The position numbers were made by a program, and so were the translations under genes. A stretch of 64,000 bases of DNA from Buchnera aphidicola str. Bp (Baizongia pistaciae). Its GTDB lineage: Bacteria; Pseudomonadota; Gammaproteobacteria; Enterobacterales; Enterobacteriaceae. Location: positions 372,001-436,000 of the forward strand of contig NC_004545.1 in the NCBI RefSeq assembly GCF_000007725.1. The letters are read 5' to 3'. Under the pieces are notes generated by a model. The model searched no databases, had not been told where the DNA came from, and saw nothing but the letters and a program-made list of their open reading frames with translations. Of this stretch, positions 1 to 64,000 are shown one piece after another. The first letter of the stretch is position 1. Each line of letters starts with the position of its first letter.

Positions 1-731
1 TATCATCTATTGCTATATATGAACTATGGAAAAATAAACAATGTACACATCCAAATTTAGTCATAGGACATAGTCTTGGAGAATATACTGCACTAGTATG
101 CTCACAATCTCTAAAATTATCTGATGCAATACAATTGATTATTACACGTTATAAATTTATGATGGAAGCAATGTCTAAAAAAATAGGATTAATGACAGCT
201 ATTATAGGATTAAACGAGCGCACTATACGAAAATTGCTAAAAAAATATGATTATTCCCACGAAGTTTCAATTGCTTGTATTAATACTGATAACCAAATAG
301 TTTTGTCAGGAGAACGAAATTCTGTTAAACATATTAACTTGCATTGCAAAAAGGCAGGGGCTAAAAACATTATTAATCTTTATATACATCCTCCTTCGCA
401 TTGTACACTTATGAAAAAAGCTTCAAAAAAACTATTGTATGTACTAAAACACACAACATTTAAAATTCCAATATATCCAGTAATTAGTAGCACGAGTTTA
501 AAATTTCAAAATTCTGAACAAGCTATTCGAATATCACTAGCCAAACAAATATATAGTACTGTAAGATGGAATTCAATAATTAAATATATAAAAAAAGACA
601 TTTTTATTTTTTTAGAAGTTAGTACCAAAAGCATATTAACTAATTTAAACAAAAATATTATCAAAAAATCATTATCAATATCATTAAATTGTCAAGCTAA
701 CTTTCTAAAAGCATTAAAAATTATCTTATAA
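1..731 (+). CDS. fabD: Malonyl-CoA:ACP transacylase, 5'-truncated by window edge
   Basis: The reading frame is open from base 3 at the left edge and ends with TAA at 729-731, so about 242 C-terminal residues are visible. The family usually has about 309, so roughly 65 N-terminal residues lie outside the window. The nucleophile motif GHSLGEYTALV is encoded near bases 66-98, just upstream of the first internal ATG, which shows that the gene does not begin at that ATG. FabD moves malonyl groups from CoA to acyl carrier protein to start fatty-acid elongation in the cytosol. It is followed 9 bases later by fabG and then acpP, the conserved fab order. Identification is firm; the true start cannot be seen. 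Confidence 0.93.
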   Translation, partial: SSIAIYELWKNKQCTHPNLVIGHSLGEYTALVCSQSLKLSDAIQLIITRYKFMMEAMSKKIGLMTAIIGLNERTIRKLLKKYDYSHEVSIACINTDNQIVLSGERNSVKHINLHCKKAGAKNIINLYIHPPSHCTLMKKASKKLLYVLKHTTFKIPIYPVISSTSLKFQNSEQAIRISLAKQIYSTVRWNSIIKYIKKDIFIFLEVSTKSILTNLNKNIIKKSLSISLNCQANFLKALKIIL

Positions 732-740
732 AAACTTATT

Positions 741-1478
741 ATGAAAACAACCAAAAAAATAGCTGTAATAACAGGAGCTAATCGTGGGTTAGGAAAAGGT
801 ATTGCAGAAGAACTTTCAAACACAAATAATATAACAGTAATTGGAACATCTACCTCTCAAAAAGGTTGCAAAATTATTAATAAGTATTTAAAAAATAATG
901 GAATCGGCATAAAGTTAGATATCACTAATCCTAATGAAATTACTAAAACGATGGATTTTGTTTACAAAAATTTCGGACGCGTTGATATTTTAATCAATAA
1001 TGCAGGTATTATACGAGATAAATTATTAATAAATATGAAAACACAAGATTGGAATTCTGTATTAAATGTTAATTTAAATTCTATATTCTATATGTCTAAA
1101 TCTGTTATAAGAAATATGATTAAAAACAAACAAGGAAAAATTATAACAATAGGATCTGTAATCGCGCATATTGGAAATTGTGGACAAACTAATTATTCCG
1201 CAGCAAAATTAGGATTAGTAGGATTCCACAAATCATTAGCATTAGAATTAGCACCTAAAGGAATCACTGTAAATATGATTGCACCAGGGTTAATAAAAAC
1301 CGGTATGACCAACAATCTTAGCCAAAAACAATTAAGTAAATATCTTTCAAAAATACCGATGAAAAGATTGGGAACAATTAAAGAAATTTCTAAAATAACG
1401 TTATTTTTAATTTCTAATGATGCTAATTATATTACAGGACAAGTGATTCATGTTAATGGCGGGATGTACATGCCATGA
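741..1478 (+). CDS. fabG: 3-oxoacyl-[ACP] reductase
   Basis: A 245-residue short-chain dehydrogenase that reduces 3-oxoacyl-ACP with NADPH in fatty-acid elongation. The Rossmann glycine motif TGANRGLG is at residues 11-18 and the structural NNAG motif at 86-89. The catalytic Ser139, Tyr152 and Lys156 are all present (YSAAK context). Length matches the family (about 244). Only 9 bases separate it from fabD, and acpP follows after about 100 bases, so the three are probably one transcript. The ATG start gives an N-terminus level with the family start. Confidence 0.96.
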   Translation: MKTTKKIAVITGANRGLGKGIAEELSNTNNITVIGTSTSQKGCKIINKYLKNNGIGIKLDITNPNEITKTMDFVYKNFGRVDILINNAGIIRDKLLINMKTQDWNSVLNVNLNSIFYMSKSVIRNMIKNKQGKIITIGSVIAHIGNCGQTNYSAAKLGLVGFHKSLALELAPKGITVNMIAPGLIKTGMTNNLSQKQLSKYLSKIPMKRLGTIKEISKITLFLISNDANYITGQVIHVNGGMYMP

Positions 1479-1582
1479 TATAACAACAATATTTATTATT
1501 CAAATTATAATTTATTTATAAACCATAATCATAATACTTTTAAAATGCTAAAAAATAAAAATTATACAGGTAATACAAGTAC

Positions 1583-1819
1583 ATGCAAAACATAGAAAAA
1601 AAAATAAAAAAAATTATCGCACAACAATTGGGTTTAATAGAGCAAAAAATTACTAATGAATCATTGTTAGTTGAAGATCTTAATGCAGATTCATTAGACA
1701 TCGTAGAATTAATTATGGCTTTTGAAGAAGAATTTAATATAGAAATTACAGACGAAGAAGCTGAAAATTTAACTTCAGTGCAATCTATATTTGATATAAT
1801 AAAAAAATACGTTTTTTAA
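1583..1819 (+). CDS. acpP: Acyl carrier protein
   Basis: A 78-residue acidic four-helix protein that carries growing acyl chains on a 4'-phosphopantetheine arm. The attachment motif DSLD is at residues 36-39 with Ser37 as the modified serine, inside the conserved stretch LNADSLDIVELIMAFEEEF. Length is typical (77-78). A CAGG sequence about 12 bases upstream of the ATG can act as ribosome binding site. It completes the fabD-fabG-acpP group. In E. coli the next genes are fabF, pabC and mltG; here the next gene is tmk, so that block is absent from this locus. Confidence 0.97.
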   Translation: MQNIEKKIKKIIAQQLGLIEQKITNESLLVEDLNADSLDIVELIMAFEEEFNIEITDEEAENLTSVQSIFDIIKKYVF

Positions 1820-1999
1820 TAAAAACTAAAAAAATAAAAATCTCTATATATATTTATTATATTATAATAACATAACATTGAATATCTAAAATAGATAAAC
1901 AATGTTATAAAAATTCTAGTACACTAAAAAAATAAAATAAATACGATTCTAATCACTGTAGAAAACTTATTAAACTAATATACAAATAATGTTAAAACT

Positions 2000-2653
2000 A
2001 TGGATATAAATAATATGTTAAAAGGTAAATTTATAGTTATTGAAGGAATAGAAGGATCTGGAAAAACTACTATATGTAAAACCCTAAAAAACATATTATA
2101 TGAACATGGTATTAAAAATGTTATTTGCGTACGTGACCCTGGAAGTACTCCACTAGCTGAAAAAATTCGCTCATTATTAATAACTAAAGACAAAAATGAA
2201 TACATGGTCAATGAAACAGAATTACTATTGTTTTATGCAGCTCGAATTCAATTAATAAAAAATATTATTCAGCCTGCCTTAAACAAGGGCGTATGGGTAA
2301 TTAGCGATCGTTATTTCTTATCTTCACTAGCATATCAATGTGCAGGACGAAAAATTAAAGAAGAAATCGTTTTATTATTACAGTCTCTTTTTTTAAAAAA
2401 TTTTAATCCAAACATAACTTTTTATTTAGATGTCACACCTGAAATTGGACTAAATAGAATTAAAAATAGAAATGAAATAGATAGAATAGAACAAAATACT
2501 AAATTTTTTTTTAACAATGTTCGAAATAAATATTTAAATTTAATTAAAACAAAACCTGGTATTATTAAAATAAATGCTAATCGTAAGATAGATAAAGTTA
2601 AACATTCTTGTAAACAACAAATGCTGTCTTGGTTAAATACAGAAAATTTATGA
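2000..2653 (+). CDS. tmk: Thymidylate kinase
   Basis: Phosphorylates dTMP to dTDP for DNA synthesis. The P-loop GIEGSGKTT is at residues 16-24 and the DRY motif (SDRYFLSSLAYQ) near residue 100, both diagnostic for the family. The product is 217 residues from this ATG; a second in-frame ATG at 2015 would give 212, closer to the E. coli N-terminus, and no clear ribosome binding site decides between them. The stop codon overlaps the start of holB in an ATGA sequence (2650-2653), implying translational coupling, as in the E. coli tmk-holB pair. Confidence 0.95.
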   Translation: MDINNMLKGKFIVIEGIEGSGKTTICKTLKNILYEHGIKNVICVRDPGSTPLAEKIRSLLITKDKNEYMVNETELLLFYAARIQLIKNIIQPALNKGVWVISDRYFLSSLAYQCAGRKIKEEIVLLLQSLFLKNFNPNITFYLDVTPEIGLNRIKNRNEIDRIEQNTKFFFNNVRNKYLNLIKTKPGIIKINANRKIDKVKHSCKQQMLSWLNTENL

Positions 2654-3660
2654 ATTTATATCCTTGGTTACAACATAGTTACAAACAAATAATTTATCCT
2701 CATTATATAAATAAAGGACATCATTCTATAATTTTAGAGTCACATAAAAATATTGGAATTACTTGTTTAGCAAAACATATTAGCTTATGGCTATTATGCC
2801 AAAAAAAAAATAAAAGTATATATCATTGTAAAACATGTCATAGTTGTCAACTTATGAACAGTAAAAACCATCCTGATTGGCACTATTTTGGATCAAATAC
2901 ATGTCTTTCTAAAAATTCTTCTAAAACAATTGGAGTAAATGAAGTTCGAAACTTTACTAATACTATTTTTAATAGCGCACAACAAGGACAAAATAAAATC
3001 GTATATATTCCAAATATTAAAAAATTAACAGAATTTGCTATTAATTCATTATTAAAAATAATTGAAGAACCACCCCAAAACACATATTTTTTGTTAATAA
3101 ATTATCTTCCTCACAAAATTATTACTACGTTACGCAGTCGATGCATAATCCATAATTTATATGGACCTACCAAAGAAAATAGAATTGAATGGCTAAAAGA
3201 ACAAAATATTAATACTAATCAAAAAATACACATGTCCATGCTTTACTCAAATGAAATATCATTCATTTCTAAATGTAAACATTCTTTGTTTTTCTTGTAC
3301 CAAGAGAGATTAAATTTTTTTGAAACTTTATTAACTTCATTTCAAGAAAAAAATTTTTTAAAAATGCTAAACGTGTTAAACAACAAAAAATGCTTAGATC
3401 AAATTTTTATTTGGATATGCGGTATTATTTTAGATTCAATAAAATGGAAACATGACATAAATACAATTATTATAAATACTGATCAAACAAAAATTATTCA
3501 AATTTTAGCATCAAATTTTTCAATATTATCGTTAGATAATAGTTATAAATCATGGATTTATTGTTATAATAATATTAAAAATATCCCAGGTATAAATATA
3601 GAATTATTATTTGTTAAACAATTACTATATTGGGAAGAAATTTTAAACATTTTTAATTAA
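2650..3660 (+). CDS. holB: DNA polymerase III subunit delta'
   Basis: A clamp-loader subunit of the replicative polymerase. The start at 2650 gives the N-terminus MNLYPWL, which aligns with E. coli HolB (MRWYPWL); the longer frame from 2629 lies inside tmk and is not needed. The zinc-finger cysteines are kept at about residues 50, 60, 63 and 66 (CKTCHSCQL). The conserved ALLK-EEPP region appears as SLLKIIEEPP and is followed by TTLRSRC. There is no complete Walker A motif, as expected for delta'. The C-terminal half is divergent. It overlaps the tmk stop by four bases. Confidence 0.93.
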   Translation: MNLYPWLQHSYKQIIYPHYINKGHHSIILESHKNIGITCLAKHISLWLLCQKKNKSIYHCKTCHSCQLMNSKNHPDWHYFGSNTCLSKNSSKTIGVNEVRNFTNTIFNSAQQGQNKIVYIPNIKKLTEFAINSLLKIIEEPPQNTYFLLINYLPHKIITTLRSRCIIHNLYGPTKENRIEWLKEQNINTNQKIHMSMLYSNEISFISKCKHSLFFLYQERLNFFETLLTSFQEKNFLKMLNVLNNKKCLDQIFIWICGIILDSIKWKHDINTIIINTDQTKIIQILASNFSILSLDNSYKSWIYCYNNIKNIPGINIELLFVKQLLYWEEILNIFN

Positions 3661-3692
3661 TTTAACATCCATAAAAATGTAGAGAAAATATT

Positions 3693-4490
3693 ATGTTTCT
3701 TATAGATTCACATTGTCATCTAGATCTATTAAATTACAACAAAATACATACAGGAATTCAAGATGTATTAAATAAATCTAAAAAAAAACATGTTAACGTG
3801 ATATTGACAGTATCAACATCTATAGAAAATTTTTGCTATCTTTTAAAGTTTATCAAAGGTAATCGCAATGTATTATTGTCCTGCGGAATACACCCGCATT
3901 ATATACCCGAAAATAAAAATGAAATATTAAAACTAAAGAAATACTCTAACAATGAAAAAGTAGTTGCTATAGGAGAAACAGGATTAGATTACTATCGAAA
4001 TAACGATAATAAAAAATTACAACAAATATTATTTCGAGAGCATATTAAAACATCCATAACATTAAAAAAACCATTATTAATTCATACTAGAAATTCAATA
4101 AATGATACAATAAATATCTTAAAAGAAGAAAATTCTAAACAGTGCATAGGAGTATTACATTCATTTACTGAAGACATGCATTCAGCAAGAATTTTACTAA
4201 ATATGGGGTTTTATATTTCTTTTTCTGGTATTGTAACTTTTAAAAATTCTAAAATCGTGCACGAAACGGCTAAATTTGTTCCAATAGATAGAATTTTAAT
4301 TGAAACAGATTCGCCTTATTTATCTCCTGTTCCATATAGAGGAATAGAAAACCAACCAGCATATCTCTATGATACTATGTTATACATTGCACAATTAAAA
4401 AACATGAGTCCTGAATGTTTTGCTATTCAAACAACAAAAAATTTTTTAAAATTATTTAATTTACCATCCTATTTTACTAATATGTCTTAA
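3693..4490 (+). CDS. ycfH: TatD-family metal-dependent deoxyribonuclease (YcfH type)
   Basis: A 265-residue TIM-barrel hydrolase. Metal ligands visible are the N-terminal HCH (residues 7-9, in DSHCHLDLL), the Glu of AIGETGLDYY near residue 94, and the Asp of ETDSPYLSP near residue 205. Length equals the E. coli YcfH class. Its place between holB and ptsG is the E. coli ycfH position, which is why YcfH rather than TatD or YjjV is preferred. The biological substrate of YcfH is not well established. The ATG has an AGAG sequence about 10 bases upstream. Confidence 0.9.
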   Translation: MFLIDSHCHLDLLNYNKIHTGIQDVLNKSKKKHVNVILTVSTSIENFCYLLKFIKGNRNVLLSCGIHPHYIPENKNEILKLKKYSNNEKVVAIGETGLDYYRNNDNKKLQQILFREHIKTSITLKKPLLIHTRNSINDTINILKEENSKQCIGVLHSFTEDMHSARILLNMGFYISFSGIVTFKNSKIVHETAKFVPIDRILIETDSPYLSPVPYRGIENQPAYLYDTMLYIAQLKNMSPECFAIQTTKNFLKLFNLPSYFTNMS

Positions 4491-4637
4491 TTTTATTATA
4501 TAAATGCTTTGTTTAATAATTTAATATTATTCTTATATTATATTTTAAAAAACATTAAAAATTAAAAAATAAATTCAACAGAACTTGGTACATAAAAAAA
4601 AATTGATTTAACAATATAAATTTAGGAATATTAATGT

Positions 4638-6077
4638 ATGTTTAAAAATGCGTTTTCAAATTTACAAAAAATAGGTAGATCACTTATGTTACCAGTTTCT
4701 GTACTTCCCATTGCTGGTATTTTACTTGGTATAGGTTCTGCAAATTTTAAAATAATTCCTCATACTATTTCCAACATCATGACAGAAGCTGGTTCATCAG
4801 TATTTTCTAACATGCCTTTAATTTTTGCAATTGGAATCGCACTAGGATTTACTAAAAATGATGGAGTTTCAGCTTTAGCAGCAGTAGTATCGTATGGAAT
4901 TATGACGAAAACATTGTCTATAACTATACCTATTTTTTCAAATCTTTCGGATATCAATGTCAATCAAAAATATTTGCTAGATACAGGAATATTAGGAGGA
5001 ATTATAGCTGGTTCTATTTCTGCATATATATTTAATACGTTTTATCGCATTCAACTTCCAGAATATCTAGGATTTTTTGCAGGACGAAGATTCGTTCCAA
5101 TTGCTTCTGGATTGATTTCAATAATTTTCGGTTGTATATTATCCATTATATGGCCACCAATTGGAAATGTTATTAAAACGTTTTCTGAATGGGCTGCATA
5201 TCAAAATCCTACTCTAGCATTTGGAATATATGGAACAGTTGAACGTGCACTAGTACCGTTCGGGTTACACCATATATGGAATGTACCATTTCAAATGCAA
5301 ATCGGAGAATACAATAATTCTATAGGACAAATTTTTCATGGAGATATTGCAAGATATATGGCTGGTGATTCCACTGCGGGAAAACTATCAGGTGGTTTTA
5401 TATTTAAAATGTATGGACTTCCTTTCGCAGCACTAGCTATGTGGCATTGTGCCAATAAAAAAAATAAAGCAAAAATTGGTGGTATTATGATGTCTGGAGC
5501 TTTAACAGCTATTTTAACTGGTATCACAGAACCAATTGAGTTTTCATTTATATTAGTTGCTCCAATATTATACGTAATTCATGCTATTTTAGCAGGTTTA
5601 GCATTTCCTATTTGTATTCTTTTAAATATGCGATCTGGAACTAGTTTTTCGCATGGATTAATAGATTTTATAGTTTTAAGTGGAAATAGTAATAATTTTT
5701 GGTTGTTTCCAATAGTTGGATTATTTTACGGAATACTCTATTATGGTATCTTTTATTTTATGATAAAAAAATTTAATTTAAAAACACCTGGAAGAGAAAA
5801 AAGCATAACATATATTAATCAGAAAACTATAAAAGAAACAGCATTATTAGTGATATCAATTTTAGGCGGGAAAACTAATATTATTAATTTAGATGCTTGT
5901 ATTACACGCTTGCGTATTACTGTACTAGATATCTCAAAGGTCAATCAAAAAAAATTAAAAAATCTTGGTGCTTCTGGCGTAATAGTTTCTGGATCAGGAA
6001 TTCAAATAGTATTTGGTACTCAATCTGACCACATTAAAACCGAAATAGATAATTATATGTCAAATACGAATCAATAA
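4638..6077 (+). CDS. ptsG: PTS glucose-specific transporter, EIICB
   Basis: An integral membrane glucose permease fused to its phosphotransfer domain. The IIC part (about residues 1-380) has many hydrophobic helices and the substrate-site motif GITEPIEF at 295-302. The IIB domain follows (about 395-479), with phosphorylated Cys421 in [10 protein letters not shown], at the same residue number as in E. coli. Length 479 matches the family (477). The ATG at 4638 follows AGGA at 4624-4627; the out-of-frame ATG at 4634 stops at once. It needs EI, HPr and EIIA(Glc), which are not in this window. Glucose is probably a main carbon source. Confidence 0.96.
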
Positions 6078-6194
6078 TAACAACGATATTATCTTTAACA
6101 ACGAAAACTAAAAAAATTTTGCTTTATTTCCAATTTACATTATAATTTGTATATTATATATATATTTACATATTAAATTAAAAAAAATATCACT

Positions 6195-6533
6195 ATGTGC
6201 CAAAATATTTTCCAAAAAATAATTAAGGGTATAATACCGTCTAAAATAATTTATCAAGACAAAGAAATTACAGCTTTCCATGATATTAATCCGATAGCTC
6301 CAATACATATATTAGTTGTCCCAAATTTATTAATAAAATCTTTAAATGAAATTAATGAAAATAATAAACATATCTTAGGAAATATGTTATATATTTCTAT
6401 AAAAATTGCTAAAAAATTTAAAATTGATAAAAATGGTTATCGTTTAATTATAAATTGTAATCAACATGGAAGACAAGAAATACAACATTTACATTTACAC
6501 TTATTAGGAGGAAAAAAATTGAATAAAATTTAA
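6195..6533 (+). CDS. hinT: HIT-family purine nucleoside phosphoramidase
   Basis: A 112-residue histidine-triad hydrolase of adenosine 5'-monophosphoramidates and related adenylates. The triad HLHLHLL is at about residues 98-104, followed by GG. N-terminal family landmarks are IFQKIIKGIIPSKIIYQD and AFHDINPIAPIHILVVP. It is a few residues shorter at the C-terminus than E. coli HinT (119). Its position between ptsG and lpoB fits the E. coli order with fhuE and ycfL deleted. Confidence 0.93.
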   Translation: MCQNIFQKIIKGIIPSKIIYQDKEITAFHDINPIAPIHILVVPNLLIKSLNEINENNKHILGNMLYISIKIAKKFKIDKNGYRLIINCNQHGRQEIQHLHLHLLGGKKLNKI

Positions 6534-6592
6534 TCATAATAAATCTTAAACATCGCTTCTAAAATTATAACAAGGTATATAAATAAAAAAAA

Positions 6593-7186
6593 TTGTACAT
6601 ATTATTTATATTTTTAATAACATTTATACTAAAAAACAATTACAATACATTTTTAATAAAACCGCAAAAAAAATTAAATATATCTCAAAAAAAATCTATT
6701 CTTGTACTAAAAAAATACATAGAATTCTCTATTTTAGAACATACCCTAAAATATCAAGTAAATAATATGATAAAAAACGTTGCATTTCCGTTATTAAAAA
6801 ATAAAACTCTATATATATGTGACATACAAAATAACACAAATAATAATCTAAATGTTATAAAAACAAAAAATATACTTATTAAAATATTTAACCAAAAACA
6901 TGGAATGTTTTCTATAATACAAAACAAAAATATACAAAAAATAAAAAAAAAATTAAATATATCACCAAAAGATACACTCGTTAACTGTAATAAAGCACTA
7001 TTAATATCTAAAAAAGCTCATGCTAATTATTTATTGTTTAGTTCGACTAAATATCAACCTAGTAATAAAAAGTTATTTTTAGAAATACAATTAATCGATG
7101 TTACAACAGGGGAAATTATTTGGACATTTAACACATTAATTAAAACTATACTACGTTATGTTACACACAAAAGTATATTAAAATAA
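6593..7186 (+). CDS. lpoB: Penicillin-binding protein activator LpoB, divergent
   Basis: A 197-residue basic protein recognised from its C-terminal half: LNISPKDTLVNCNKALLISK, ANYLLFSSTKY and LQLIDVTTGEIIW-like sequence (here IQLIDVTTGEIIWTF) align with E. coli LpoB (LGLSPQDSL, HYVLYSSA, LQLMLVQTGEIIW). In E. coli LpoB is an outer-membrane lipoprotein that activates PBP1b. Here the N-terminus is hydrophobic (YILFIFLITFIL) but has no lipobox cysteine, and the proline-rich spacer of E. coli is missing. No ATG is available; TTG at 6593 is the probable start because a stop lies in frame just upstream. Position after hinT is the E. coli one. Confidence 0.8.
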   Translation: MYILFIFLITFILKNNYNTFLIKPQKKLNISQKKSILVLKKYIEFSILEHTLKYQVNNMIKNVAFPLLKNKTLYICDIQNNTNNNLNVIKTKNILIKIFNQKHGMFSIIQNKNIQKIKKKLNISPKDTLVNCNKALLISKKAHANYLLFSSTKYQPSNKKLFLEIQLIDVTTGEIIWTFNTLIKTILRYVTHKSILK

Positions 7187-7443
7187 ATTTTTTACATAGT
7201 TCATAAATAAAAACATAAAATATTTATGACATTAAATCATATCTCTATATTTTTCTGCATATAAATCTAAATAATGTAAAAATATAGTAAACGTAAAATC
7301 ATATAATTTTAAAACTATAAAATAAAAATATTAACATAAACTATGTAATCTAACTTTAATAAAATATTATCTATTAAAATCTTCTATACATTTAAATACC
7401 AATACAACCCTTATAAATAGAAATCCTAAGCAGATAAATTTTT

Positions 7444-8844
7444 CTAAAAATCAGCTTTATAAGCTGTTCTAGGAAACGGGCATACATCTCGTATATTCTT
7501 TATTCCTAATATATATGATAATAAACGCTCAAATCCTAATCCAAAGCCAGAATGAGGTATTGTTCCATATTTACGCAAATCTCTATACCACCAATAATCT
7601 TCTTTATTCAAATTTAATTCAAAAAACCTTCGATCCAATACATTTAAACGTTCTTCTCGCTCTGAACCTCCTATTATTTCTCCTACACCAGGTACTAATA
7701 CATCCATAGCTGATACTGTTTTGTTATCGTCATTCACTCTCATGTAAAAAGCTTTTAGCGATTTTGGATAATTAGTAATCACTAATGGAAATTTAAAATA
7801 TTCTTCAACTAAAAAACGCTCATGATCAGATGACAATTCCATACCAATAAACATAACTTTATGATCAAAACGATTAGATTTAATTAAAATGTTTATTGCT
7901 TCTTTATATTCTATTTGAAAAAATTGTTTCGAAGAAAAATCTTTCAAACGACAAAAAATTTTTTCATCTACATTTTCTCTAAAAAAGTTAATATCAATTA
8001 CGCATTTATCCAATATGATGCCAATTGCATACTTCAACATATTCTCGGAAAATTTTATGATATCGCATAAATTTGAAAACGCAGTTTCTACTTCCAACAT
8101 CCAAAATTCAGACAAATGTCTTCTAGTATTCGAATTTTCAGCTCTAAATATAGGACCAAAAGAGTAAACTTTTGATAAAGAACAAGCATATGTTTCCAGA
8201 GTTAATTGTCCTGATACAGTTAAAAAAGCTTCCTTTCCAAAAAAATCTTTTTTAAAATTAATCTTTCCATTTTTATTTTTAGGTATATTGTTAAGGTCTA
8301 ATATAGAAACTTTAAACATATCTCCTGCACCTTCAGAATTTAATCCAGTGATAATAGGAGATGGAATCCAATAATAACCATTTTTAAAAAGAAATTCATG
8401 TAATGCATTAAATAAATAATTTCTTACTCTCGAAACAGCACCAAAAAAATTTGTTCTAGATCTTAAATGAGGAACATTCCTTAAATGTTTCATTGTATGA
8501 TATTTAGATGAAATAGGATAACTACCAGGATTATTAATTATACCAATAACTTTAACTACTTTTGCTTGAATTTCATATTTTTGTTTTGTTCCAATAGATG
8601 ATATTAACACTCCAAAAACATTTATCGAACACCCGACAGATAACTTTGAAATTTCACTATCATAATTTGACAAAATATCTTTTACTACTACTTGCATAGT
8701 ATATAAACACGACCCATCATAAAGATCAATAAATAATAAACCTAACTTTGACCTTCTTCTGTTTCTAACCCAGCCCTGAATATTAATTTTACTATTTAAT
8801 TTGATCTTATTTAAGTATATATCAAATATAGAAACCGTTTTCAT
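7444..8844 (-). CDS. asnS: Asparaginyl-tRNA synthetase
   Basis: A class II synthetase of 466 residues, the same length as E. coli AsnRS, charging tRNA-Asn. The N-terminal OB-fold anticodon-binding domain includes IQGWVRNRRRSKLGLLFIDL. Motif 2 is FRAENSNTRRHLSEFWMLEVE in context (core FRAENSNTRRHLSEF), and motif 3 is GFGLGFERLLSYILG. The AsnRS rather than AspRS identity is supported by the short insertion-free architecture and TVSAMDVLVPGVGEIIGGS. It is transcribed alone, with about 1.1 kb of gene-poor sequence upstream. Confidence 0.96.
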   Translation of the reverse strand: MKTVSIFDIYLNKIKLNSKINIQGWVRNRRRSKLGLLFIDLYDGSCLYTMQVVVKDILSNYDSEISKLSVGCSINVFGVLISSIGTKQKYEIQAKVVKVIGIINNPGSYPISSKYHTMKHLRNVPHLRSRTNFFGAVSRVRNYLFNALHEFLFKNGYYWIPSPIITGLNSEGAGDMFKVSILDLNNIPKNKNGKINFKKDFFGKEAFLTVSGQLTLETYACSLSKVYSFGPIFRAENSNTRRHLSEFWMLEVETAFSNLCDIIKFSENMLKYAIGIILDKCVIDINFFRENVDEKIFCRLKDFSSKQFFQIEYKEAINILIKSNRFDHKVMFIGMELSSDHERFLVEEYFKFPLVITNYPKSLKAFYMRVNDDNKTVSAMDVLVPGVGEIIGGSEREERLNVLDRRFFELNLNKEDYWWYRDLRKYGTIPHSGFGLGFERLLSYILGIKNIRDVCPFPRTAYKADF

Positions 8845-9527
8845 AGTATTACCTTAAGTTATTTTAACTATTATCAAAATAACTATATAAAAATGTATAA
8901 TATTTATTATAAATAAAACAATACTTGGAATATTATTGCACTATTTCCGTTGTTACTATTACTATTACTATGGTAAATTCTATTATTTTTATTTAACTAA
9001 TTAATTTAAATAAGTTAAATAATCTTATAAAATACAAATCAACAATATTCTTTTGAATCTAATATTAATACTATTGATTCTGATATTTTTTAAAATGTTT
9101 AAAAATTAATAATAAATTAACTGTTATATGCTATCAATAAAAATACTATACTCCCTAAACAACCGAAAAAATAAAATAAAAAAAATTATATTGTTTTACT
9201 TTACTAAAATAAATTTATTTTCAAAAATAAAAAATATATAAAAATTATTTAAAAAAACAAAATTTTTTAATAAAAAAGATTTTTTAAAAAATAAATCATT
9301 AATCATCTAGAATAATTAAAAACATTATCATTGCGCATATAAACTATAAAAGTTATATATTTTTAATTTTAATTATTCTTAGTTAATTTTAATATCTAAA
9401 TTTTTATTAAATAATATATAACATGTTTATAATAAAATAATGATATTAAAAACTATAAATTACATAACGTTTCATGAATTAATTAAAACTAAGGAGATAA
9501 CAAATATTAATTTTAATAATAACTAAA
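8845..9527. other. Gene-poor, very AT-rich spacer between asnS and the rlmL-like relic
   Basis: No convincing open frame, tRNA or strong hairpin is visible. It holds the upstream region of asnS and a short tandem repeat (TTACTA three times, 8953-8970). Reverse-strand text near 9005-9175 has weak resemblance to the C-terminus of dihydroorotate dehydrogenase, but not enough to call. An AAGGAG sequence at 9491-9496 has no open frame behind it. The most economical reading is heavily eroded former coding sequence. Confidence 0.6.
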
Positions 9528-9770
9528 TTAATAAAAACATGAGTGTATAGATACAGTTTAATCTTTCGATAGATCTTTAAATAAATTTAATGTTGTACAA
9601 TTAAAATTTTTAAAAAATAAAAACTTTCTATTTTCAGCTAATTTATTTAATGGTAACTTGAACACCATTTTATAAATAAAAATTAAAATTTTTACGAATA
9701 CTACTATTCAAAAAATCAATATATTTGAAATATTTAATAAACTATTAAAGAGTTAAATTTTTATTAAAAA
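9528..9770 (-). pseudogene. rlmL: Probable remnant of rlmL/ycbY (23S rRNA methyltransferase), C-terminal piece
   Basis: On the minus strand, 9668 down to 9528 reads FKLPLNKLAENRK, then KDLSKD, a stop, TVS and IHSCFY before a final stop. This resembles the last residues of E. coli RlmL: FRMDLDGLAKLGL, then LSQDFARNRQ and IHNCW. Just upstream in the same frame VKILIFIYKM could correspond to GGTIMFSNNK. The match is short, needs small gaps and contains an in-frame stop, so this is a tentative call made by eye. No upstream RlmL motifs (such as DPPTFSNS) were found before trhO begins at 9948. Confidence 0.4.
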
Positions 9771-9947
9771 ACGTAAAATATATTTTACATTTCTACAGTT
9801 TAATCATGTATTTCTGTAATTATTGATAACTAAAATTAATATTAATTTATGTTAACTGTGTATCTTTTGTACTAAATAATTTTTATATTATTACGAAAAC
9901 ATGATAGCATATATCCGCCCTTCGAATAAAAACGTTTTGAAACAAAA

Positions 9948-10886
9948 CTATTTTAATAAAGTCTTAAAGCAATGTTCAGAACAACAATTATGAAACTTTT
10001 TACGACAAAAATTACATTGAATAAATAAATTGTGACAACGACTATTAAAACAATTTACATATGTATCACACAAATTCTCGCATTGATCACACTTACTTAG
10101 AACATCTTTCGATACAACTTCGCTCATTCTTTCATCAAATACAAAATTTTTGCCTCTAAATTTAACCAATAAGTTTTCTATTCTAGCATCACGAACATAT
10201 TTAATAATACCTCCTTTAATTTGATAAACATTTTTAAACCCATTATATTTTATCCAAGCTGTTGCTTTTTCGCAACGAATTCCACCTGTACAATACATTA
10301 TAATATCCCTATTTTTATAATGTTTTAAAAAATCAACAATATGAAACAGTTGTTCTCTAAAAGTATTTACTGGAACATTTATAGCACTATCAAAATGACC
10401 AATTTTATATTCATAATGATTACGCATGTCTACTAATACAGAATTTTTATTTTCTAACATGTTATTTACGTCTTTAGCTGATAAATATGTTCCAACATTA
10501 TTGGGATCGAAAAAATCAATAGGCAAATTATCAAATAGAATTTTTTTTCTGACTTTCATACGCAAAACCCAAAAAGACTCTCTATTATCTAATGCTAAAT
10601 TAACATTTATATCTTTTAATACGGCGAAAGACGTTGTAATAATATTAATTGCTTTATGATATATCTTTTTTGGAATGCTAATTTGAGCATTAATACCTTC
10701 ATTAGCAATATATACTCTTCCAAAAATATTAAATTTGAAAAACATCCTATACAATGAGTTTCGAAATTTGATAGGTTCATGAATGAATATATATTTATAA
10801 AAAGAAACTGTAACTCGATTAATATTATCAAAAATTGCAGCGTTTCTTAATTTAATTCTAGGATGTTTGTTATATAAATAGAGCAT
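9948..10886 (-). CDS. trhO: tRNA uridine(34) hydroxylase (rhodanese domain), formerly YceA
   Basis: Aligns along its length with E. coli TrhO, which makes 5-hydroxyuridine at tRNA position 34 using molecular oxygen. Visible landmarks are the N-terminal VSFYKYIFIHEP and FGRVYIANEGINAQIS, the rhodanese domain with active-site loop CTGGIR at residues 199-204, and a cysteine-rich C-terminal segment (CDQCENLCDTYVNC, CNFCRKKFHNCCS). At 312 residues it is shorter than E. coli TrhO (about 350), lacking the basic C-terminal tail. It lies downstream of valS on the same strand with an 80-base gap. Confidence 0.92.
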   Translation of the reverse strand: MLYLYNKHPRIKLRNAAIFDNINRVTVSFYKYIFIHEPIKFRNSLYRMFFKFNIFGRVYIANEGINAQISIPKKIYHKAINIITTSFAVLKDINVNLALDNRESFWVLRMKVRKKILFDNLPIDFFDPNNVGTYLSAKDVNNMLENKNSVLVDMRNHYEYKIGHFDSAINVPVNTFREQLFHIVDFLKHYKNRDIIMYCTGGIRCEKATAWIKYNGFKNVYQIKGGIIKYVRDARIENLLVKFRGKNFVFDERMSEVVSKDVLSKCDQCENLCDTYVNCFNSRCHNLFIQCNFCRKKFHNCCSEHCFKTLLK

Positions 10887-10966
10887 AAAATTTACCTGAA
10901 AACATAACGATTGTTTAATAAATAATTAAAATGTAAAATAAACGATATTTATTTAAATTTATTATT

Positions 10967-13837
10967 TTAGTCTCTTAACATTGTAAGTTTTTTATGACAT
11001 AATTGAGTTTTATGTTCTATATAAATTTGTAATTGATTTTTATATTTTTTCACAACATGTATAGGAGCTTTACCAATAAATTCTTCATTGCTAAGTCTTT
11101 GTTGCAATTTATTAATAGCTAACTGAATTTTAGATATTTCTTTATTTAAGTTTTTTAATTCCTTTTCTTTAGGAAAAATCTTTGAATAAGGGATTAATAG
11201 CTCAGCACCAAGAACAATATAAGATTTAAAAAACAACATTGAATCTACATTAGATAAAATAATACTTACGTTGTCTAAATAAGCTATTTTTTTGATGTAA
11301 TCTTTATGTTCTTCTATTAATTTATGTATTTTAGAACTAACATTTTTAAAAGATATAGAAATTAATGTTGTATGAGAAATTTTTAAATCCATCCGAAAAC
11401 TTCTTATTATTATAAATATATTTTTAATCCAATCCATATCTTCCAAAATAGTTTTATTAACCAACTTTACATCATACTTTGGAAATGATTGTAACATAAT
11501 AGTATTTTTATCATTTTTCTTAACAAAAACTTGTAATTTTTGCCAAATTTCTTCGGTAATAAACGGAATGATTGGATGTGCTAAACGTAAGACAGAATCT
11601 AAAATATAAACTAAAGTACACCTAGTACTCTTTAATTCTAACATAGAACATGAGTTAATAAACGATTTTACTAATTCTATATAAAAATCGCAAAATTTAT
11701 TCCAAACAAACTCGTATAATACGTTAGCCGCAATATCGAACCTATAATTATCTAGTGCAGTTCTATAACGTTTTACTAAATTATGAAATTCTGCTACAAT
11801 CCACCGATCAGATAACGACATTGGTTTTATCAAAATTAATTTTACAGGTTCTACTTCATGAGTTAAATTCATTAATATAAATCGACTAGCATTCCACAAC
11901 TTATTACAAAAATTTCGATATCCATATAGACGATTTATATTCCATTTTATATATCTCGTAGGAGTTGACAAAGCTGCGCAAGTAAATCTTAAAGCATCTA
12001 CCCCAGAAGAATTAATACCATTAGGATACAAACTTTGAATTTGTGTTATTATTTTTTTGGAGTGTGTTGAAAAAACTGTACTTTTTATTCTTTTTTGAAT
12101 TAATGCATCTAAAGAAATACCATCAATCATATCTAATGGATCTACTACATTTCCTTTAGATTTTGACATTTTTTTACCATGTTCATCACAAATTAAACCA
12201 GTAATATATACTTTTTTAAATGGAACTCTCCCATTACCATTATGATCTTTAATAAGATGCATACTTAACATGATCATTCGGGCTATCCAAAAAAAAATAA
12301 TATCAAAACCACTTACAACTACATCAGTAGAATAAAAATTTTTAAATAAATCTTTATTATTAGGCCAACCTAATGAGGAAAACATCCACAAACTAGAAGA
12401 AAACCATGTATCTAAAACATCAGTTTCTTGAATTAAAAATATATCATCAGAAATGTGATATTTTTCTCTAATGTGCTTTTCGTCTAATCCAACATAAATA
12501 TTATTTTTTTTATCATACCAAATAGGCATACGATGACCCCATAATAACTGCCGAGAAATACACCAATCTTTAATATTATTCATCCAAGAATAATAAATTT
12601 TTTCATATTTTTTAGGTATAAAAATAATTTTTCCACTTTTTACAGCTTCAACTGCTATTTTTGCTAATGGCTCAACACGTAAATACCATTGATCGGTTAA
12701 TAATGGTTCAATAACAGATCCACTACGCTCTCCATATGGTATGGCTAAATTATGTTTTTGAATTTTTATGAGTAATTTTAGAGCAATTAATTCCTTAACA
12801 ATTATTTTTCTCGCTATAAAACGATCTAAATGATGAAATCTAAGCGGTACATTTTGTTTGTAAATGCAAGATTTTTCCCCAGAAATATCATATTCTTCAA
12901 TTACATCAGTAATTTTTCCATTTCGAGTAAAAACGTTGATTATAGATAAATTATGTCGCATAGCTATTTCATAATCGTTAAAATCATGAGCAGGAGTAAT
13001 TTTAACACATCCCGTTCCCTTATTTACATCTACAAACTCATCACTTATTATTGGAATAATTCTATTGATAATAGGTACTAACGCATAACAACCTATATAT
13101 TTTTTATAGCGAGAATCATTTGGGTGTACAGCTATAGCTGTATCACCAAATAACGTTTCAGGACGAGTAGTAGCTATGACTAGATAGTATTCTTGACTAA
13201 TTTTAATTGAATGATTTTTTACTAAATAATATTTTATATACCACATATTTCCAATTACATTTCTATTTTTTACTTCTAAATCAGAAATTACAGTCTTTAA
13301 AACAGGATCCCAATTTACTAATTTTTTTCGCTTATATATTAAACATTCATCGTATAATGTCATAAATACTTTTCTAACAGCAAACGATATTTGAGGATCT
13401 AACGTAAATTTTTCATGTGTCCAATCTACAGAAATACCTAATCTTCGCATTTGACTAGTAATAACATTTTTAGATGTATTCTTCCATTTCCAGATTCTTT
13501 CTAGAAATTCTTTTTTTCCCAACTGTTGAACAGTTTTATTTTCTTCCTTTAAAATTTTCTTTTCAACTACTATTTGAGTTGCAATACCTGCATGATCAGT
13601 CCCTACTTGCCAAAAAGTATTTTTTCCTATCATACGATTATATCGTATTAAAATATCCATAATAGTTTGTTGAAACGCATGCCCTATATGTAAATTTCCA
13701 GTAATATTAGGTGGAGGCATCACTATACAAAAATTAGGTTTACCTTTGTTGTTTTGAGGCTTAAAGTAACCGTTTTTTTCCCAAAATTCATATAAACTTT
13801 TTTCCATTCTTAATGGATCAAAATATTTTTTTATCAT
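10967..13837 (-). CDS. valS: Valyl-tRNA synthetase
   Basis: A class I synthetase of 956 residues (E. coli 951) charging tRNA-Val. The HIGH signature is in PPNITGNLHIGHAFQQ near residue 50, and KMSKS in HGKKMSKSKGNVVDP in the middle of the protein. The editing (CP1) domain lies between them, including ATTRPETLFGDTAIAVHP. The C-terminal coiled-coil arm typical of ValRS is present (LNKEISKIQLAINKLQQRLS). It is downstream of pepA by 74 bases on the same strand; in E. coli pepA-holC-valS is the order, so holC is missing from this site. Confidence 0.97.
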   Translation of the reverse strand: MIKKYFDPLRMEKSLYEFWEKNGYFKPQNNKGKPNFCIVMPPPNITGNLHIGHAFQQTIMDILIRYNRMIGKNTFWQVGTDHAGIATQIVVEKKILKEENKTVQQLGKKEFLERIWKWKNTSKNVITSQMRRLGISVDWTHEKFTLDPQISFAVRKVFMTLYDECLIYKRKKLVNWDPVLKTVISDLEVKNRNVIGNMWYIKYYLVKNHSIKISQEYYLVIATTRPETLFGDTAIAVHPNDSRYKKYIGCYALVPIINRIIPIISDEFVDVNKGTGCVKITPAHDFNDYEIAMRHNLSIINVFTRNGKITDVIEEYDISGEKSCIYKQNVPLRFHHLDRFIARKIIVKELIALKLLIKIQKHNLAIPYGERSGSVIEPLLTDQWYLRVEPLAKIAVEAVKSGKIIFIPKKYEKIYYSWMNNIKDWCISRQLLWGHRMPIWYDKKNNIYVGLDEKHIREKYHISDDIFLIQETDVLDTWFSSSLWMFSSLGWPNNKDLFKNFYSTDVVVSGFDIIFFWIARMIMLSMHLIKDHNGNGRVPFKKVYITGLICDEHGKKMSKSKGNVVDPLDMIDGISLDALIQKRIKSTVFSTHSKKIITQIQSLYPNGINSSGVDALRFTCAALSTPTRYIKWNINRLYGYRNFCNKLWNASRFILMNLTHEVEPVKLILIKPMSLSDRWIVAEFHNLVKRYRTALDNYRFDIAANVLYEFVWNKFCDFYIELVKSFINSCSMLELKSTRCTLVYILDSVLRLAHPIIPFITEEIWQKLQVFVKKNDKNTIMLQSFPKYDVKLVNKTILEDMDWIKNIFIIIRSFRMDLKISHTTLISISFKNVSSKIHKLIEEHKDYIKKIAYLDNVSIILSNVDSMLFFKSYIVLGAELLIPYSKIFPKEKELKNLNKEISKIQLAINKLQQRLSNEEFIGKAPIHVVKKYKNQLQIYIEHKTQLCHKKLTMLRD

Positions 13838-13911
13838 GAGATGTACACATTACATATAATAATCTTTATCTAAAATAAAATTATTGAATATTAATATTTT
13901 TATCATATTAA

Positions 13912-15417
13912 TTATTTATATAATTTATTTAGCAAAAATTGAGTTAATAAATTAATTGGACGACCTGTAGAACCCTTATTTTTTCCTGATATCCATGCAG
14001 TACCAGCAACATCTAGGTGAGCCCATGCATATTTTTGAGAAAATTTGGATAAAAAACATGCTGCAGTGATCATTCCTGCTGAATTTGTTCCAACATTAGC
14101 CATATCAGCAACATTAGAATCTAAATCTTTATAGTACTCTTCAAATAAAGGCATTCTCCATATTAAATCTCTTGTTTGCTTACTAGCTTTTTGTAAATCT
14201 TTTGCTAAAATATCATTATTAGACAACAAACCAGTAGTATGATGTCCTAACGCAACAACACAAGCACCTGTTAATGTAGCAATATCAATAACTACTTCAG
14301 GACTAAAACGTTCTACATAAGTTAATACATCACATAATATTAATCTTCCTTCAGCATCAGTATTTAATATCTCTACCGTTTTTCCAGACATTGTAGTTAA
14401 TATATCACCGGGACGAAATGACATACTACTTACCATATTTTCAGAACCAGCTAAAATTCCTATAATGTTTAACGGTAATTTTAAGTCAGAAATAATAGAC
14501 ATTAAACCAAATACTATTGCTGCTCCTGACATATCAAATTTCATTTCATCTAAATCACGAGAAGTCTTTATAGAAATACCTCCAGAATCAAAAGTTACTC
14601 CTTTTCCTATAAGTATAATGTTTTTACATTGACTAAACGAAATTCCATGATACTTTATAATAGACATTAACGATTTGTTTTTAGAACCTTTTCCAACAGA
14701 CAAATAAGCATTCATGCCTAATTTGTTCATATCTATATCATTTATAATTTCAACATCAATAAGGTCAGGATAATATTGCGACAATTTCATAGCTTGATCA
14801 GCTAAATACGATGAATTACAAATATTAGGTGGCATATTAGAAAGATCTCTAGCAATTTTTTTTCCTTTTGAAATAGCATATCCATGTTGTATAGCATTAT
14901 TTCCACTATTGATCTCATCATGATCAGATAAATAAAAGTAAATATCTTCTAATGAAATTTTAAATTTATTTTTATTATTAGATGTTTTAAAATTCTTAAA
15001 GGAATATAAATTGTCTTGAATTTCGGATACAGCATGTCTAATTTTCCAATAAGTATTAATATTCTTAATATGAAAATCAGTAACAAAATATATTAAAGCC
15101 TTAACAGATAATTTTTTAATTATATTTATACTAGTTTTAAATAATTTTTGATATAAATTAATATTAAAACGTTCTTTTTTTCCACATCCCAAAAATAAAA
15201 TTTTTAACTTTTGAAAGTTAGGAATTGAATGCAATAATAAAGATTCGTTAATTTGTCCACTAATTTCATTATCTTTAATTAATCGACTAACATAACCATC
15301 AGAACCCGAATCAATTACTTTTACTGATTCACATAGCTGAAGATCATCAAAAATTCCAAAAACTAAACAGTCGCTATATTTTTTTTTAAAAAAATTTGTA
15401 CTAATATGATATCGCAT
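13912..15417 (-). CDS. pepA: Cytosol (leucyl) aminopeptidase A
   Basis: An M17 family zinc aminopeptidase of 501 residues (E. coli PepA 503). The family signature NTDAEGRLIL is near residue 350, the metal and catalytic region is GKGVTFDSGGISIKTS, and the C-terminal conserved segment ends AWISGKNKGSTGRPI. It releases N-terminal residues from peptides; in E. coli it also binds DNA in Xer recombination and carAB regulation, which cannot be judged here. Divergently oriented from argF across a 476-base spacer. Confidence 0.96.
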   Translation of the reverse strand: MRYHISTNFFKKKYSDCLVFGIFDDLQLCESVKVIDSGSDGYVSRLIKDNEISGQINESLLLHSIPNFQKLKILFLGCGKKERFNINLYQKLFKTSINIIKKLSVKALIYFVTDFHIKNINTYWKIRHAVSEIQDNLYSFKNFKTSNNKNKFKISLEDIYFYLSDHDEINSGNNAIQHGYAISKGKKIARDLSNMPPNICNSSYLADQAMKLSQYYPDLIDVEIINDIDMNKLGMNAYLSVGKGSKNKSLMSIIKYHGISFSQCKNIILIGKGVTFDSGGISIKTSRDLDEMKFDMSGAAIVFGLMSIISDLKLPLNIIGILAGSENMVSSMSFRPGDILTTMSGKTVEILNTDAEGRLILCDVLTYVERFSPEVVIDIATLTGACVVALGHHTTGLLSNNDILAKDLQKASKQTRDLIWRMPLFEEYYKDLDSNVADMANVGTNSAGMITAACFLSKFSQKYAWAHLDVAGTAWISGKNKGSTGRPINLLTQFLLNKLYK

Positions 15418-15893
15418 ATTATCCTCATACTTTTATACTTGTAAAAATCACTTAGCAATATTAAGAAATAAATTTTAAAAAATATTTTATAATTCTACGA
15501 AAAATATAAACACACTATATTTAATAATATTATTTTAAAAAATTTATAACACACAATATATTTATGTGTACAAACGTTTAATTTATCATTTTTTAATGTT
15601 TTAAAATACTATAATTTATTTATTATACAAAAGTCCATATACAAAATTTAAATTTGCTAATTTGTTCATAAATGATAGTATATTAATATTACTAATATTA
15701 AGTCTATTTAAAATAAATAAACTATTTTATATTAATTAATATTAATCGGTGTTTCTGAACATGATACAAAAAATTTTGTTTTCATTGTATAATACCAAAA
15801 TTAGTACTATAAAAATATTTAAAATTTGTTCAATAAAATTACTAAAAAAGTTGTACATATTAAAAATGTCAAAATTTTATTCTGGTATAAAAC
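15418..15893. promoter_or_regulatory. Divergent intergenic region between pepA and argF
   Basis: This 476-base AT-rich stretch separates the divergent genes pepA and argF and so must hold the promoters of both. No recognisable gene, hairpin terminator or clear ARG-box palindrome was seen. AT-rich repeats such as TAATATTA near 15680-15700 are not distinctive in this base composition. Confidence 0.5.
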
Positions 15894-16913
15894 ATGAATG
15901 CATTATATAAAAAAAATTTTTTAAAACTGTCAGATTTTACTAGTTTAGATATTAGAAATATTATAAATATTGCTTGTATTCTAAAATACCAAAAAAAAAA
16001 TAAAAATGAATTTCCTTATTTAAAAAATAAAAATATTGTATTAATTTTTGAAAAACAATCAACTAGAACAAGATGTGCATTTGAAATTGCTTCATTTGAC
16101 CAAGGAGCACAAGTAACATATTTAGGGCCAGGTAGCACTCATTTAGGATATAAAGAATCAATACAAGACACTGCTAGAGTATTAAGTAGTATATACGATG
16201 GAATACAATATCGTGGACACAACCATGAAACCATAAAAAACTTAGCAAAATATTCTAATGTTCCAGTTTGGAACGGATTAACAGAAAAATTTCATCCAAC
16301 ACAAATACTAGCAGACTTATTAACTATTTATGAAACATTACCAGAAAAATCATTTTGCAACATTAAATGCGCTTATGTTGGAGATGCTAGAAATAATATA
16401 AGTAATACTTTACTAGAAGCTTCCTCTTTATTAGGTTTAAATCTTTGTTTAGTCGCACCTAAATGTTTTTGGCCAAACTATGATTTCTTCTTAAAATGTC
16501 AATTAAAAGCAAAAAAAAATCATGGAAATATTATCTGTACCGAAGATATTCAGAAAGGTGTTCGAGGTGCTGATTTTATTTACACCGATGTTTGGGTGTC
16601 TATGGGAGAACCCAAAAAAACATGGCATAATCGCATAAAACTACTAAAAAAATATCAAGTAAATTTAAAAATGCTGTTATTAACTCAAAATAAAAAAATA
16701 AAAGTATTACATTGTTTACCATCCTTTCATGACAAAAATACAATTGTAGGTGAAGAAATAATTAATAAACATAATTTAGATAATGGAATTGAAATAACAA
16801 ACCAAGTATTTAACTCGCAATCTGATGTAATTTTTAGACAATCCGAAAATAGATTACACACAATTAAAGCACTACTATTATCAACTCTTTTAAAAGAATT
16901 TCCTTATATCTAA
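15894..16913 (+). CDS. argF: Ornithine carbamoyltransferase
   Basis: Makes citrulline from ornithine and carbamoyl phosphate in arginine synthesis. The carbamoyl-phosphate motif STRTR is at residues 56-60, HPTQ is in [13 protein letters not shown], and the ornithine-binding HCLPSFHD is near residue 275. Length 339 agrees with E. coli ArgI/ArgF (333-334). It stands alone between two long spacers, and next to pepA-valS as in E. coli argI. The symbol argI would be equally valid. The ATG has a weak GG-containing sequence upstream. Retention fits provision of arginine to the host. Confidence 0.96.
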
Positions 16914-17812
16914 AATAAATTATCAAAATAATATTAATGTAATCTATTTTAAAAAACTATTTATATGTATAAAATTTTAGAATAATAAGAATAAATTATA
17001 TTCTATTAATTTAAAAAACAGAAAAATTAAGTTAATGAAAATTACTGAATTATATTTTAAAATATACTCTAACCTCATTATATTTAAAATGATTTTACAT
17101 TAAAGTTAAATACTACCAATAACCTACACAACTTAAAGTTATAAAAAAATAAAATAATTTTAATTTTTTGTAACTTTAAAAAAAATTGATTTTTAAAATT
17201 TAAATGTACCATAATTAAAAAATACAAAAACGTTAAATAATTTATATTCTAAAAAAAAATAATCCTGAATACTCAAAACCTACTAATTATTCTATACGAT
17301 CTCATTTAAATTACTGAATATTAATGTAATATTACTTTTAATTTTCGTTTACTACACGCACAAAATATATCCAAACTTAATTAATACATACTTACCTCAC
17401 TAAACACGAAAATTATTTTAAATCCTTATAAATAATAATAATGTTAAACATAAATAATATCTAACTAAGACAAATTACTTATATCATTACAATATGACAT
17501 ATATTATATATAGCGTACTATATTTATTGACTATTAAACTTATTACATCTTTGTGCTATTTACTTCAAATTATTTAATGTACTAATATATAAATATTTTA
17601 AACAAAATTTATATTAATAATAAATATAAAAATATCTTTTAATTTTTAATCTCATATAATTATAATACTATATATTCATCATGTATAATAAAGTAAAATT
17701 AAAATTAATATATAACTTATTTTATAACGTTTCTTTAAATTTAAATATAATAACATCTATTGCTTATACTGTTATTATATGTTATTCAAATAACATATTT
17801 TAGGAAATTATC
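16914..17812. other. Empty 0.9 kb spacer at the expected pyrBI locus
   Basis: In E. coli pyrB and pyrI lie immediately upstream of ridA on the same strand. Here nearly 900 bases without an open frame precede ridA. Reading selected parts of this stretch by eye gave no residual STRTR or HPLPR motif of aspartate transcarbamoylase and none of the PyrI zinc-cysteine pattern, so any relic is beyond recognition. The last 60 bases must contain the ridA promoter; a short palindrome (TGTTATT, CA, AATAACA) lies at 17780-17795. Confidence 0.55.
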
Positions 17813-18193
17813 GTGATTAAAGAAATACATACACATAAATCTCCAAAACCTATTGGCCCCTATTCACAAGCAATACAAATAAAAAATTTTACTTTTTTAT
17901 CAGGGCAAATCTCTCAGACAGATAATATTAATACAAATATTTCTTTCCAAACACAATCAATACTTCAAAATATTAATTATATTTTAGAATCAAAAGAAAT
18001 GAATGTTGGTAATATTGTAAAAACGACTATATTTATTACCAATTTAAATGACCTCACTATCGTTAATGATGTATACCAAAAATTTTTTCTTAAGTATACT
18101 AAAACATTTCCAGCACGATCATGTGTTGAAGTATCTAAATTACCTAAAAATGCAAAAATTGAAATTGACGCAATTGCCTACAAAAATAAATAA
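17813..18193 (+). CDS. ridA: Enamine/imine deaminase RidA (YjgF/TdcF family)
   Basis: A 126-residue trimeric protein that hydrolyses reactive enamines released by PLP enzymes such as threonine dehydratase. The conserved SPKPIGPYSQAI near the N-terminus, the SGQI segment and the catalytic arginine in FPARSCVEVSKLP near residue 103 identify the family. The start is GTG at 17813, preceded by TAGGA at 17801-17805; no upstream ATG is available in frame. In a symbiont that makes branched-chain amino acids, RidA would protect transaminases during isoleucine synthesis. Position matches E. coli ridA downstream of pyrBI, although pyrBI are not there. Confidence 0.94.
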   Translation: MIKEIHTHKSPKPIGPYSQAIQIKNFTFLSGQISQTDNINTNISFQTQSILQNINYILESKEMNVGNIVKTTIFITNLNDLTIVNDVYQKFFLKYTKTFPARSCVEVSKLPKNAKIEIDAIAYKNK

Positions 18194-18217
18194 AAATTTA
18201 CTGTTTAGAAAAAAACA

Positions 18218-18243
18218 AAGGCAAAGAAAGAGTTCTTTGCCTT
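18218..18243 (-). terminator. Rho-independent terminator between convergent ridA and deaD
   Basis: A perfect 11-bp stem (AAGGCAAAGAA / TTCTTTGCCTT) with loop AGAG. On the minus strand it is followed by TTGTTTTTTTC, a good U-tract, so it best serves deaD. It may also stop ridA transcripts reading the other way, though the plus-strand tail (ACCCTTT) is weak. Its G-C pairs stand out against the surrounding AT-rich sequence. Confidence 0.75.
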
Positions 18244-18345
18244 ACCCTTTAATTGCTTTAATAATATTCATGCAATAAAAGTCTTCTTTATAAAAGAGAC
18301 ATTTGAAATGTTACAATTATTAAATAATGAACTTATTATAAGTTT

Positions 18346-20154
18346 TTATACACTTCTACGACGATTACAAGAAATATTAGTCTTAATTTTTTTTCGTACC
18401 CCACTAGAAACAAATTTTTTATTATTCATTTTTTTAGAACGTAATTTATTACTATTATATACCTTTACATCTTTAATATCATTATAATTACCTTTAAAAT
18501 TTGAATTATACAACAATTTTATATTAATAAATTTATTAAGAATTTTAGTACGAATAAATGTCTTAGGCAAAGTATTAGATAAACCTTTTGGTAATTCAAT
18601 TGTTGAATAATTAGAAAATAACCGAACGTTTCCAATCTTTCGACTACTTATATCACCTTCATTAGCAATTGCACCCACAATATGACGAACTTCTACTCCA
18701 TCATTTCGTCCTACATCAATACGATATAAATCTACATTTTTATCTCTATTATAGCGCGATACATAATTTAAACTTTTATAATTATTATTTCGATAAGTAT
18801 CCTTAATTTTTAAATGTCTAGCTCTAACTATAGACTCTGGTTTTACGATAAGAGATCTTTCACCTTGCGCCATCTTTAATAATGCAGCTGCCAATGATTC
18901 AATATCTAAAGAATTATTATTAGGTTGTAATTTTGGCAATAAACCGCGATATTCATGTAAATCTTTACTATCTAATTGTATCTGAACTTTTTGAGCAAAT
19001 TTTTCGAGCCGTCGTTTACTTAAAAAATCTGATTTCGGCAAATTCACTTCTGAAATAGAAATATTCATAGCCCGTTCAATATTACGCAATAAACGTCGTT
19101 CTCTGTTTTCAACAAATAACAGCGCTTTTCCTTTTCTCCCAGCTCTGCCTGTTCTCCCAATCCTATGCACATACGATTCAGAATCCATAGGAATATCATA
19201 ATTAATAACAAAACTAATTCGATCGACATCCAATCCTCGTGCAGCAACATCCGTAGCAATTAAAATATCTAATCTACCATCTTTTAATTTTTCTAATGTT
19301 TGTTCCCTAAGAGATTGATTCATATCTCCATTAAGTGCAGCACTGTTATAACCATAACGTTCTAAAACTTCAGATACTTCCAATGTAGCATTTTTAGTAC
19401 GAACAAATATTATTGTAGCAGAAAAATCTTCAGCTTCTAAAAAACGAATTAATGCATCAGTTTTTTTGCCATACACCATCCAATAACTTTGTTGAATATC
19501 TGGTCTTGTAGTAATGTTTGATTGGATTCGAATTTCTTTCGGATTTTTCATAAATCTTCTAGAAATTCTCCGTATTGCTTCCGGCATAGTAGCAGAAAAT
19601 AAAGCCGTTTGATGCCTATCAGGAATTTCTGTCATAATAGTTTCTACATCTTCAATAAATCCCATTCTTAACATTTCATCAGCTTCATCTAACACTAAAC
19701 TATGAAGATTAGATAAACTTAATGTTCTACGTTTTAAATGATCTAATAAACGTCCTGGAGTACCAACAATAATTTGTGGACCCTTACGTAAAGATTTTAG
19801 TTGTAAATCATATCTTTGCCCTCCATATAATGCTAATACATGAACTCCTATTAACTTTTTAGAAAAATTAGAAAAAGCTTCAGCTACCTGAACAGCTAGT
19901 TCCCTAGTTGGGGTTAATACTAAAATCTGAGGAACTCTTACATCTAATTTTATGTTATGTAATAACGGCAACGCAAAAGCAGCAGTTTTTCCACTTCCTG
20001 TTTGTGCCATTCCTAATACATCCTTTCCTTTTATAAGGTAAGGAATGCAAGCAGCCTGAATAGGTGATGGTTGAACATAACCTATATCATTTAATGCAGT
20101 AATAATACACGAATTTAAACCAAAACTAGAAAATGTCATATTAGTGTGAGTCAT
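18346..20154 (-). CDS. deaD: Cold-shock DEAD-box ATP-dependent RNA helicase
   Basis: A 602-residue helicase acting in ribosome assembly and mRNA decay. The Q motif region ([12 protein letters not shown]), AQTGSGKT at 50-57, [19 protein letters not shown] and the C-terminal helicase [13 protein letters not shown] motifs are all visible. The RNA-binding domain near residues 480-555 ([20 protein letters not shown]) is of the DbpA type, followed by a lysine- and arginine-rich tail. It lies downstream of pnp on the same strand as in E. coli, but nlpI is missing between them. Confidence 0.95.
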
Positions 20155-20684
20155 CTAATGCGTATTACCTCTTGAGTTACACCAACCAGTGTACATTAGT
20201 TCATAATAATAATATTATTATTTTTTATTAAAAAATATAACTGATTAAAAATTAAATAATTTATTAAATAAAATGTTTAAACTGTATATCAGTTTAATTT
20301 CGAAATTTTTTTGATATTATAAGAATAATTCTAATGACAATTTTATGCAAAGACATATTTTCATAAAGTGAATTAAATTTTCAATAAATACAATAATATA
20401 TATTTATTAAGTGCCATTCACGTAAAATATTTATATACAAAATTACATAGTAGATATTATATAGGATTTTACTATAACAAGATAGCTATCAATAATTTCT
20501 ATCATAAAATAACTCTATAAAAAACTAATAATTAATATGATTCTTTTAAAATTTACTATTAAAAATATATCTTGTTATAATTTCATTATTAATTAGACAA
20601 ATGATATATTTATGTCATATTTACATTATATAAATATACTAGCTTACATAAAAAAATATGAATTAGTATTCATAACATAAATAT
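20155..20684. other. 530-base spacer between pnp and deaD without a visible gene
   Basis: In E. coli nlpI lies between pnp and deaD. Here the interval has many stops in all frames and no obvious hairpin with G-C pairs. It must contain the deaD promoter if deaD is not transcribed from pnp. Nothing else was recognised. Confidence 0.5.
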
Positions 20685-22766
20685 TTATTTCGCTCCCTTA
20701 ATACTGAGTCGCAAACGACCTTGTCGGTCTACTTCTAATACTTTTACAAAAATTTCCTGATGTAAACGAAGATGATCTGAAACCTTATCTACACGTTTGT
20801 GAGCAATTTGTGAAATATGGACTAATCCTTCTTTTCCTATCCCAATAGATACAAACGCACCAAAATCTACTATTCGAGTAACCTTTCCAGTATAAACAGA
20901 TCCTACTTCAACCTCTGCAGTTATTTCTTTAATTCTTTGAATAGCACATTTTGCTTTTTCTTGCATAACAGCTGAAATTTTTACTGTTCCATCATCTTCA
21001 ATTTCAATTGTTGTACCAGTTTCTTCAGTTAACATTCTTATTACGGAACCGCCTTTTCCAATAACATCTTTTATTTTTTCCGGATTGATTTTAATAGTAT
21101 GAATTCTAGGCGCGAAAATAGAAATATCTTTTCTAGGAACATTTAATGATTTTTTCATAATATTAAGAATATGTATTCTAGCGTTTTTTGCTTGATATAA
21201 AGCTAATTTCATAATTTCATTAGTAATACCTTTTACTTTTATGTCCATTTGCAATGCTGTAATTCCCTTTTTACTACCAGAAATTTTAAAATCCATATCA
21301 CCTAAATGATCTTCATCACCTAAAATATCGGTTAAAACTACAAAATCATCTCCTTCCTTAATTAACCCCATAGCTATCCCAGCTATAGCGTTTGATATAG
21401 GAACTCCTGCATCCATGAGTGCTAATGAAGCTCCACAAACCGAAGCCATAGATGAAGAACCATTAGATTCAGTAATTTCTGATACAATCCGTATTGTATA
21501 CGGAAATAAATCTAATTTAGGCATGACAGCTAATATACTTCTTTTAGCTAATTTTCCATGACCAATTTCACGACGTTTAGGTGATCCTACCATTCCAATT
21601 TCACCTACAGCATACGGAGGAAAATTATAATGAAATAAAAAATTATCAGTTTTATCACCTAACAATTCATCTAAATTCTGTGCATCTCGTGACGTTCCTA
21701 AAGTCACTGAAACTAAAGATTGCGTTTCTCCACGAGTAAATAATGCTGATCCATGCACTCTAGGAAGAACTCCTGTGCGAACATCTAAAGTTCTAATTTC
21801 ATCTTTATTTCGACCGTCAATACGAATTCTATTTTTCAAAACTCTATTTCTAACTATTTTTCTTTCAATATTGCTGATAATTGACGTAATTTCAAATTCA
21901 TCTATTCCAGAATATTCACTAATTATAATTTCTATTGCTTTAGATTTTATTTTATCTAATACATCTAATCTTATCACCTTGTCAAAAATATTATATGCTT
22001 TTACTATTTCTTGTTCAGAAATTTCAATAATTCTTTTTTCTAAGTCGTCATTAACAGGATATAAACACTGTTCCCATACAGGAATTTTAACTTTTTTTGC
22101 AAAATGTTCAATATTTTTAATTACTATTTTTTGTTGTTCATGTCCATAATTAATAGCATTAATAATTTGTTCTTCGGTTAACATATTTGCTTCTGCTTCA
22201 ACCATTAATACAGATTCTTCTGTTCCTGATATAATTAAATCTAAAGAACTAGATTTTATTTCATTCACATTAGGATTTAATATATATTGATTGTTAATAT
22301 ACCCTATTCTAGCTGCACCAATAGGACCTAAAAAAGGCATACCAGATATGCTTAACGCTGCAGACGCTCCAATAATTGCTACTATATCCGGGTTTACTTG
22401 AGGATTTAAAGATACTACAGTTGCAATAATTTGAACTTCATTAAAAAACCTTTTAGGAAATAACGGACGAATAGGACGATCTATTAAGCGGGCAATTAAT
22501 ATTTCGTTTTCGCTGGGCCTACCCTCACGTCGAAAAAATCCTCCAGGTATACGACCTGCTGCATATGTTCTTTCTTGATAATTTACAGTCATTGGGAAAA
22601 ATTTTTGTTCTGTTTGTAGTTTTTTTTGACCAACGACAGTTACAAATACTGTAGTATCGTCCATACTAGTTAATACAGCAGCAGTTGCCTGCCTTGCCAT
22701 TATACCAGTTTCTAATGTAACAATATGTTGACCATATTGAAATTTACGTACAATAGGGTTTAGCAA
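20685..22766 (-). CDS. pnp: Polyribonucleotide nucleotidyltransferase (PNPase)
   Basis: A 3'-to-5' phosphorolytic exoribonuclease of 693 residues (E. coli 711). Two RNase PH-like domains are evident ([20 protein letters not shown] in the first; [18 protein letters not shown] and [13 protein letters not shown] in the second), then a KH domain ([20 protein letters not shown], about residues 555-610) and an S1 domain ([19 protein letters not shown], about 620-690). It ends soon after S1, lacking the extra C-terminal tail of E. coli. It follows rpsO on the same strand, as in E. coli. Confidence 0.97.
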
Positions 22767-22928
22767 AATAATATCCTTAATATATAAGGTTAACTTTGTT
22801 TATAAAAAAACAAAAATTAATATGTAAAATTTGTTTAAAATATGATGGATGAACAAAAAAATTTTAAAAAAAAATGAAAATAGGTATTTAAAATTGCGTT
22901 ATATTTTAGCAATTAGTTATTCAAATAA

Positions 22929-22962
22929 TTTTTTAAAAAGGGCATTTGCCCCTTTTAAAAAA
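22929..22962 (-). terminator. Hairpin/terminator between rpsO and pnp
   Basis: A stem built from TTTTTT/AAAAAA, AAAA/TTTT and GGG/CCC with one bulged A and a loop around CATTTGC. On the minus strand it is followed by further T-rich sequence. It lies about 45 bases downstream of rpsO and 160 bases upstream of pnp, where E. coli has the rpsO terminator and the RNase III site that controls pnp. The G-C core and position support a terminator or processing signal. Confidence 0.65.
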
Positions 22963-23006
22963 TTATACTTTTAACACTCTGAACTTATATAATTATATTA
23001 TATACA

Positions 23007-23276
23007 TTATCGACGCAATTTTAATTGATTAATAATATTAATATAACGAGATATATTTTCATCTTTTAAATAATTTAATAATTTTCTACGTTTCGAAACC
23101 ATATTTAAAAGACCCCGACGACTGCAATGATCTTTTTTATGAAGAGAAAAATGATTTTGTAAATAATTAATTCTATTTGTTAACAAAGCTATTTGAACTT
23201 CGGATTTACCACTATCTTTACTATTAACCCCAAATTGTGTTATTATTTTGCTTTTTATATTCATATTTTCAGACAT
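23007..23276 (-). CDS. rpsO: 30S ribosomal protein S15
   Basis: An 89-residue S15 with the family core [39 protein letters not shown] and a C-terminal LRR. Length equals E. coli S15. The start is placed at the ATG at 23276: an upstream GTG frame (23288) would read through the GAGGTG ribosome binding site that sits about 7 bases before this ATG. S15 binds 16S rRNA helix 22 and is an early assembly protein. It lies in the conserved truB-rpsO-pnp series. Confidence 0.96.
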
Positions 23277-23407
23277 ATTACACCTCACTATTTTAAAATA
23301 TTCTTAGTAACACAAACTAACTGTATATTATATTTTTAATCTAATTACTATTAGTTCATAGTACTATGATATAGATATAATAGTAAATAATTTAATTTTT
23401 TAACCTA

Positions 23408-24316
23408 TCATATGATTAAACGATAAGAATATAATTCATTAATATTATTAATTTTTCCAATTCCAATAAATCTTCTATTTATACCTTCAGTTATACGAAC
23501 AAATTGATTAATAAAACCAGAATGAGTTTTTACTTTTTGTCCATTTTGAAGATTTTTAATAACATTTGGAACAATATTTACTTCTGGAAAACAAGAAATA
23601 GCATTATCTACAGATAACAAAATATGCTCAAGTACATTAATATTATATTTTACTAATTTATTTAATGTCTTTATGTCTATCATCTGGAAACTAGTATAAT
23701 TACCTACTTGCAAACGACGCAAAGAAATAACGTGTGCTCCACAATTTAATTTTTCACCTACATCTTCTATTAATGTTCGAATATATGTGCCTTTAGAACA
23801 AATTATATCTAATTCTAAATACTTATGTTTATAACTATAGCCAAGAACTTTTAATTCGTAAATTATTGCGTCTCTAACCTTTCTCGATATCACAATTCCT
23901 TGTCTTGCATATTTGTACAATGCATGCCCGTGATATTTAATTGCTGAATACATTGAAGGTATTTGTTTTATCTTTCCATGAAAACTTTTTAAAACTTTCT
24001 GTAATTGTAAGTTAGTAAACGTAATTGGTCTAACATGAATTATTTGACCTTCAGAATCAGAAGTAGATGTTTTTTGCCCTAATTTTGCAATAACACGGTA
24101 TCGCTTTTTGAAATTCATTAAAAATTGAGAAAATTTGGTGGCACGTCCACAACACATTGGCAACATACCAGTTGCTAATGGATCTAAAGTTCCAGTATGT
24201 CCCATCTTCTTGATTTTTAAAATTCCTTTTACTTTTTGAAGAGTTTCATGAGAAGATAAACCATATGGTTTATCTATTAAAATTATTCCATCTATACTTC
24301 TAAATTCAGAATACAA
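23408..24316 (-). CDS. truB: tRNA pseudouridine(55) synthase
   Basis: Makes pseudouridine 55 in the T-loop of tRNAs. The motif GHTGTLDPLATGMLP with catalytic Asp45 is near the N-terminus, after LIDKPYGLSS. Further family segments are RYRVIAKLGQKTSTSD and SKGTYIRTLIEDVGE. Length 302 compares with 314 in E. coli; the C-terminal PUA-like part is short. It sits between rbfA and rpsO on the same strand, in the nusA-infB-rbfA-truB-rpsO-pnp order of E. coli. Confidence 0.96.
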   Translation of the reverse strand: MYSEFRSIDGIILIDKPYGLSSHETLQKVKGILKIKKMGHTGTLDPLATGMLPMCCGRATKFSQFLMNFKKRYRVIAKLGQKTSTSDSEGQIIHVRPITFTNLQLQKVLKSFHGKIKQIPSMYSAIKYHGHALYKYARQGIVISRKVRDAIIYELKVLGYSYKHKYLELDIICSKGTYIRTLIEDVGEKLNCGAHVISLRRLQVGNYTSFQMIDIKTLNKLVKYNINVLEHILLSVDNAISCFPEVNIVPNVIKNLQNGQKVKTHSGFINQFVRITEGINRRFIGIGKINNINELYSYRLII

Positions 24317-24348
24317 TACTAACTTTCCTTCTCATATTAATTTCTAAA

Positions 24349-24708
24349 TCATTTATTATATAATACATTGTTAATTAAATTCGTTATTTTTGTACCATTT
24401 ACATATGAACTATCATGACAAAAATGTAAAGTTGGAATAATTCGTAAAAAAATACCCTTTGCTAACAAATATCTTATATGTTTAGAAGAGTTTTGTAATA
24501 TTGTTAATATTTCTTTAAACGATATATTCTTATTATTTAAAATACTAACATATATTTTAGCATAACTAAAATCACGAGAAAGATTAACACTTGATACAGA
24601 AATTAAAATGTTAAACAAACGAGGATCACATAACTGATAACAGATAATCCATGAAATCTTTTTCTTTATTTCGTTCGATATTTTAAAAGAACGATTAAGT
24701 TTTTGCAT
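24349..24708 (-). CDS. rbfA: Ribosome-binding factor A
   Basis: A 119-residue KH-like factor needed for late 30S maturation. The family is recognised from CDPRLFNILISVSSVNLSRD and YAKIYVSIL, then LRIIPTLHFCHDSS. The start at 24708 is preferred because the sequence AGG at 24718-24720 sits about 9 bases upstream as ribosome binding site, and the resulting MQKLNRSFKISNEI is level with the E. coli start. A further ATG at 24723 would add five residues and overlaps that AGG. Confidence 0.9.
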   Translation of the reverse strand: MQKLNRSFKISNEIKKKISWIICYQLCDPRLFNILISVSSVNLSRDFSYAKIYVSILNNKNISFKEILTILQNSSKHIRYLLAKGIFLRIIPTLHFCHDSSYVNGTKITNLINNVLYNK

Positions 24709-24759
24709 ATCTATAAACCTCATAAATTATACAAATAACATTATATTATGTTTAATTTT

Positions 24760-27390
24760 TTATTGTTTAATTTCTATTGTTTCAAATACTTCTATTATAT
24801 CTTCAATACAAATATCATTAAAATTTTTCATTCCAATTCCGCATTCTACTCCGCATCGAACTTCTGAAACATCCTCCTTAAAACGGCGTAATGATATTAA
24901 TTCTCCTTTATGTATAACTACATTATTTCTTAATATTTGAATAATGCTATTACGTTTAATTATACCCTCCATTACTATACATCCAGCAATAACGCCAATT
25001 TTTGGAGACTTAAATATACTTCGAACGTTAGCTAAACCAATAATTTTTTGTTGATATTTTGGAGATAACATACCACATATACAATTTTTTATTTCATCAA
25101 TAATTTGATATATTACTGAATAATAACGAAAATCTACATTTTCAAACTCAATAATACGTTTTGCAGAAGAATCAGCACGCACATTAAAACCTATAATTAT
25201 TGCATTCGATGCTGCTGCTAATAAAACATCAGTTTCTGTAATTCCTCCAACACCTTTTCCTATAATGTTAATCTTAATTTCATCGTTAGACAACTTTAAC
25301 AAAGAATATGAAATTGCCTCTAAAGACCCTTGAACATCAGATTTTATAACGATATTCAAACTTGGATTACTACTACGTTTAACATCTTCAAAAATATCTA
25401 ATGATTTTAACTGTCGTTGCTTAGACATTTTTTGTTCTTTAAACTTTTTTTGACGATATGTAGCTACTTCACGTGCTTGTTTTTCATCACGAACAACAAC
25501 AATTTTATCACCAGCTAAAGGTATTCCAGATAGTCCAAGTATTTTAACTGGTATAGATGGGCCAATCGAATTAACTTCATTTTCTAAATCATCTCTAATA
25601 GAACGTACTTTTCCATATTCAAATCCACACAATACTATATCACCTTTATTTAACTTCCCTTCTTTAATTAAAATAATTGCTGTTGGACCTCTACCTTTAT
25701 CAAGATACGATTCAATGACTAATCCTGAAGCCATTCCATTAGATATAGATTTCAATTCCAACATTTCTGATTGCGTCAAAATTGCGTTCAATAAACTTTC
25801 AATTCCTTCACCTGATTTAGCTGAAATGTTTACAAAAATGTTATCTCCTCCCCATTCTTCTGGAAGAATATTATATTTTGTTAATTCATTTTTAATTTTT
25901 TCTATATTTGTAATTAATTTATCTATTTTATTTATAGCAATTATTATTGGAACAGAAGCTGCCTGAGCATGTTGTATAGCTTCTATCGTTTGAGGTTTTA
26001 TTCCATCATCAATTGCAATTACTAAAATAACAATGTCTGTTACTTGTGCGCCACGAGCTCGCATAGCAGTAAATGCTGAATGACCCGGGGTATCCAAAAA
26101 AGTAATGATTTTATTATTTATTTTAATATGATAAGCACCAATGTGCTGAGTAATTCTTCCTGGTTCGCTGTCAGCTACCCTCGTTAATCTAATTTTGTCT
26201 AATAATGATGTTTTTCCATGATCCACATGCCCCATTATAGTAATAATTGGAGGTCGAGTTTTTTTAATTCCATCGCCAAAATCACGATCTCTCATAATTT
26301 TATCTTCTAACTTGTTTTCATAACAAATTGTAACTTTATGACCCATTTCTTCAGCAACTAATTGTGCTATATCTTGATCAATAATTTGATTAATAGTCAC
26401 TGTATAACCCAACCGTGCCATCATTTTAATTATTTCAGAGCTTTTTACCGCCATTTTATTTGCTAAATTAAATATAGAAATAGCACTACTAAGAATAATA
26501 TTTCTATTAATAGCACGTAATGGCTTTTTAAATACTTGCTTTAATAAACTTTCCTTTTTGTTTTTTATACTTTTTTTATGAATGCAATTATCTAGTTTAA
26601 TGTTTTTATCACTTAAGTTTTTTTCAAAAGAAAAATTATCTTTTTGATGTTTATTTCTTAATATTTTATTTCGATTACGACGATGTTTTTCTACGTTGTT
26701 ATGATCACGAATGTTTTTTGAAGTTAAAAAATTAGATACTTTACGAGTATTATATTTTTCTGATAGTTTTATATAATTACTAAATTTAACTTTATTTTCT
26801 TTTTTTTCTTCTAGCACAACATTTTTAAAATTTATTTTTTTTTTAGATCCTTGTTCAACATTAAGAACGTTATCTAAATTATTTTTGTCTTCTTTTTCAC
26901 TCAAAATATTTATTTTTTGTTGTTTTTTAAAATTTTTATTGAACTTTTTCCTTATTGTACAAGTGTCATTAATATTTGAGTTAATATTATCCTTAGAATG
27001 ACTAACAAAAATTTTTGAATCTTCTTTTGCAGATAAAACAATTTCAGATTTATTTAAATTTATATCTTTATTTTTTTCTAAAAATGTTTTTATATCATCG
27101 TTACTTTTTGAATATCGTTTATTTTTTCTAATTTCAATAGATATACACTTATTTTTCCCTCCTGAACTAAAAATTTTTACGGTGCTACGAATTTTTCTTT
27201 TTAACATTAAAACATTTTTGTTTGAATTTTTTAGGTTTTCATTTAAATAATTCAATATAGTTAATTTTTCTAATTGAGTAATAGTGTCATATTTTGTTTT
27301 TAAAATACCAATTTTTATGCACACCTGTACTAACCTATCTACTGACATATCTACTTCATTAGCTAAGTCTTGTATATTTATCATTTCCAT
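24760..27390 (-). CDS. infB: Translation initiation factor IF-2
   Basis: The GTPase that brings initiator tRNA to the ribosome. The N-terminal third is a lysine- and asparagine-rich low-complexity linker. The G domain then begins with [18 protein letters not shown], with DTPGHSAF (G3) and INKIDK (G4) following; domains II, C1 and C2 continue to the end ([15 protein letters not shown]). Length is 876 (E. coli 890). It follows nusA after 14 bases on the same strand. A second in-frame start for an IF2-beta form was not assessed. Confidence 0.97.
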
Positions 27391-27404
27391 AACTTAATTT
27401 ATTC

Positions 27405-28898
27405 CTATGCACTAGTTTTATTACCAAACCAACATATATTTCTAGCAGCCATAATTAACATTCCAGCAGTATTAGAATTTAAATTTTCAATATCTATCAA
27501 ATCATCAATCCCCTGTTCGGCCAAATCTTCTAAACTAAAAATATTTTTTTTTGCTAATTTAAAAGCAAGTTTTTGGTTCATACCTTTTAAATTTAACAAA
27601 TCTTTATGCAATTTACGTTCATTAATTACTTTTTTATTTTCTAACTCTATAGCACATAAAGCCTTTTTTGCACTTTCTCGTATAGAATATGCTAATTCTT
27701 GTGTTATAGAATTAATATTTAGTAATTCATTAAATGGAATGTAAACTAATTCTTCTATAGAAGAAAACCCTTCGTCAATTAAAATATTAGAAATTTTCTG
27801 ATCAATTTTTAAATATTTTGTAAAAATATTTAAAATTTTATCTTTCTCTTCCTGATGTTTTAATTTTAAATCATCTACTGTCATTACATTTATTTCCCAT
27901 CCACTTAATTGAGACGCTAAACGTACATTTTGCCCATTTCTTCCAATTGCTTGAGCTAAATTGTTAGAATCTACAGCTATATCAATAGTATGACGATCTT
28001 CATCTAATACAATAGATGAAACTTCAGCTGGAGCCATTGAATTAATAATGAATTGTGCTGAATTTTTATCCCATAATACAATGTCTATTCTCTCACCACA
28101 CAATTCACTAGAAACTGCTTGAACGCGTGCACCACGCATACCTACACATGCTCCAACTGCATCAACTCTTTTATCATTACTTTTTACAGCTATTTTAGCA
28201 CGTGATCCTGGATCGCGTGCTGCTGATTTTATTTCAATAATTTCTTCTCCTATTTCTGGAACTTCAATTTTAAATAATTCAATTAACATTTCTGGTTTAG
28301 ATCGAGTTACAAATAATTGAGCTCCGCGAGATTCGGGGTAAATAGCATATAACACACCTCGAACACGATCACCTAATCTAAAGTTTTCTCTAGGAAGCAT
28401 ATCTTCTTTCAAAATCAAAGCTTCAGCATTATTACCTAAATCTAAAGTAATACTTTCTCTATTTATTTTTTTTACTATTCCTGTTAGAATCTTTCCAAAA
28501 TATTTCCTAAATTGTTCTACAATCATTGCTCTTTCTGCTTCACGAACTTTTTGAACAATAACTTGTTTAGCAGTTTGTGTTGTTATTCTATCAAATGTTA
28601 CAGAAATCATCTTATCTTCTATATAATCATTAACTTTTACTGTCACGTCTTCAAATTTAGCAGCTTCTAAAGTAATTTCTTTAGTTGGTTGTAATACTTG
28701 ATTAACCACTAACCATCGACGAAACGTTTCAAAATTTCCATTTTTTCTATTTATTTTAACTCGTACATCAATTTCTTGATCGTATTTTTTCTTAGTAGCA
28801 ATAGCTAATGCGCATTCTAATGCTTCAAAAATTTTTTCACGAGGTAACGATTTTTCATTAGAAACCGCTTCTACAACTGCTAGAATTTCTTTATTCAT
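27405..28898 (-). CDS. nusA: Transcription termination/antitermination factor NusA
   Basis: A 497-residue RNA polymerase-binding elongation factor (E. coli 495). The N-terminal polymerase-binding domain is followed by an S1 domain (about 135-200, [19 protein letters not shown]), two KH domains ([15 protein letters not shown] and [16 protein letters not shown]) and C-terminal acidic repeats of helix-hairpin type. It heads the nusA-infB-rbfA-truB-rpsO-pnp cluster. In E. coli rimP and metY precede nusA; neither is here, and the upstream 240 bases instead hold a long inverted repeat. Confidence 0.96.
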
Positions 28899-29011
28899 CT
28901 GAATTCATATCTCTTACTAGTTTCTATTAAAACTATATACTTTCGTAGGTGTTATAATTAAACTTCTTACTATTATTCAAAAATATTAAACTACAAAACT
29001 AAGCTTATTAT

Positions 29012-29099
29012 ATACACTTTCTTAAGATTATTTATAACAATAAAAATCCCCACATCTTTGGGGATTTTTATTGTTATAAATAATCTTAAGAAAGTGTAT
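29012..29099. repeat. 41-bp perfect inverted repeat (probable terminator / RNase III-type hairpin)
   Basis: The arms 29012-29052 and 29059-29099 are perfect reverse complements over 41 bases, separated by the six-base loop CATCTT. The inner part is a canonical intrinsic-terminator core, AATCCCCA with TGGGGATT followed by TTTTATTG on either strand. The outer part extends the stem far beyond what termination needs. It lies 41 bases downstream of tRNA-Leu(GAG) and 113 bases upstream of the nusA start, both on the minus strand. The end of the right arm (GTGTAT) also pairs with ATACAC at 29102-29107. Confidence 0.95.
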
Positions 29100-29140
29100 C
29101 AATACACATAATTAAAATTTTAATACAACAAAAACGTATA

Positions 29141-29226
29141 TACCGAGGACGGGATTTGAACCCGCATACCTAAAAATAGGAACTACCCCCTCAAGATAGC
29201 GTGTTTACCAGTTTCACCACCTCGGC
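29141..29226 (-). tRNA. leuU: tRNA-Leu (anticodon GAG)
   Basis: Folds as a class II tRNA of 86 bases with acceptor stem GCCGAGG/CCTCGGT and discriminator A. The anticodon stem-loop is CTATC-TTGAGGG-GGTAG, giving anticodon GAG, which reads CUC/CUU. The T arm is CGGGTTCAAATCCCG. It closely matches E. coli leuU, which also lies between secG and the nusA operon. No CCA is encoded after the discriminator. Confidence 0.96.
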
Positions 29227-29252
29227 AATATTTGAAATAAATTTGTACTAAC

Positions 29253-29540
29253 TTAATTAGTAGAAGAAAATATTTTTTGATCGTACGTAACAATTCTATT
29301 ATTATAACTTTTATGATAATTAATATTTGATATTATTAAACTCATTAAAAAAAACAAACCAGACAGTATAGCAATAATATAAATTAGCGTATTTTGACTA
29401 CTAAAAGATATAGATATTTGTTTATTACCAATAGTACTAAATGAAGAACTAGAATAACCATATATTCTGCTTTGTATCATAATTAACAAGATTAATAATA
29501 TATCTATCACAACACACATTACTAAGAAAAAATTATACAT
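29253..29540 (-). CDS. secG: Protein-export membrane protein SecG
   Basis: A 95-residue two-helix subunit of the SecYEG translocon. Hydrophobic segments are at about residues 4-21 (FFLVMCVVIDILLILLIM) and 53-69 (LIYIIAILSGLFFLMSL), separated by a Ser/Gly-rich loop. Sequence conservation is low, so the call relies on size, two membrane spans and the E. coli gene order glmM-secG-leuU, which is kept exactly here. Confidence 0.85.
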   Translation of the reverse strand: MYNFFLVMCVVIDILLILLIMIQSRIYGYSSSSFSTIGNKQISISFSSQNTLIYIIAILSGLFFLMSLIISNINYHKSYNNRIVTYDQKIFSSTN

Positions 29541-29763
29541 GTAATTAGTCCAAATATTCTAATTATTTTATTAATCATAAAAAATTAAAATGACTATACT
29601 ATTTTAAAATTAATTTTTATCTAAAAACACACTTTTTATCTATAAAAATTTAATAAAACTCAATTAGACAGACTTATGGTATAATTATTTATATTTATCA
29701 ACTATAAATATCTTTAAAAAATTACTAAATACATTGCACATCTTATACAAAATAAAATTTTAA

Positions 29764-31125
29764 TTAAAACATCGTTATTATAGAAAATCTAGATTTCTTA
29801 ACCGAATTTATGACATTAATTAACATTTTCGAAAAAATATTAATCTTTTTAGAACAACATCCCTCAATCATTATTCGTATACATTTTTCTGTTCCTGATA
29901 ATCTTAACATTATACGACTATATTTTCCTAAAAAATCCTTATATTTAGACAACACTGACTGAATTTTAAAATTTTTTAAAAAACTAATATCGATATTGTT
30001 TTTTATATTTATAATTATCTGAGGTAACATGTGTATATCACTACATAAAGATTTTAAAGTAGAATTCTCGTCAAAAATAATTTTTAAAATCTGTAAACTA
30101 GTAATAATACCATCACCTACTGGTGCATAGTCTAACAAAATAACATGCCCCGAACTTTCTGCACCTAATCTCCATTGCTTTTCTTTCAATTTTTTAAATA
30201 TATACCTATCTCCTATATTAACAGTAATAAAGGGAATACCAATTTTTGACAATGCCAGCGATAAACCGCCATTACTCATTTTAGTTCCAACTACTCCTCC
30301 CCTTAATTTTTTATTTTTTTTGTAATTTTTTGCCAAAATATATAAAATTTGATCTCCATTAACTGAATTTCCAAAATGGTCTATCATTATCACACGATCA
30401 CCATCACCATCAAAAGATATACCTAAATCAGCTTTTTCCGATAAAACTAATCTTTGTATTTCTTGTAAATCGGTAGTTCCGCATTTATCATTTATATTCA
30501 ATCCATTAGGAGCAGCAGACATCAAAACAACATTTGCTCCTAACTCTCTAAAAATAATTGGAGCTAATTCATATGTTGATCCATTAGCACAATCTAACAC
30601 AATCTTAAAATTGTTTAAACGAAAATTATTCGGTAACGTAGAAATACAAAAATTTATATATTTTTGCTGTAATGCTCGTTTATAACTAATATGACCTAAA
30701 TCTACAAACTGTTTTAATATTATAGTCTTATTTAATTGTTTTTCTATTCGTCTTTCAAATTTAGCGGATAATTTTACACCATTTTTTACAAAAAATTTAA
30801 TACCATTATCTCTAAACTGATTATGAGATGCTGATATAACTACGCCAACTTCTAAATTAAATAATTTCGTAAAATACGAAATTGCTGGAGTAGGAAGAAC
30901 ACCTACAGAAATAACTGAAACACCAACTAAAGATAAACCAAATTGTAATGCTTCTTCCAACATATAACTAGAAAGACGAGTATCTCTACCTATAATTATT
31001 TTTTTTACATCGTAAAAATATAAGATCTTTCCAATAACCGCACCTAATTTAAAAAAAAAATCAGCAGTAATAGGAGTTTTACCTACTACTCCTCGGATAC
31101 CATCTGTGCCAAAATATTTTATCAC
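29764..31125 (-). CDS. glmM: Phosphoglucosamine mutase
   Basis: Converts glucosamine-6-phosphate to glucosamine-1-phosphate for peptidoglycan and lipid A precursors. The phosphoserine loop ISASHNQFRDNG is present with catalytic Ser100, the Mg-binding loop is DGDGDR, and the C-terminal phosphate-binding segment is RLSGTEKCIRIM. N-terminal YFGTDGIRGVVG is diagnostic. Length 453 (E. coli 445). In E. coli folP lies between ftsH and glmM; it is not present here. Confidence 0.96.
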   Translation of the reverse strand: MIKYFGTDGIRGVVGKTPITADFFFKLGAVIGKILYFYDVKKIIIGRDTRLSSYMLEEALQFGLSLVGVSVISVGVLPTPAISYFTKLFNLEVGVVISASHNQFRDNGIKFFVKNGVKLSAKFERRIEKQLNKTIILKQFVDLGHISYKRALQQKYINFCISTLPNNFRLNNFKIVLDCANGSTYELAPIIFRELGANVVLMSAAPNGLNINDKCGTTDLQEIQRLVLSEKADLGISFDGDGDRVIMIDHFGNSVNGDQILYILAKNYKKNKKLRGGVVGTKMSNGGLSLALSKIGIPFITVNIGDRYIFKKLKEKQWRLGAESSGHVILLDYAPVGDGIITSLQILKIIFDENSTLKSLCSDIHMLPQIIINIKNNIDISFLKNFKIQSVLSKYKDFLGKYSRIMLRLSGTEKCIRIMIEGCCSKKINIFSKMLINVINSVKKSRFSIITMF

Positions 31126-31519
31126 TCTAAAACTTTTCCTTAATTTTATTTTAATGAAATCAAATCATGTTAAATAATATATAATAAATACTATTCATAT
31201 ATTTTTTATATGAATGCTTTAAAAATTTTTTAAAACGTTCATATGTTAAAACCTAAACTAATTATTATTTAGGCTATCCCCCATTTAAAAATTCAAGAGA
31301 TAGCATAATATAACAAAACTTTATACAAAAAATTTTTATATAAAAACCAACAATACTTAAAAAAAAATAAAATAATAAATTAATGTCCAAATTAAAGTTT
31401 AATTAAATCTAGATTAAATCACTAAAATCACTTGTTCATTATTTAACACATTTAAATTTGCAACTAACCTAAAATCTTATTAATTCTAAAAGCATATTGT
31501 TAAAAATAAATTATTAATT
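31126..31519. other. Spacer between ftsH and glmM, no gene seen
   Basis: This 394-base AT-rich interval occupies the place of folP in E. coli. No dihydropteroate synthase motif was recognised on the minus strand. A weak hairpin, GCTATC/GATAGC, with a 20-base loop lies at 31273-31304 and could be a remnant or a poor terminator of ftsH. Confidence 0.5.
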
Positions 31520-33361
31520 TTAATTATTGTCATCATCTGTACAAATATTAGAACTTTGTATAGATTTTCTTTTCATTAAATCATCAATTTGACGAGAATT
31601 AATTGTTTCATATTTTATTAACGCATCTTTCATAGCATGCAAAATATCTAAATTTTCTTCTAAAATTTTTTTAGCTCTATTATAATTTTTTTCTACTAAT
31701 AACTTCACTTCTTCATCTATTATTCTAGCAGTTTCATCAGACATATGCTTAGATTTCGTAACAGTTCTTCCTAAAAATATTTCTCCTTCTTCTTCCGAAT
31801 ATAATAACGGTCCCAATTTTTTTGAAAAACCCCATTGCGTTACCATATTCCTAGCCAAATTTGTAGCTACCTTAATGTCATTGTGAGCACCAGTAGAAAC
31901 GTTATTTACACCATAAATTATTTCTTCTGCTAAACGACCACCATATAATGTTGATATCTGGCTTTCCAACTTATTTTTATTGATACTTAAAACATCATCT
32001 TTTGGTAAAAAAAATGTAACTCCTAGCGCTCTACCCCGAGGAATAATTGTTACTTTATGCGCTGGATCATGTTCTGGAACTAATCTTCCAACAATGACAT
32101 GCCCTGCTTCATGATAAGCTGTAGATTCTTTCTGCTTCTCCGTCATTACCATAGATCTTCGTTCTGAACCCATAGTAATTTTATCTTTCGCACTCTCAAA
32201 ATCAGACATCATAACAACATCCCTATTATTTCTAGCAGCAAATAATGCAGCTTCATTAACTAAATTAGCTAAATCAGCTCCAGAAAATCCAGGCGTTCCT
32301 CGAGCTATAATCATAGGATCAACATTATTTCCTAAAGGCACTTTCTTCATATGTACTTGAATAATTTTTTCTCTTCCTCTAATATCAGGCAACGCTACAA
32401 AAATTTGACGATCAAAACGCCCTGGCCTTAATAATGCTGGATCAAGTACATCTGGACGATTAGTTGCTGCAATCAATATAATTCCTTCATTACCATCGAA
32501 TCCATCCATTTCTACTAACATTTGATTTAATGTTTGTTCTCGCTCATCATGCCCTCCTCCTAGCCCAGCACCTCTTTGACGACCTACGGCATCTATTTCA
32601 TCAATAAAAATAATACAAGGTGCTACTTTACGCGAATGTTCAAACATATCGCGAACTCTAGAAGCGCCGACACCTACAAACATTTCAACAAAATCAGATC
32701 CTGAAATAGTAAAAAATGGAACTTTTGCCTCTCCAGCAATAGCTTTAGCTAATAACGTTTTTCCTGTTCCAGGAGGACCTACCATTAAAATACCCTTAGG
32801 TATTTTACCACCTAGTTTTTGAAATCTACTAGGTTCTTTAAGATATTCAACTAACTCTTGAACTTCTTCTTTAGCTTCATCACATCCTGCAACATCAGAA
32901 AAAGTAATTTTAACTTGATCTTCAGGTAACATTCTAGCTTTACTCTTCCCAAAAGACATAGCTCCTTTTCCACCACCAACTTGCATTTGTCGCATAAAAA
33001 AGACCCATACTCCAATTAATAATAGCATAGGAAACCATGAAATAAAAATAGCAGTAAAAAAACTTTGTTCTTCTGGTGCAGCACCAATAATTTTTACGTT
33101 TTTTACTAATAAATTATCTAATAGTTTCGGATCACTGATTGGAATATAAGTTATATATCTTCCATTATCTTTTCTAATAATATTCATTTCACGTCCGCTA
33201 ATATGAACTTCGCGAACCTGATCCTGATTCACATCTGATAAAAAAGTTGAATAATCAATTTTACGATTATTAATATTATTAGCACTAAAATTTTGAAAAA
33301 TGGACATTAATACCACTGCGATTACTAACCAAAGCATCAGGTTTTTAGCCATGTCACTCAA
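31520..33361 (-). CDS. ftsH: ATP-dependent zinc metalloprotease FtsH
   Basis: A membrane-anchored AAA+ protease of 613 residues for quality control of membrane and some soluble proteins. Transmembrane helices are at about 8-25 and 102-124, the Walker A GPPGTGKT at 195-202, the Walker [12 protein letters not shown], the SRH region [10 protein letters not shown], and the zinc protease motif HEAGH near residue 418. It is shorter than E. coli FtsH (644) at the C-terminus. It follows rlmE by 49 bases, as in E. coli. Confidence 0.97.
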
Positions 33362-33410
33362 GAGACTAACCTCACATTTACAACTTATTTAAAAAATAGC
33401 ATTTTGGTTA

Positions 33411-34043
33411 CTACATTTTTCGACCAGATGCTAGAATATAAACTTCTCTTGAACGTGCCCGAGAAGAATTTGGTTTACATATTTTAACTTTTGAAAATGT
33501 CACATGAACATCTTGAATAAACGAATTAAACTCTTGTCCATAAAACGATTTTACTAATAAACTACCACCTTTTGATAATACTTTTATAGACATTTTTAAT
33601 GCTAATTTACTAAGCAAAATAGCTTGAATATGATCAATAAAATAATGTCCTGTCATATTTGGAGCCATATCAGATATAATTACATGAACTTTTTTATGAC
33701 ATAAATAGGTTTCTATAAAGTTAAAAAAACATTTGTTTTTAATATTTCCTTGAAAAAATACAACATCCTTAATAGGTAGCATAGGACGCATGTCACATGC
33801 TATTACACGTCCCTTCTTCCCTACTCTTTTGACAGCGTACCCCGACCAACTTCCTGGAGAAGAACCCAAATCTACTACTGTCATTCCAACTTTTAAAAAA
33901 TTATTTGAAGACTGTATATCATCCAATTTAAACCAAGCTCTTGACCGAATATCACTTTTATTTTTGTGAACTTGTTTCACATATTTATCTTTGAAATGTT
34001 CGTTTAACCAACGATTTGAACTAGAAGAACGTTTTTTAGACAT
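33411..34043 (-). CDS. rlmE: 23S rRNA 2'-O-methyltransferase (U2552)
   Basis: A 210-residue SAM-dependent methyltransferase (E. coli RrmJ/FtsJ 209) that acts on the 50S A-loop. The N-terminus SSNRWLNEHFKDKYV and RSRAWFKLDDIQ align with E. coli; the SAM-binding motif is VVDLGSSPGSWSG; the catalytic residues of the K-D-K-E set appear in RAWFKL, ISDMAPNM, LLVKSFYGQ and SREVY. The start at 34043 is preferred over an upstream TTG because MSKKRSSSS matches the family start. Same strand and order as E. coli rlmE-ftsH. Confidence 0.95.
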   Translation of the reverse strand: MSKKRSSSSNRWLNEHFKDKYVKQVHKNKSDIRSRAWFKLDDIQSSNNFLKVGMTVVDLGSSPGSWSGYAVKRVGKKGRVIACDMRPMLPIKDVVFFQGNIKNKCFFNFIETYLCHKKVHVIISDMAPNMTGHYFIDHIQAILLSKLALKMSIKVLSKGGSLLVKSFYGQEFNSFIQDVHVTFSKVKICKPNSSRARSREVYILASGRKM

Positions 34044-34177
34044 AATATACAAATAATAAATATTATTTTTTCAAATAAATTAATCATAAATAGTATAACT
34101 CAATCTTTATCAAAAAATAATTTCTCTACTTCTAAAAAACTATAACACTCATACGCATTTACATCTAAAATAATATT

Positions 34178-34657
34178 TTAGTTATATTCAATTTTTAATA
34201 TTTTATATTTTACATCACCTACAGGTGTTTTTATCGTAGCTACATCAGAAACTTTTTTACCTACCAATCCTCTAGACATAGGTGAATTAATAGAAATTAA
34301 CTTTCGTTTAAAATTAGACTCATCATCTCCTACAATACGATATGTAAATTCCTGATTACTAGTTAAATTTAATATAGTAACTGTAGAACCGAAAATAATT
34401 ACTCCATTATTTTTTACTTTAGTTATATCTATAATTCGAGCTTTAGACAATTTTAATTCAATTTCTTTAATTCTTCCTTCGCAAAAACCCTGCTCTTCTC
34501 TTGCAGCATGATATTCAGAATTTTCTTTTAAATCACCATGTTGCCTAGCTTCTATTATTGACTTTATAATCTTAGGTCTCTTTATTGTTTTCAACATTTC
34601 AAGTTCTTTACGGAGTTTTTCAACACCCAATATAGTCATTGGAATTTGATCATTCAT
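34178..34657 (-). CDS. greA: Transcription elongation factor GreA
   Basis: A 159-residue factor (E. coli 158) that stimulates RNA polymerase to cleave backtracked transcripts. The N-terminal coiled coil carries the acidic tip in [19 protein letters not shown], the residues that enter the polymerase secondary channel. The C-terminal globular domain includes [18 protein letters not shown]. It is followed on the same strand by rlmE after about 130 bases, and diverges from ibaG across a 483-base spacer. Confidence 0.96.
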
Positions 34658-35140
34658 ATAAAATGCCTCATGAAGTATTTAATGTTGTCTCAAATTTCTA
34701 ATGTTAGTTTAGTATTGGTTTAGAATTGACACTCTGTAAACAATAATACTATATTAATGATTAAACTTGAAATTCAAAATTATTTAATACTACAACAATA
34801 TAAACTATACTTAATATTATAATATTTAATACTGTCTTTAAATTTACTTTATAATTCTTATAAAATAAATTTTTAGAGTAAAACATTAATTATTTAATAA
34901 TAATTTCAATTTAAAATATTTATCAACATTTCAAAAATATAACATTTCCTAAAAAAATCTAAAAAAAGAAAAAACTTTACATACAAATTTTTTTATTTAA
35001 ATTGCTTAAAGTTTTACAAAATATTCACAATCTTATCTAAAATATTACGCTAAAATTATATTAAATTTACAATTTTAGTATATATTCACACTACATCTTC
35101 TGATATTATATATCATATTTATTACATAACAAAACAAATT
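34658..35140. promoter_or_regulatory. Divergent spacer between greA and ibaG
   Basis: Extremely AT-rich 483 bases between divergent genes, so promoters in both directions are expected. No open frame, RNA gene or G-C-containing hairpin was recognised. Confidence 0.45.
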
Positions 35141-35380
35141 ATGACTATTACTAACACAATTAAATCTCTATTAAAAAAAAAAATACCATTAACCGTGATA
35201 CATGTAACTGGCGATAATAAACATATAAATATCACAGCTGTTAGCGATATCTTTAATAATATAAATACGCTGCGACGACAACAAATAATTTATAAACCTT
35301 TAATGCCCTATATTATAAATAAAACTCTTCACGCTATTTCAATCAAAACATATTCTTTACAAGAATGGAAAAATAAATAA
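35141..35380 (+). CDS. ibaG: BolA-family protein IbaG (YrbA)
   Basis: A 79-residue BolA-like protein. The family core is seen in VIHVTGDNKHINITAVSDIF and RRQQIIYKPLMPYI, then LHAISIKTYSLQEW. In E. coli IbaG works with the monothiol glutaredoxin GrxD in iron-sulphur handling. It immediately precedes murA (20-base gap), as in E. coli, which favours IbaG over BolA itself. Confidence 0.88.
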   Translation: MTITNTIKSLLKKKIPLTVIHVTGDNKHINITAVSDIFNNINTLRRQQIIYKPLMPYIINKTLHAISIKTYSLQEWKNK

Positions 35381-35400
35381 ACATTTTAATAAATAAGCTA

Positions 35401-36651
35401 ATGAATAGATTTCATATATCTGGACCGAAAAACTTATCTGGTGAAATTAAAATATCTGGCTCAAAAAATGCAGCCTTACCTATACTATTAACGTCACTAT
35501 TGATATCTGAACCTATAAAACTAAAAAACGTTCCTAAATTAACAGATATCATGTATGCAATAAAAATATTAACTAAATTAGGTGTAAAAATAAAAGTTGA
35601 AAAAAAGGTATTATATATTGATGCAAAAACAATAGCAATATGTACAATACCTGATTATTTAACCAAGAAAACACGAGCTTCTATTTGGATATTAGGGCCA
35701 CTATTAGCTAGATTTGGACAAGCTAAAATATCTCTTCCAGGGGGATGTAAAATAGGAAAAAGAAAAATTGATTTACATTTATCAGGATTAAAAAAACTAG
35801 GTGCTAATATCGCTATAAAAAATAATTATATCATTGGTTCAGTAATAACAAAACTCATAGGAAACACTATAGTATTACCTATTGCAAGTGTAGGAGCTAC
35901 AATTACTATTATGAGTGCAGCAACCATAGCTACTGGAATAACTATTATTAATAATGCAGCACGCGAACCAGAAATAATTGATGTAGCCAATTTTCTCAAT
36001 AAATTAGGAGCTAAAATTATTGGTGCAGGCAGTAAAAACATTTTTATTACAGGAGTATTAAAATTACACGGTGGTTCATATACAATTATGCCAGATAGAA
36101 TTGAAACAGGTACTTTTTTAGTAGCTGCTGCTATTTCTAATGGTTCCATTATCTGCCATAATACTAAACCTAATGTACTTATCAATTTAACTAAAAAATT
36201 ATGTGAAACAGGAGCACAAATAAAAACTGGAACTAATTGGATTAGTTTAAATATGAAAGGGATTTATTCTAAAGCTATTAATATTAAAACAGCACCATAC
36301 CCAGGGTTTCCAACAGATATGCAAGCTATATTTAGCTTATTAAATTTAGTATCACATGGAAATAGCATAGTTACTGAAACAATATTTGAAAACCGATTTT
36401 CATATGTTTCTGAACTAAAAAAAATGGGTGCAAAAGCTCAAATAAAAAATAATTCACTTTTTTGTTATGGAGTAAAAAAATTATATTCTGCTACAGTATT
36501 TGCATCTGACTTACGTTCTTGTGCTAGTTTAATTTTAGCAGGTTGTATTGCAGATGGAACTACTATCGTAAAAAATATACATTACATTAAACGAGGATAT
36601 GAACGATTTCAAGAAAAATTACAATCTATTGGAGCAAAAATATGCAACTAA
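35401..36651 (+). CDS. murA: UDP-N-acetylglucosamine 1-carboxyvinyltransferase
   Basis: The first committed enzyme of peptidoglycan synthesis, adding enolpyruvate to UDP-GlcNAc. The substrate-site Lys22-Asn23 is in SGSKNAALP and the catalytic and fosfomycin-target cysteine is Cys116 in LPGGCKIGKRKIDLH. Length 416 (E. coli 419). It is probably co-transcribed with ibaG. Retention fits a symbiont that still makes at least part of a cell wall, together with glmM and lpoB here. Confidence 0.97.
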   Translation: MNRFHISGPKNLSGEIKISGSKNAALPILLTSLLISEPIKLKNVPKLTDIMYAIKILTKLGVKIKVEKKVLYIDAKTIAICTIPDYLTKKTRASIWILGPLLARFGQAKISLPGGCKIGKRKIDLHLSGLKKLGANIAIKNNYIIGSVITKLIGNTIVLPIASVGATITIMSAATIATGITIINNAAREPEIIDVANFLNKLGAKIIGAGSKNIFITGVLKLHGGSYTIMPDRIETGTFLVAAAISNGSIICHNTKPNVLINLTKKLCETGAQIKTGTNWISLNMKGIYSKAINIKTAPYPGFPTDMQAIFSLLNLVSHGNSIVTETIFENRFSYVSELKKMGAKAQIKNNSLFCYGVKKLYSATVFASDLRSCASLILAGCIADGTTIVKNIHYIKRGYERFQEKLQSIGAKICN

Positions 36652-36887
36652 ATTATAAAATTCTTTATAATTTAAGCAATCAATTCATATTTTGGAACTA
36701 TTTAAAGTTCTAAATTTTTTAAAATATTAAAAAGTTATATTCTACTTTTAACGATTTTTTAAGATGTATAATAATTACATACACAAATTTATCTTTAACA
36801 ACAATTAAACTTATTTTTTTAACTAAATTTAATTAAACTACTATTTCAATCTTGTTGTTTTAAATACTTATATTTATAAGGAATCCT

Positions 36888-37226
36888 ATGTACGCAATTT
36901 TTAAAAGTGGTGGAAAACAACACAAAGTTATAAAAGGACAAACTATTAGATTAGAAAAAATAAATCAATCTATAGGAACACAAATAAAGTTTAAAAAAAT
37001 ATTAATGTGTTGCAATGGTACACATATTACAATAGGAAAACCACATATACATAATAATTTTATATTAGCAAATATAATTAATCATGGACGACATAAAAAA
37101 ATTAAAATTATCAAATTTAATCGTCGAAAACATTATAAAAAACAACAAGGACATCGTCAAAATTTTACTGATGTATTAATTACAAACATACATAATAATT
37201 ATAGAGAACAAAACAATGGCTCATAA
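36888..37226 (+). CDS. rplU: 50S ribosomal protein L21
   Basis: Starts [14 protein letters not shown] and contains the conserved [18 protein letters not shown] segment. At 112 residues it runs about nine residues past the E. coli protein (103), because the frame extends into the start of rpmA. A strong AAGGA lies before the ATG. The stop overlaps rpmA by 11 bases. Confidence 0.96.
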
Positions 37227-37473
37227 AAAAGCAGGTGGGTCAAGTAGAAACGGAAGAGACTCACATTCAAAAAGATTAGGAGTAAAACATTTCGGAGGAG
37301 AAACAATACGTTCGGGTAGTATTATTGTTCGTCAAAGAGGTACAAAATTTCATGCAGGAAATAATGTTGATTGCGCTAAAGATCATACTTTGTTTGCAAC
37401 ATCTCAAGGCAAAGTAAAATTTGAAAAAAAAGGAAAATGCAATAGAACATACGTTAGCATAATACCTGAATAA
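37216..37473 (+). CDS. rpmA: 50S ribosomal protein L27
   Basis: An 85-residue L27, whose N-terminus reaches the peptidyl-transferase centre. [16 protein letters not shown] and [11 protein letters not shown] are textbook family sequence, with [14 protein letters not shown] following. Length matches E. coli (85). Its ATG lies 11 bases inside rplU, in a different frame, implying coupled translation. Confidence 0.97.
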
Positions 37474-37702
37474 TAATATTTTAATATTATAAATGATGTT
37501 AGTAAAAAGAAATTAACACAAAACACAAATATCATAAATATTTAGTTACATCAATTAATTAGAACGAATTTTATATTTTATTAGAAATAATACATCTCCA
37601 TATGTATTATTTCGAAAACAATTCTATTAATTACTAATTAATATTATTTGTTATTAAAATATAACAAACTTTATATATTATTTTCTAATTTCTTAATTTT
37701 AA

Positions 37703-38728
<1,026 letters not shown>

Positions 38729-38891
38729 AAATAATATATAATACCACCGACATAATATTTTAAAATCAATACATACACTTTTTACTATGCAATATTTAAA
38801 ACAATTCATATAACTTAATGTAACTTTTAAAACTATATTCAGACTCGTTAAAGTTTTTTAAAACTAAATTAAAAAAACAACATAAAATCAA

Positions 38892-38910
38892 ACCCGGGGT
38901 TGTACCGGGT
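38892..38910. terminator. Bidirectional terminator between obgE and rpsI
   Basis: A 6-bp G-C-rich stem ACCCGG/CCGGGT with a seven-base loop, between convergent genes. On the minus strand it is followed by TTTGATTTT (for rpsI), on the plus strand by CTTTATAAAT (for obgE). The G-C content is exceptional for the region. Confidence 0.75.
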
Positions 38911-38945
38911 CTTTATAAATATTTGTTAATTATAAATTAAAAATA

Positions 38946-39338
38946 TTAACGTTTTGAAAACTGCGGTCGTTTTCTTGCCTTACGAAATCCTACTTTTTTG
39001 CGCTCTACTTGTCTAGAATCCCGAGTAATAAAACCAAGTTTTCGTAATTCATTGCGAAAAGATGAATCATATTTTATTAATGCACGAGAAATTCCGTGAC
39101 GAATAGCACCTACTTGTCCTGAAATACCACCACCTTTTACTGTAATATATAAATCACATTTCTTGGACATATTCACAAATTCTATCGGTTGCAAAATTAT
39201 CAAACGCGCAGTTCTTCTACTAAAATAATTATTTAATTTACGATTATTAATCGTAATATTTCCAGTTCCAGTTTTTAAAAATACACGAGCAGAAGAACTC
39301 TTTCTTCTGCCAGTACCATATTGATACATATTTTCCAT
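38946..39338 (-). CDS. rpsI: 30S ribosomal protein S9
   Basis: A 130-residue S9 ending in the conserved C-terminal SKR whose lysine-arginine tail contacts P-site tRNA. Other landmarks are [14 protein letters not shown] at the start, [19 protein letters not shown] and [18 protein letters not shown] near the end. Length matches E. coli. It follows rplM by 12 bases on the same strand, the universal order. Confidence 0.97.
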
Positions 39339-39350
39339 ATTTATTCCTAA

Positions 39351-39785
39351 TTAAATATTCAAAATCTTTGGATTTTGCGCTGAATGATTATGGTTGTCGT
39401 TAGCGTATACTTTCAATTTTTTAAACATAGAACGACCTAACGGTCCTTTTGGAAGCATCCCTCTAACTGCAATTTCAATTATTCTCTCAGGATAACGATG
39501 TAACATATCCTTAAATGCTATTTTTTTTAATCCTCCAACATATCCTGTATGATGATAATAAAATTTATCAGTACATTTTTTTCCCGTAACCTTAATGTTT
39601 TTAGCGTTAATCACTATTAAATAATCACCAATATCAACATGCGGGGTATATTCAACTTTATGTTTACCACGTAATCTAGATGCAATATTTGTTGCTAATC
39701 GACCTAATATTTTCCCTGTAGCATCAATGCAATACCACATTTTTTTGAAATCATTAGATTTAGCAGAAAAACTTTTTATATACAT
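39351..39785 (-). CDS. rplM: 50S ribosomal protein L13
   Basis: A 144-residue L13 (E. coli 142), an early 50S assembly protein. Conserved segments include [34 protein letters not shown] and [21 protein letters not shown]. It leads the rplM-rpsI operon. Confidence 0.97.
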
Positions 39786-40134
39786 TTTTATTCCTATGGA
39801 TTTTAATTACAAATTAAATTTATTTTTTTGAAATATTATAAGTTGTAATTTAATAATGTTATTATGTTATATCATTTCATTGTAGACAATTAAAATTCTT
39901 AATTTTAATTAGAAATGTTTTAAAATACTTAAGATGTAAAAATAATACAAAAATGTATATAAATTTATATTATTTAACATATTATATTTATTTACTCGTA
40001 ACTTAATATATTTACAAAATTCTATACTTTTTATCATTAAATGTTTATTTAAATTATATTAAATTTAATATATACATAAAAAAAAATAAAATATTTATAA
40101 TAAACATATTAAAATATTTAAAAGGCAGTAAAAC
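39786..40134. promoter_or_regulatory. Divergent spacer between rplM and pheA
   Basis: 349 AT-rich bases carrying the promoters of the two divergent units. I looked for a phenylalanine-rich leader peptide and attenuator hairpins of the pheL type before pheA and found none, so attenuation control of pheA seems to be absent. Confidence 0.55.
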
Positions 40135-41250
40135 ATGACATTAAAAAATGCTTTACTAGCATTCAGAAACGCCATTAATATTTTAGATAAAAATTTAATT
40201 AATCTTTTGGCAAAACGTAAACAACTATCCTTAAATATAGCCCATACCAAAGTCAAAAATAACTATCCAGTGAGAGATATTGAACGAGAACAAATGTTAT
40301 TGAAAAATCTTACAATATTAGGAGAAAAACATTTTCTTAATAAAAAATATATTGAAAGTTTATTTTCAATTATTCTTGAAGATTCAGTATTGACTCAAAA
40401 AAAATGGATAAAAAAATATAACCTAAACAAGTATAAATTGGAAAAAATCTCATTTTTAGGTTCTTTTGGATCTTATTCGCACCTAGCAGCACAAAAATAT
40501 GCTAAAAAACATTCAAAAATATTAACTGACAAGATCTATAAAAATTTTTCTGATGTAATTACTTCAGTCGAACAGCAGCAATCAACTTATGCTATTTTAC
40601 CAATTGAAAATCAATCTTCTGGATTAATTATAGAAGTATATAAGTTGTTACAAAAAACCCCTTTGTTCATAATTGGAAATATTTACATTCATGCAAACCA
40701 TTGTTTATTAGCAAAAAAATATACTCCAATACTTAAAATACAAAAAATTTACAGTCATATACAACCATTTAAACAATGTAGCAAATTTATCAGCCTTTTT
40801 CCCAACTGGAAATTAAGCAATACTACTAGTACATCAGAAGCTATACAACATGTTGCAAAAGAAAATGATAACACTATAGCCGCATTAGGAAATGAATCTT
40901 ATGGTGAATTAAATAAATTAGAAGTTATAGCAAAAAACATTTCAAATAAACGTAATAACATTACTCAATTTATTATACTAGCACAAAAAAAAACATATAT
41001 AACAAACAAAAAAACTCATTTAAAAACAATAATACTGATTTCAAAAAAAAATGAAAATTGCGAAAAAATAATACGAAATATACTTCATAAAAATAAAATT
41101 ACTTTATTAAAATTAAAATATTATGTCACATCTAAAGTTCTTCTAGAAAAAATATTTTTTATTGAAATAGAAAATATCTATTGTATAAAACATATTCTAA
41201 AACAATTTACTATAGAAATTAAATGTATAAAAATATTAGGGTGTTTTTAA
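40135..41250 (+). CDS. pheA: Bifunctional chorismate mutase / prephenate dehydratase (P-protein)
   Basis: Makes phenylpyruvate from chorismate in phenylalanine synthesis. The chorismate mutase domain is residues 1-95 (RNAINILDKNLINLLAKRKQ, YPVRDIERE, EDSVLTQ), the prephenate dehydratase domain about 105-290 (FLGSFGSYSHLAAQKYA, YAILPIENQSSG), and the ACT regulatory domain about 300-371 ending IKILGCF. In E. coli feedback inhibition needs GALV and ESRP in the ACT domain; by alignment these are NCEK and KYYV here. The dehydratase motif TRF is TQF. Length is 371 (386 in E. coli). An AAGG ribosome binding site precedes the ATG. Confidence 0.96.
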   Translation: MTLKNALLAFRNAINILDKNLINLLAKRKQLSLNIAHTKVKNNYPVRDIEREQMLLKNLTILGEKHFLNKKYIESLFSIILEDSVLTQKKWIKKYNLNKYKLEKISFLGSFGSYSHLAAQKYAKKHSKILTDKIYKNFSDVITSVEQQQSTYAILPIENQSSGLIIEVYKLLQKTPLFIIGNIYIHANHCLLAKKYTPILKIQKIYSHIQPFKQCSKFISLFPNWKLSNTTSTSEAIQHVAKENDNTIAALGNESYGELNKLEVIAKNISNKRNNITQFIILAQKKTYITNKKTHLKTIILISKKNENCEKIIRNILHKNKITLLKLKYYVTSKVLLEKIFFIEIENIYCIKHILKQFTIEIKCIKILGCF

Positions 41251-41297
41251 AAAAAAAGTTAGTGTCTGCGATACTAAAAATTAAAATATAATCAAAA

Positions 41298-41333
41298 TGC
41301 TCTATTTTCTCCATTTTTATGAGAAATAGAGCA
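41298..41333 (+). terminator. Hairpin downstream of pheA
   Basis: A long stem TGCTCTATTTTCTC / GAGAAATAGAGCA with one bulged base and a loop of about nine bases (CATTTTTAT), 50 bases after the pheA stop. It is followed by AAAAAAATTTATTTTTG, so the U-tract is delayed. No gene reads toward it from the right, so it is most likely the pheA terminator. Confidence 0.65.
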
Positions 41334-41492
41334 AAAAAATTTATTTTTGTATCAAAATAATATTTGATAAAAATTTTAAAATTTATATAATAACCAATTT
41401 ATTTAATACCTTATAATTTTTTTATGTGATCGAAAACATAATTACGAATAACAATTTTAATATAAAGTCTATCTAATACCGGAGCGAACATT

Positions 41493-42845
41493 ATGTTTAA
41501 TAATCTAACACAACGTTTTTTAAAAATTATTAAAAAAATATCTAATAAAGGAAGATTAACCGAAAAAAATATTAAAGAAACATTACGCGAAATAAGAATA
41601 GCTCTATTAGAAGCTGATGTAGCATTACCTGTCGTAAAAAACTTTATACCATCAATACAAAAAAGCGTAATCGGAAATCAAGTAAACAAAAGTCTTACTC
41701 CTGGACAAGAATTAATTAAAATAGTTAAAAAAGAATTAACTTTAATATTAGGAAAAGAAAATCATTCTTTAAACTTATCTGTTACTCCTCCAGCAATAAT
41801 ATTAATGATTGGTTTGCAAGGATCTGGGAAAACTACTACAACAGCTAAATTAGGACAATTAATCAGAACAAAATATAAAAAAAAGGTAATAGTCACTTCG
41901 ATTGATATATATAGATTAGCCGCAATAAAACAATTAAAAATGCTATCAAAACAAGCAAAAATAAGCTTTTTTCCATCTAATAATACACAAAGTCCAAAAG
42001 ATATTGTTCAACATGCTATACAACATGCAAAATTAAAATTTTATGATGTCCTATTAATAGACACAGCAGGAAGATTACAAATTGACAAAAAAATGATGAA
42101 CGAATTACTAGATGTTTATAACATTAGTCATCCAATTGAAACATTTTTTGTAGCCGATGCAATGTTTGGTCAAGATTCAATAAACGTAATTAATGAATTT
42201 AATAAATACTTGCCTGTTTCCAGTTTCATCATAACTAAAACAGATAGCGATACTAGAGCTGGAATAATTTTATCCATAAAATATTTAACTAAAAAACCAA
42301 TTAAATTTATAGGAACAGGAGAAAAACTAGAAGAATTAGAACTATTTTATCCTGATAGAATTGCATCACGAATTTTAGGCATGGGAGATATGCTATCTTT
42401 AATAGAAAACATAGAAAATAAAATTGATAAAAAACATATTAAAAAATTTTCAAATACAATCAAAAAATATAACACATTTAATTTTAATGACATGTTATTG
42501 CATATCAATCAAATAAAAAAAATTGGAGGAGTTAACTCAATACTCGGAAAATTACCTAAAACACAAACAATATTTAATTCTTTCCAAAATAACATAGATG
42601 AAAACATATTATTAAAAATGAAAACCATCATTAATTCTATGACAATTTCTGAAAGACATCAACCTGAACTAATTAAAGGATCACGAAAACGACGCATCTC
42701 TCTTGGATCCGGGATACCAATACCAGAAATTAACCAATTATTAAAACAATTTAACAACATAAAAAAAATTATGAAAACTATTAAAAAAGGCGGGGTAACT
42801 AAAATAATGCAAGGAATAAACAATATTATTAAAAACAAATTTTAA
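41493..42845 (+). CDS. ffh: Signal recognition particle GTPase (SRP54 homologue)
   Basis: Binds 4.5S RNA and signal sequences and, with FtsY, delivers membrane proteins to SecYEG. The N and G domains contain [15 protein letters not shown] (G1), DTAGR (G3) and [10 protein letters not shown] (G4). The C-terminal M domain (about 325-450) has the RNA-binding segment [12 protein letters not shown] but only about five methionines, where E. coli Ffh is methionine-rich. Length 450 (E. coli 453). GGAG at 41481-41484 is a good ribosome binding site. It begins the ffh-rpsP-rimM-trmD-rplS series of E. coli. Confidence 0.96.
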
Positions 42846-42936
42846 AAAAAAACATTATATCACGTTAGAAAATATTATTATTTTAATATATAATACCTTC
42901 AAGACAATCAAAAAGTGTATTATTTTCGAGGAAAAT

Positions 42937-43200
42937 ATGGTAAAAATTCGTTTAGTAAGATTAGGAGCAAAAAAACGTCCATTTTATAAAATAGTAATAG
43001 CTGACAGTAGATATCCTAGAAATGGAAAATTCATTGAAAAAATAGGTTTTTTTAAGCCGTTATTGAGCATAAAACATCCGCCACAAATATGCATAAATAC
43101 TCTTAGAATAACACATTGGATAAAAAATGGTGCGATTATGTCCAAACGAGTTAAAAAATTAGTAAAAATACATTCTTATATTAATAAAAAAATAAAATAA
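42937..43200 (+). CDS. rpsP: 30S ribosomal protein S16
   Basis: An 87-residue S16 (E. coli 82) starting [20 protein letters not shown] and containing [19 protein letters not shown] strong GAGGAA precedes the ATG. First gene of the conserved rpsP-rimM-trmD-rplS operon; rimM follows after 20 bases. Confidence 0.96.
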
Positions 43201-43220
43201 CAATTTTAATTATTAAAACA

Positions 43221-43763
43221 ATGACAAAAAAATTCCTAAATATACATTTAACAATTGCTAAATTTGGAGCAGCTCACGGAATATTAGGATGGATACGAGT
43301 TTTTTCTTATACAGAAAAAAAAGAAAACATATTTGATTATGTGCCTTGGTTTATTAAGAAAGAACAAAAAATAATCAAAATTCTTCCAAAATACTGGAAA
43401 ATTTTAAAGAAAACATTTTTAGTAAAAATTAACGACGTCAATAATCGATCTATGGCTCAGAAACTGACCAATTATGATATACTAATTAATCAAAAAACGT
43501 TACCTAAACTAAATAATAATGAATATTACTGGAAAGATATTGTTGATTGTACAGTATTTGACACTAATTTTATAAAATTAGGAAGGGTATCTGAACTAAT
43601 TCGAACACCATCAAATGACATTTTAGTTGTAAAAGCATCAAACATAAAAAATATATCCCAAAATGACATGTTAATACCGTTTCTGCATCCACAAATCATC
43701 TCAGAAGTTAACATCAATAACAAAAAAATCGTAATAAAAAATTGGAAACAAACTTTTGAATAA
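43221..43763 (+). CDS. rimM: Ribosome maturation factor RimM
   Basis: A 180-residue 30S assembly factor that binds S19. The N-terminal RimM domain (IAKFGAAHGILGWIRVFSYT) is followed by a PRC-barrel domain (EYYWKDIVDCTVFD, LGRVSELIRTPSNDILVV, LIPFLHPQII). It overlaps the presumed TTG start of trmD by 8 bases. Identity is also supported by its fixed place between rpsP and trmD. Confidence 0.94.
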   Translation: MTKKFLNIHLTIAKFGAAHGILGWIRVFSYTEKKENIFDYVPWFIKKEQKIIKILPKYWKILKKTFLVKINDVNNRSMAQKLTNYDILINQKTLPKLNNNEYYWKDIVDCTVFDTNFIKLGRVSELIRTPSNDILVVKASNIKNISQNDMLIPFLHPQIISEVNINNKKIVIKNWKQTFE

Positions 43764-44541
43764 TACTTCCCTTCTAAATAAAAAACTATTGCTAATAAAT
43801 GTAATCAGTATTTTTCCAAAAATGTTTGATATAATAAAAGATTACGGAATTACTAAAAGAGCAATACAAAAACATTTAGTTAAAATAAATGTTTTAAATC
43901 CTAGAAAATTTACTAAAAATAAATATAAAAATATTGATGATCGCCCATATGGTGGTGGTCCAGGAATGATAATGACCGCTGAACCACTATTTTTAGCTAT
44001 AAATCAAGCTAAATCATTATCAAGCAACCCAGTCAAAGTTTTTTATTTATCACCTCAAGGAAAAAAATTAGATCAAAGTAAAATTATGGAATTATCTCAT
44101 CAAAAACACATAATTTTATTGTGTGGGAGATATGAAGGCATAGATGAAAGATTGCTAATTAGTAAAATAATTGATGAAGAAATATCTATTGGAGATTATG
44201 TTTTAAGCGGAGGAGAATTACCAGCCATGGTCTTAATTGACTCAATATGTCGTGTAACTCCTGGAGTACTAAAAAATTCTAAAGCTATTCAAGAAGATTC
44301 ATTTTATAATGGATTATTAGACTATCCTCATTATACTAGACCAAAATGTTTCAATTGTATAAAAATCCCTAATATCTTATTATCTGGAAATCATAGTGAA
44401 ATTAAACGTTGGAGGTTAAAACAATCGTTAACAAAAACATGGCTAAAAAGACCAGATTTATTAAACAAATTAATTCTTACAAAAGAACAAGAATCAATAT
44501 TACATGAATGTCAATCCAAAATGGATAAACCAAAAATTTAA
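43756..44541 (+). CDS. trmD: tRNA (guanine-37-N1)-methyltransferase
   Basis: A trefoil-knot SPOUT methyltransferase that prevents frameshifting by methylating G37. Diagnostic sequence: DDRPYGGGPGMIM, FYLSPQGKKLDQ, LLCGRYEGIDERLL and SIGDYVLSGGELPAMVLID. No ATG is available near the N-terminus; the TTG at 43756 overlaps the rimM end and has GGAA about 9 bases upstream, while a TTG at 43789 is nearer to the E. coli start. The exact start is therefore uncertain by 11 codons. Confidence 0.94.
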   Translation: MNNTSLLNKKLLLINVISIFPKMFDIIKDYGITKRAIQKHLVKINVLNPRKFTKNKYKNIDDRPYGGGPGMIMTAEPLFLAINQAKSLSSNPVKVFYLSPQGKKLDQSKIMELSHQKHIILLCGRYEGIDERLLISKIIDEEISIGDYVLSGGELPAMVLIDSICRVTPGVLKNSKAIQEDSFYNGLLDYPHYTRPKCFNCIKIPNILLSGNHSEIKRWRLKQSLTKTWLKRPDLLNKLILTKEQESILHECQSKMDKPKI

Positions 44542-44572
44542 AATTAAAAATTAAAAATTTAGAGCCAAATCT

Positions 44573-44929
44573 ATGAATTATATTCAAAAATACGAAAAAA
44601 AACAAATTAAAAAAACGATTCCAATCTTTAAATCTGGAGATACAATTATAATCAAAGTATGGATAGTAGAAGGTACAAAAAAAAGAATCCAATTATTCGA
44701 AGGTATTGTAATAGCTATTAGAAACAGAGGTTTTAATTCATCTTTTTGTGTAAGAAAAGTTTCTAATGGCGAAGGTATTGAACGCGTTTTTCCAAAATAT
44801 TCTCCAATAATTGAAGAAATAATTGTAAAGCGACATGGTGATGTTAAAAAATCAAAATTGTATTATTTACGTAATAGAATTGGAAAGTCAGCTAAAATTA
44901 GAGAACTAATAAGTAAAAAAACATCATAA
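44573..44929 (+). CDS. rplS: 50S ribosomal protein L19
   Basis: A 118-residue L19 (E. coli 115) with [49 protein letters not shown] and [14 protein letters not shown]. It lies at the 30S-50S interface. Last gene of the rpsP-rimM-trmD-rplS operon, followed by a terminator hairpin. Confidence 0.97.
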
Positions 44930-44970
44930 AAAATAAAATACTATATGTTATTCTTAGATTTTAAAAACTA

Positions 44971-45007
44971 TTCATGCAGTCTAATATTTAAATTATAGCT
45001 GCATGAA
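44971..45007. terminator. Bidirectional terminator between rplS and tldD
   Basis: A 9-bp perfect stem TTCATGCAG/CTGCATGAA enclosing a 19-base AT-rich loop that can itself partly pair. On the minus strand it is followed by TAGTTTTTAAAA, favouring tldD; it also lies 42 bases past the rplS stop on the plus strand. Confidence 0.7.
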
Positions 45008-45072
45008 ATATGAAATACGCTTTTTAATTAATATTAACATACACATCGCTCTTAATAAAAAGATACTAACCT

Positions 45073-46869
<1,797 letters not shown>

Positions 46870-47334
46870 ATGAAAGAACTATTTAACATCTTATTAATAA
46901 ACGGTCCTAATCTTAATTTATTAGGACATAGAGAACCAAAAATTTACGGAAATACTACATTATCACAATTAACACACGCATTAACAAAAGAAGCAACTAC
47001 CTTTAACATACATTTGCATCATATTCAATCTAATTCAGAAAGTACGTTAATTAATAAAATACACAACTCAAAAAATAATATTAATTATATCATAATAAAT
47101 GCAGGAGCATTTTCGCATACTAGTATTGCACTTAGGGACGCGCTAATAGGAATTAATATACCCTTTATTGAAGTTCATATTTCTAATATTTATACTCGAG
47201 AAAATTTCAGATCACATTCTTGGTTATCTGATATTTCATCTGGAGTTATTTGTGGGTTAGGATTAGATGGTTATTTTTGGGCTTTAAGAACAGCAATAAA
47301 AAGAATAAAAAAAATTAGTACTTTACAAGTATAA
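46870..47334 (+). CDS. aroQ: Type II 3-dehydroquinate dehydratase
   Basis: Third step of the shikimate pathway, leading to chorismate and so to phenylalanine made with pheA here. The family signature ILLINGPNLNLLGHREPKIYG (core NGPNLNLLG, with Tyr in IYG) is at the N-terminus, and IINAGAFSHTSIALRDAL and FIEVHISN follow. Length 154 is typical. E. coli uses the unrelated type I enzyme AroD for this step, so this is a difference from E. coli. Confidence 0.96.
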   Translation: MKELFNILLINGPNLNLLGHREPKIYGNTTLSQLTHALTKEATTFNIHLHHIQSNSESTLINKIHNSKNNINYIIINAGAFSHTSIALRDALIGINIPFIEVHISNIYTRENFRSHSWLSDISSGVICGLGLDGYFWALRTAIKRIKKISTLQV

Positions 47335-47470
47335 ATTTAAATATATATATTTTTTAAATAAATAAAAATTATAAAAAACTCAATAATTTTACTGTTGATT
47401 ATTTTAAATCAAAAAATTTTATTTTATACAAAATTCTTATAACGTCATGTAAAAACACACGTATTTATTA

Positions 47471-48424
47471 TTAAATATTTTTGTTTAATAATGCAATTAA
47501 ATTCAACATATCTCTCGGTAAAGTGCTATTCCATTCCATCAAATGTTTAGTTACAGGATGATACAAACACAATCTACTAGCATGTAAAGCTTGACGAGGA
47601 AATTTCTTAACTTGTTCTAATAAAGTTAACGAAATGTTTTTATAAAATTTAAATTTATTCCCATATGTTTTATCCCCTACTAACGGAAAATTAATATATA
47701 ACATATGTGTTCGAATCTGATGTGTACGCCCAGTTTCTAATATTATTTTTAAATGTGTATGGTGCGTAAAACGTTTTAAAATTCTATAATGCGTTATTGC
47801 TCTTTTGCCACATTTATTTACTATCATAGTAGTCCTTTTAATAGGATTCCTAATAATAGATTTAACTATAGTTCCTCCAGAAATTACTTTTCCGTACACT
47901 ATTGCTTGATATTCTCTAATAACTTTTTTACATTTTATTTGATCAATTAAAGCCATATAAGACAAATTATTTTTAGCAATCACCATTAATCCGGTGGTAT
48001 CTTTGTCTAATCTATGCACAATACCTGCTCGGGGAATATTAAAAAACGTACTATCTCTATGTAACAAAGCATTCAATAATGTTCCACTTGTATTTCCTGC
48101 TCCTGGATGAACAACAAAATTGTCTTGCTTATTTATAACTAAAATATCATCATCTTCATAAATAACATTTAAAAAAATATTTTCAGCTTGATAATCATTT
48201 TTCGCTTTAAATTTTAAATTGATCGATATAATATCTTTATATAAAACTTTTGCGTCCGGTTGATCAAGTATACGTCCATTAACACACACATCTTTGCTTA
48301 AAATATGTCTTTTTAAGATAGTTCTAGAATGCTTTTTAAATAAACTTGCTAATACTTGATCTAAACGATTTTTGAGCAAAGATATTTTAGGTACTATTGC
48401 AATTAATTTAAGTTTATTTTGCAT
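47471..48424 (-). CDS. rluD: 23S rRNA pseudouridine synthase RluD
   Basis: A 317-residue RluA-family enzyme. An N-terminal S4 domain (RLDQVLASLFKKHSRTILKRH) is followed by the catalytic domain with HRLDKDTTGLMVIAK, whose aspartate is the nucleophile, and by GRTHQIRTHM. RluD makes pseudouridines 1911, 1915 and 1917 in helix 69. RluC has a similar layout, but the S4 domain, length and PRQALHASRLCLYHP fit RluD better. Confidence 0.88.
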   Translation of the reverse strand: MQNKLKLIAIVPKISLLKNRLDQVLASLFKKHSRTILKRHILSKDVCVNGRILDQPDAKVLYKDIISINLKFKAKNDYQAENIFLNVIYEDDDILVINKQDNFVVHPGAGNTSGTLLNALLHRDSTFFNIPRAGIVHRLDKDTTGLMVIAKNNLSYMALIDQIKCKKVIREYQAIVYGKVISGGTIVKSIIRNPIKRTTMIVNKCGKRAITHYRILKRFTHHTHLKIILETGRTHQIRTHMLYINFPLVGDKTYGNKFKFYKNISLTLLEQVKKFPRQALHASRLCLYHPVTKHLMEWNSTLPRDMLNLIALLNKNI

Positions 48425-48762
48425 AAAATTATTTCCAATAATAAATATACTTCTAAAACTAAGAATTTAAAAACTAAAAAATATAAATACTAAAGCTTAT
48501 ACTGTGCTTTAAACATTCCATTACTTTTAAAATATAATTAATTATATTTTCAATTTAAAAATATGAGAACTATCAAAAATAAAACAGTTCTTAATATAAA
48601 TTAATTACAAACTATTAATTTTGAATACAAAATATAACTATTTACAACTTAAATATTAAATCACTCAATATTTATATTACACTAAAATGTTAAAAAACAT
48701 CAAAAACTTGAAAATAATTTAGTAAAATATTCCATGTATATTATTATTATCTAGGAAATAAT
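48425..48762. promoter_or_regulatory. Divergent spacer between rluD and alaS
   Basis: 338 AT-rich bases between divergent genes. A TAGGAA ribosome binding site precedes alaS. No open frame or structured RNA was recognised. Confidence 0.45.
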
Positions 48763-51405
48763 ATGATTTACACTTCTAATGAAATATGTCAAATGTTTTT
48801 AAATTTTTTTTACAAAAAAGGTCATACCATTTTGCCTGGAAGTACATTAATCCCTAATAATGATCCGTCATTGTTATTCACAAATTCTGGAATGAATCAA
48901 TTTAAAGATATTTTTATACAAAAAAATTATAATTTTAAATATAATCGAGTGACTACCTTACAAAATTGTTTGCGGACTGGTGGTAAACATAATGATTTTG
49001 AAAACGTTGGTTATACTCCACAACATCATACATTTTTTCAAATGTTGGGAAATTTTAGTTTTCGAGATTATTTTAAATTAGACGCTATATTATATGCTTG
49101 GAAATTTCTTACATCTAAAGAACAACTAAACTTATCTAAAGAAAAATTATGGATTACAGTATACCAAGATGACTTAGAATCTTATAATATTTGGAAAAAC
49201 ATAATTAAAATTGATAAACATAAAATTATAAAAATAGGTAATAAATACAATAGCTCTGATTCAGATAATTTTTGGCAAATGGGAGAAATTGGGCCGTGCG
49301 GGCCTTGTACAGAAATTTTTTATGATTATGGTAATACTTTACCAGGAACAATACCTGGAAACAACGGATGCAATGTACCAAGATTCGTAGAAATATGGAA
49401 CATTGTATTTATTCAATTCAATAAACTTAGCAATGGAAAACTCATAAAATTAACTGAATCTTATGTAGATACAGGAATGGGTTTAGAACGCATATCAGCA
49501 GTTATAAATAATGTAACATCAAACTACGAAATTGACTTATTTAAACCATTAATTAAACATATTCTAGAACTTAGCACCGTTAATACACCTAAGAATAAAT
49601 CTATATATGTAATTGCAGATCATATTAGAGCTTGTTCTTTTATTATATCAGAAAATATTATTCCATCAAATGAAAAACATGGATATGTTTTAAGAAGAAT
49701 TATTCGAAGAGCTATCAGACATGGACACAATTTAGGTATAAAAAGTTTATTTTTACATAAATTAATACCTACGCTAATAAATACTATGGGGAAATTTAAT
49801 CCAGTTTTAAAAAAACAACAAAATAAAATTGAAAATGTACTAAAATTAGAAGAACAAAAATTTATTGAAACATTAGAAAAAGGTTTAAAATTATTACATA
49901 AAGAACTAAAACAAATTCAACCAAAACATGTTTTAAGCGGTAAACTAGCATTCAATTTGTATGATACATTTGGGTTTCCTATAGACTTAACGATAGATAT
50001 TTGCAAAGAACATAATATTTCTATTAATATTATGGAATTCAAAAGATATTTAAATCAACACAAACAAAATAGCATAAATAAAAATTTCTTAAATACAAGA
50101 AATGCCTACTATATTGAAGATAATAATATAAACATAAAAACACACTTTGTAGGATACCAGTTTAATAAAACACAATCTATCATAAATAACATTATTATTA
50201 AAAATAATAAAAAAACTTTACAAATTAATGATTATCAAAACAGCATATTATTTTTAAATGAAACTCCATTTTATGGAGAATCAGGTGGACAAATTGGAGA
50301 TTCAGGTATAATTCATAATAAAACTGGAAAATTTATAGTAAATTGTACAAAAATGTTCGGGAATATTATTGGACATGTTGGTACTTTAGCATCAGGATAC
50401 TTGAATATACATGATACTGTATGTGCTGAAATAAATCTCCCAAAAAGAAAATCTATCCAAATAAACCATACAGCTACTCATTTGTTGCACGCATCACTTC
50501 GAAAAATATTAGGAAAACACGTATTTCAAAAAGGATCTTTCATTTCCGATCAAAGTTTAAAATTTGATTTTTCTCACAACGCTCCTATGAATTTACGTGA
50601 AATTCAAGAAGTAGAAAATATAATCAATAAAAAAATACAAAAAAATATTTCCGTTAGCACAACATTAACTACTTTACAAGAAATACAAAATAAAAAGGTC
50701 ATGGCATTATTTCAAGACAAATATAAAGATAAAGTACGCATGATTTCTATTAACGATTTTTCAGTAGAATTATGCGGAGGTACACACACAAAATATACAG
50801 GTGACATTGGTTTATTCAAAATTACTTCTGAAATTAGTATATCATCAGGAATTAGAAGAATCGAAGCAGTTACAGGTAAACATGCAATATCTATTATACA
50901 TCATCAAGAAAAAACCATTAACAACATTGCTAATATGTTAAATTCTAAAACAAATAATATTGAACAAACAATTACAAAACTATTAAATAACAATATTCAC
51001 TTAAAAAAACAGATATATACTTTATATAATCAAAATATTTATAATATAGTTAATTCATTAAGCAAACATAATATCTTAATAAAAGACGTCAACATAATTA
51101 TAAAAAATTTAAAAAATGAAAACCTACTATCATTAAGAAATATAGTCGATAAATTAAAAAACAGGTTTAAATGTAGTGTTATAATTATTTCTAGCATAAT
51201 TAATAATAAATCTATCATTATTGTTGGAGTAACACGCAACGTTACTGATAGAATTTCAGCATTGGATATACTAAATAAACTGACAAAAAAATTAGGAGGC
51301 CGGGGAGGCGGAAAAAATAATATAGCAGAAGGAGGAATAAAAAATTTAATATCACTTCCAATAGAACTCAAAAAAATAAAAACGTGGATTAGTTCTAGAT
51401 TATAA
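48763..51405 (+). CDS. alaS: Alanyl-tRNA synthetase
   Basis: A class II synthetase of 880 residues (E. coli 876). The N-terminal catalytic core has FTNSGMNQFKDIF, LRTGGKHNDFENVGYTP and DTGMGLERISAV; the editing domain has HTATHLLHASLRKILG and the zinc-binding CGGTH; the C-terminal C-Ala domain ends with GGRGGGKNNIAEGG. It is followed by csrA as in E. coli (recX and recA are not between alaS and neighbours here). Confidence 0.97.
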   Translation: MIYTSNEICQMFLNFFYKKGHTILPGSTLIPNNDPSLLFTNSGMNQFKDIFIQKNYNFKYNRVTTLQNCLRTGGKHNDFENVGYTPQHHTFFQMLGNFSFRDYFKLDAILYAWKFLTSKEQLNLSKEKLWITVYQDDLESYNIWKNIIKIDKHKIIKIGNKYNSSDSDNFWQMGEIGPCGPCTEIFYDYGNTLPGTIPGNNGCNVPRFVEIWNIVFIQFNKLSNGKLIKLTESYVDTGMGLERISAVINNVTSNYEIDLFKPLIKHILELSTVNTPKNKSIYVIADHIRACSFIISENIIPSNEKHGYVLRRIIRRAIRHGHNLGIKSLFLHKLIPTLINTMGKFNPVLKKQQNKIENVLKLEEQKFIETLEKGLKLLHKELKQIQPKHVLSGKLAFNLYDTFGFPIDLTIDICKEHNISINIMEFKRYLNQHKQNSINKNFLNTRNAYYIEDNNINIKTHFVGYQFNKTQSIINNIIIKNNKKTLQINDYQNSILFLNETPFYGESGGQIGDSGIIHNKTGKFIVNCTKMFGNIIGHVGTLASGYLNIHDTVCAEINLPKRKSIQINHTATHLLHASLRKILGKHVFQKGSFISDQSLKFDFSHNAPMNLREIQEVENIINKKIQKNISVSTTLTTLQEIQNKKVMALFQDKYKDKVRMISINDFSVELCGGTHTKYTGDIGLFKITSEISISSGIRRIEAVTGKHAISIIHHQEKTINNIANMLNSKTNNIEQTITKLLNNNIHLKKQIYTLYNQNIYNIVNSLSKHNILIKDVNIIIKNLKNENLLSLRNIVDKLKNRFKCSVIIISSIINNKSIIIVGVTRNVTDRISALDILNKLTKKLGGRGGGKNNIAEGGIKNLISLPIELKKIKTWISSRL

Positions 51406-51583
51406 ATTATATCATGTAATTACTAAAATTTTTAAAATACATTAAAACTAATATTAAATAAATATAATATCAATGTTTTCTAATTAATAATATTTTATCT
51501 ATAGTTTGTGTTTAGCCTTGTATTTATGCATAAAGCCAAAAAATGGATAGGCACAATCTCTGTTATATTTTTAAGGAAAAAAA

Positions 51584-51766
51584 ATGCTTATTTTAACTCG
51601 TCGAGTTGGCGAAACACTTATAATCGGTGACAATATATCTATAACTGTATTAGGAGTAAAAGGGAATCAAGTGCGAATTGGAGTTAACGCTCCAAAAGAA
51701 ATATCAGTACATAGAGAAGAAATTTACCAAAGAATTCAAACTGAAAAAAAAACACAAACTCAATAA
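51584..51766 (+). CDS. csrA: Carbon storage regulator CsrA
   Basis: A 60-residue RNA-binding dimer (E. coli 61) starting [16 protein letters not shown] and containing [27 protein letters not shown]. It represses or stabilises mRNAs by binding GGA sites, often over ribosome binding sites. A GGA lies in its own AAGGAAAA ribosome binding site, as needed for self-repression, and another at about 51544. No CsrB-type sponge RNA was seen in this window. Confidence 0.96.
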
Positions 51767-51779
51767 CTATTAATAAATT

Positions 51780-51812
51780 CAGCGTCTTGCTTAATAAAAA
51801 AGCAAGATGCTG
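51780..51812 (+). terminator. Hairpin terminator after csrA
   Basis: A 13-bp stem CAGCGTCTTGCTT / AAGCAAGATGCTG (one G-U pair) with loop AATAAAA, starting 14 bases after the csrA stop. The following sequence TTACTATG is a weak U-tract, so termination may be partial. tRNA-Ser starts 130 bases downstream. Confidence 0.65.
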
Positions 51813-51942
51813 TTACTATGAATTCGTGAACATTATAAACTAACACTATTTAAAACAATAGGTATTTATTTATTATAAATATATGATATAATTATACTTT
51901 AGATACGAAAATATACTTTTTTACACTTCTAAATCCTACAAA

Positions 51943-52031
51943 GGTGAGATGGCCGAGAGGCTGAAGGCACTCCCCTGCTAAGGGAGTATGTAAAATAAAT
52001 TGCATCGAGGGTTCGAATCCCTCTCTCACCA
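51943..52031 (+). tRNA. serV: tRNA-Ser (anticodon GCU)
   Basis: A class II tRNA with long variable arm, acceptor GGTGAGA/TCTCACC, anticodon stem-loop CTCCC-CTGCTAA-GGGAG giving anticodon GCU (AGC/AGU codons), and T arm GAGGGTTCGAATCCCTC. It matches E. coli serV, which also lies after csrA. CCA is not encoded. Confidence 0.96.
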
Positions 52032-52055
52032 AAAATAAAATAATTATTAAAATTA

Positions 52056-52129
52056 GCATCCGTAGTTCAGTTGGATAGAGCACTCGGCTACGAACCGAGA
52101 GGTCGGAGGTTCAAATCCTTCCGGATGCA
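52056..52129 (+). tRNA. argV: tRNA-Arg (anticodon ACG)
   Basis: Acceptor GCATCCG/CGGATGC, discriminator A, anticodon stem-loop CTCGG-CTACGAA-CCGAG with anticodon ACG (inosine expected at position 34 after TadA editing), T arm GGAGGTTCAAATCCTTC with one G-U pair. It follows tRNA-Ser by 24 bases, the E. coli serV-argV arrangement with a single arg copy. CCA is not encoded. Confidence 0.96.
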
Positions 52130-52267
52130 TAAGAAAAATAATTCAATTCTAAACTCTATTTAAGTTTATTTTTAAAGTATACTTTTATACAAAAATTATA
52201 TAAAATTTTATGTATTACACATATTTTTTAACATATTATTTTTATAATAATTTATTGAGAGGTAAAT

Positions 52268-53833
52268 TTGATTCCAAAAATCTACAAAAAAATTAAATGG
52301 CTGCAATCTAATCCATTAATATTAAAAAAAATATTAAGAGGTATTGAACGTGAAGCATTAAGAACTGATATACATGGAACAATAATTAATACAGCTTATC
52401 CTCAAGACAAAATAGGATCAGCACTTACACATAAATGGATAACAACTGATTTTTCTGAATCATTATTAGAATTTATTACTCCAACTAACGCAAGTACTAA
52501 CTATATATTAAAATTTTTAAACGATACTCATAAATTTGTAAATGATAATCTTATTCAAGAATATTTTTGGCCATTCAGCATTCCTCCTTGTAAAAAATAC
52601 ATGCATTCTATAAAATTGTCTAAATATGGAACATCTAATCTAGGACAAGTTAAAACTTTATATAGAAAAGGATTAAAACATCGTTATGGAATATTAATGA
52701 ATATTATCTCAGGAGTACACTATAACTTTTCATTACCAAGAATATTTTGGAATCATTGGAAAAAAATACATCATAAAAATACTCAATATAACACTACTTC
52801 AGAAGGATATTTATGCTTAATTCGTAACTATTATAAATTTGGATGGATCATACCTTATTTGTTTGGAGCCTCTCCAGCTGTAGAACCACTATTCATTAAA
52901 AATAAAAAACATAATTATAAATTTAAAAAACACCATGGCATGCTATATTTACCATGGTCTACTTCTTTAAGATTAAGTGATTTAGGGCATACGAATCAAT
53001 CCATAAAAAAACTAAAACTAACTTTTAACTCTTTATCTGAATATGTTTTAGCATTAGAACACGGCATAAAAACACCATCAAAACAATTTAAAAATTTAGG
53101 TTTATACGATCAATTTGGAAATTTTAAACAAATCAATACTAATTTATTACAAACAGAAAACGAACTATATACTTACATTCGTCCAAAACAAAAATTAAAA
53201 AATTGTGAAAGTTTATCTGCTGCATTGAGAAATAGAGGTATCGAATATGTTGAAATACGAGCATTAGACATTAATCCTTTTACTTCTACAGGCGTTGATA
53301 AAAATCAAATATTACTATTAGATTTATTTTTAATTTGGTGTGTTTTAGCAGATTCTCCAAAAATAAGTAGTCAAGAATTTCATTTTTTTTTGAAAAATTG
53401 GCATACAATAATTACTAAAGGTAGAAAACCGAAACAAAAAATTAATATTAACATTTATAATACAAAAAATACCATTCAAACTATTGGAAAAACTATATTA
53501 TATGATCTATTTTATATAGCTGAAATTTTAGATTCATTATCAAATAATAATAACTATCAAGAAACATGCAAAAACTTAATATTATATTTTGACTATCCTG
53601 AATTGACTTATTCAGAAAAACTTTTAAACAAATTCATGTGTTATGGAATATATGAAACAGGCGCAAATCTTTTTGTAAAATATAAACAAAAACTTCATAA
53701 CGACTCATTTAAAATATTATCAAAAAAAGACTTAAATAACGAAATGATGAAATCTAACAATAGTCAAAAATTAATTGAAAAACAAGACACACTAAATTTT
53801 AAAGAATACTTAAACTTATATTACACAAAATAA
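52268..53833 (+). CDS. gshA: Glutamate-cysteine ligase
   Basis: First step of glutathione synthesis. The protein (521 residues; E. coli 518) aligns from its first residues: MIPKIYKKIKWLQ, then RGIEREALR, ALTHKWITTDFSESLLEFITP, SGVHYNFSLP, NYYKFGWIIPYLFGASPA and YVEIRALDINPF. The start is TTG at 52268 with GAGAGG about 7 bases upstream; E. coli gshA also uses TTG, so the weak start is conserved. It follows the tRNA genes as in E. coli. Confidence 0.96.
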   Translation: MIPKIYKKIKWLQSNPLILKKILRGIEREALRTDIHGTIINTAYPQDKIGSALTHKWITTDFSESLLEFITPTNASTNYILKFLNDTHKFVNDNLIQEYFWPFSIPPCKKYMHSIKLSKYGTSNLGQVKTLYRKGLKHRYGILMNIISGVHYNFSLPRIFWNHWKKIHHKNTQYNTTSEGYLCLIRNYYKFGWIIPYLFGASPAVEPLFIKNKKHNYKFKKHHGMLYLPWSTSLRLSDLGHTNQSIKKLKLTFNSLSEYVLALEHGIKTPSKQFKNLGLYDQFGNFKQINTNLLQTENELYTYIRPKQKLKNCESLSAALRNRGIEYVEIRALDINPFTSTGVDKNQILLLDLFLIWCVLADSPKISSQEFHFFLKNWHTIITKGRKPKQKININIYNTKNTIQTIGKTILYDLFYIAEILDSLSNNNNYQETCKNLILYFDYPELTYSEKLLNKFMCYGIYETGANLFVKYKQKLHNDSFKILSKKDLNNEMMKSNNSQKLIEKQDTLNFKEYLNLYYTK

Positions 53834-54181
53834 ATTTATTCACAAATGTAAAAAAAATCAAATAAACTAGTCTTTTAATCAATAATCGTATAAAACTTCA
53901 ATATTATTAAATGTCATAAATAAAATTTGTTAAACATGTTTTTTAAAATATACTTAAAATTTAAAATTTAACAAAAATGAAAAACACAAAAAAATTTCGA
54001 ATAAAATATAATTTAATATTACCTTTAATTTTTAATAAATTAGAACAACCAAAACGTTAGGCAAAATCTAAATATTATGCTTATTCAAACAACGTAAAAA
54101 TAAAAATTTTACATAAAAAAAAATTAAAAATTTAATGAAACAAAATTTAACTTCTAAACAATCAAAAACAACTACTCTTCT
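53834..54181. other. Spacer between gshA and endA
   Basis: 348 bases. A 27-codon frame (ATG 53977 to TAG 54060) and an 18-codon frame reaching the endA start were seen, but neither resembles a known protein and short frames like these are common by chance. In E. coli luxS follows gshA and sprT precedes endA; no relic of either was recognised. Confidence 0.45.
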
Positions 54182-54919
54182 ATGTTAATACGATCAATAT
54201 TTTTTTTTACAATATTAATATTTAGTACATGTTTATCATCCAATGAAAACATTAAACATCATTATCATAAGAATTTTAATCAAATTAAAAAATTAGCACA
54301 AAAAATAAATATTGATGCACCTGGAACTTTTTATTGCGGTTGCAAAATATTTTGGAAAGAAAAAAAAGGTATCCCTGAATTAAATAGTTGTGGATATCAT
54401 ATTAGAAAAAATGCTAATAGAGCTAATAGAATTGAATGGGAACATGTTATGCCAGCTTGGCAATTTGGACATTCAAAATCTTGCTGGAAAAAAGGAGGAC
54501 GAAAGAACTGTATTCATGATTATAACTATCAAAAAATAGAGACTGATCTACACAATTTACAACCAGTTATTGGAGAAATAAATGGTGATCGAAGTAATTT
54601 TATGTATAATCAATTTCCAAAATCTACTTTAAATGGACAATATGGACAATGCTCAATGAAAATAGATTTCAAAAACAAATTAGTTGAACCACCTGATATT
54701 TCTAAAGGAGCAATTTCTCGAATCTATTTTTATATGAGTGACTTTTACCATTTTAAATTATCTAAAAAACAAAAAAAATTATTTTTAATGTGGAATAAAA
54801 AATATAACGTAACTAATTGGGAATGCATGCGAGATAATTTAATTTTTAAAATACAAGGAAATCATAATCCATATGTATATTCTAAATGCCAAAAAAATAA
54901 TACAAATAAAAATATCTAA
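54182..54919 (+). CDS. endA: Periplasmic endonuclease I
   Basis: A 245-residue secreted nuclease that cuts double-stranded DNA. A signal peptide is visible (basic LIRS, then hydrophobic [14 protein letters not shown]). The mature part aligns with E. coli End[35 protein letters not shown], the His-Cys-type catalytic region [44 protein letters not shown] and [10 protein letters not shown]. Cysteines for disulphides are kept. No strong ribosome binding site precedes the ATG. The gene neighbours differ from E. coli (sprT-endA-rsmE). Confidence 0.95.
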
Positions 54920-55209
54920 ATGTTTAATTTCTAAAAATGAGCATATATATTTAAAAAAATTAAATAAAAAATTAATTTTAATTTTATGAAAATCAATTAT
55001 AAACTATACCACATTAAAATTTTTAACACACGCTTTTTAAAAATTATAAAAATATACAAACAATTATCTTATAATATTAAAATAGAAATATTAAACTAAG
55101 CTTTCACGTTAATTATAAAAATTAAATCTTAGACATCTAATATTATAAAAATTTACTTTTAAATTTTTTTAAAAACCTAAACTAAAACATCAAAAACTTG
55201 AACTATATT

Positions 55210-55845
55210 TTATATCCATATCCAAAACTTTTTAGGTGTTATAATCACTGGTAAGGCAACATCCCAATATTTAATATTTATATTTTTTGAAAATTGACAA
55301 TCAAATGCTAGACCTATAGGAAAAAAACTTTTTTTAATATCGTAATTAATCAAAATTCGATCGTAAAACCCTCCACCCATACCTAAACGATATCCAAATT
55401 CATCAAAAGCTACTAATGGTACAAACATTATATCTAAATCATCAGATTGTATAAAATTCTTTCTATCAAAGACAGGTTCTAATATATTAAATCTATTTTT
55501 TATTAAACTAGTATTAGGTAAATACTTCATGAATCCTAATATTTTTTTGTAATTATAATTAATAATTGGAAGATATACATTATAATTTTGTCTCCATAAT
55601 TTTAAAATTAATGGATAAGTATCAATTTCTCCGTCAAATGAACAAAATATTGCTATGTTTTTAACCGAATCCAAAATATTACAATAAAATATTTTTTTTG
55701 AAATAGAAATAGCTAATTGCTCTCGAATCTTATTATTTATTTTTTTTCTTAATTTTCGAAAATATTTTCTTTGAAAATCACGACATTTTAATAACATAAT
55801 ATTAAATTTAACTAAAAATGTTTTAAAACATTTATTATTCCACAA
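55210..55845 (-). CDS. fau: 5-formyltetrahydrofolate cyclo-ligase
   Basis: Returns 5-formyl-THF to the active folate pool as 5,10-methenyl-THF using ATP. Signature sequence is [23 protein letters not shown] near residue 150 (core GMGGGFYDR), with [13 protein letters not shown] and GLAFDCQF. Length is 211 (E. coli 182, extra residues at the N-terminus). In E. coli this gene (ygfA) follows ssrS, the 6S RNA; no 6S RNA was recognised upstream here. Confidence 0.92.
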
Positions 55846-56172
55846 ACAAAATAAACTATTTTATAACATATTTACTGTATGCACTCATACTGTTTTATAA
55901 AACATACTTTAAGTATATTTTATAATATTATTTTAGATATATATTATTTTTATAATATAAAATTCTACTTAAGTATTTACATACATAAATAAACTAAACA
56001 TTTATTTAATTTTAAAATACAATATATAAAATAAAATTATCAATAATAAATATTTTAATCAATACAAACATTAAAAACATAATTTTTAATAATAAAAAAA
56101 TATTTTTGAAACATTTTAAAATTAATATACTTAATTTAAAAATATATTTCTTGATTTAACTAATTAATTTTT
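55846..56172. other. Spacer between rpiA and fau
   Basis: 327 very AT-rich bases with several short AT-only palindromes (for example around 55875-55905). This is where 6S RNA would be expected from E. coli, but its conserved bulge and G-C-rich closing stems were not found. Confidence 0.45.
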
Positions 56173-56829
56173 TTAATAAATTACTTGTACACCAGATGAC
56201 GTTCCAATTAACGCAATATCAGCTTTCCTAGTAGCGAATAATCCTACACTTACTACTCCAGGAAAAGAATTAATTTTGTTTTCAAGACATACAGGATCTG
56301 TTATAACTAAATTAAAAACGTCAATAATAACATTTCCATTGTCTGTAATTACATTTTTTCGATATTTTGGCATACCACCTATCTTAATTATTTCGTTTGA
56401 AATATAAGAACGTGCCATAGGAATAATTTCTATAGGTAATGGAACTTTTCCTAATATTTCTACTTGTTTAGACTCATCCGCAATACAAATAAATTTTTCA
56501 GCAGTTGCAGCAATAATCTTTTCTCTAGTTAGTGCTGCTCCTCCTCCTTTAATCATTTGTAATTGAGGATTAATTTCATCTGCACTATCAATATATAATA
56601 CCAAAGAATTAATTTTACTTAAATCATAAATAGGAATACCTATTCTCTTCAAACATGCAGTAGAAAAGTTCGAACTAGAAACTGCTCCAGAAATTAAATT
56701 TTTTATAGTACTTAATACTTCTATAAAATATGAAACGGTAGAACCAGTTCCAATTCCGATAACTGAACCAGGATTAATGTAATCTACCACTTTTCGTGCT
56801 ACTAATCTTTTTAATTCATTTGTCTTCAT
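56173..56829 (-). CDS. rpiA: Ribose-5-phosphate isomerase A
   Basis: Interconverts ribulose- and ribose-5-phosphate, supplying ribose for nucleotides. Conserved segments are [40 protein letters not shown] (core [13 protein letters not shown]) and [20 protein letters not shown]. Length 218 (E. coli 219). Confidence 0.96.
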
Positions 56830-57080
56830 ATAATAAAAAACCTATATCAAACTTAATTAAAAAAAACTTTTATGATAAAACTTAAAATAATTTTCATAAA
56901 ACAACAAAATATTATTGATGATTAATAATAATTTGAACTATTAAAATATAATACAAATTCAAATTTTTTTAATAACAAAGCGTTATTATTGAATGTTTTA
57001 TTTGAAAATAAAGTTTGAAAGGCAGTTTTTTACATTTTTAAATAAATTAATATTAATTTTTACAACAAAAATATTGCTCT

Positions 57081-57151
57081 CTGGGATACCTGGATTCGAA
57101 CCAGGGATGCCGGTATCAAAAACCGGTGCCTTACCACTTGGCTATATCCCA
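57081..57151 (-). tRNA. glnU: tRNA-Gln (anticodon UUG)
   Basis: Acceptor TGGGATA/TATCCCA with discriminator G, anticodon stem-loop CCGGT-TTTTGAT-ACCGG giving UUG, T arm CCTGGTTCGAATCCAGG. It is 71 bases, one shorter in the variable loop than E. coli glnU. CCA is not encoded. Last of a Met-Leu-Gln tRNA run on the minus strand, the order of the E. coli metT operon. Confidence 0.96.
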
Positions 57152-57199
57152 ATATTTATAACCCATGAGACAATCTTAATCTAATATGATCATGTTACA

Positions 57200-57287
57200 T
57201 GGTACGGAAGGCGAGATTCGAACTCGCAAAGCCAATAATGACGCCAGAACCTAAATCTGGTGCGTTTACCAATTTCGCCACTTCCGC
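57200..57287 (-). tRNA. leuW: tRNA-Leu (anticodon UAG)
   Basis: Class II tRNA with acceptor GCGGAAG/CTTCCGT, discriminator A and an encoded 3' CCA (57200-57202). Anticodon stem-loop CCAGA-TTTAGGT-TCTGG gives UAG (CUN codons); T arm GCGAGTTCGAATCTCGC. Second gene of the metT-leuW-glnU arrangement. It is the only one of the five tRNA genes here that encodes its CCA end. Confidence 0.96.
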
Positions 57288-57324
57288 ATTTGAATTTACG
57301 AACAAATTTTATAACTACTCCAAA

Positions 57325-57398
57325 TAGCTACGACAGGAATTGAACCTGTGACCTCAGCGTTATGAGTGCTGTGCTCTAACCAACTGAGCTACGTAGCC
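57325..57398 (-). tRNA. metT: Elongator tRNA-Met (anticodon CAU)
   Basis: Acceptor GGCTACG/CGTAGCT with a G1-U72 wobble, D arm GCTCAGTTGGTTAGAGC, anticodon stem CAGCA/CGCTG around loop CTCATAA (anticodon CAU) with an A31-C39 mismatch, T arm ACAGGTTCAATTCCTGT. It aligns with E. coli metT rather than initiator or the lysidine tRNA-Ile. CCA is not encoded. Confidence 0.93.
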
Positions 57399-57616
57399 CA
57401 GAAATAAATATTCAAATTCAAATTTAATATGTTATATTAATTATTTATTATATATTATACTTTTTATGAATTTTATTAAATTACCTAATAATTTTAAAAT
57501 AATATTTACAAAAAATAAGAGTACAAAAATAATTGTATCATATTTAATTAATATTAACATAATATTATTTATATAATATAACTTTTTTTAAATGTTAATA
57601 CTTGTTAGGTAAAAAT

Positions 57617-59269
57617 ATGAAAAAACAACATTCAAAAATTAGTAATTTTATCCAAAAAATTATTTCTGAAGATATACAAAATAAAAAAATTACCCATGTT
57701 AAAACACGATTCCCTCCTGAACCTAATGGTTATTTACACTTAGGACACGCGAAATCAATATGTTTAAATTTTGATTTAGCACAAGAGTTTAAAGGTACTT
57801 GCAATTTAAGATTTGATGATACAAATCCAAAAAACGAAGACACTTGTTATATAAATAGTATTATACAAGATATAAAATGGTTAGAATACAAATGGCATAA
57901 CAAAATTCGCTACGCTTCATTATATTTCAACAAAATATATCAATATGCTATAAAATTAATAAAAAAAGGACTAGCTTACGTTGATCAATTAAGTCCAGAA
58001 GAAATTCGTACATTTCGTGGAACACTAACTACTTCAGGTATCGATAGTCCTTACCGTACCCAAAGCATTGAAAAAAATTTGAATTTATTTAAAAAAATGA
58101 AACAAGGTAAAATGTTAGAAGGAACTGCATGCTTAAGAGCTAAAATTGACATGGCATCAAATTGTATAACAATGAGAGATCCTGTTCTATATCGAATAAT
58201 ATTTTCTAAACATCACCAAACAAATAAAAAATGGTGCATATATCCTACTTATGATTTTACACATTGTATTTCAGACGCATTAGAAAAAATAACACATTCA
58301 TTATGCACATTAGAATTTCAAGACCATAGAAAACTTTATGAATGGATTTTAAAAAAAATTGATATTTCTTGTAACACTCATCAATATGAATTTTCAAGAT
58401 TGAAATTAGAATATTCTGTATTATCTAAACGTAAACTAAATTTACTAGTGAACAATAAAGTTGTAAATGGATGGGATGATCCAAGAATGCCAACATTATC
58501 AGGATTAAGAAACCGAGGGTACACACCTTCATCCATAAAATTGTTTTGCAAAAAAATTGGGATTACCAAGCAAGAAAATACAATTCAATTATCATTTTTA
58601 GAATCTTGCATAAGATCTGATTTAAATCCTATAGCACCACGTTATATGGCTGTAATTCATCCTATTAAAATACAAATTTGTAACTTATCTGATAATTATG
58701 AAGAAATATTAAATATTCCTAACCACCCCACTAAACCTAACATGGGATGCCATAAATCAATTTTTAGCAATACATTATATATTGATCAAAATGATTTCTA
58801 CGAAAATAAATCAGAACTGCTAAAAAAATTAGCAATAGGAAAAGAAATACGTTTACGTTACTCTTATGTTATTAAGGCACATAAAATAAAAAAAGACCAA
58901 AATAATAATATTAAAACTATATTCTGCACTTATGATAAAAATACGCTAGGAAAAAACCCTAAGAATAGAAAAATATTAGGAGTTATTCATTGGATTTCTG
59001 AAAAAAACGTATTACCAGCACGATTTTTTTTATATGATAAATTATTCACTATACAATCTCCTGAAACTGTAAAAAATTTTTTACAATATATTAATACCAA
59101 TTCACTTGTTATTAAATATGGTTTCGTAGAAAAAGATATATTAACAAACATATCTACAACTGCATATCAATTTGAACGAGAAGGATATTTTTGTATTAAC
59201 AAAAATTTTAGTATAACAAAAAATTTAACATTTAATAGAATTGTTACTTTAAAAGATAAAATAAAATAA
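57617..59269 (+). CDS. glnS: Glutaminyl-tRNA synthetase
   Basis: A class I synthetase of about 550 residues (E. coli 554). The HIGH-type motif is in RFPPEPNGYLHLGHAKSI near residue 40, the KMSKS-type motif is VLSKRKLN near residue 270, and GGLTT-like IDSPYRTQSIE and DPVLYRI lie between. The start at ATG 57617 is chosen because AGG at 57608-57610 precedes it; an upstream TTG at 57602 would add five residues and overlap that site. Its tRNA-Gln lies just upstream on the other strand. Confidence 0.96.
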   Translation: MKKQHSKISNFIQKIISEDIQNKKITHVKTRFPPEPNGYLHLGHAKSICLNFDLAQEFKGTCNLRFDDTNPKNEDTCYINSIIQDIKWLEYKWHNKIRYASLYFNKIYQYAIKLIKKGLAYVDQLSPEEIRTFRGTLTTSGIDSPYRTQSIEKNLNLFKKMKQGKMLEGTACLRAKIDMASNCITMRDPVLYRIIFSKHHQTNKKWCIYPTYDFTHCISDALEKITHSLCTLEFQDHRKLYEWILKKIDISCNTHQYEFSRLKLEYSVLSKRKLNLLVNNKVVNGWDDPRMPTLSGLRNRGYTPSSIKLFCKKIGITKQENTIQLSFLESCIRSDLNPIAPRYMAVIHPIKIQICNLSDNYEEILNIPNHPTKPNMGCHKSIFSNTLYIDQNDFYENKSELLKKLAIGKEIRLRYSYVIKAHKIKKDQNNNIKTIFCTYDKNTLGKNPKNRKILGVIHWISEKNVLPARFFLYDKLFTIQSPETVKNFLQYINTNSLVIKYGFVEKDILTNISTTAYQFEREGYFCINKNFSITKNLTFNRIVTLKDKIK

Positions 59270-61216
<1,947 letters not shown>

Positions 61217-61282
61217 GTTAATATTAAATTCTTATAAAACATAAAAAAAATTAGATAAATCACCACTACACAAAGAGTATTT

Positions 61283-62578
61283 ATGTCAAAAATTAAAAAA
61301 ATAATTTCTCGAGAAATAATTGATTCCCGAGGATATCCAACGATCGAATCTGAAGTACACTTACAAAACGGATCTATTGGACTTGCTTCAATTCCTTCAG
61401 GAGCTTCTACAGGTTCGAGAGAAGCACTAGAATTACGAGATAACGATCCATTACGATATTTTGGGAAAGGCGTAAAAACAGCTGTATCTATAGTTAATAC
61501 TTCTATATCCAGTGCTATATATAACCAAGATGCATATGATCAAGAAAACATTGATAAAATTATGATTAATTTAGATGGAACTAAAAATAAATCTAAAATC
61601 GGTGCTAATTCTATTTTATCTGTATCAATAGCAACGGCAAAAGCTGCTGCACAATCTAAAAAAATACCTTTATATCAATACATTTCTGAATTGCACGGAA
61701 TCAAAGAAGAATTACTGATGCCATTACCAATGATGAATATTATTAATGGAGGAAAACATGCAGACAATAACATTGACATACAAGAGTTTATGATACAACC
61801 CATTAAAGCAAATACGATTAAAGAAGCTATTCAAATAGGAGCTGAAGTTTTTTATACGTTAGGATTGATTCTAAAAAGAAGAGGTTTTAATACTACTGTA
61901 GGAGATGAAGGAGGATATGCTCCAAATTTAAAATCTAATGAATCAGCATTTTTAATATTATCAGAAGCAGTTTCACAATCTGGATACATGTTAGGCAAAG
62001 ACATTACTTTTTGTATAGACTGTGCAGCTTCTGAGCTATACAATAGCAAAACTAAAACATATAAACTAACAAGCGAACAAAAAAAATTTACTTCATATGA
62101 ATTTACAAATTATTTAAGTGCTTTAGTTGATAAATATCCCATTACATCTATCGAAGATGGGCTAGATGAATCAGATTGGAATGGATTTAAATATCAAACA
62201 AAAAAATTAGGAAAAAAAATACAATTAGTGGGTGATGATTTATTCGTAACTAATACTAATATACTTAAAAAGGGAATACAAAACAACATTGCTAATACTA
62301 TTTTAATCAAATTAAATCAGATAGGAACATTAACTGAAACTTTAAATGCTATAAAATTAGCACAAAATTCAAATTATAATACTGTTATTTCGCATAGATC
62401 CGGAGAAACTGAAGATACGACAATATCTGATTTAGCTGTAGGAACAAACTCTGGACAAATAAAAACTGGTTCTGTCTGTCGATCAGAACGTACAGCTAAA
62501 TATAATCAACTAATACGCATAGAAGAAAAATTGGGAGCAAAAACTAAAATATTTAAAAATTTTTATTTTAATATTTAA
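61283..62578 (+). CDS. eno: Enolase
   Basis: Converts 2-phosphoglycerate to phosphoenolpyruvate in glycolysis. Visible family sequence: [61 protein letters not shown], the catalytic lysine in [13 protein letters not shown] and [18 protein letters not shown]. Length 431 (E. coli 432). PEP produced here also drives the PTS (ptsG) and murA. Followed by a terminator hairpin. Confidence 0.97.
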
Positions 62579-62607
62579 ATCATAATGCAATTATAATTTT
62601 CATTTAA

Positions 62608-62645
62608 AAACACAATAGATTTTAATAGCCATATCTATTGTGTTT
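62608..62645 (+). terminator. Terminator hairpin after eno
   Basis: A 13-bp perfect stem AAACACAATAGAT / ATCTATTGTGTTT with a 12-base loop, 30 bases after the eno stop. The downstream stem arm ends in TGTTT followed by AATAC, a modest U-tract. Confidence 0.65.
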
Positions 62646-62997
62646 AATACAAAAGAAAATAGAAAATAAATGCTACCAACGATCGATCAAACAACATCTA
62701 TAATCTTAAAAATGTATATATTATTATATACTTTGTATAAAGATGTTTTTAAGTAATCTTATAAATTAAAATTAATTTAAAAATTTTTTAATAAAAATAT
62801 CTACCAATATACTTTGAAATATACTTTATTTATAAAATCATAAAAGTTAATTCTAAAATTTATATATATTATTTGTCAAATAATTAAAAAATACTACACT
62901 AAAATATTATTCAAAATAGTTTTTAAGATGTTAACAATTTTTGTTAAATAATATTTATACGAAAATTTTACATCATAAACACTTATTAGTCATTAAC
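62646..62997. other. Spacer between eno terminator and the ispF pseudogene
   Basis: 352 AT-rich bases without an open frame. Downstream of ispF on the minus strand E. coli has truD and surE; no trace of either was found by eye. Confidence 0.45.
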
Positions 62998-63471
62998 TCA
63001 ATAATACTATACTTTTTCACATGCAATACCTTCTCTACAACCAAAAAATCCTAATTTTTAGATAACAGTACATTTGATATTAATATCATTAATAGAAAAC
63101 ATAATAAATTTTTAGAAATATTCCATATCATACGATATTTATAATAAACAAGTGTTGGAAATTCAGAAACAAACTGTAACGTCAACATTGGATATCATGC
63201 ATCCTTTTTTCTAAATTATCTTTTGAACCTCTTTTAATAATATTTTACTGCTAATATTTTTATATTTTTTGTTAGTATTATAAAAAATCAAACCAATGTC
63301 TCCTAACAAAAAAACTCCTAATAACGAATCCATAATAGCATGTAACACTACATCACACCATCAGAATAAACAATTAAACCACTGAAATTAGGAATGATTA
63401 CTCCACCAATAATTAAAATTTGATTGAGTACTTCTAAAAGTGTTTACGTAAAAACTATATCCAATTCTCAT
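62998..63471 (-). pseudogene. ispF: Decayed ispF (2-C-methyl-D-erythritol 2,4-cyclodiphosphate synthase)
   Basis: The reverse strand can be read across the whole gene once frameshifts are allowed. From ATG at 63471: MRIGYSFYVNTF; frameshift; ILIIGGVIIPNFSGLIVYSDG; frameshift; CDVVLHAIMDSLLG, FLLGDIGLIF, LLKEVQKII, stop TAG at 63211-63213, KKGCMISNVDVTV; frameshift; FVSEFPTLV, YRMIWNISKNLLC; frameshift; INDINIKCTVI, stop, KLGFFGCREGIACEKV, stop. E. coli IspF has MRIGHGFDVHAF, IIIGGVRIP, HSDGDVALHALTDALLG, LGDIGKLF, NVDVTI and EKLGFTGRGEGIACEAV at the same places. At least three frameshifts and two or more internal stops make a product impossible. Confidence 0.93.
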
Positions 63472-64000
63472 TTATCATTTCTCTTAATATCATTAACATA
63501 ATTTATGAAAAACGTGACTATTATAACATCTTCTAAAACAGTTGTTTTAATATTATTACTGTTACCCCTCAACTAATTCTGGAAAACATCCGAAATATTC
63601 CATTGAAGAAAATTCATCTATCATACAAAACCTATCAAAATCGCCTTTTTTAAACAACATTTTAACAATTTTAGTAGAAAAAGTTGAATCAACAAACGCA
63701 GTAATCGATTACAATTAATAGTATGAAATACATTAGAATAACTCATATCACTATATTTAATGGTATCATATATAGATGCTGCTAAAACGTCCCTATATTA
63801 CTGATATTAACTATATTTATAATTTTTTCTAAATCTTTATATACTAAACATGGCTAAACCAAATCACGAATAATTACCCAATTAACATTTTTAATTGACA
63901 AGTAACTCAGATAATACAGAACCAGCTCTAAAATTTCCGCCAATCACAGAGCAAACACAAAGATTGGATAATTATTAGAAATCAATGAAATATATTATCC
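63468..64000 (-). pseudogene. ispD: Decayed ispD (2-C-methyl-D-erythritol 4-phosphate cytidylyltransferase), cut by window edge
   Basis: Read on the reverse strand from the right edge: IGGNFRAGSVLSELL (E. coli GGDERADSVLAGL), KNVNWVIIRDLV-stop-PCLVYKDLEKI ([23 protein letters not shown]), ILAASIYDTIKYS (ILAAPVRDTMKRA), VFHTINCNRL, GDFDRFCMIDEFSSMEYFGC (GATITDEASALEYCG), FPELVEG (HPQLVEG), SNNIKTTVLEDV (ADNIKVTRPEDL), then stop TGA 63468-63470. Several frameshifts and internal stops are present and the HDAARP motif is ruined. Its stop still overlaps the ispF ATG in ATGA, the fossil of a coupled operon. The 5' part lies outside the window. Confidence 0.93.

Follow-up and report, generated by a model that had tools for sequence, protein, structure and literature searches.

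In Escherichia coli, RNase III has two sites in the metY-rimP-nusA leader, which also contains the terminators t1 and t2 (PMC6511841). Its layout of a tRNA, a terminator and then the nusA operon, with a hairpin upstream of nusA, is also seen at the Buchnera locus treated below. Quasipalindrome correction, described at the E. coli thyA hotspot and in lacZ QP reporters, makes imperfect repeats perfect by rewriting one arm from the other, as appears to happen at the locus described here; a strand bias is also reported for it (PMC7202029). Template switching has also been put forward for the origin and maintenance of RNA hairpins (PMC8794818); under that model stems should be perfect, several paired bases should change at a time and G-U intermediates should be few. 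For the mitochondria of Nematomorpha, the portion available of PMC6649704 describes long, perfect inverted repeats in the small genomes of several related species. The locus compared with these systems below lies in the 615,980-bp chromosome of Buchnera aphidicola Bp, which lives in the aphid Baizongia pistaciae (PMC3164680). No earlier description of its inverted repeat was found in the open literature, which does not prove that there are no prior reports, and the available portions of Degnan 2011 and of the Buchnera operon-map paper mention neither nusA nor the repeat.

A 41-bp perfect inverted repeat with a six-base loop had been proposed in the first-pass annotation of this DNA, between tRNA-Leu(GAG) and nusA. 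Both the structure and its placement were borne out: a repeat search and direct inspection of the sequence gave 41 complementary bases out of 41, located after the tRNA and before nusA in the direction of transcription. The gene order on the minus strand is glmM, secG, tRNA-Leu(GAG), repeat, nusA, infB. The relevant features are listed here by position in the window, meaning the whole 64-kb stretch of DNA that was analysed.

27405..28898, minus strand: nusA, the downstream gene, with no rimP between the tRNA and nusA.
28899..29011, minus strand: nusA leader, 113 nt from the repeat to the start codon.
29012..29052, no strand assigned: nusA-side arm, 41 bp, which is the 3' arm on the transcribed (minus) strand (repeat search and sequence).
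29012..29029, no strand assigned: outer 18 bp of the nusA-side arm, mirrored at 29082-29099 and unpaired in the nearest relative, G006.
29030..29081, no strand assigned: inner 22-bp arms common to Bp and G006, with one paired difference.
29042..29069, minus strand: putative terminator core, AAAAATCCCCA / loop / TGGGGATTTTT, with a U-tract at 29046-29042 on the minus strand.
29053..29058, no strand assigned: loop, six bases (sequence, repeat search and RNA fold).
29059..29099, no strand assigned: tRNA-side arm, 41 bp, which is the 5' arm on the minus strand (repeat search and sequence).
29140..29227, minus strand: tRNA-Leu(GAG), separated from the downstream repeat by 40 nt; the gene does not encode CCA.
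29253..29540, minus strand: secG, upstream on the same strand, identified by synteny and aligned to relatives.

Perfect inverted repeats of 41 bp with loops of 3-20 bases would be expected about 2e-15 times by chance in 64 kb of the same base composition. The runner-up within the window has arms of 14 bp, and perfect arms reach at most 21 bp in ten further 20-kb samples (200 kb) of the Bp chromosome, the census comprising the window and these sampled stretches. The RNA of the minus-strand repeat folds at -59.4 kcal/mol (z = -17). A genome-wide search for further copies of the arm, which had been suggested earlier, returned the Bp arm itself and nothing else. A mobile or repeated element of the REP or MITE type was rejected on the basis of this single copy, and the arm of one relative (G002) likewise gave only weak AT-rich matches elsewhere. 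A known RNA family was also rejected, since Rfam at the gathering score matched the tRNA and not the repeat. Elsewhere in Bp, an AT-rich perfect inverted repeat of 21 bp with a 4-base loop is located near the chromosome midpoint (L182:18587-18632, at about 318.6 kb).

The centre of the repeat had been described as a terminator, and a terminator-type hairpin is indeed present. Read along the minus strand, GGGGATTTTT follows the loop on its 3' side, downstream of secG and tRNA-Leu, as in an intrinsic terminator, and cores of the CCCC/GGGG type with A/T tracts recur in most of the relatives. From its sequence, the core is most likely the intrinsic terminator of the secG-tRNA-Leu(GAG) unit and, being symmetric, could terminate in both directions. 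A simple terminator scan of Bp did not flag the core, probably because the rule applied requires a T-run after the stem and the T-run here is paired within the long stem. The further claim that the outer pairs exceed what termination needs is supported. Terminated RNA would lack the outer nusA-side arm, which lies past the U-tract, and the full rod would form only in read-through RNA. Selection for termination probably acts on the core, and the outer arms are probably a by-product. The 113-nt nusA leader probably carries the promoter of that gene; an AT-rich TATAAT-like block upstream of nusA is conserved in most of the sister clade, and a promoter scan of the Bp leader found nothing above chance. 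The metY and rimP genes, which lie between leuU and nusA in enteric relatives, are missing from 28899-29139.

The repeat was then compared across a genus sample of 11 genomes, consisting of Bp and ten relatives; a contig scan with NusA turned up no further Buchnera. A perfect inverted repeat is located between tRNA-Leu(GAG) and nusA in all ten relatives, one of them (G007) by inference, with arms of 22, 33, 54, 59, 61, 62, 63, 65 and 69 bp in the other nine. A plain repeat scan found none in G007, and absence there was rejected because its spacer contains an assembly gap of 102 N inside the palindrome (L008:1373-1474), the flanks of which are perfectly complementary over 22 bases. The L159 locus also has an N gap, with flanks that are not complementary. 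In the nusA tree, Bp and G006 split from the other nine genomes, and the arms within this sister clade are recognisably homologous. In most sister-clade species the repeat starts no more than about ten bases from the 3' end of the tRNA, which could reflect either inheritance or function, and in several relatives the stem starts exactly at the mature tRNA 3' end, compared with the gap of 40 nt in Bp. The tRNA-to-nusA spacer of one relative (G001; L007) is unusually long, at 472 nt, with poly-T runs of more than 20 bases in the nusA leader.

Three causes had been offered for the perfect match of the arms, namely recent formation, gene conversion between arms, and selection. A one-off recent origin is refuted because the repeat is present throughout the genus. 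Copying from arm to arm fits best. By parsimony, at least 65 paired substitutions occurred among eight genomes of the sister clade, a count that depends on the alignment of AT-rich arms. The first-pass annotation had proposed to look for compensatory changes in related strains. Paired changes are present, without intermediates: among 529 arm pairs over ten genomes there are no mismatches and no G-U pairs. Since the arms were detected as perfect repeats, pairs just outside them are uncounted in this figure, and the sequence flanking them is unpaired. In the tRNA acceptor stems of these stretches, 16 of 301 pairs (5%) are G-U, and at that rate the nominal probability of zero G-U in 529 pairs is 3e-13, relatedness being ignored. 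Many of the paired changes are transversions, for which no wobble intermediate is available. Indels are exactly mirrored between both arms, and pairing ends abruptly at their outer edges. Arms that stay identical while substitutions and indels appear mirrored in both are the pattern expected of quasipalindrome template switching. Taken together, sequence comparison supports a reading in which the stem of the secG-tRNA-Leu(GAG) terminator has grown into a long perfect palindrome whose arms would be kept identical by copying between arms at the DNA level, with a rough probability of 0.68.

The direction of copying can be read in one clear case. In G009 the arm extends 10-11 bases into the tRNA 3' end (GTCCTCGGTAA), and this sequence recurs, reverse-complemented, at the outer end of the nusA-side arm. 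The sister genome G008 has a 54-bp repeat that starts just after the tRNA and has no copy of the tRNA end, relative to which the G009 state is derived. Because the tRNA sequence is conserved, the tRNA side must have been the source in G009, and comparison with G008 indicates that in the G009 lineage the arm was shortened and the far arm rewritten to match the tRNA side. GC skew on the plus strand is negative across the whole window, which would make the minus strand the leading strand, so that the tRNA-side arm would be made first and could template the second arm. Quasipalindrome template switches are reported to show strand bias (PMC7202029, citing Rosche 1997), with which the fork direction taken from GC skew agrees indirectly. 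The replication terminus was considered as the site and rejected, the locus being at 401 kb of 616 kb, in a region of steady negative skew and not at the expected midpoint.

The proposed mechanism would start from an ancestral intrinsic terminator ending the secG-tRNA-Leu unit, the stem of which would have grown into a long palindrome in this genus. During replication, the nascent strand would fold back at the hairpin, copy its own first-made arm and then rejoin the template, a switch that would turn any imperfect palindrome into a perfect one. Replication template switching appears to be the likeliest copying route, with the leading strand as its probable usual site; conversion between arms would be an alternative route at the DNA level. 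In E. coli, long palindromes are attacked by a nuclease of which SbcD forms one half. No sbcD was found in any of the 11 genomes by a search that does find E. coli sbcD as a control. Absence of SbcCD is a plausible permissive condition for the palindrome, not a demonstrated cause, and many reduced genomes presumably lack SbcD yet have no such repeat. Exonuclease ExoI, which counters template-switch events, is present in 11 of 11 genomes and counts against the copying reading. So does the finding that only the nusA locus has arms longer than 30 bp in the sampled stretches of the genus, since a general copying process then needs a local reason. Heavy transcription of the tRNA, a stalled fork or an unusually stable core would be candidates.

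More distant genomes suggest where the palindrome came from. More distant Buchnera have mostly short stems at this spacer: no stem of 15 bp or more was observed between tRNA and nusA in most other Buchnera-type genomes examined, and no perfect repeat of 20 bp or more in most of the more distant Buchnera-type and other reduced genomes. In several of these Buchnera-type and other reduced genomes the spacer contains a short hairpin of the usual sort, built on a CCCCG/CGGGG core; one example is the short terminator AACCCCGAAAATTCGGGGTT at this place in G226, a more distant Buchnera-type genome. These short hairpins indicate that the long palindrome probably grew from an ancestral terminator. Three other reduced genomes have terminator-like perfect repeats between tRNA-Leu or tRNA-Met and nusA, as follows.

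L203:6927-6986, G020: 28 bp, the longest perfect repeat in its 20-kb stretch.
L204:10791-10861, G155: 32 bp, the longest perfect repeat in its 20-kb stretch.
L205:10332-10377, G023: 22 bp, the longest perfect repeat in its 20-kb stretch.

A second perfect repeat, with arms of 17-27 bp, is located about 8.3 kb beyond the nusA repeat in six relatives (G002, G003, G005, G007, G009 and G010). Its arms are related but different (for example L196:9575-9638, L197:9094-9147 and L199:9613-9663). In G002, G003 and G010 it lies between rpmA and obgE, and the others were assigned by their position alone; at this site Bp has just a 12-bp hairpin (37584-37613). The copying process may act at more than one strong terminator.

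The arms diverge somewhat less than the downstream spacer (for example 5% versus 11% between G002 and G005), from which it follows that some selection acts on them; this too counts against copying as the whole account. A further reading, doubtful but worth stating, is selection of the symmetry itself: a palindrome with a fixed site and no fixed sequence would be maintained by arm copying and used as a two-way block, as a target of RNase III for trimming the tRNA and metering nusA, or as both. Were this so, a regulatory structure would owe its upkeep to a mutational mechanism co-opted for the purpose. Selection of the whole stem as an unusually strong two-way terminator or insulator, separating the highly transcribed tRNA unit from nusA, is unlikely. 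Such a role would be in keeping with the slower change of the arms than of the spacer, with the conservation of the core in most relatives and with G020, G155 and G023, whose longest perfect repeats lie between the tRNA unit and nusA. The inner 8-12 pairs, however, suffice for termination and the outer pairs form after the release point, and the perfect arms of other terminators in the window do not exceed 14 bp.

It had also been suggested that the repeat is an RNase III substrate controlling NusA expression and trimming the tRNA transcript. As a selective explanation, this would mean that cleavage of the stem in read-through RNA releases the 3' end of the tRNA and determines how much nusA-infB mRNA there is, with compensatory mutations keeping the arms paired. 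Two of the premises held: rnc is intact in all 11 genomes, scoring above the curated cut-off in each, and the E. coli leader upstream of nusA does have RNase III sites (PMC6511841). The stems that begin exactly at the mature tRNA 3' end in several relatives would also fit. A long AU-rich RNA helix tolerates G-U freely, so selection for RNA pairing should have left some G-U pairs, and 529 pairs without G-U or mismatch, together with indels mirrored in both arms, argue against it. In addition, stem length varies from 22 to 69 bp, the Bp stem begins 40 nt from the tRNA, the outer nusA-side arm is absent from terminated RNA, and most other Buchnera-type genomes examined lack a long stem here. RNase III processing of whatever read-through RNA is made is possible by analogy with E. 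coli; the idea that the repeat exists so that RNase III can control nusA is unsupported and, as an account of the arms, improbable.

A selected role of the DNA itself, as a cruciform or fork-pause site for which symmetry is essential and sequence irrelevant, is very unlikely. It would explain why symmetry is retained while sequence changes at a single site of fixed position, but length varies threefold and the palindrome is absent from most of the more distant Buchnera examined. No factor is known to require such a palindrome. An assembly or library artefact at the hairpin, brought to mind by the 102-N break of the G007 assembly exactly here, is scarcely credible given ten genomes in which one site holds different arms, with flanking sequences that differ between the two sides, arm differences that are species-specific and phylogenetically sensible, and G007 gap flanks that agree.

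Arm-to-arm copying at a terminator would bear on how perfect stems arise and survive, insofar as template switching has so far been proposed as their source mostly from single events or reporters. The present locus offers a natural series of eleven genomes with arms of 22-69 bp, in which dozens of paired changes have left no intermediates and one donor, the tRNA end, can be recognised. Such a series would allow the rate, direction and length limits of arm correction to be measured in a lineage without detectable sbcD. It also serves as a warning that covariation without G-U pairs need not indicate a selected RNA structure.

Each of the described systems differs from this locus in some respect. 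The E. coli leader has metY and rimP, both absent from the Buchnera interval, where a tRNA-Leu(GAG) lies upstream and a long, perfect palindrome forms the hairpin. Known cases of quasipalindrome correction are short reporters or single mutations, whereas the Buchnera arms are up to 69 bp long, have stayed perfect through speciation and take in neighbouring sequence, namely the tRNA end. Template-switch hairpins were inferred for microRNAs and rRNA genes, in contrast to one bacterial terminator locus followed across a genus. The Nematomorpha repeats lie in protein-coding genes, according to the portion available of their description, while the Buchnera repeat is intergenic and built on a terminator. 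The parts, a terminator and quasipalindrome correction, are thus already known; their combination in a palindrome that changes in sequence throughout the genus and yet stays perfect in every member is unusual, and a single terminator whose arms keep evolving in concert over a whole genus looks new.
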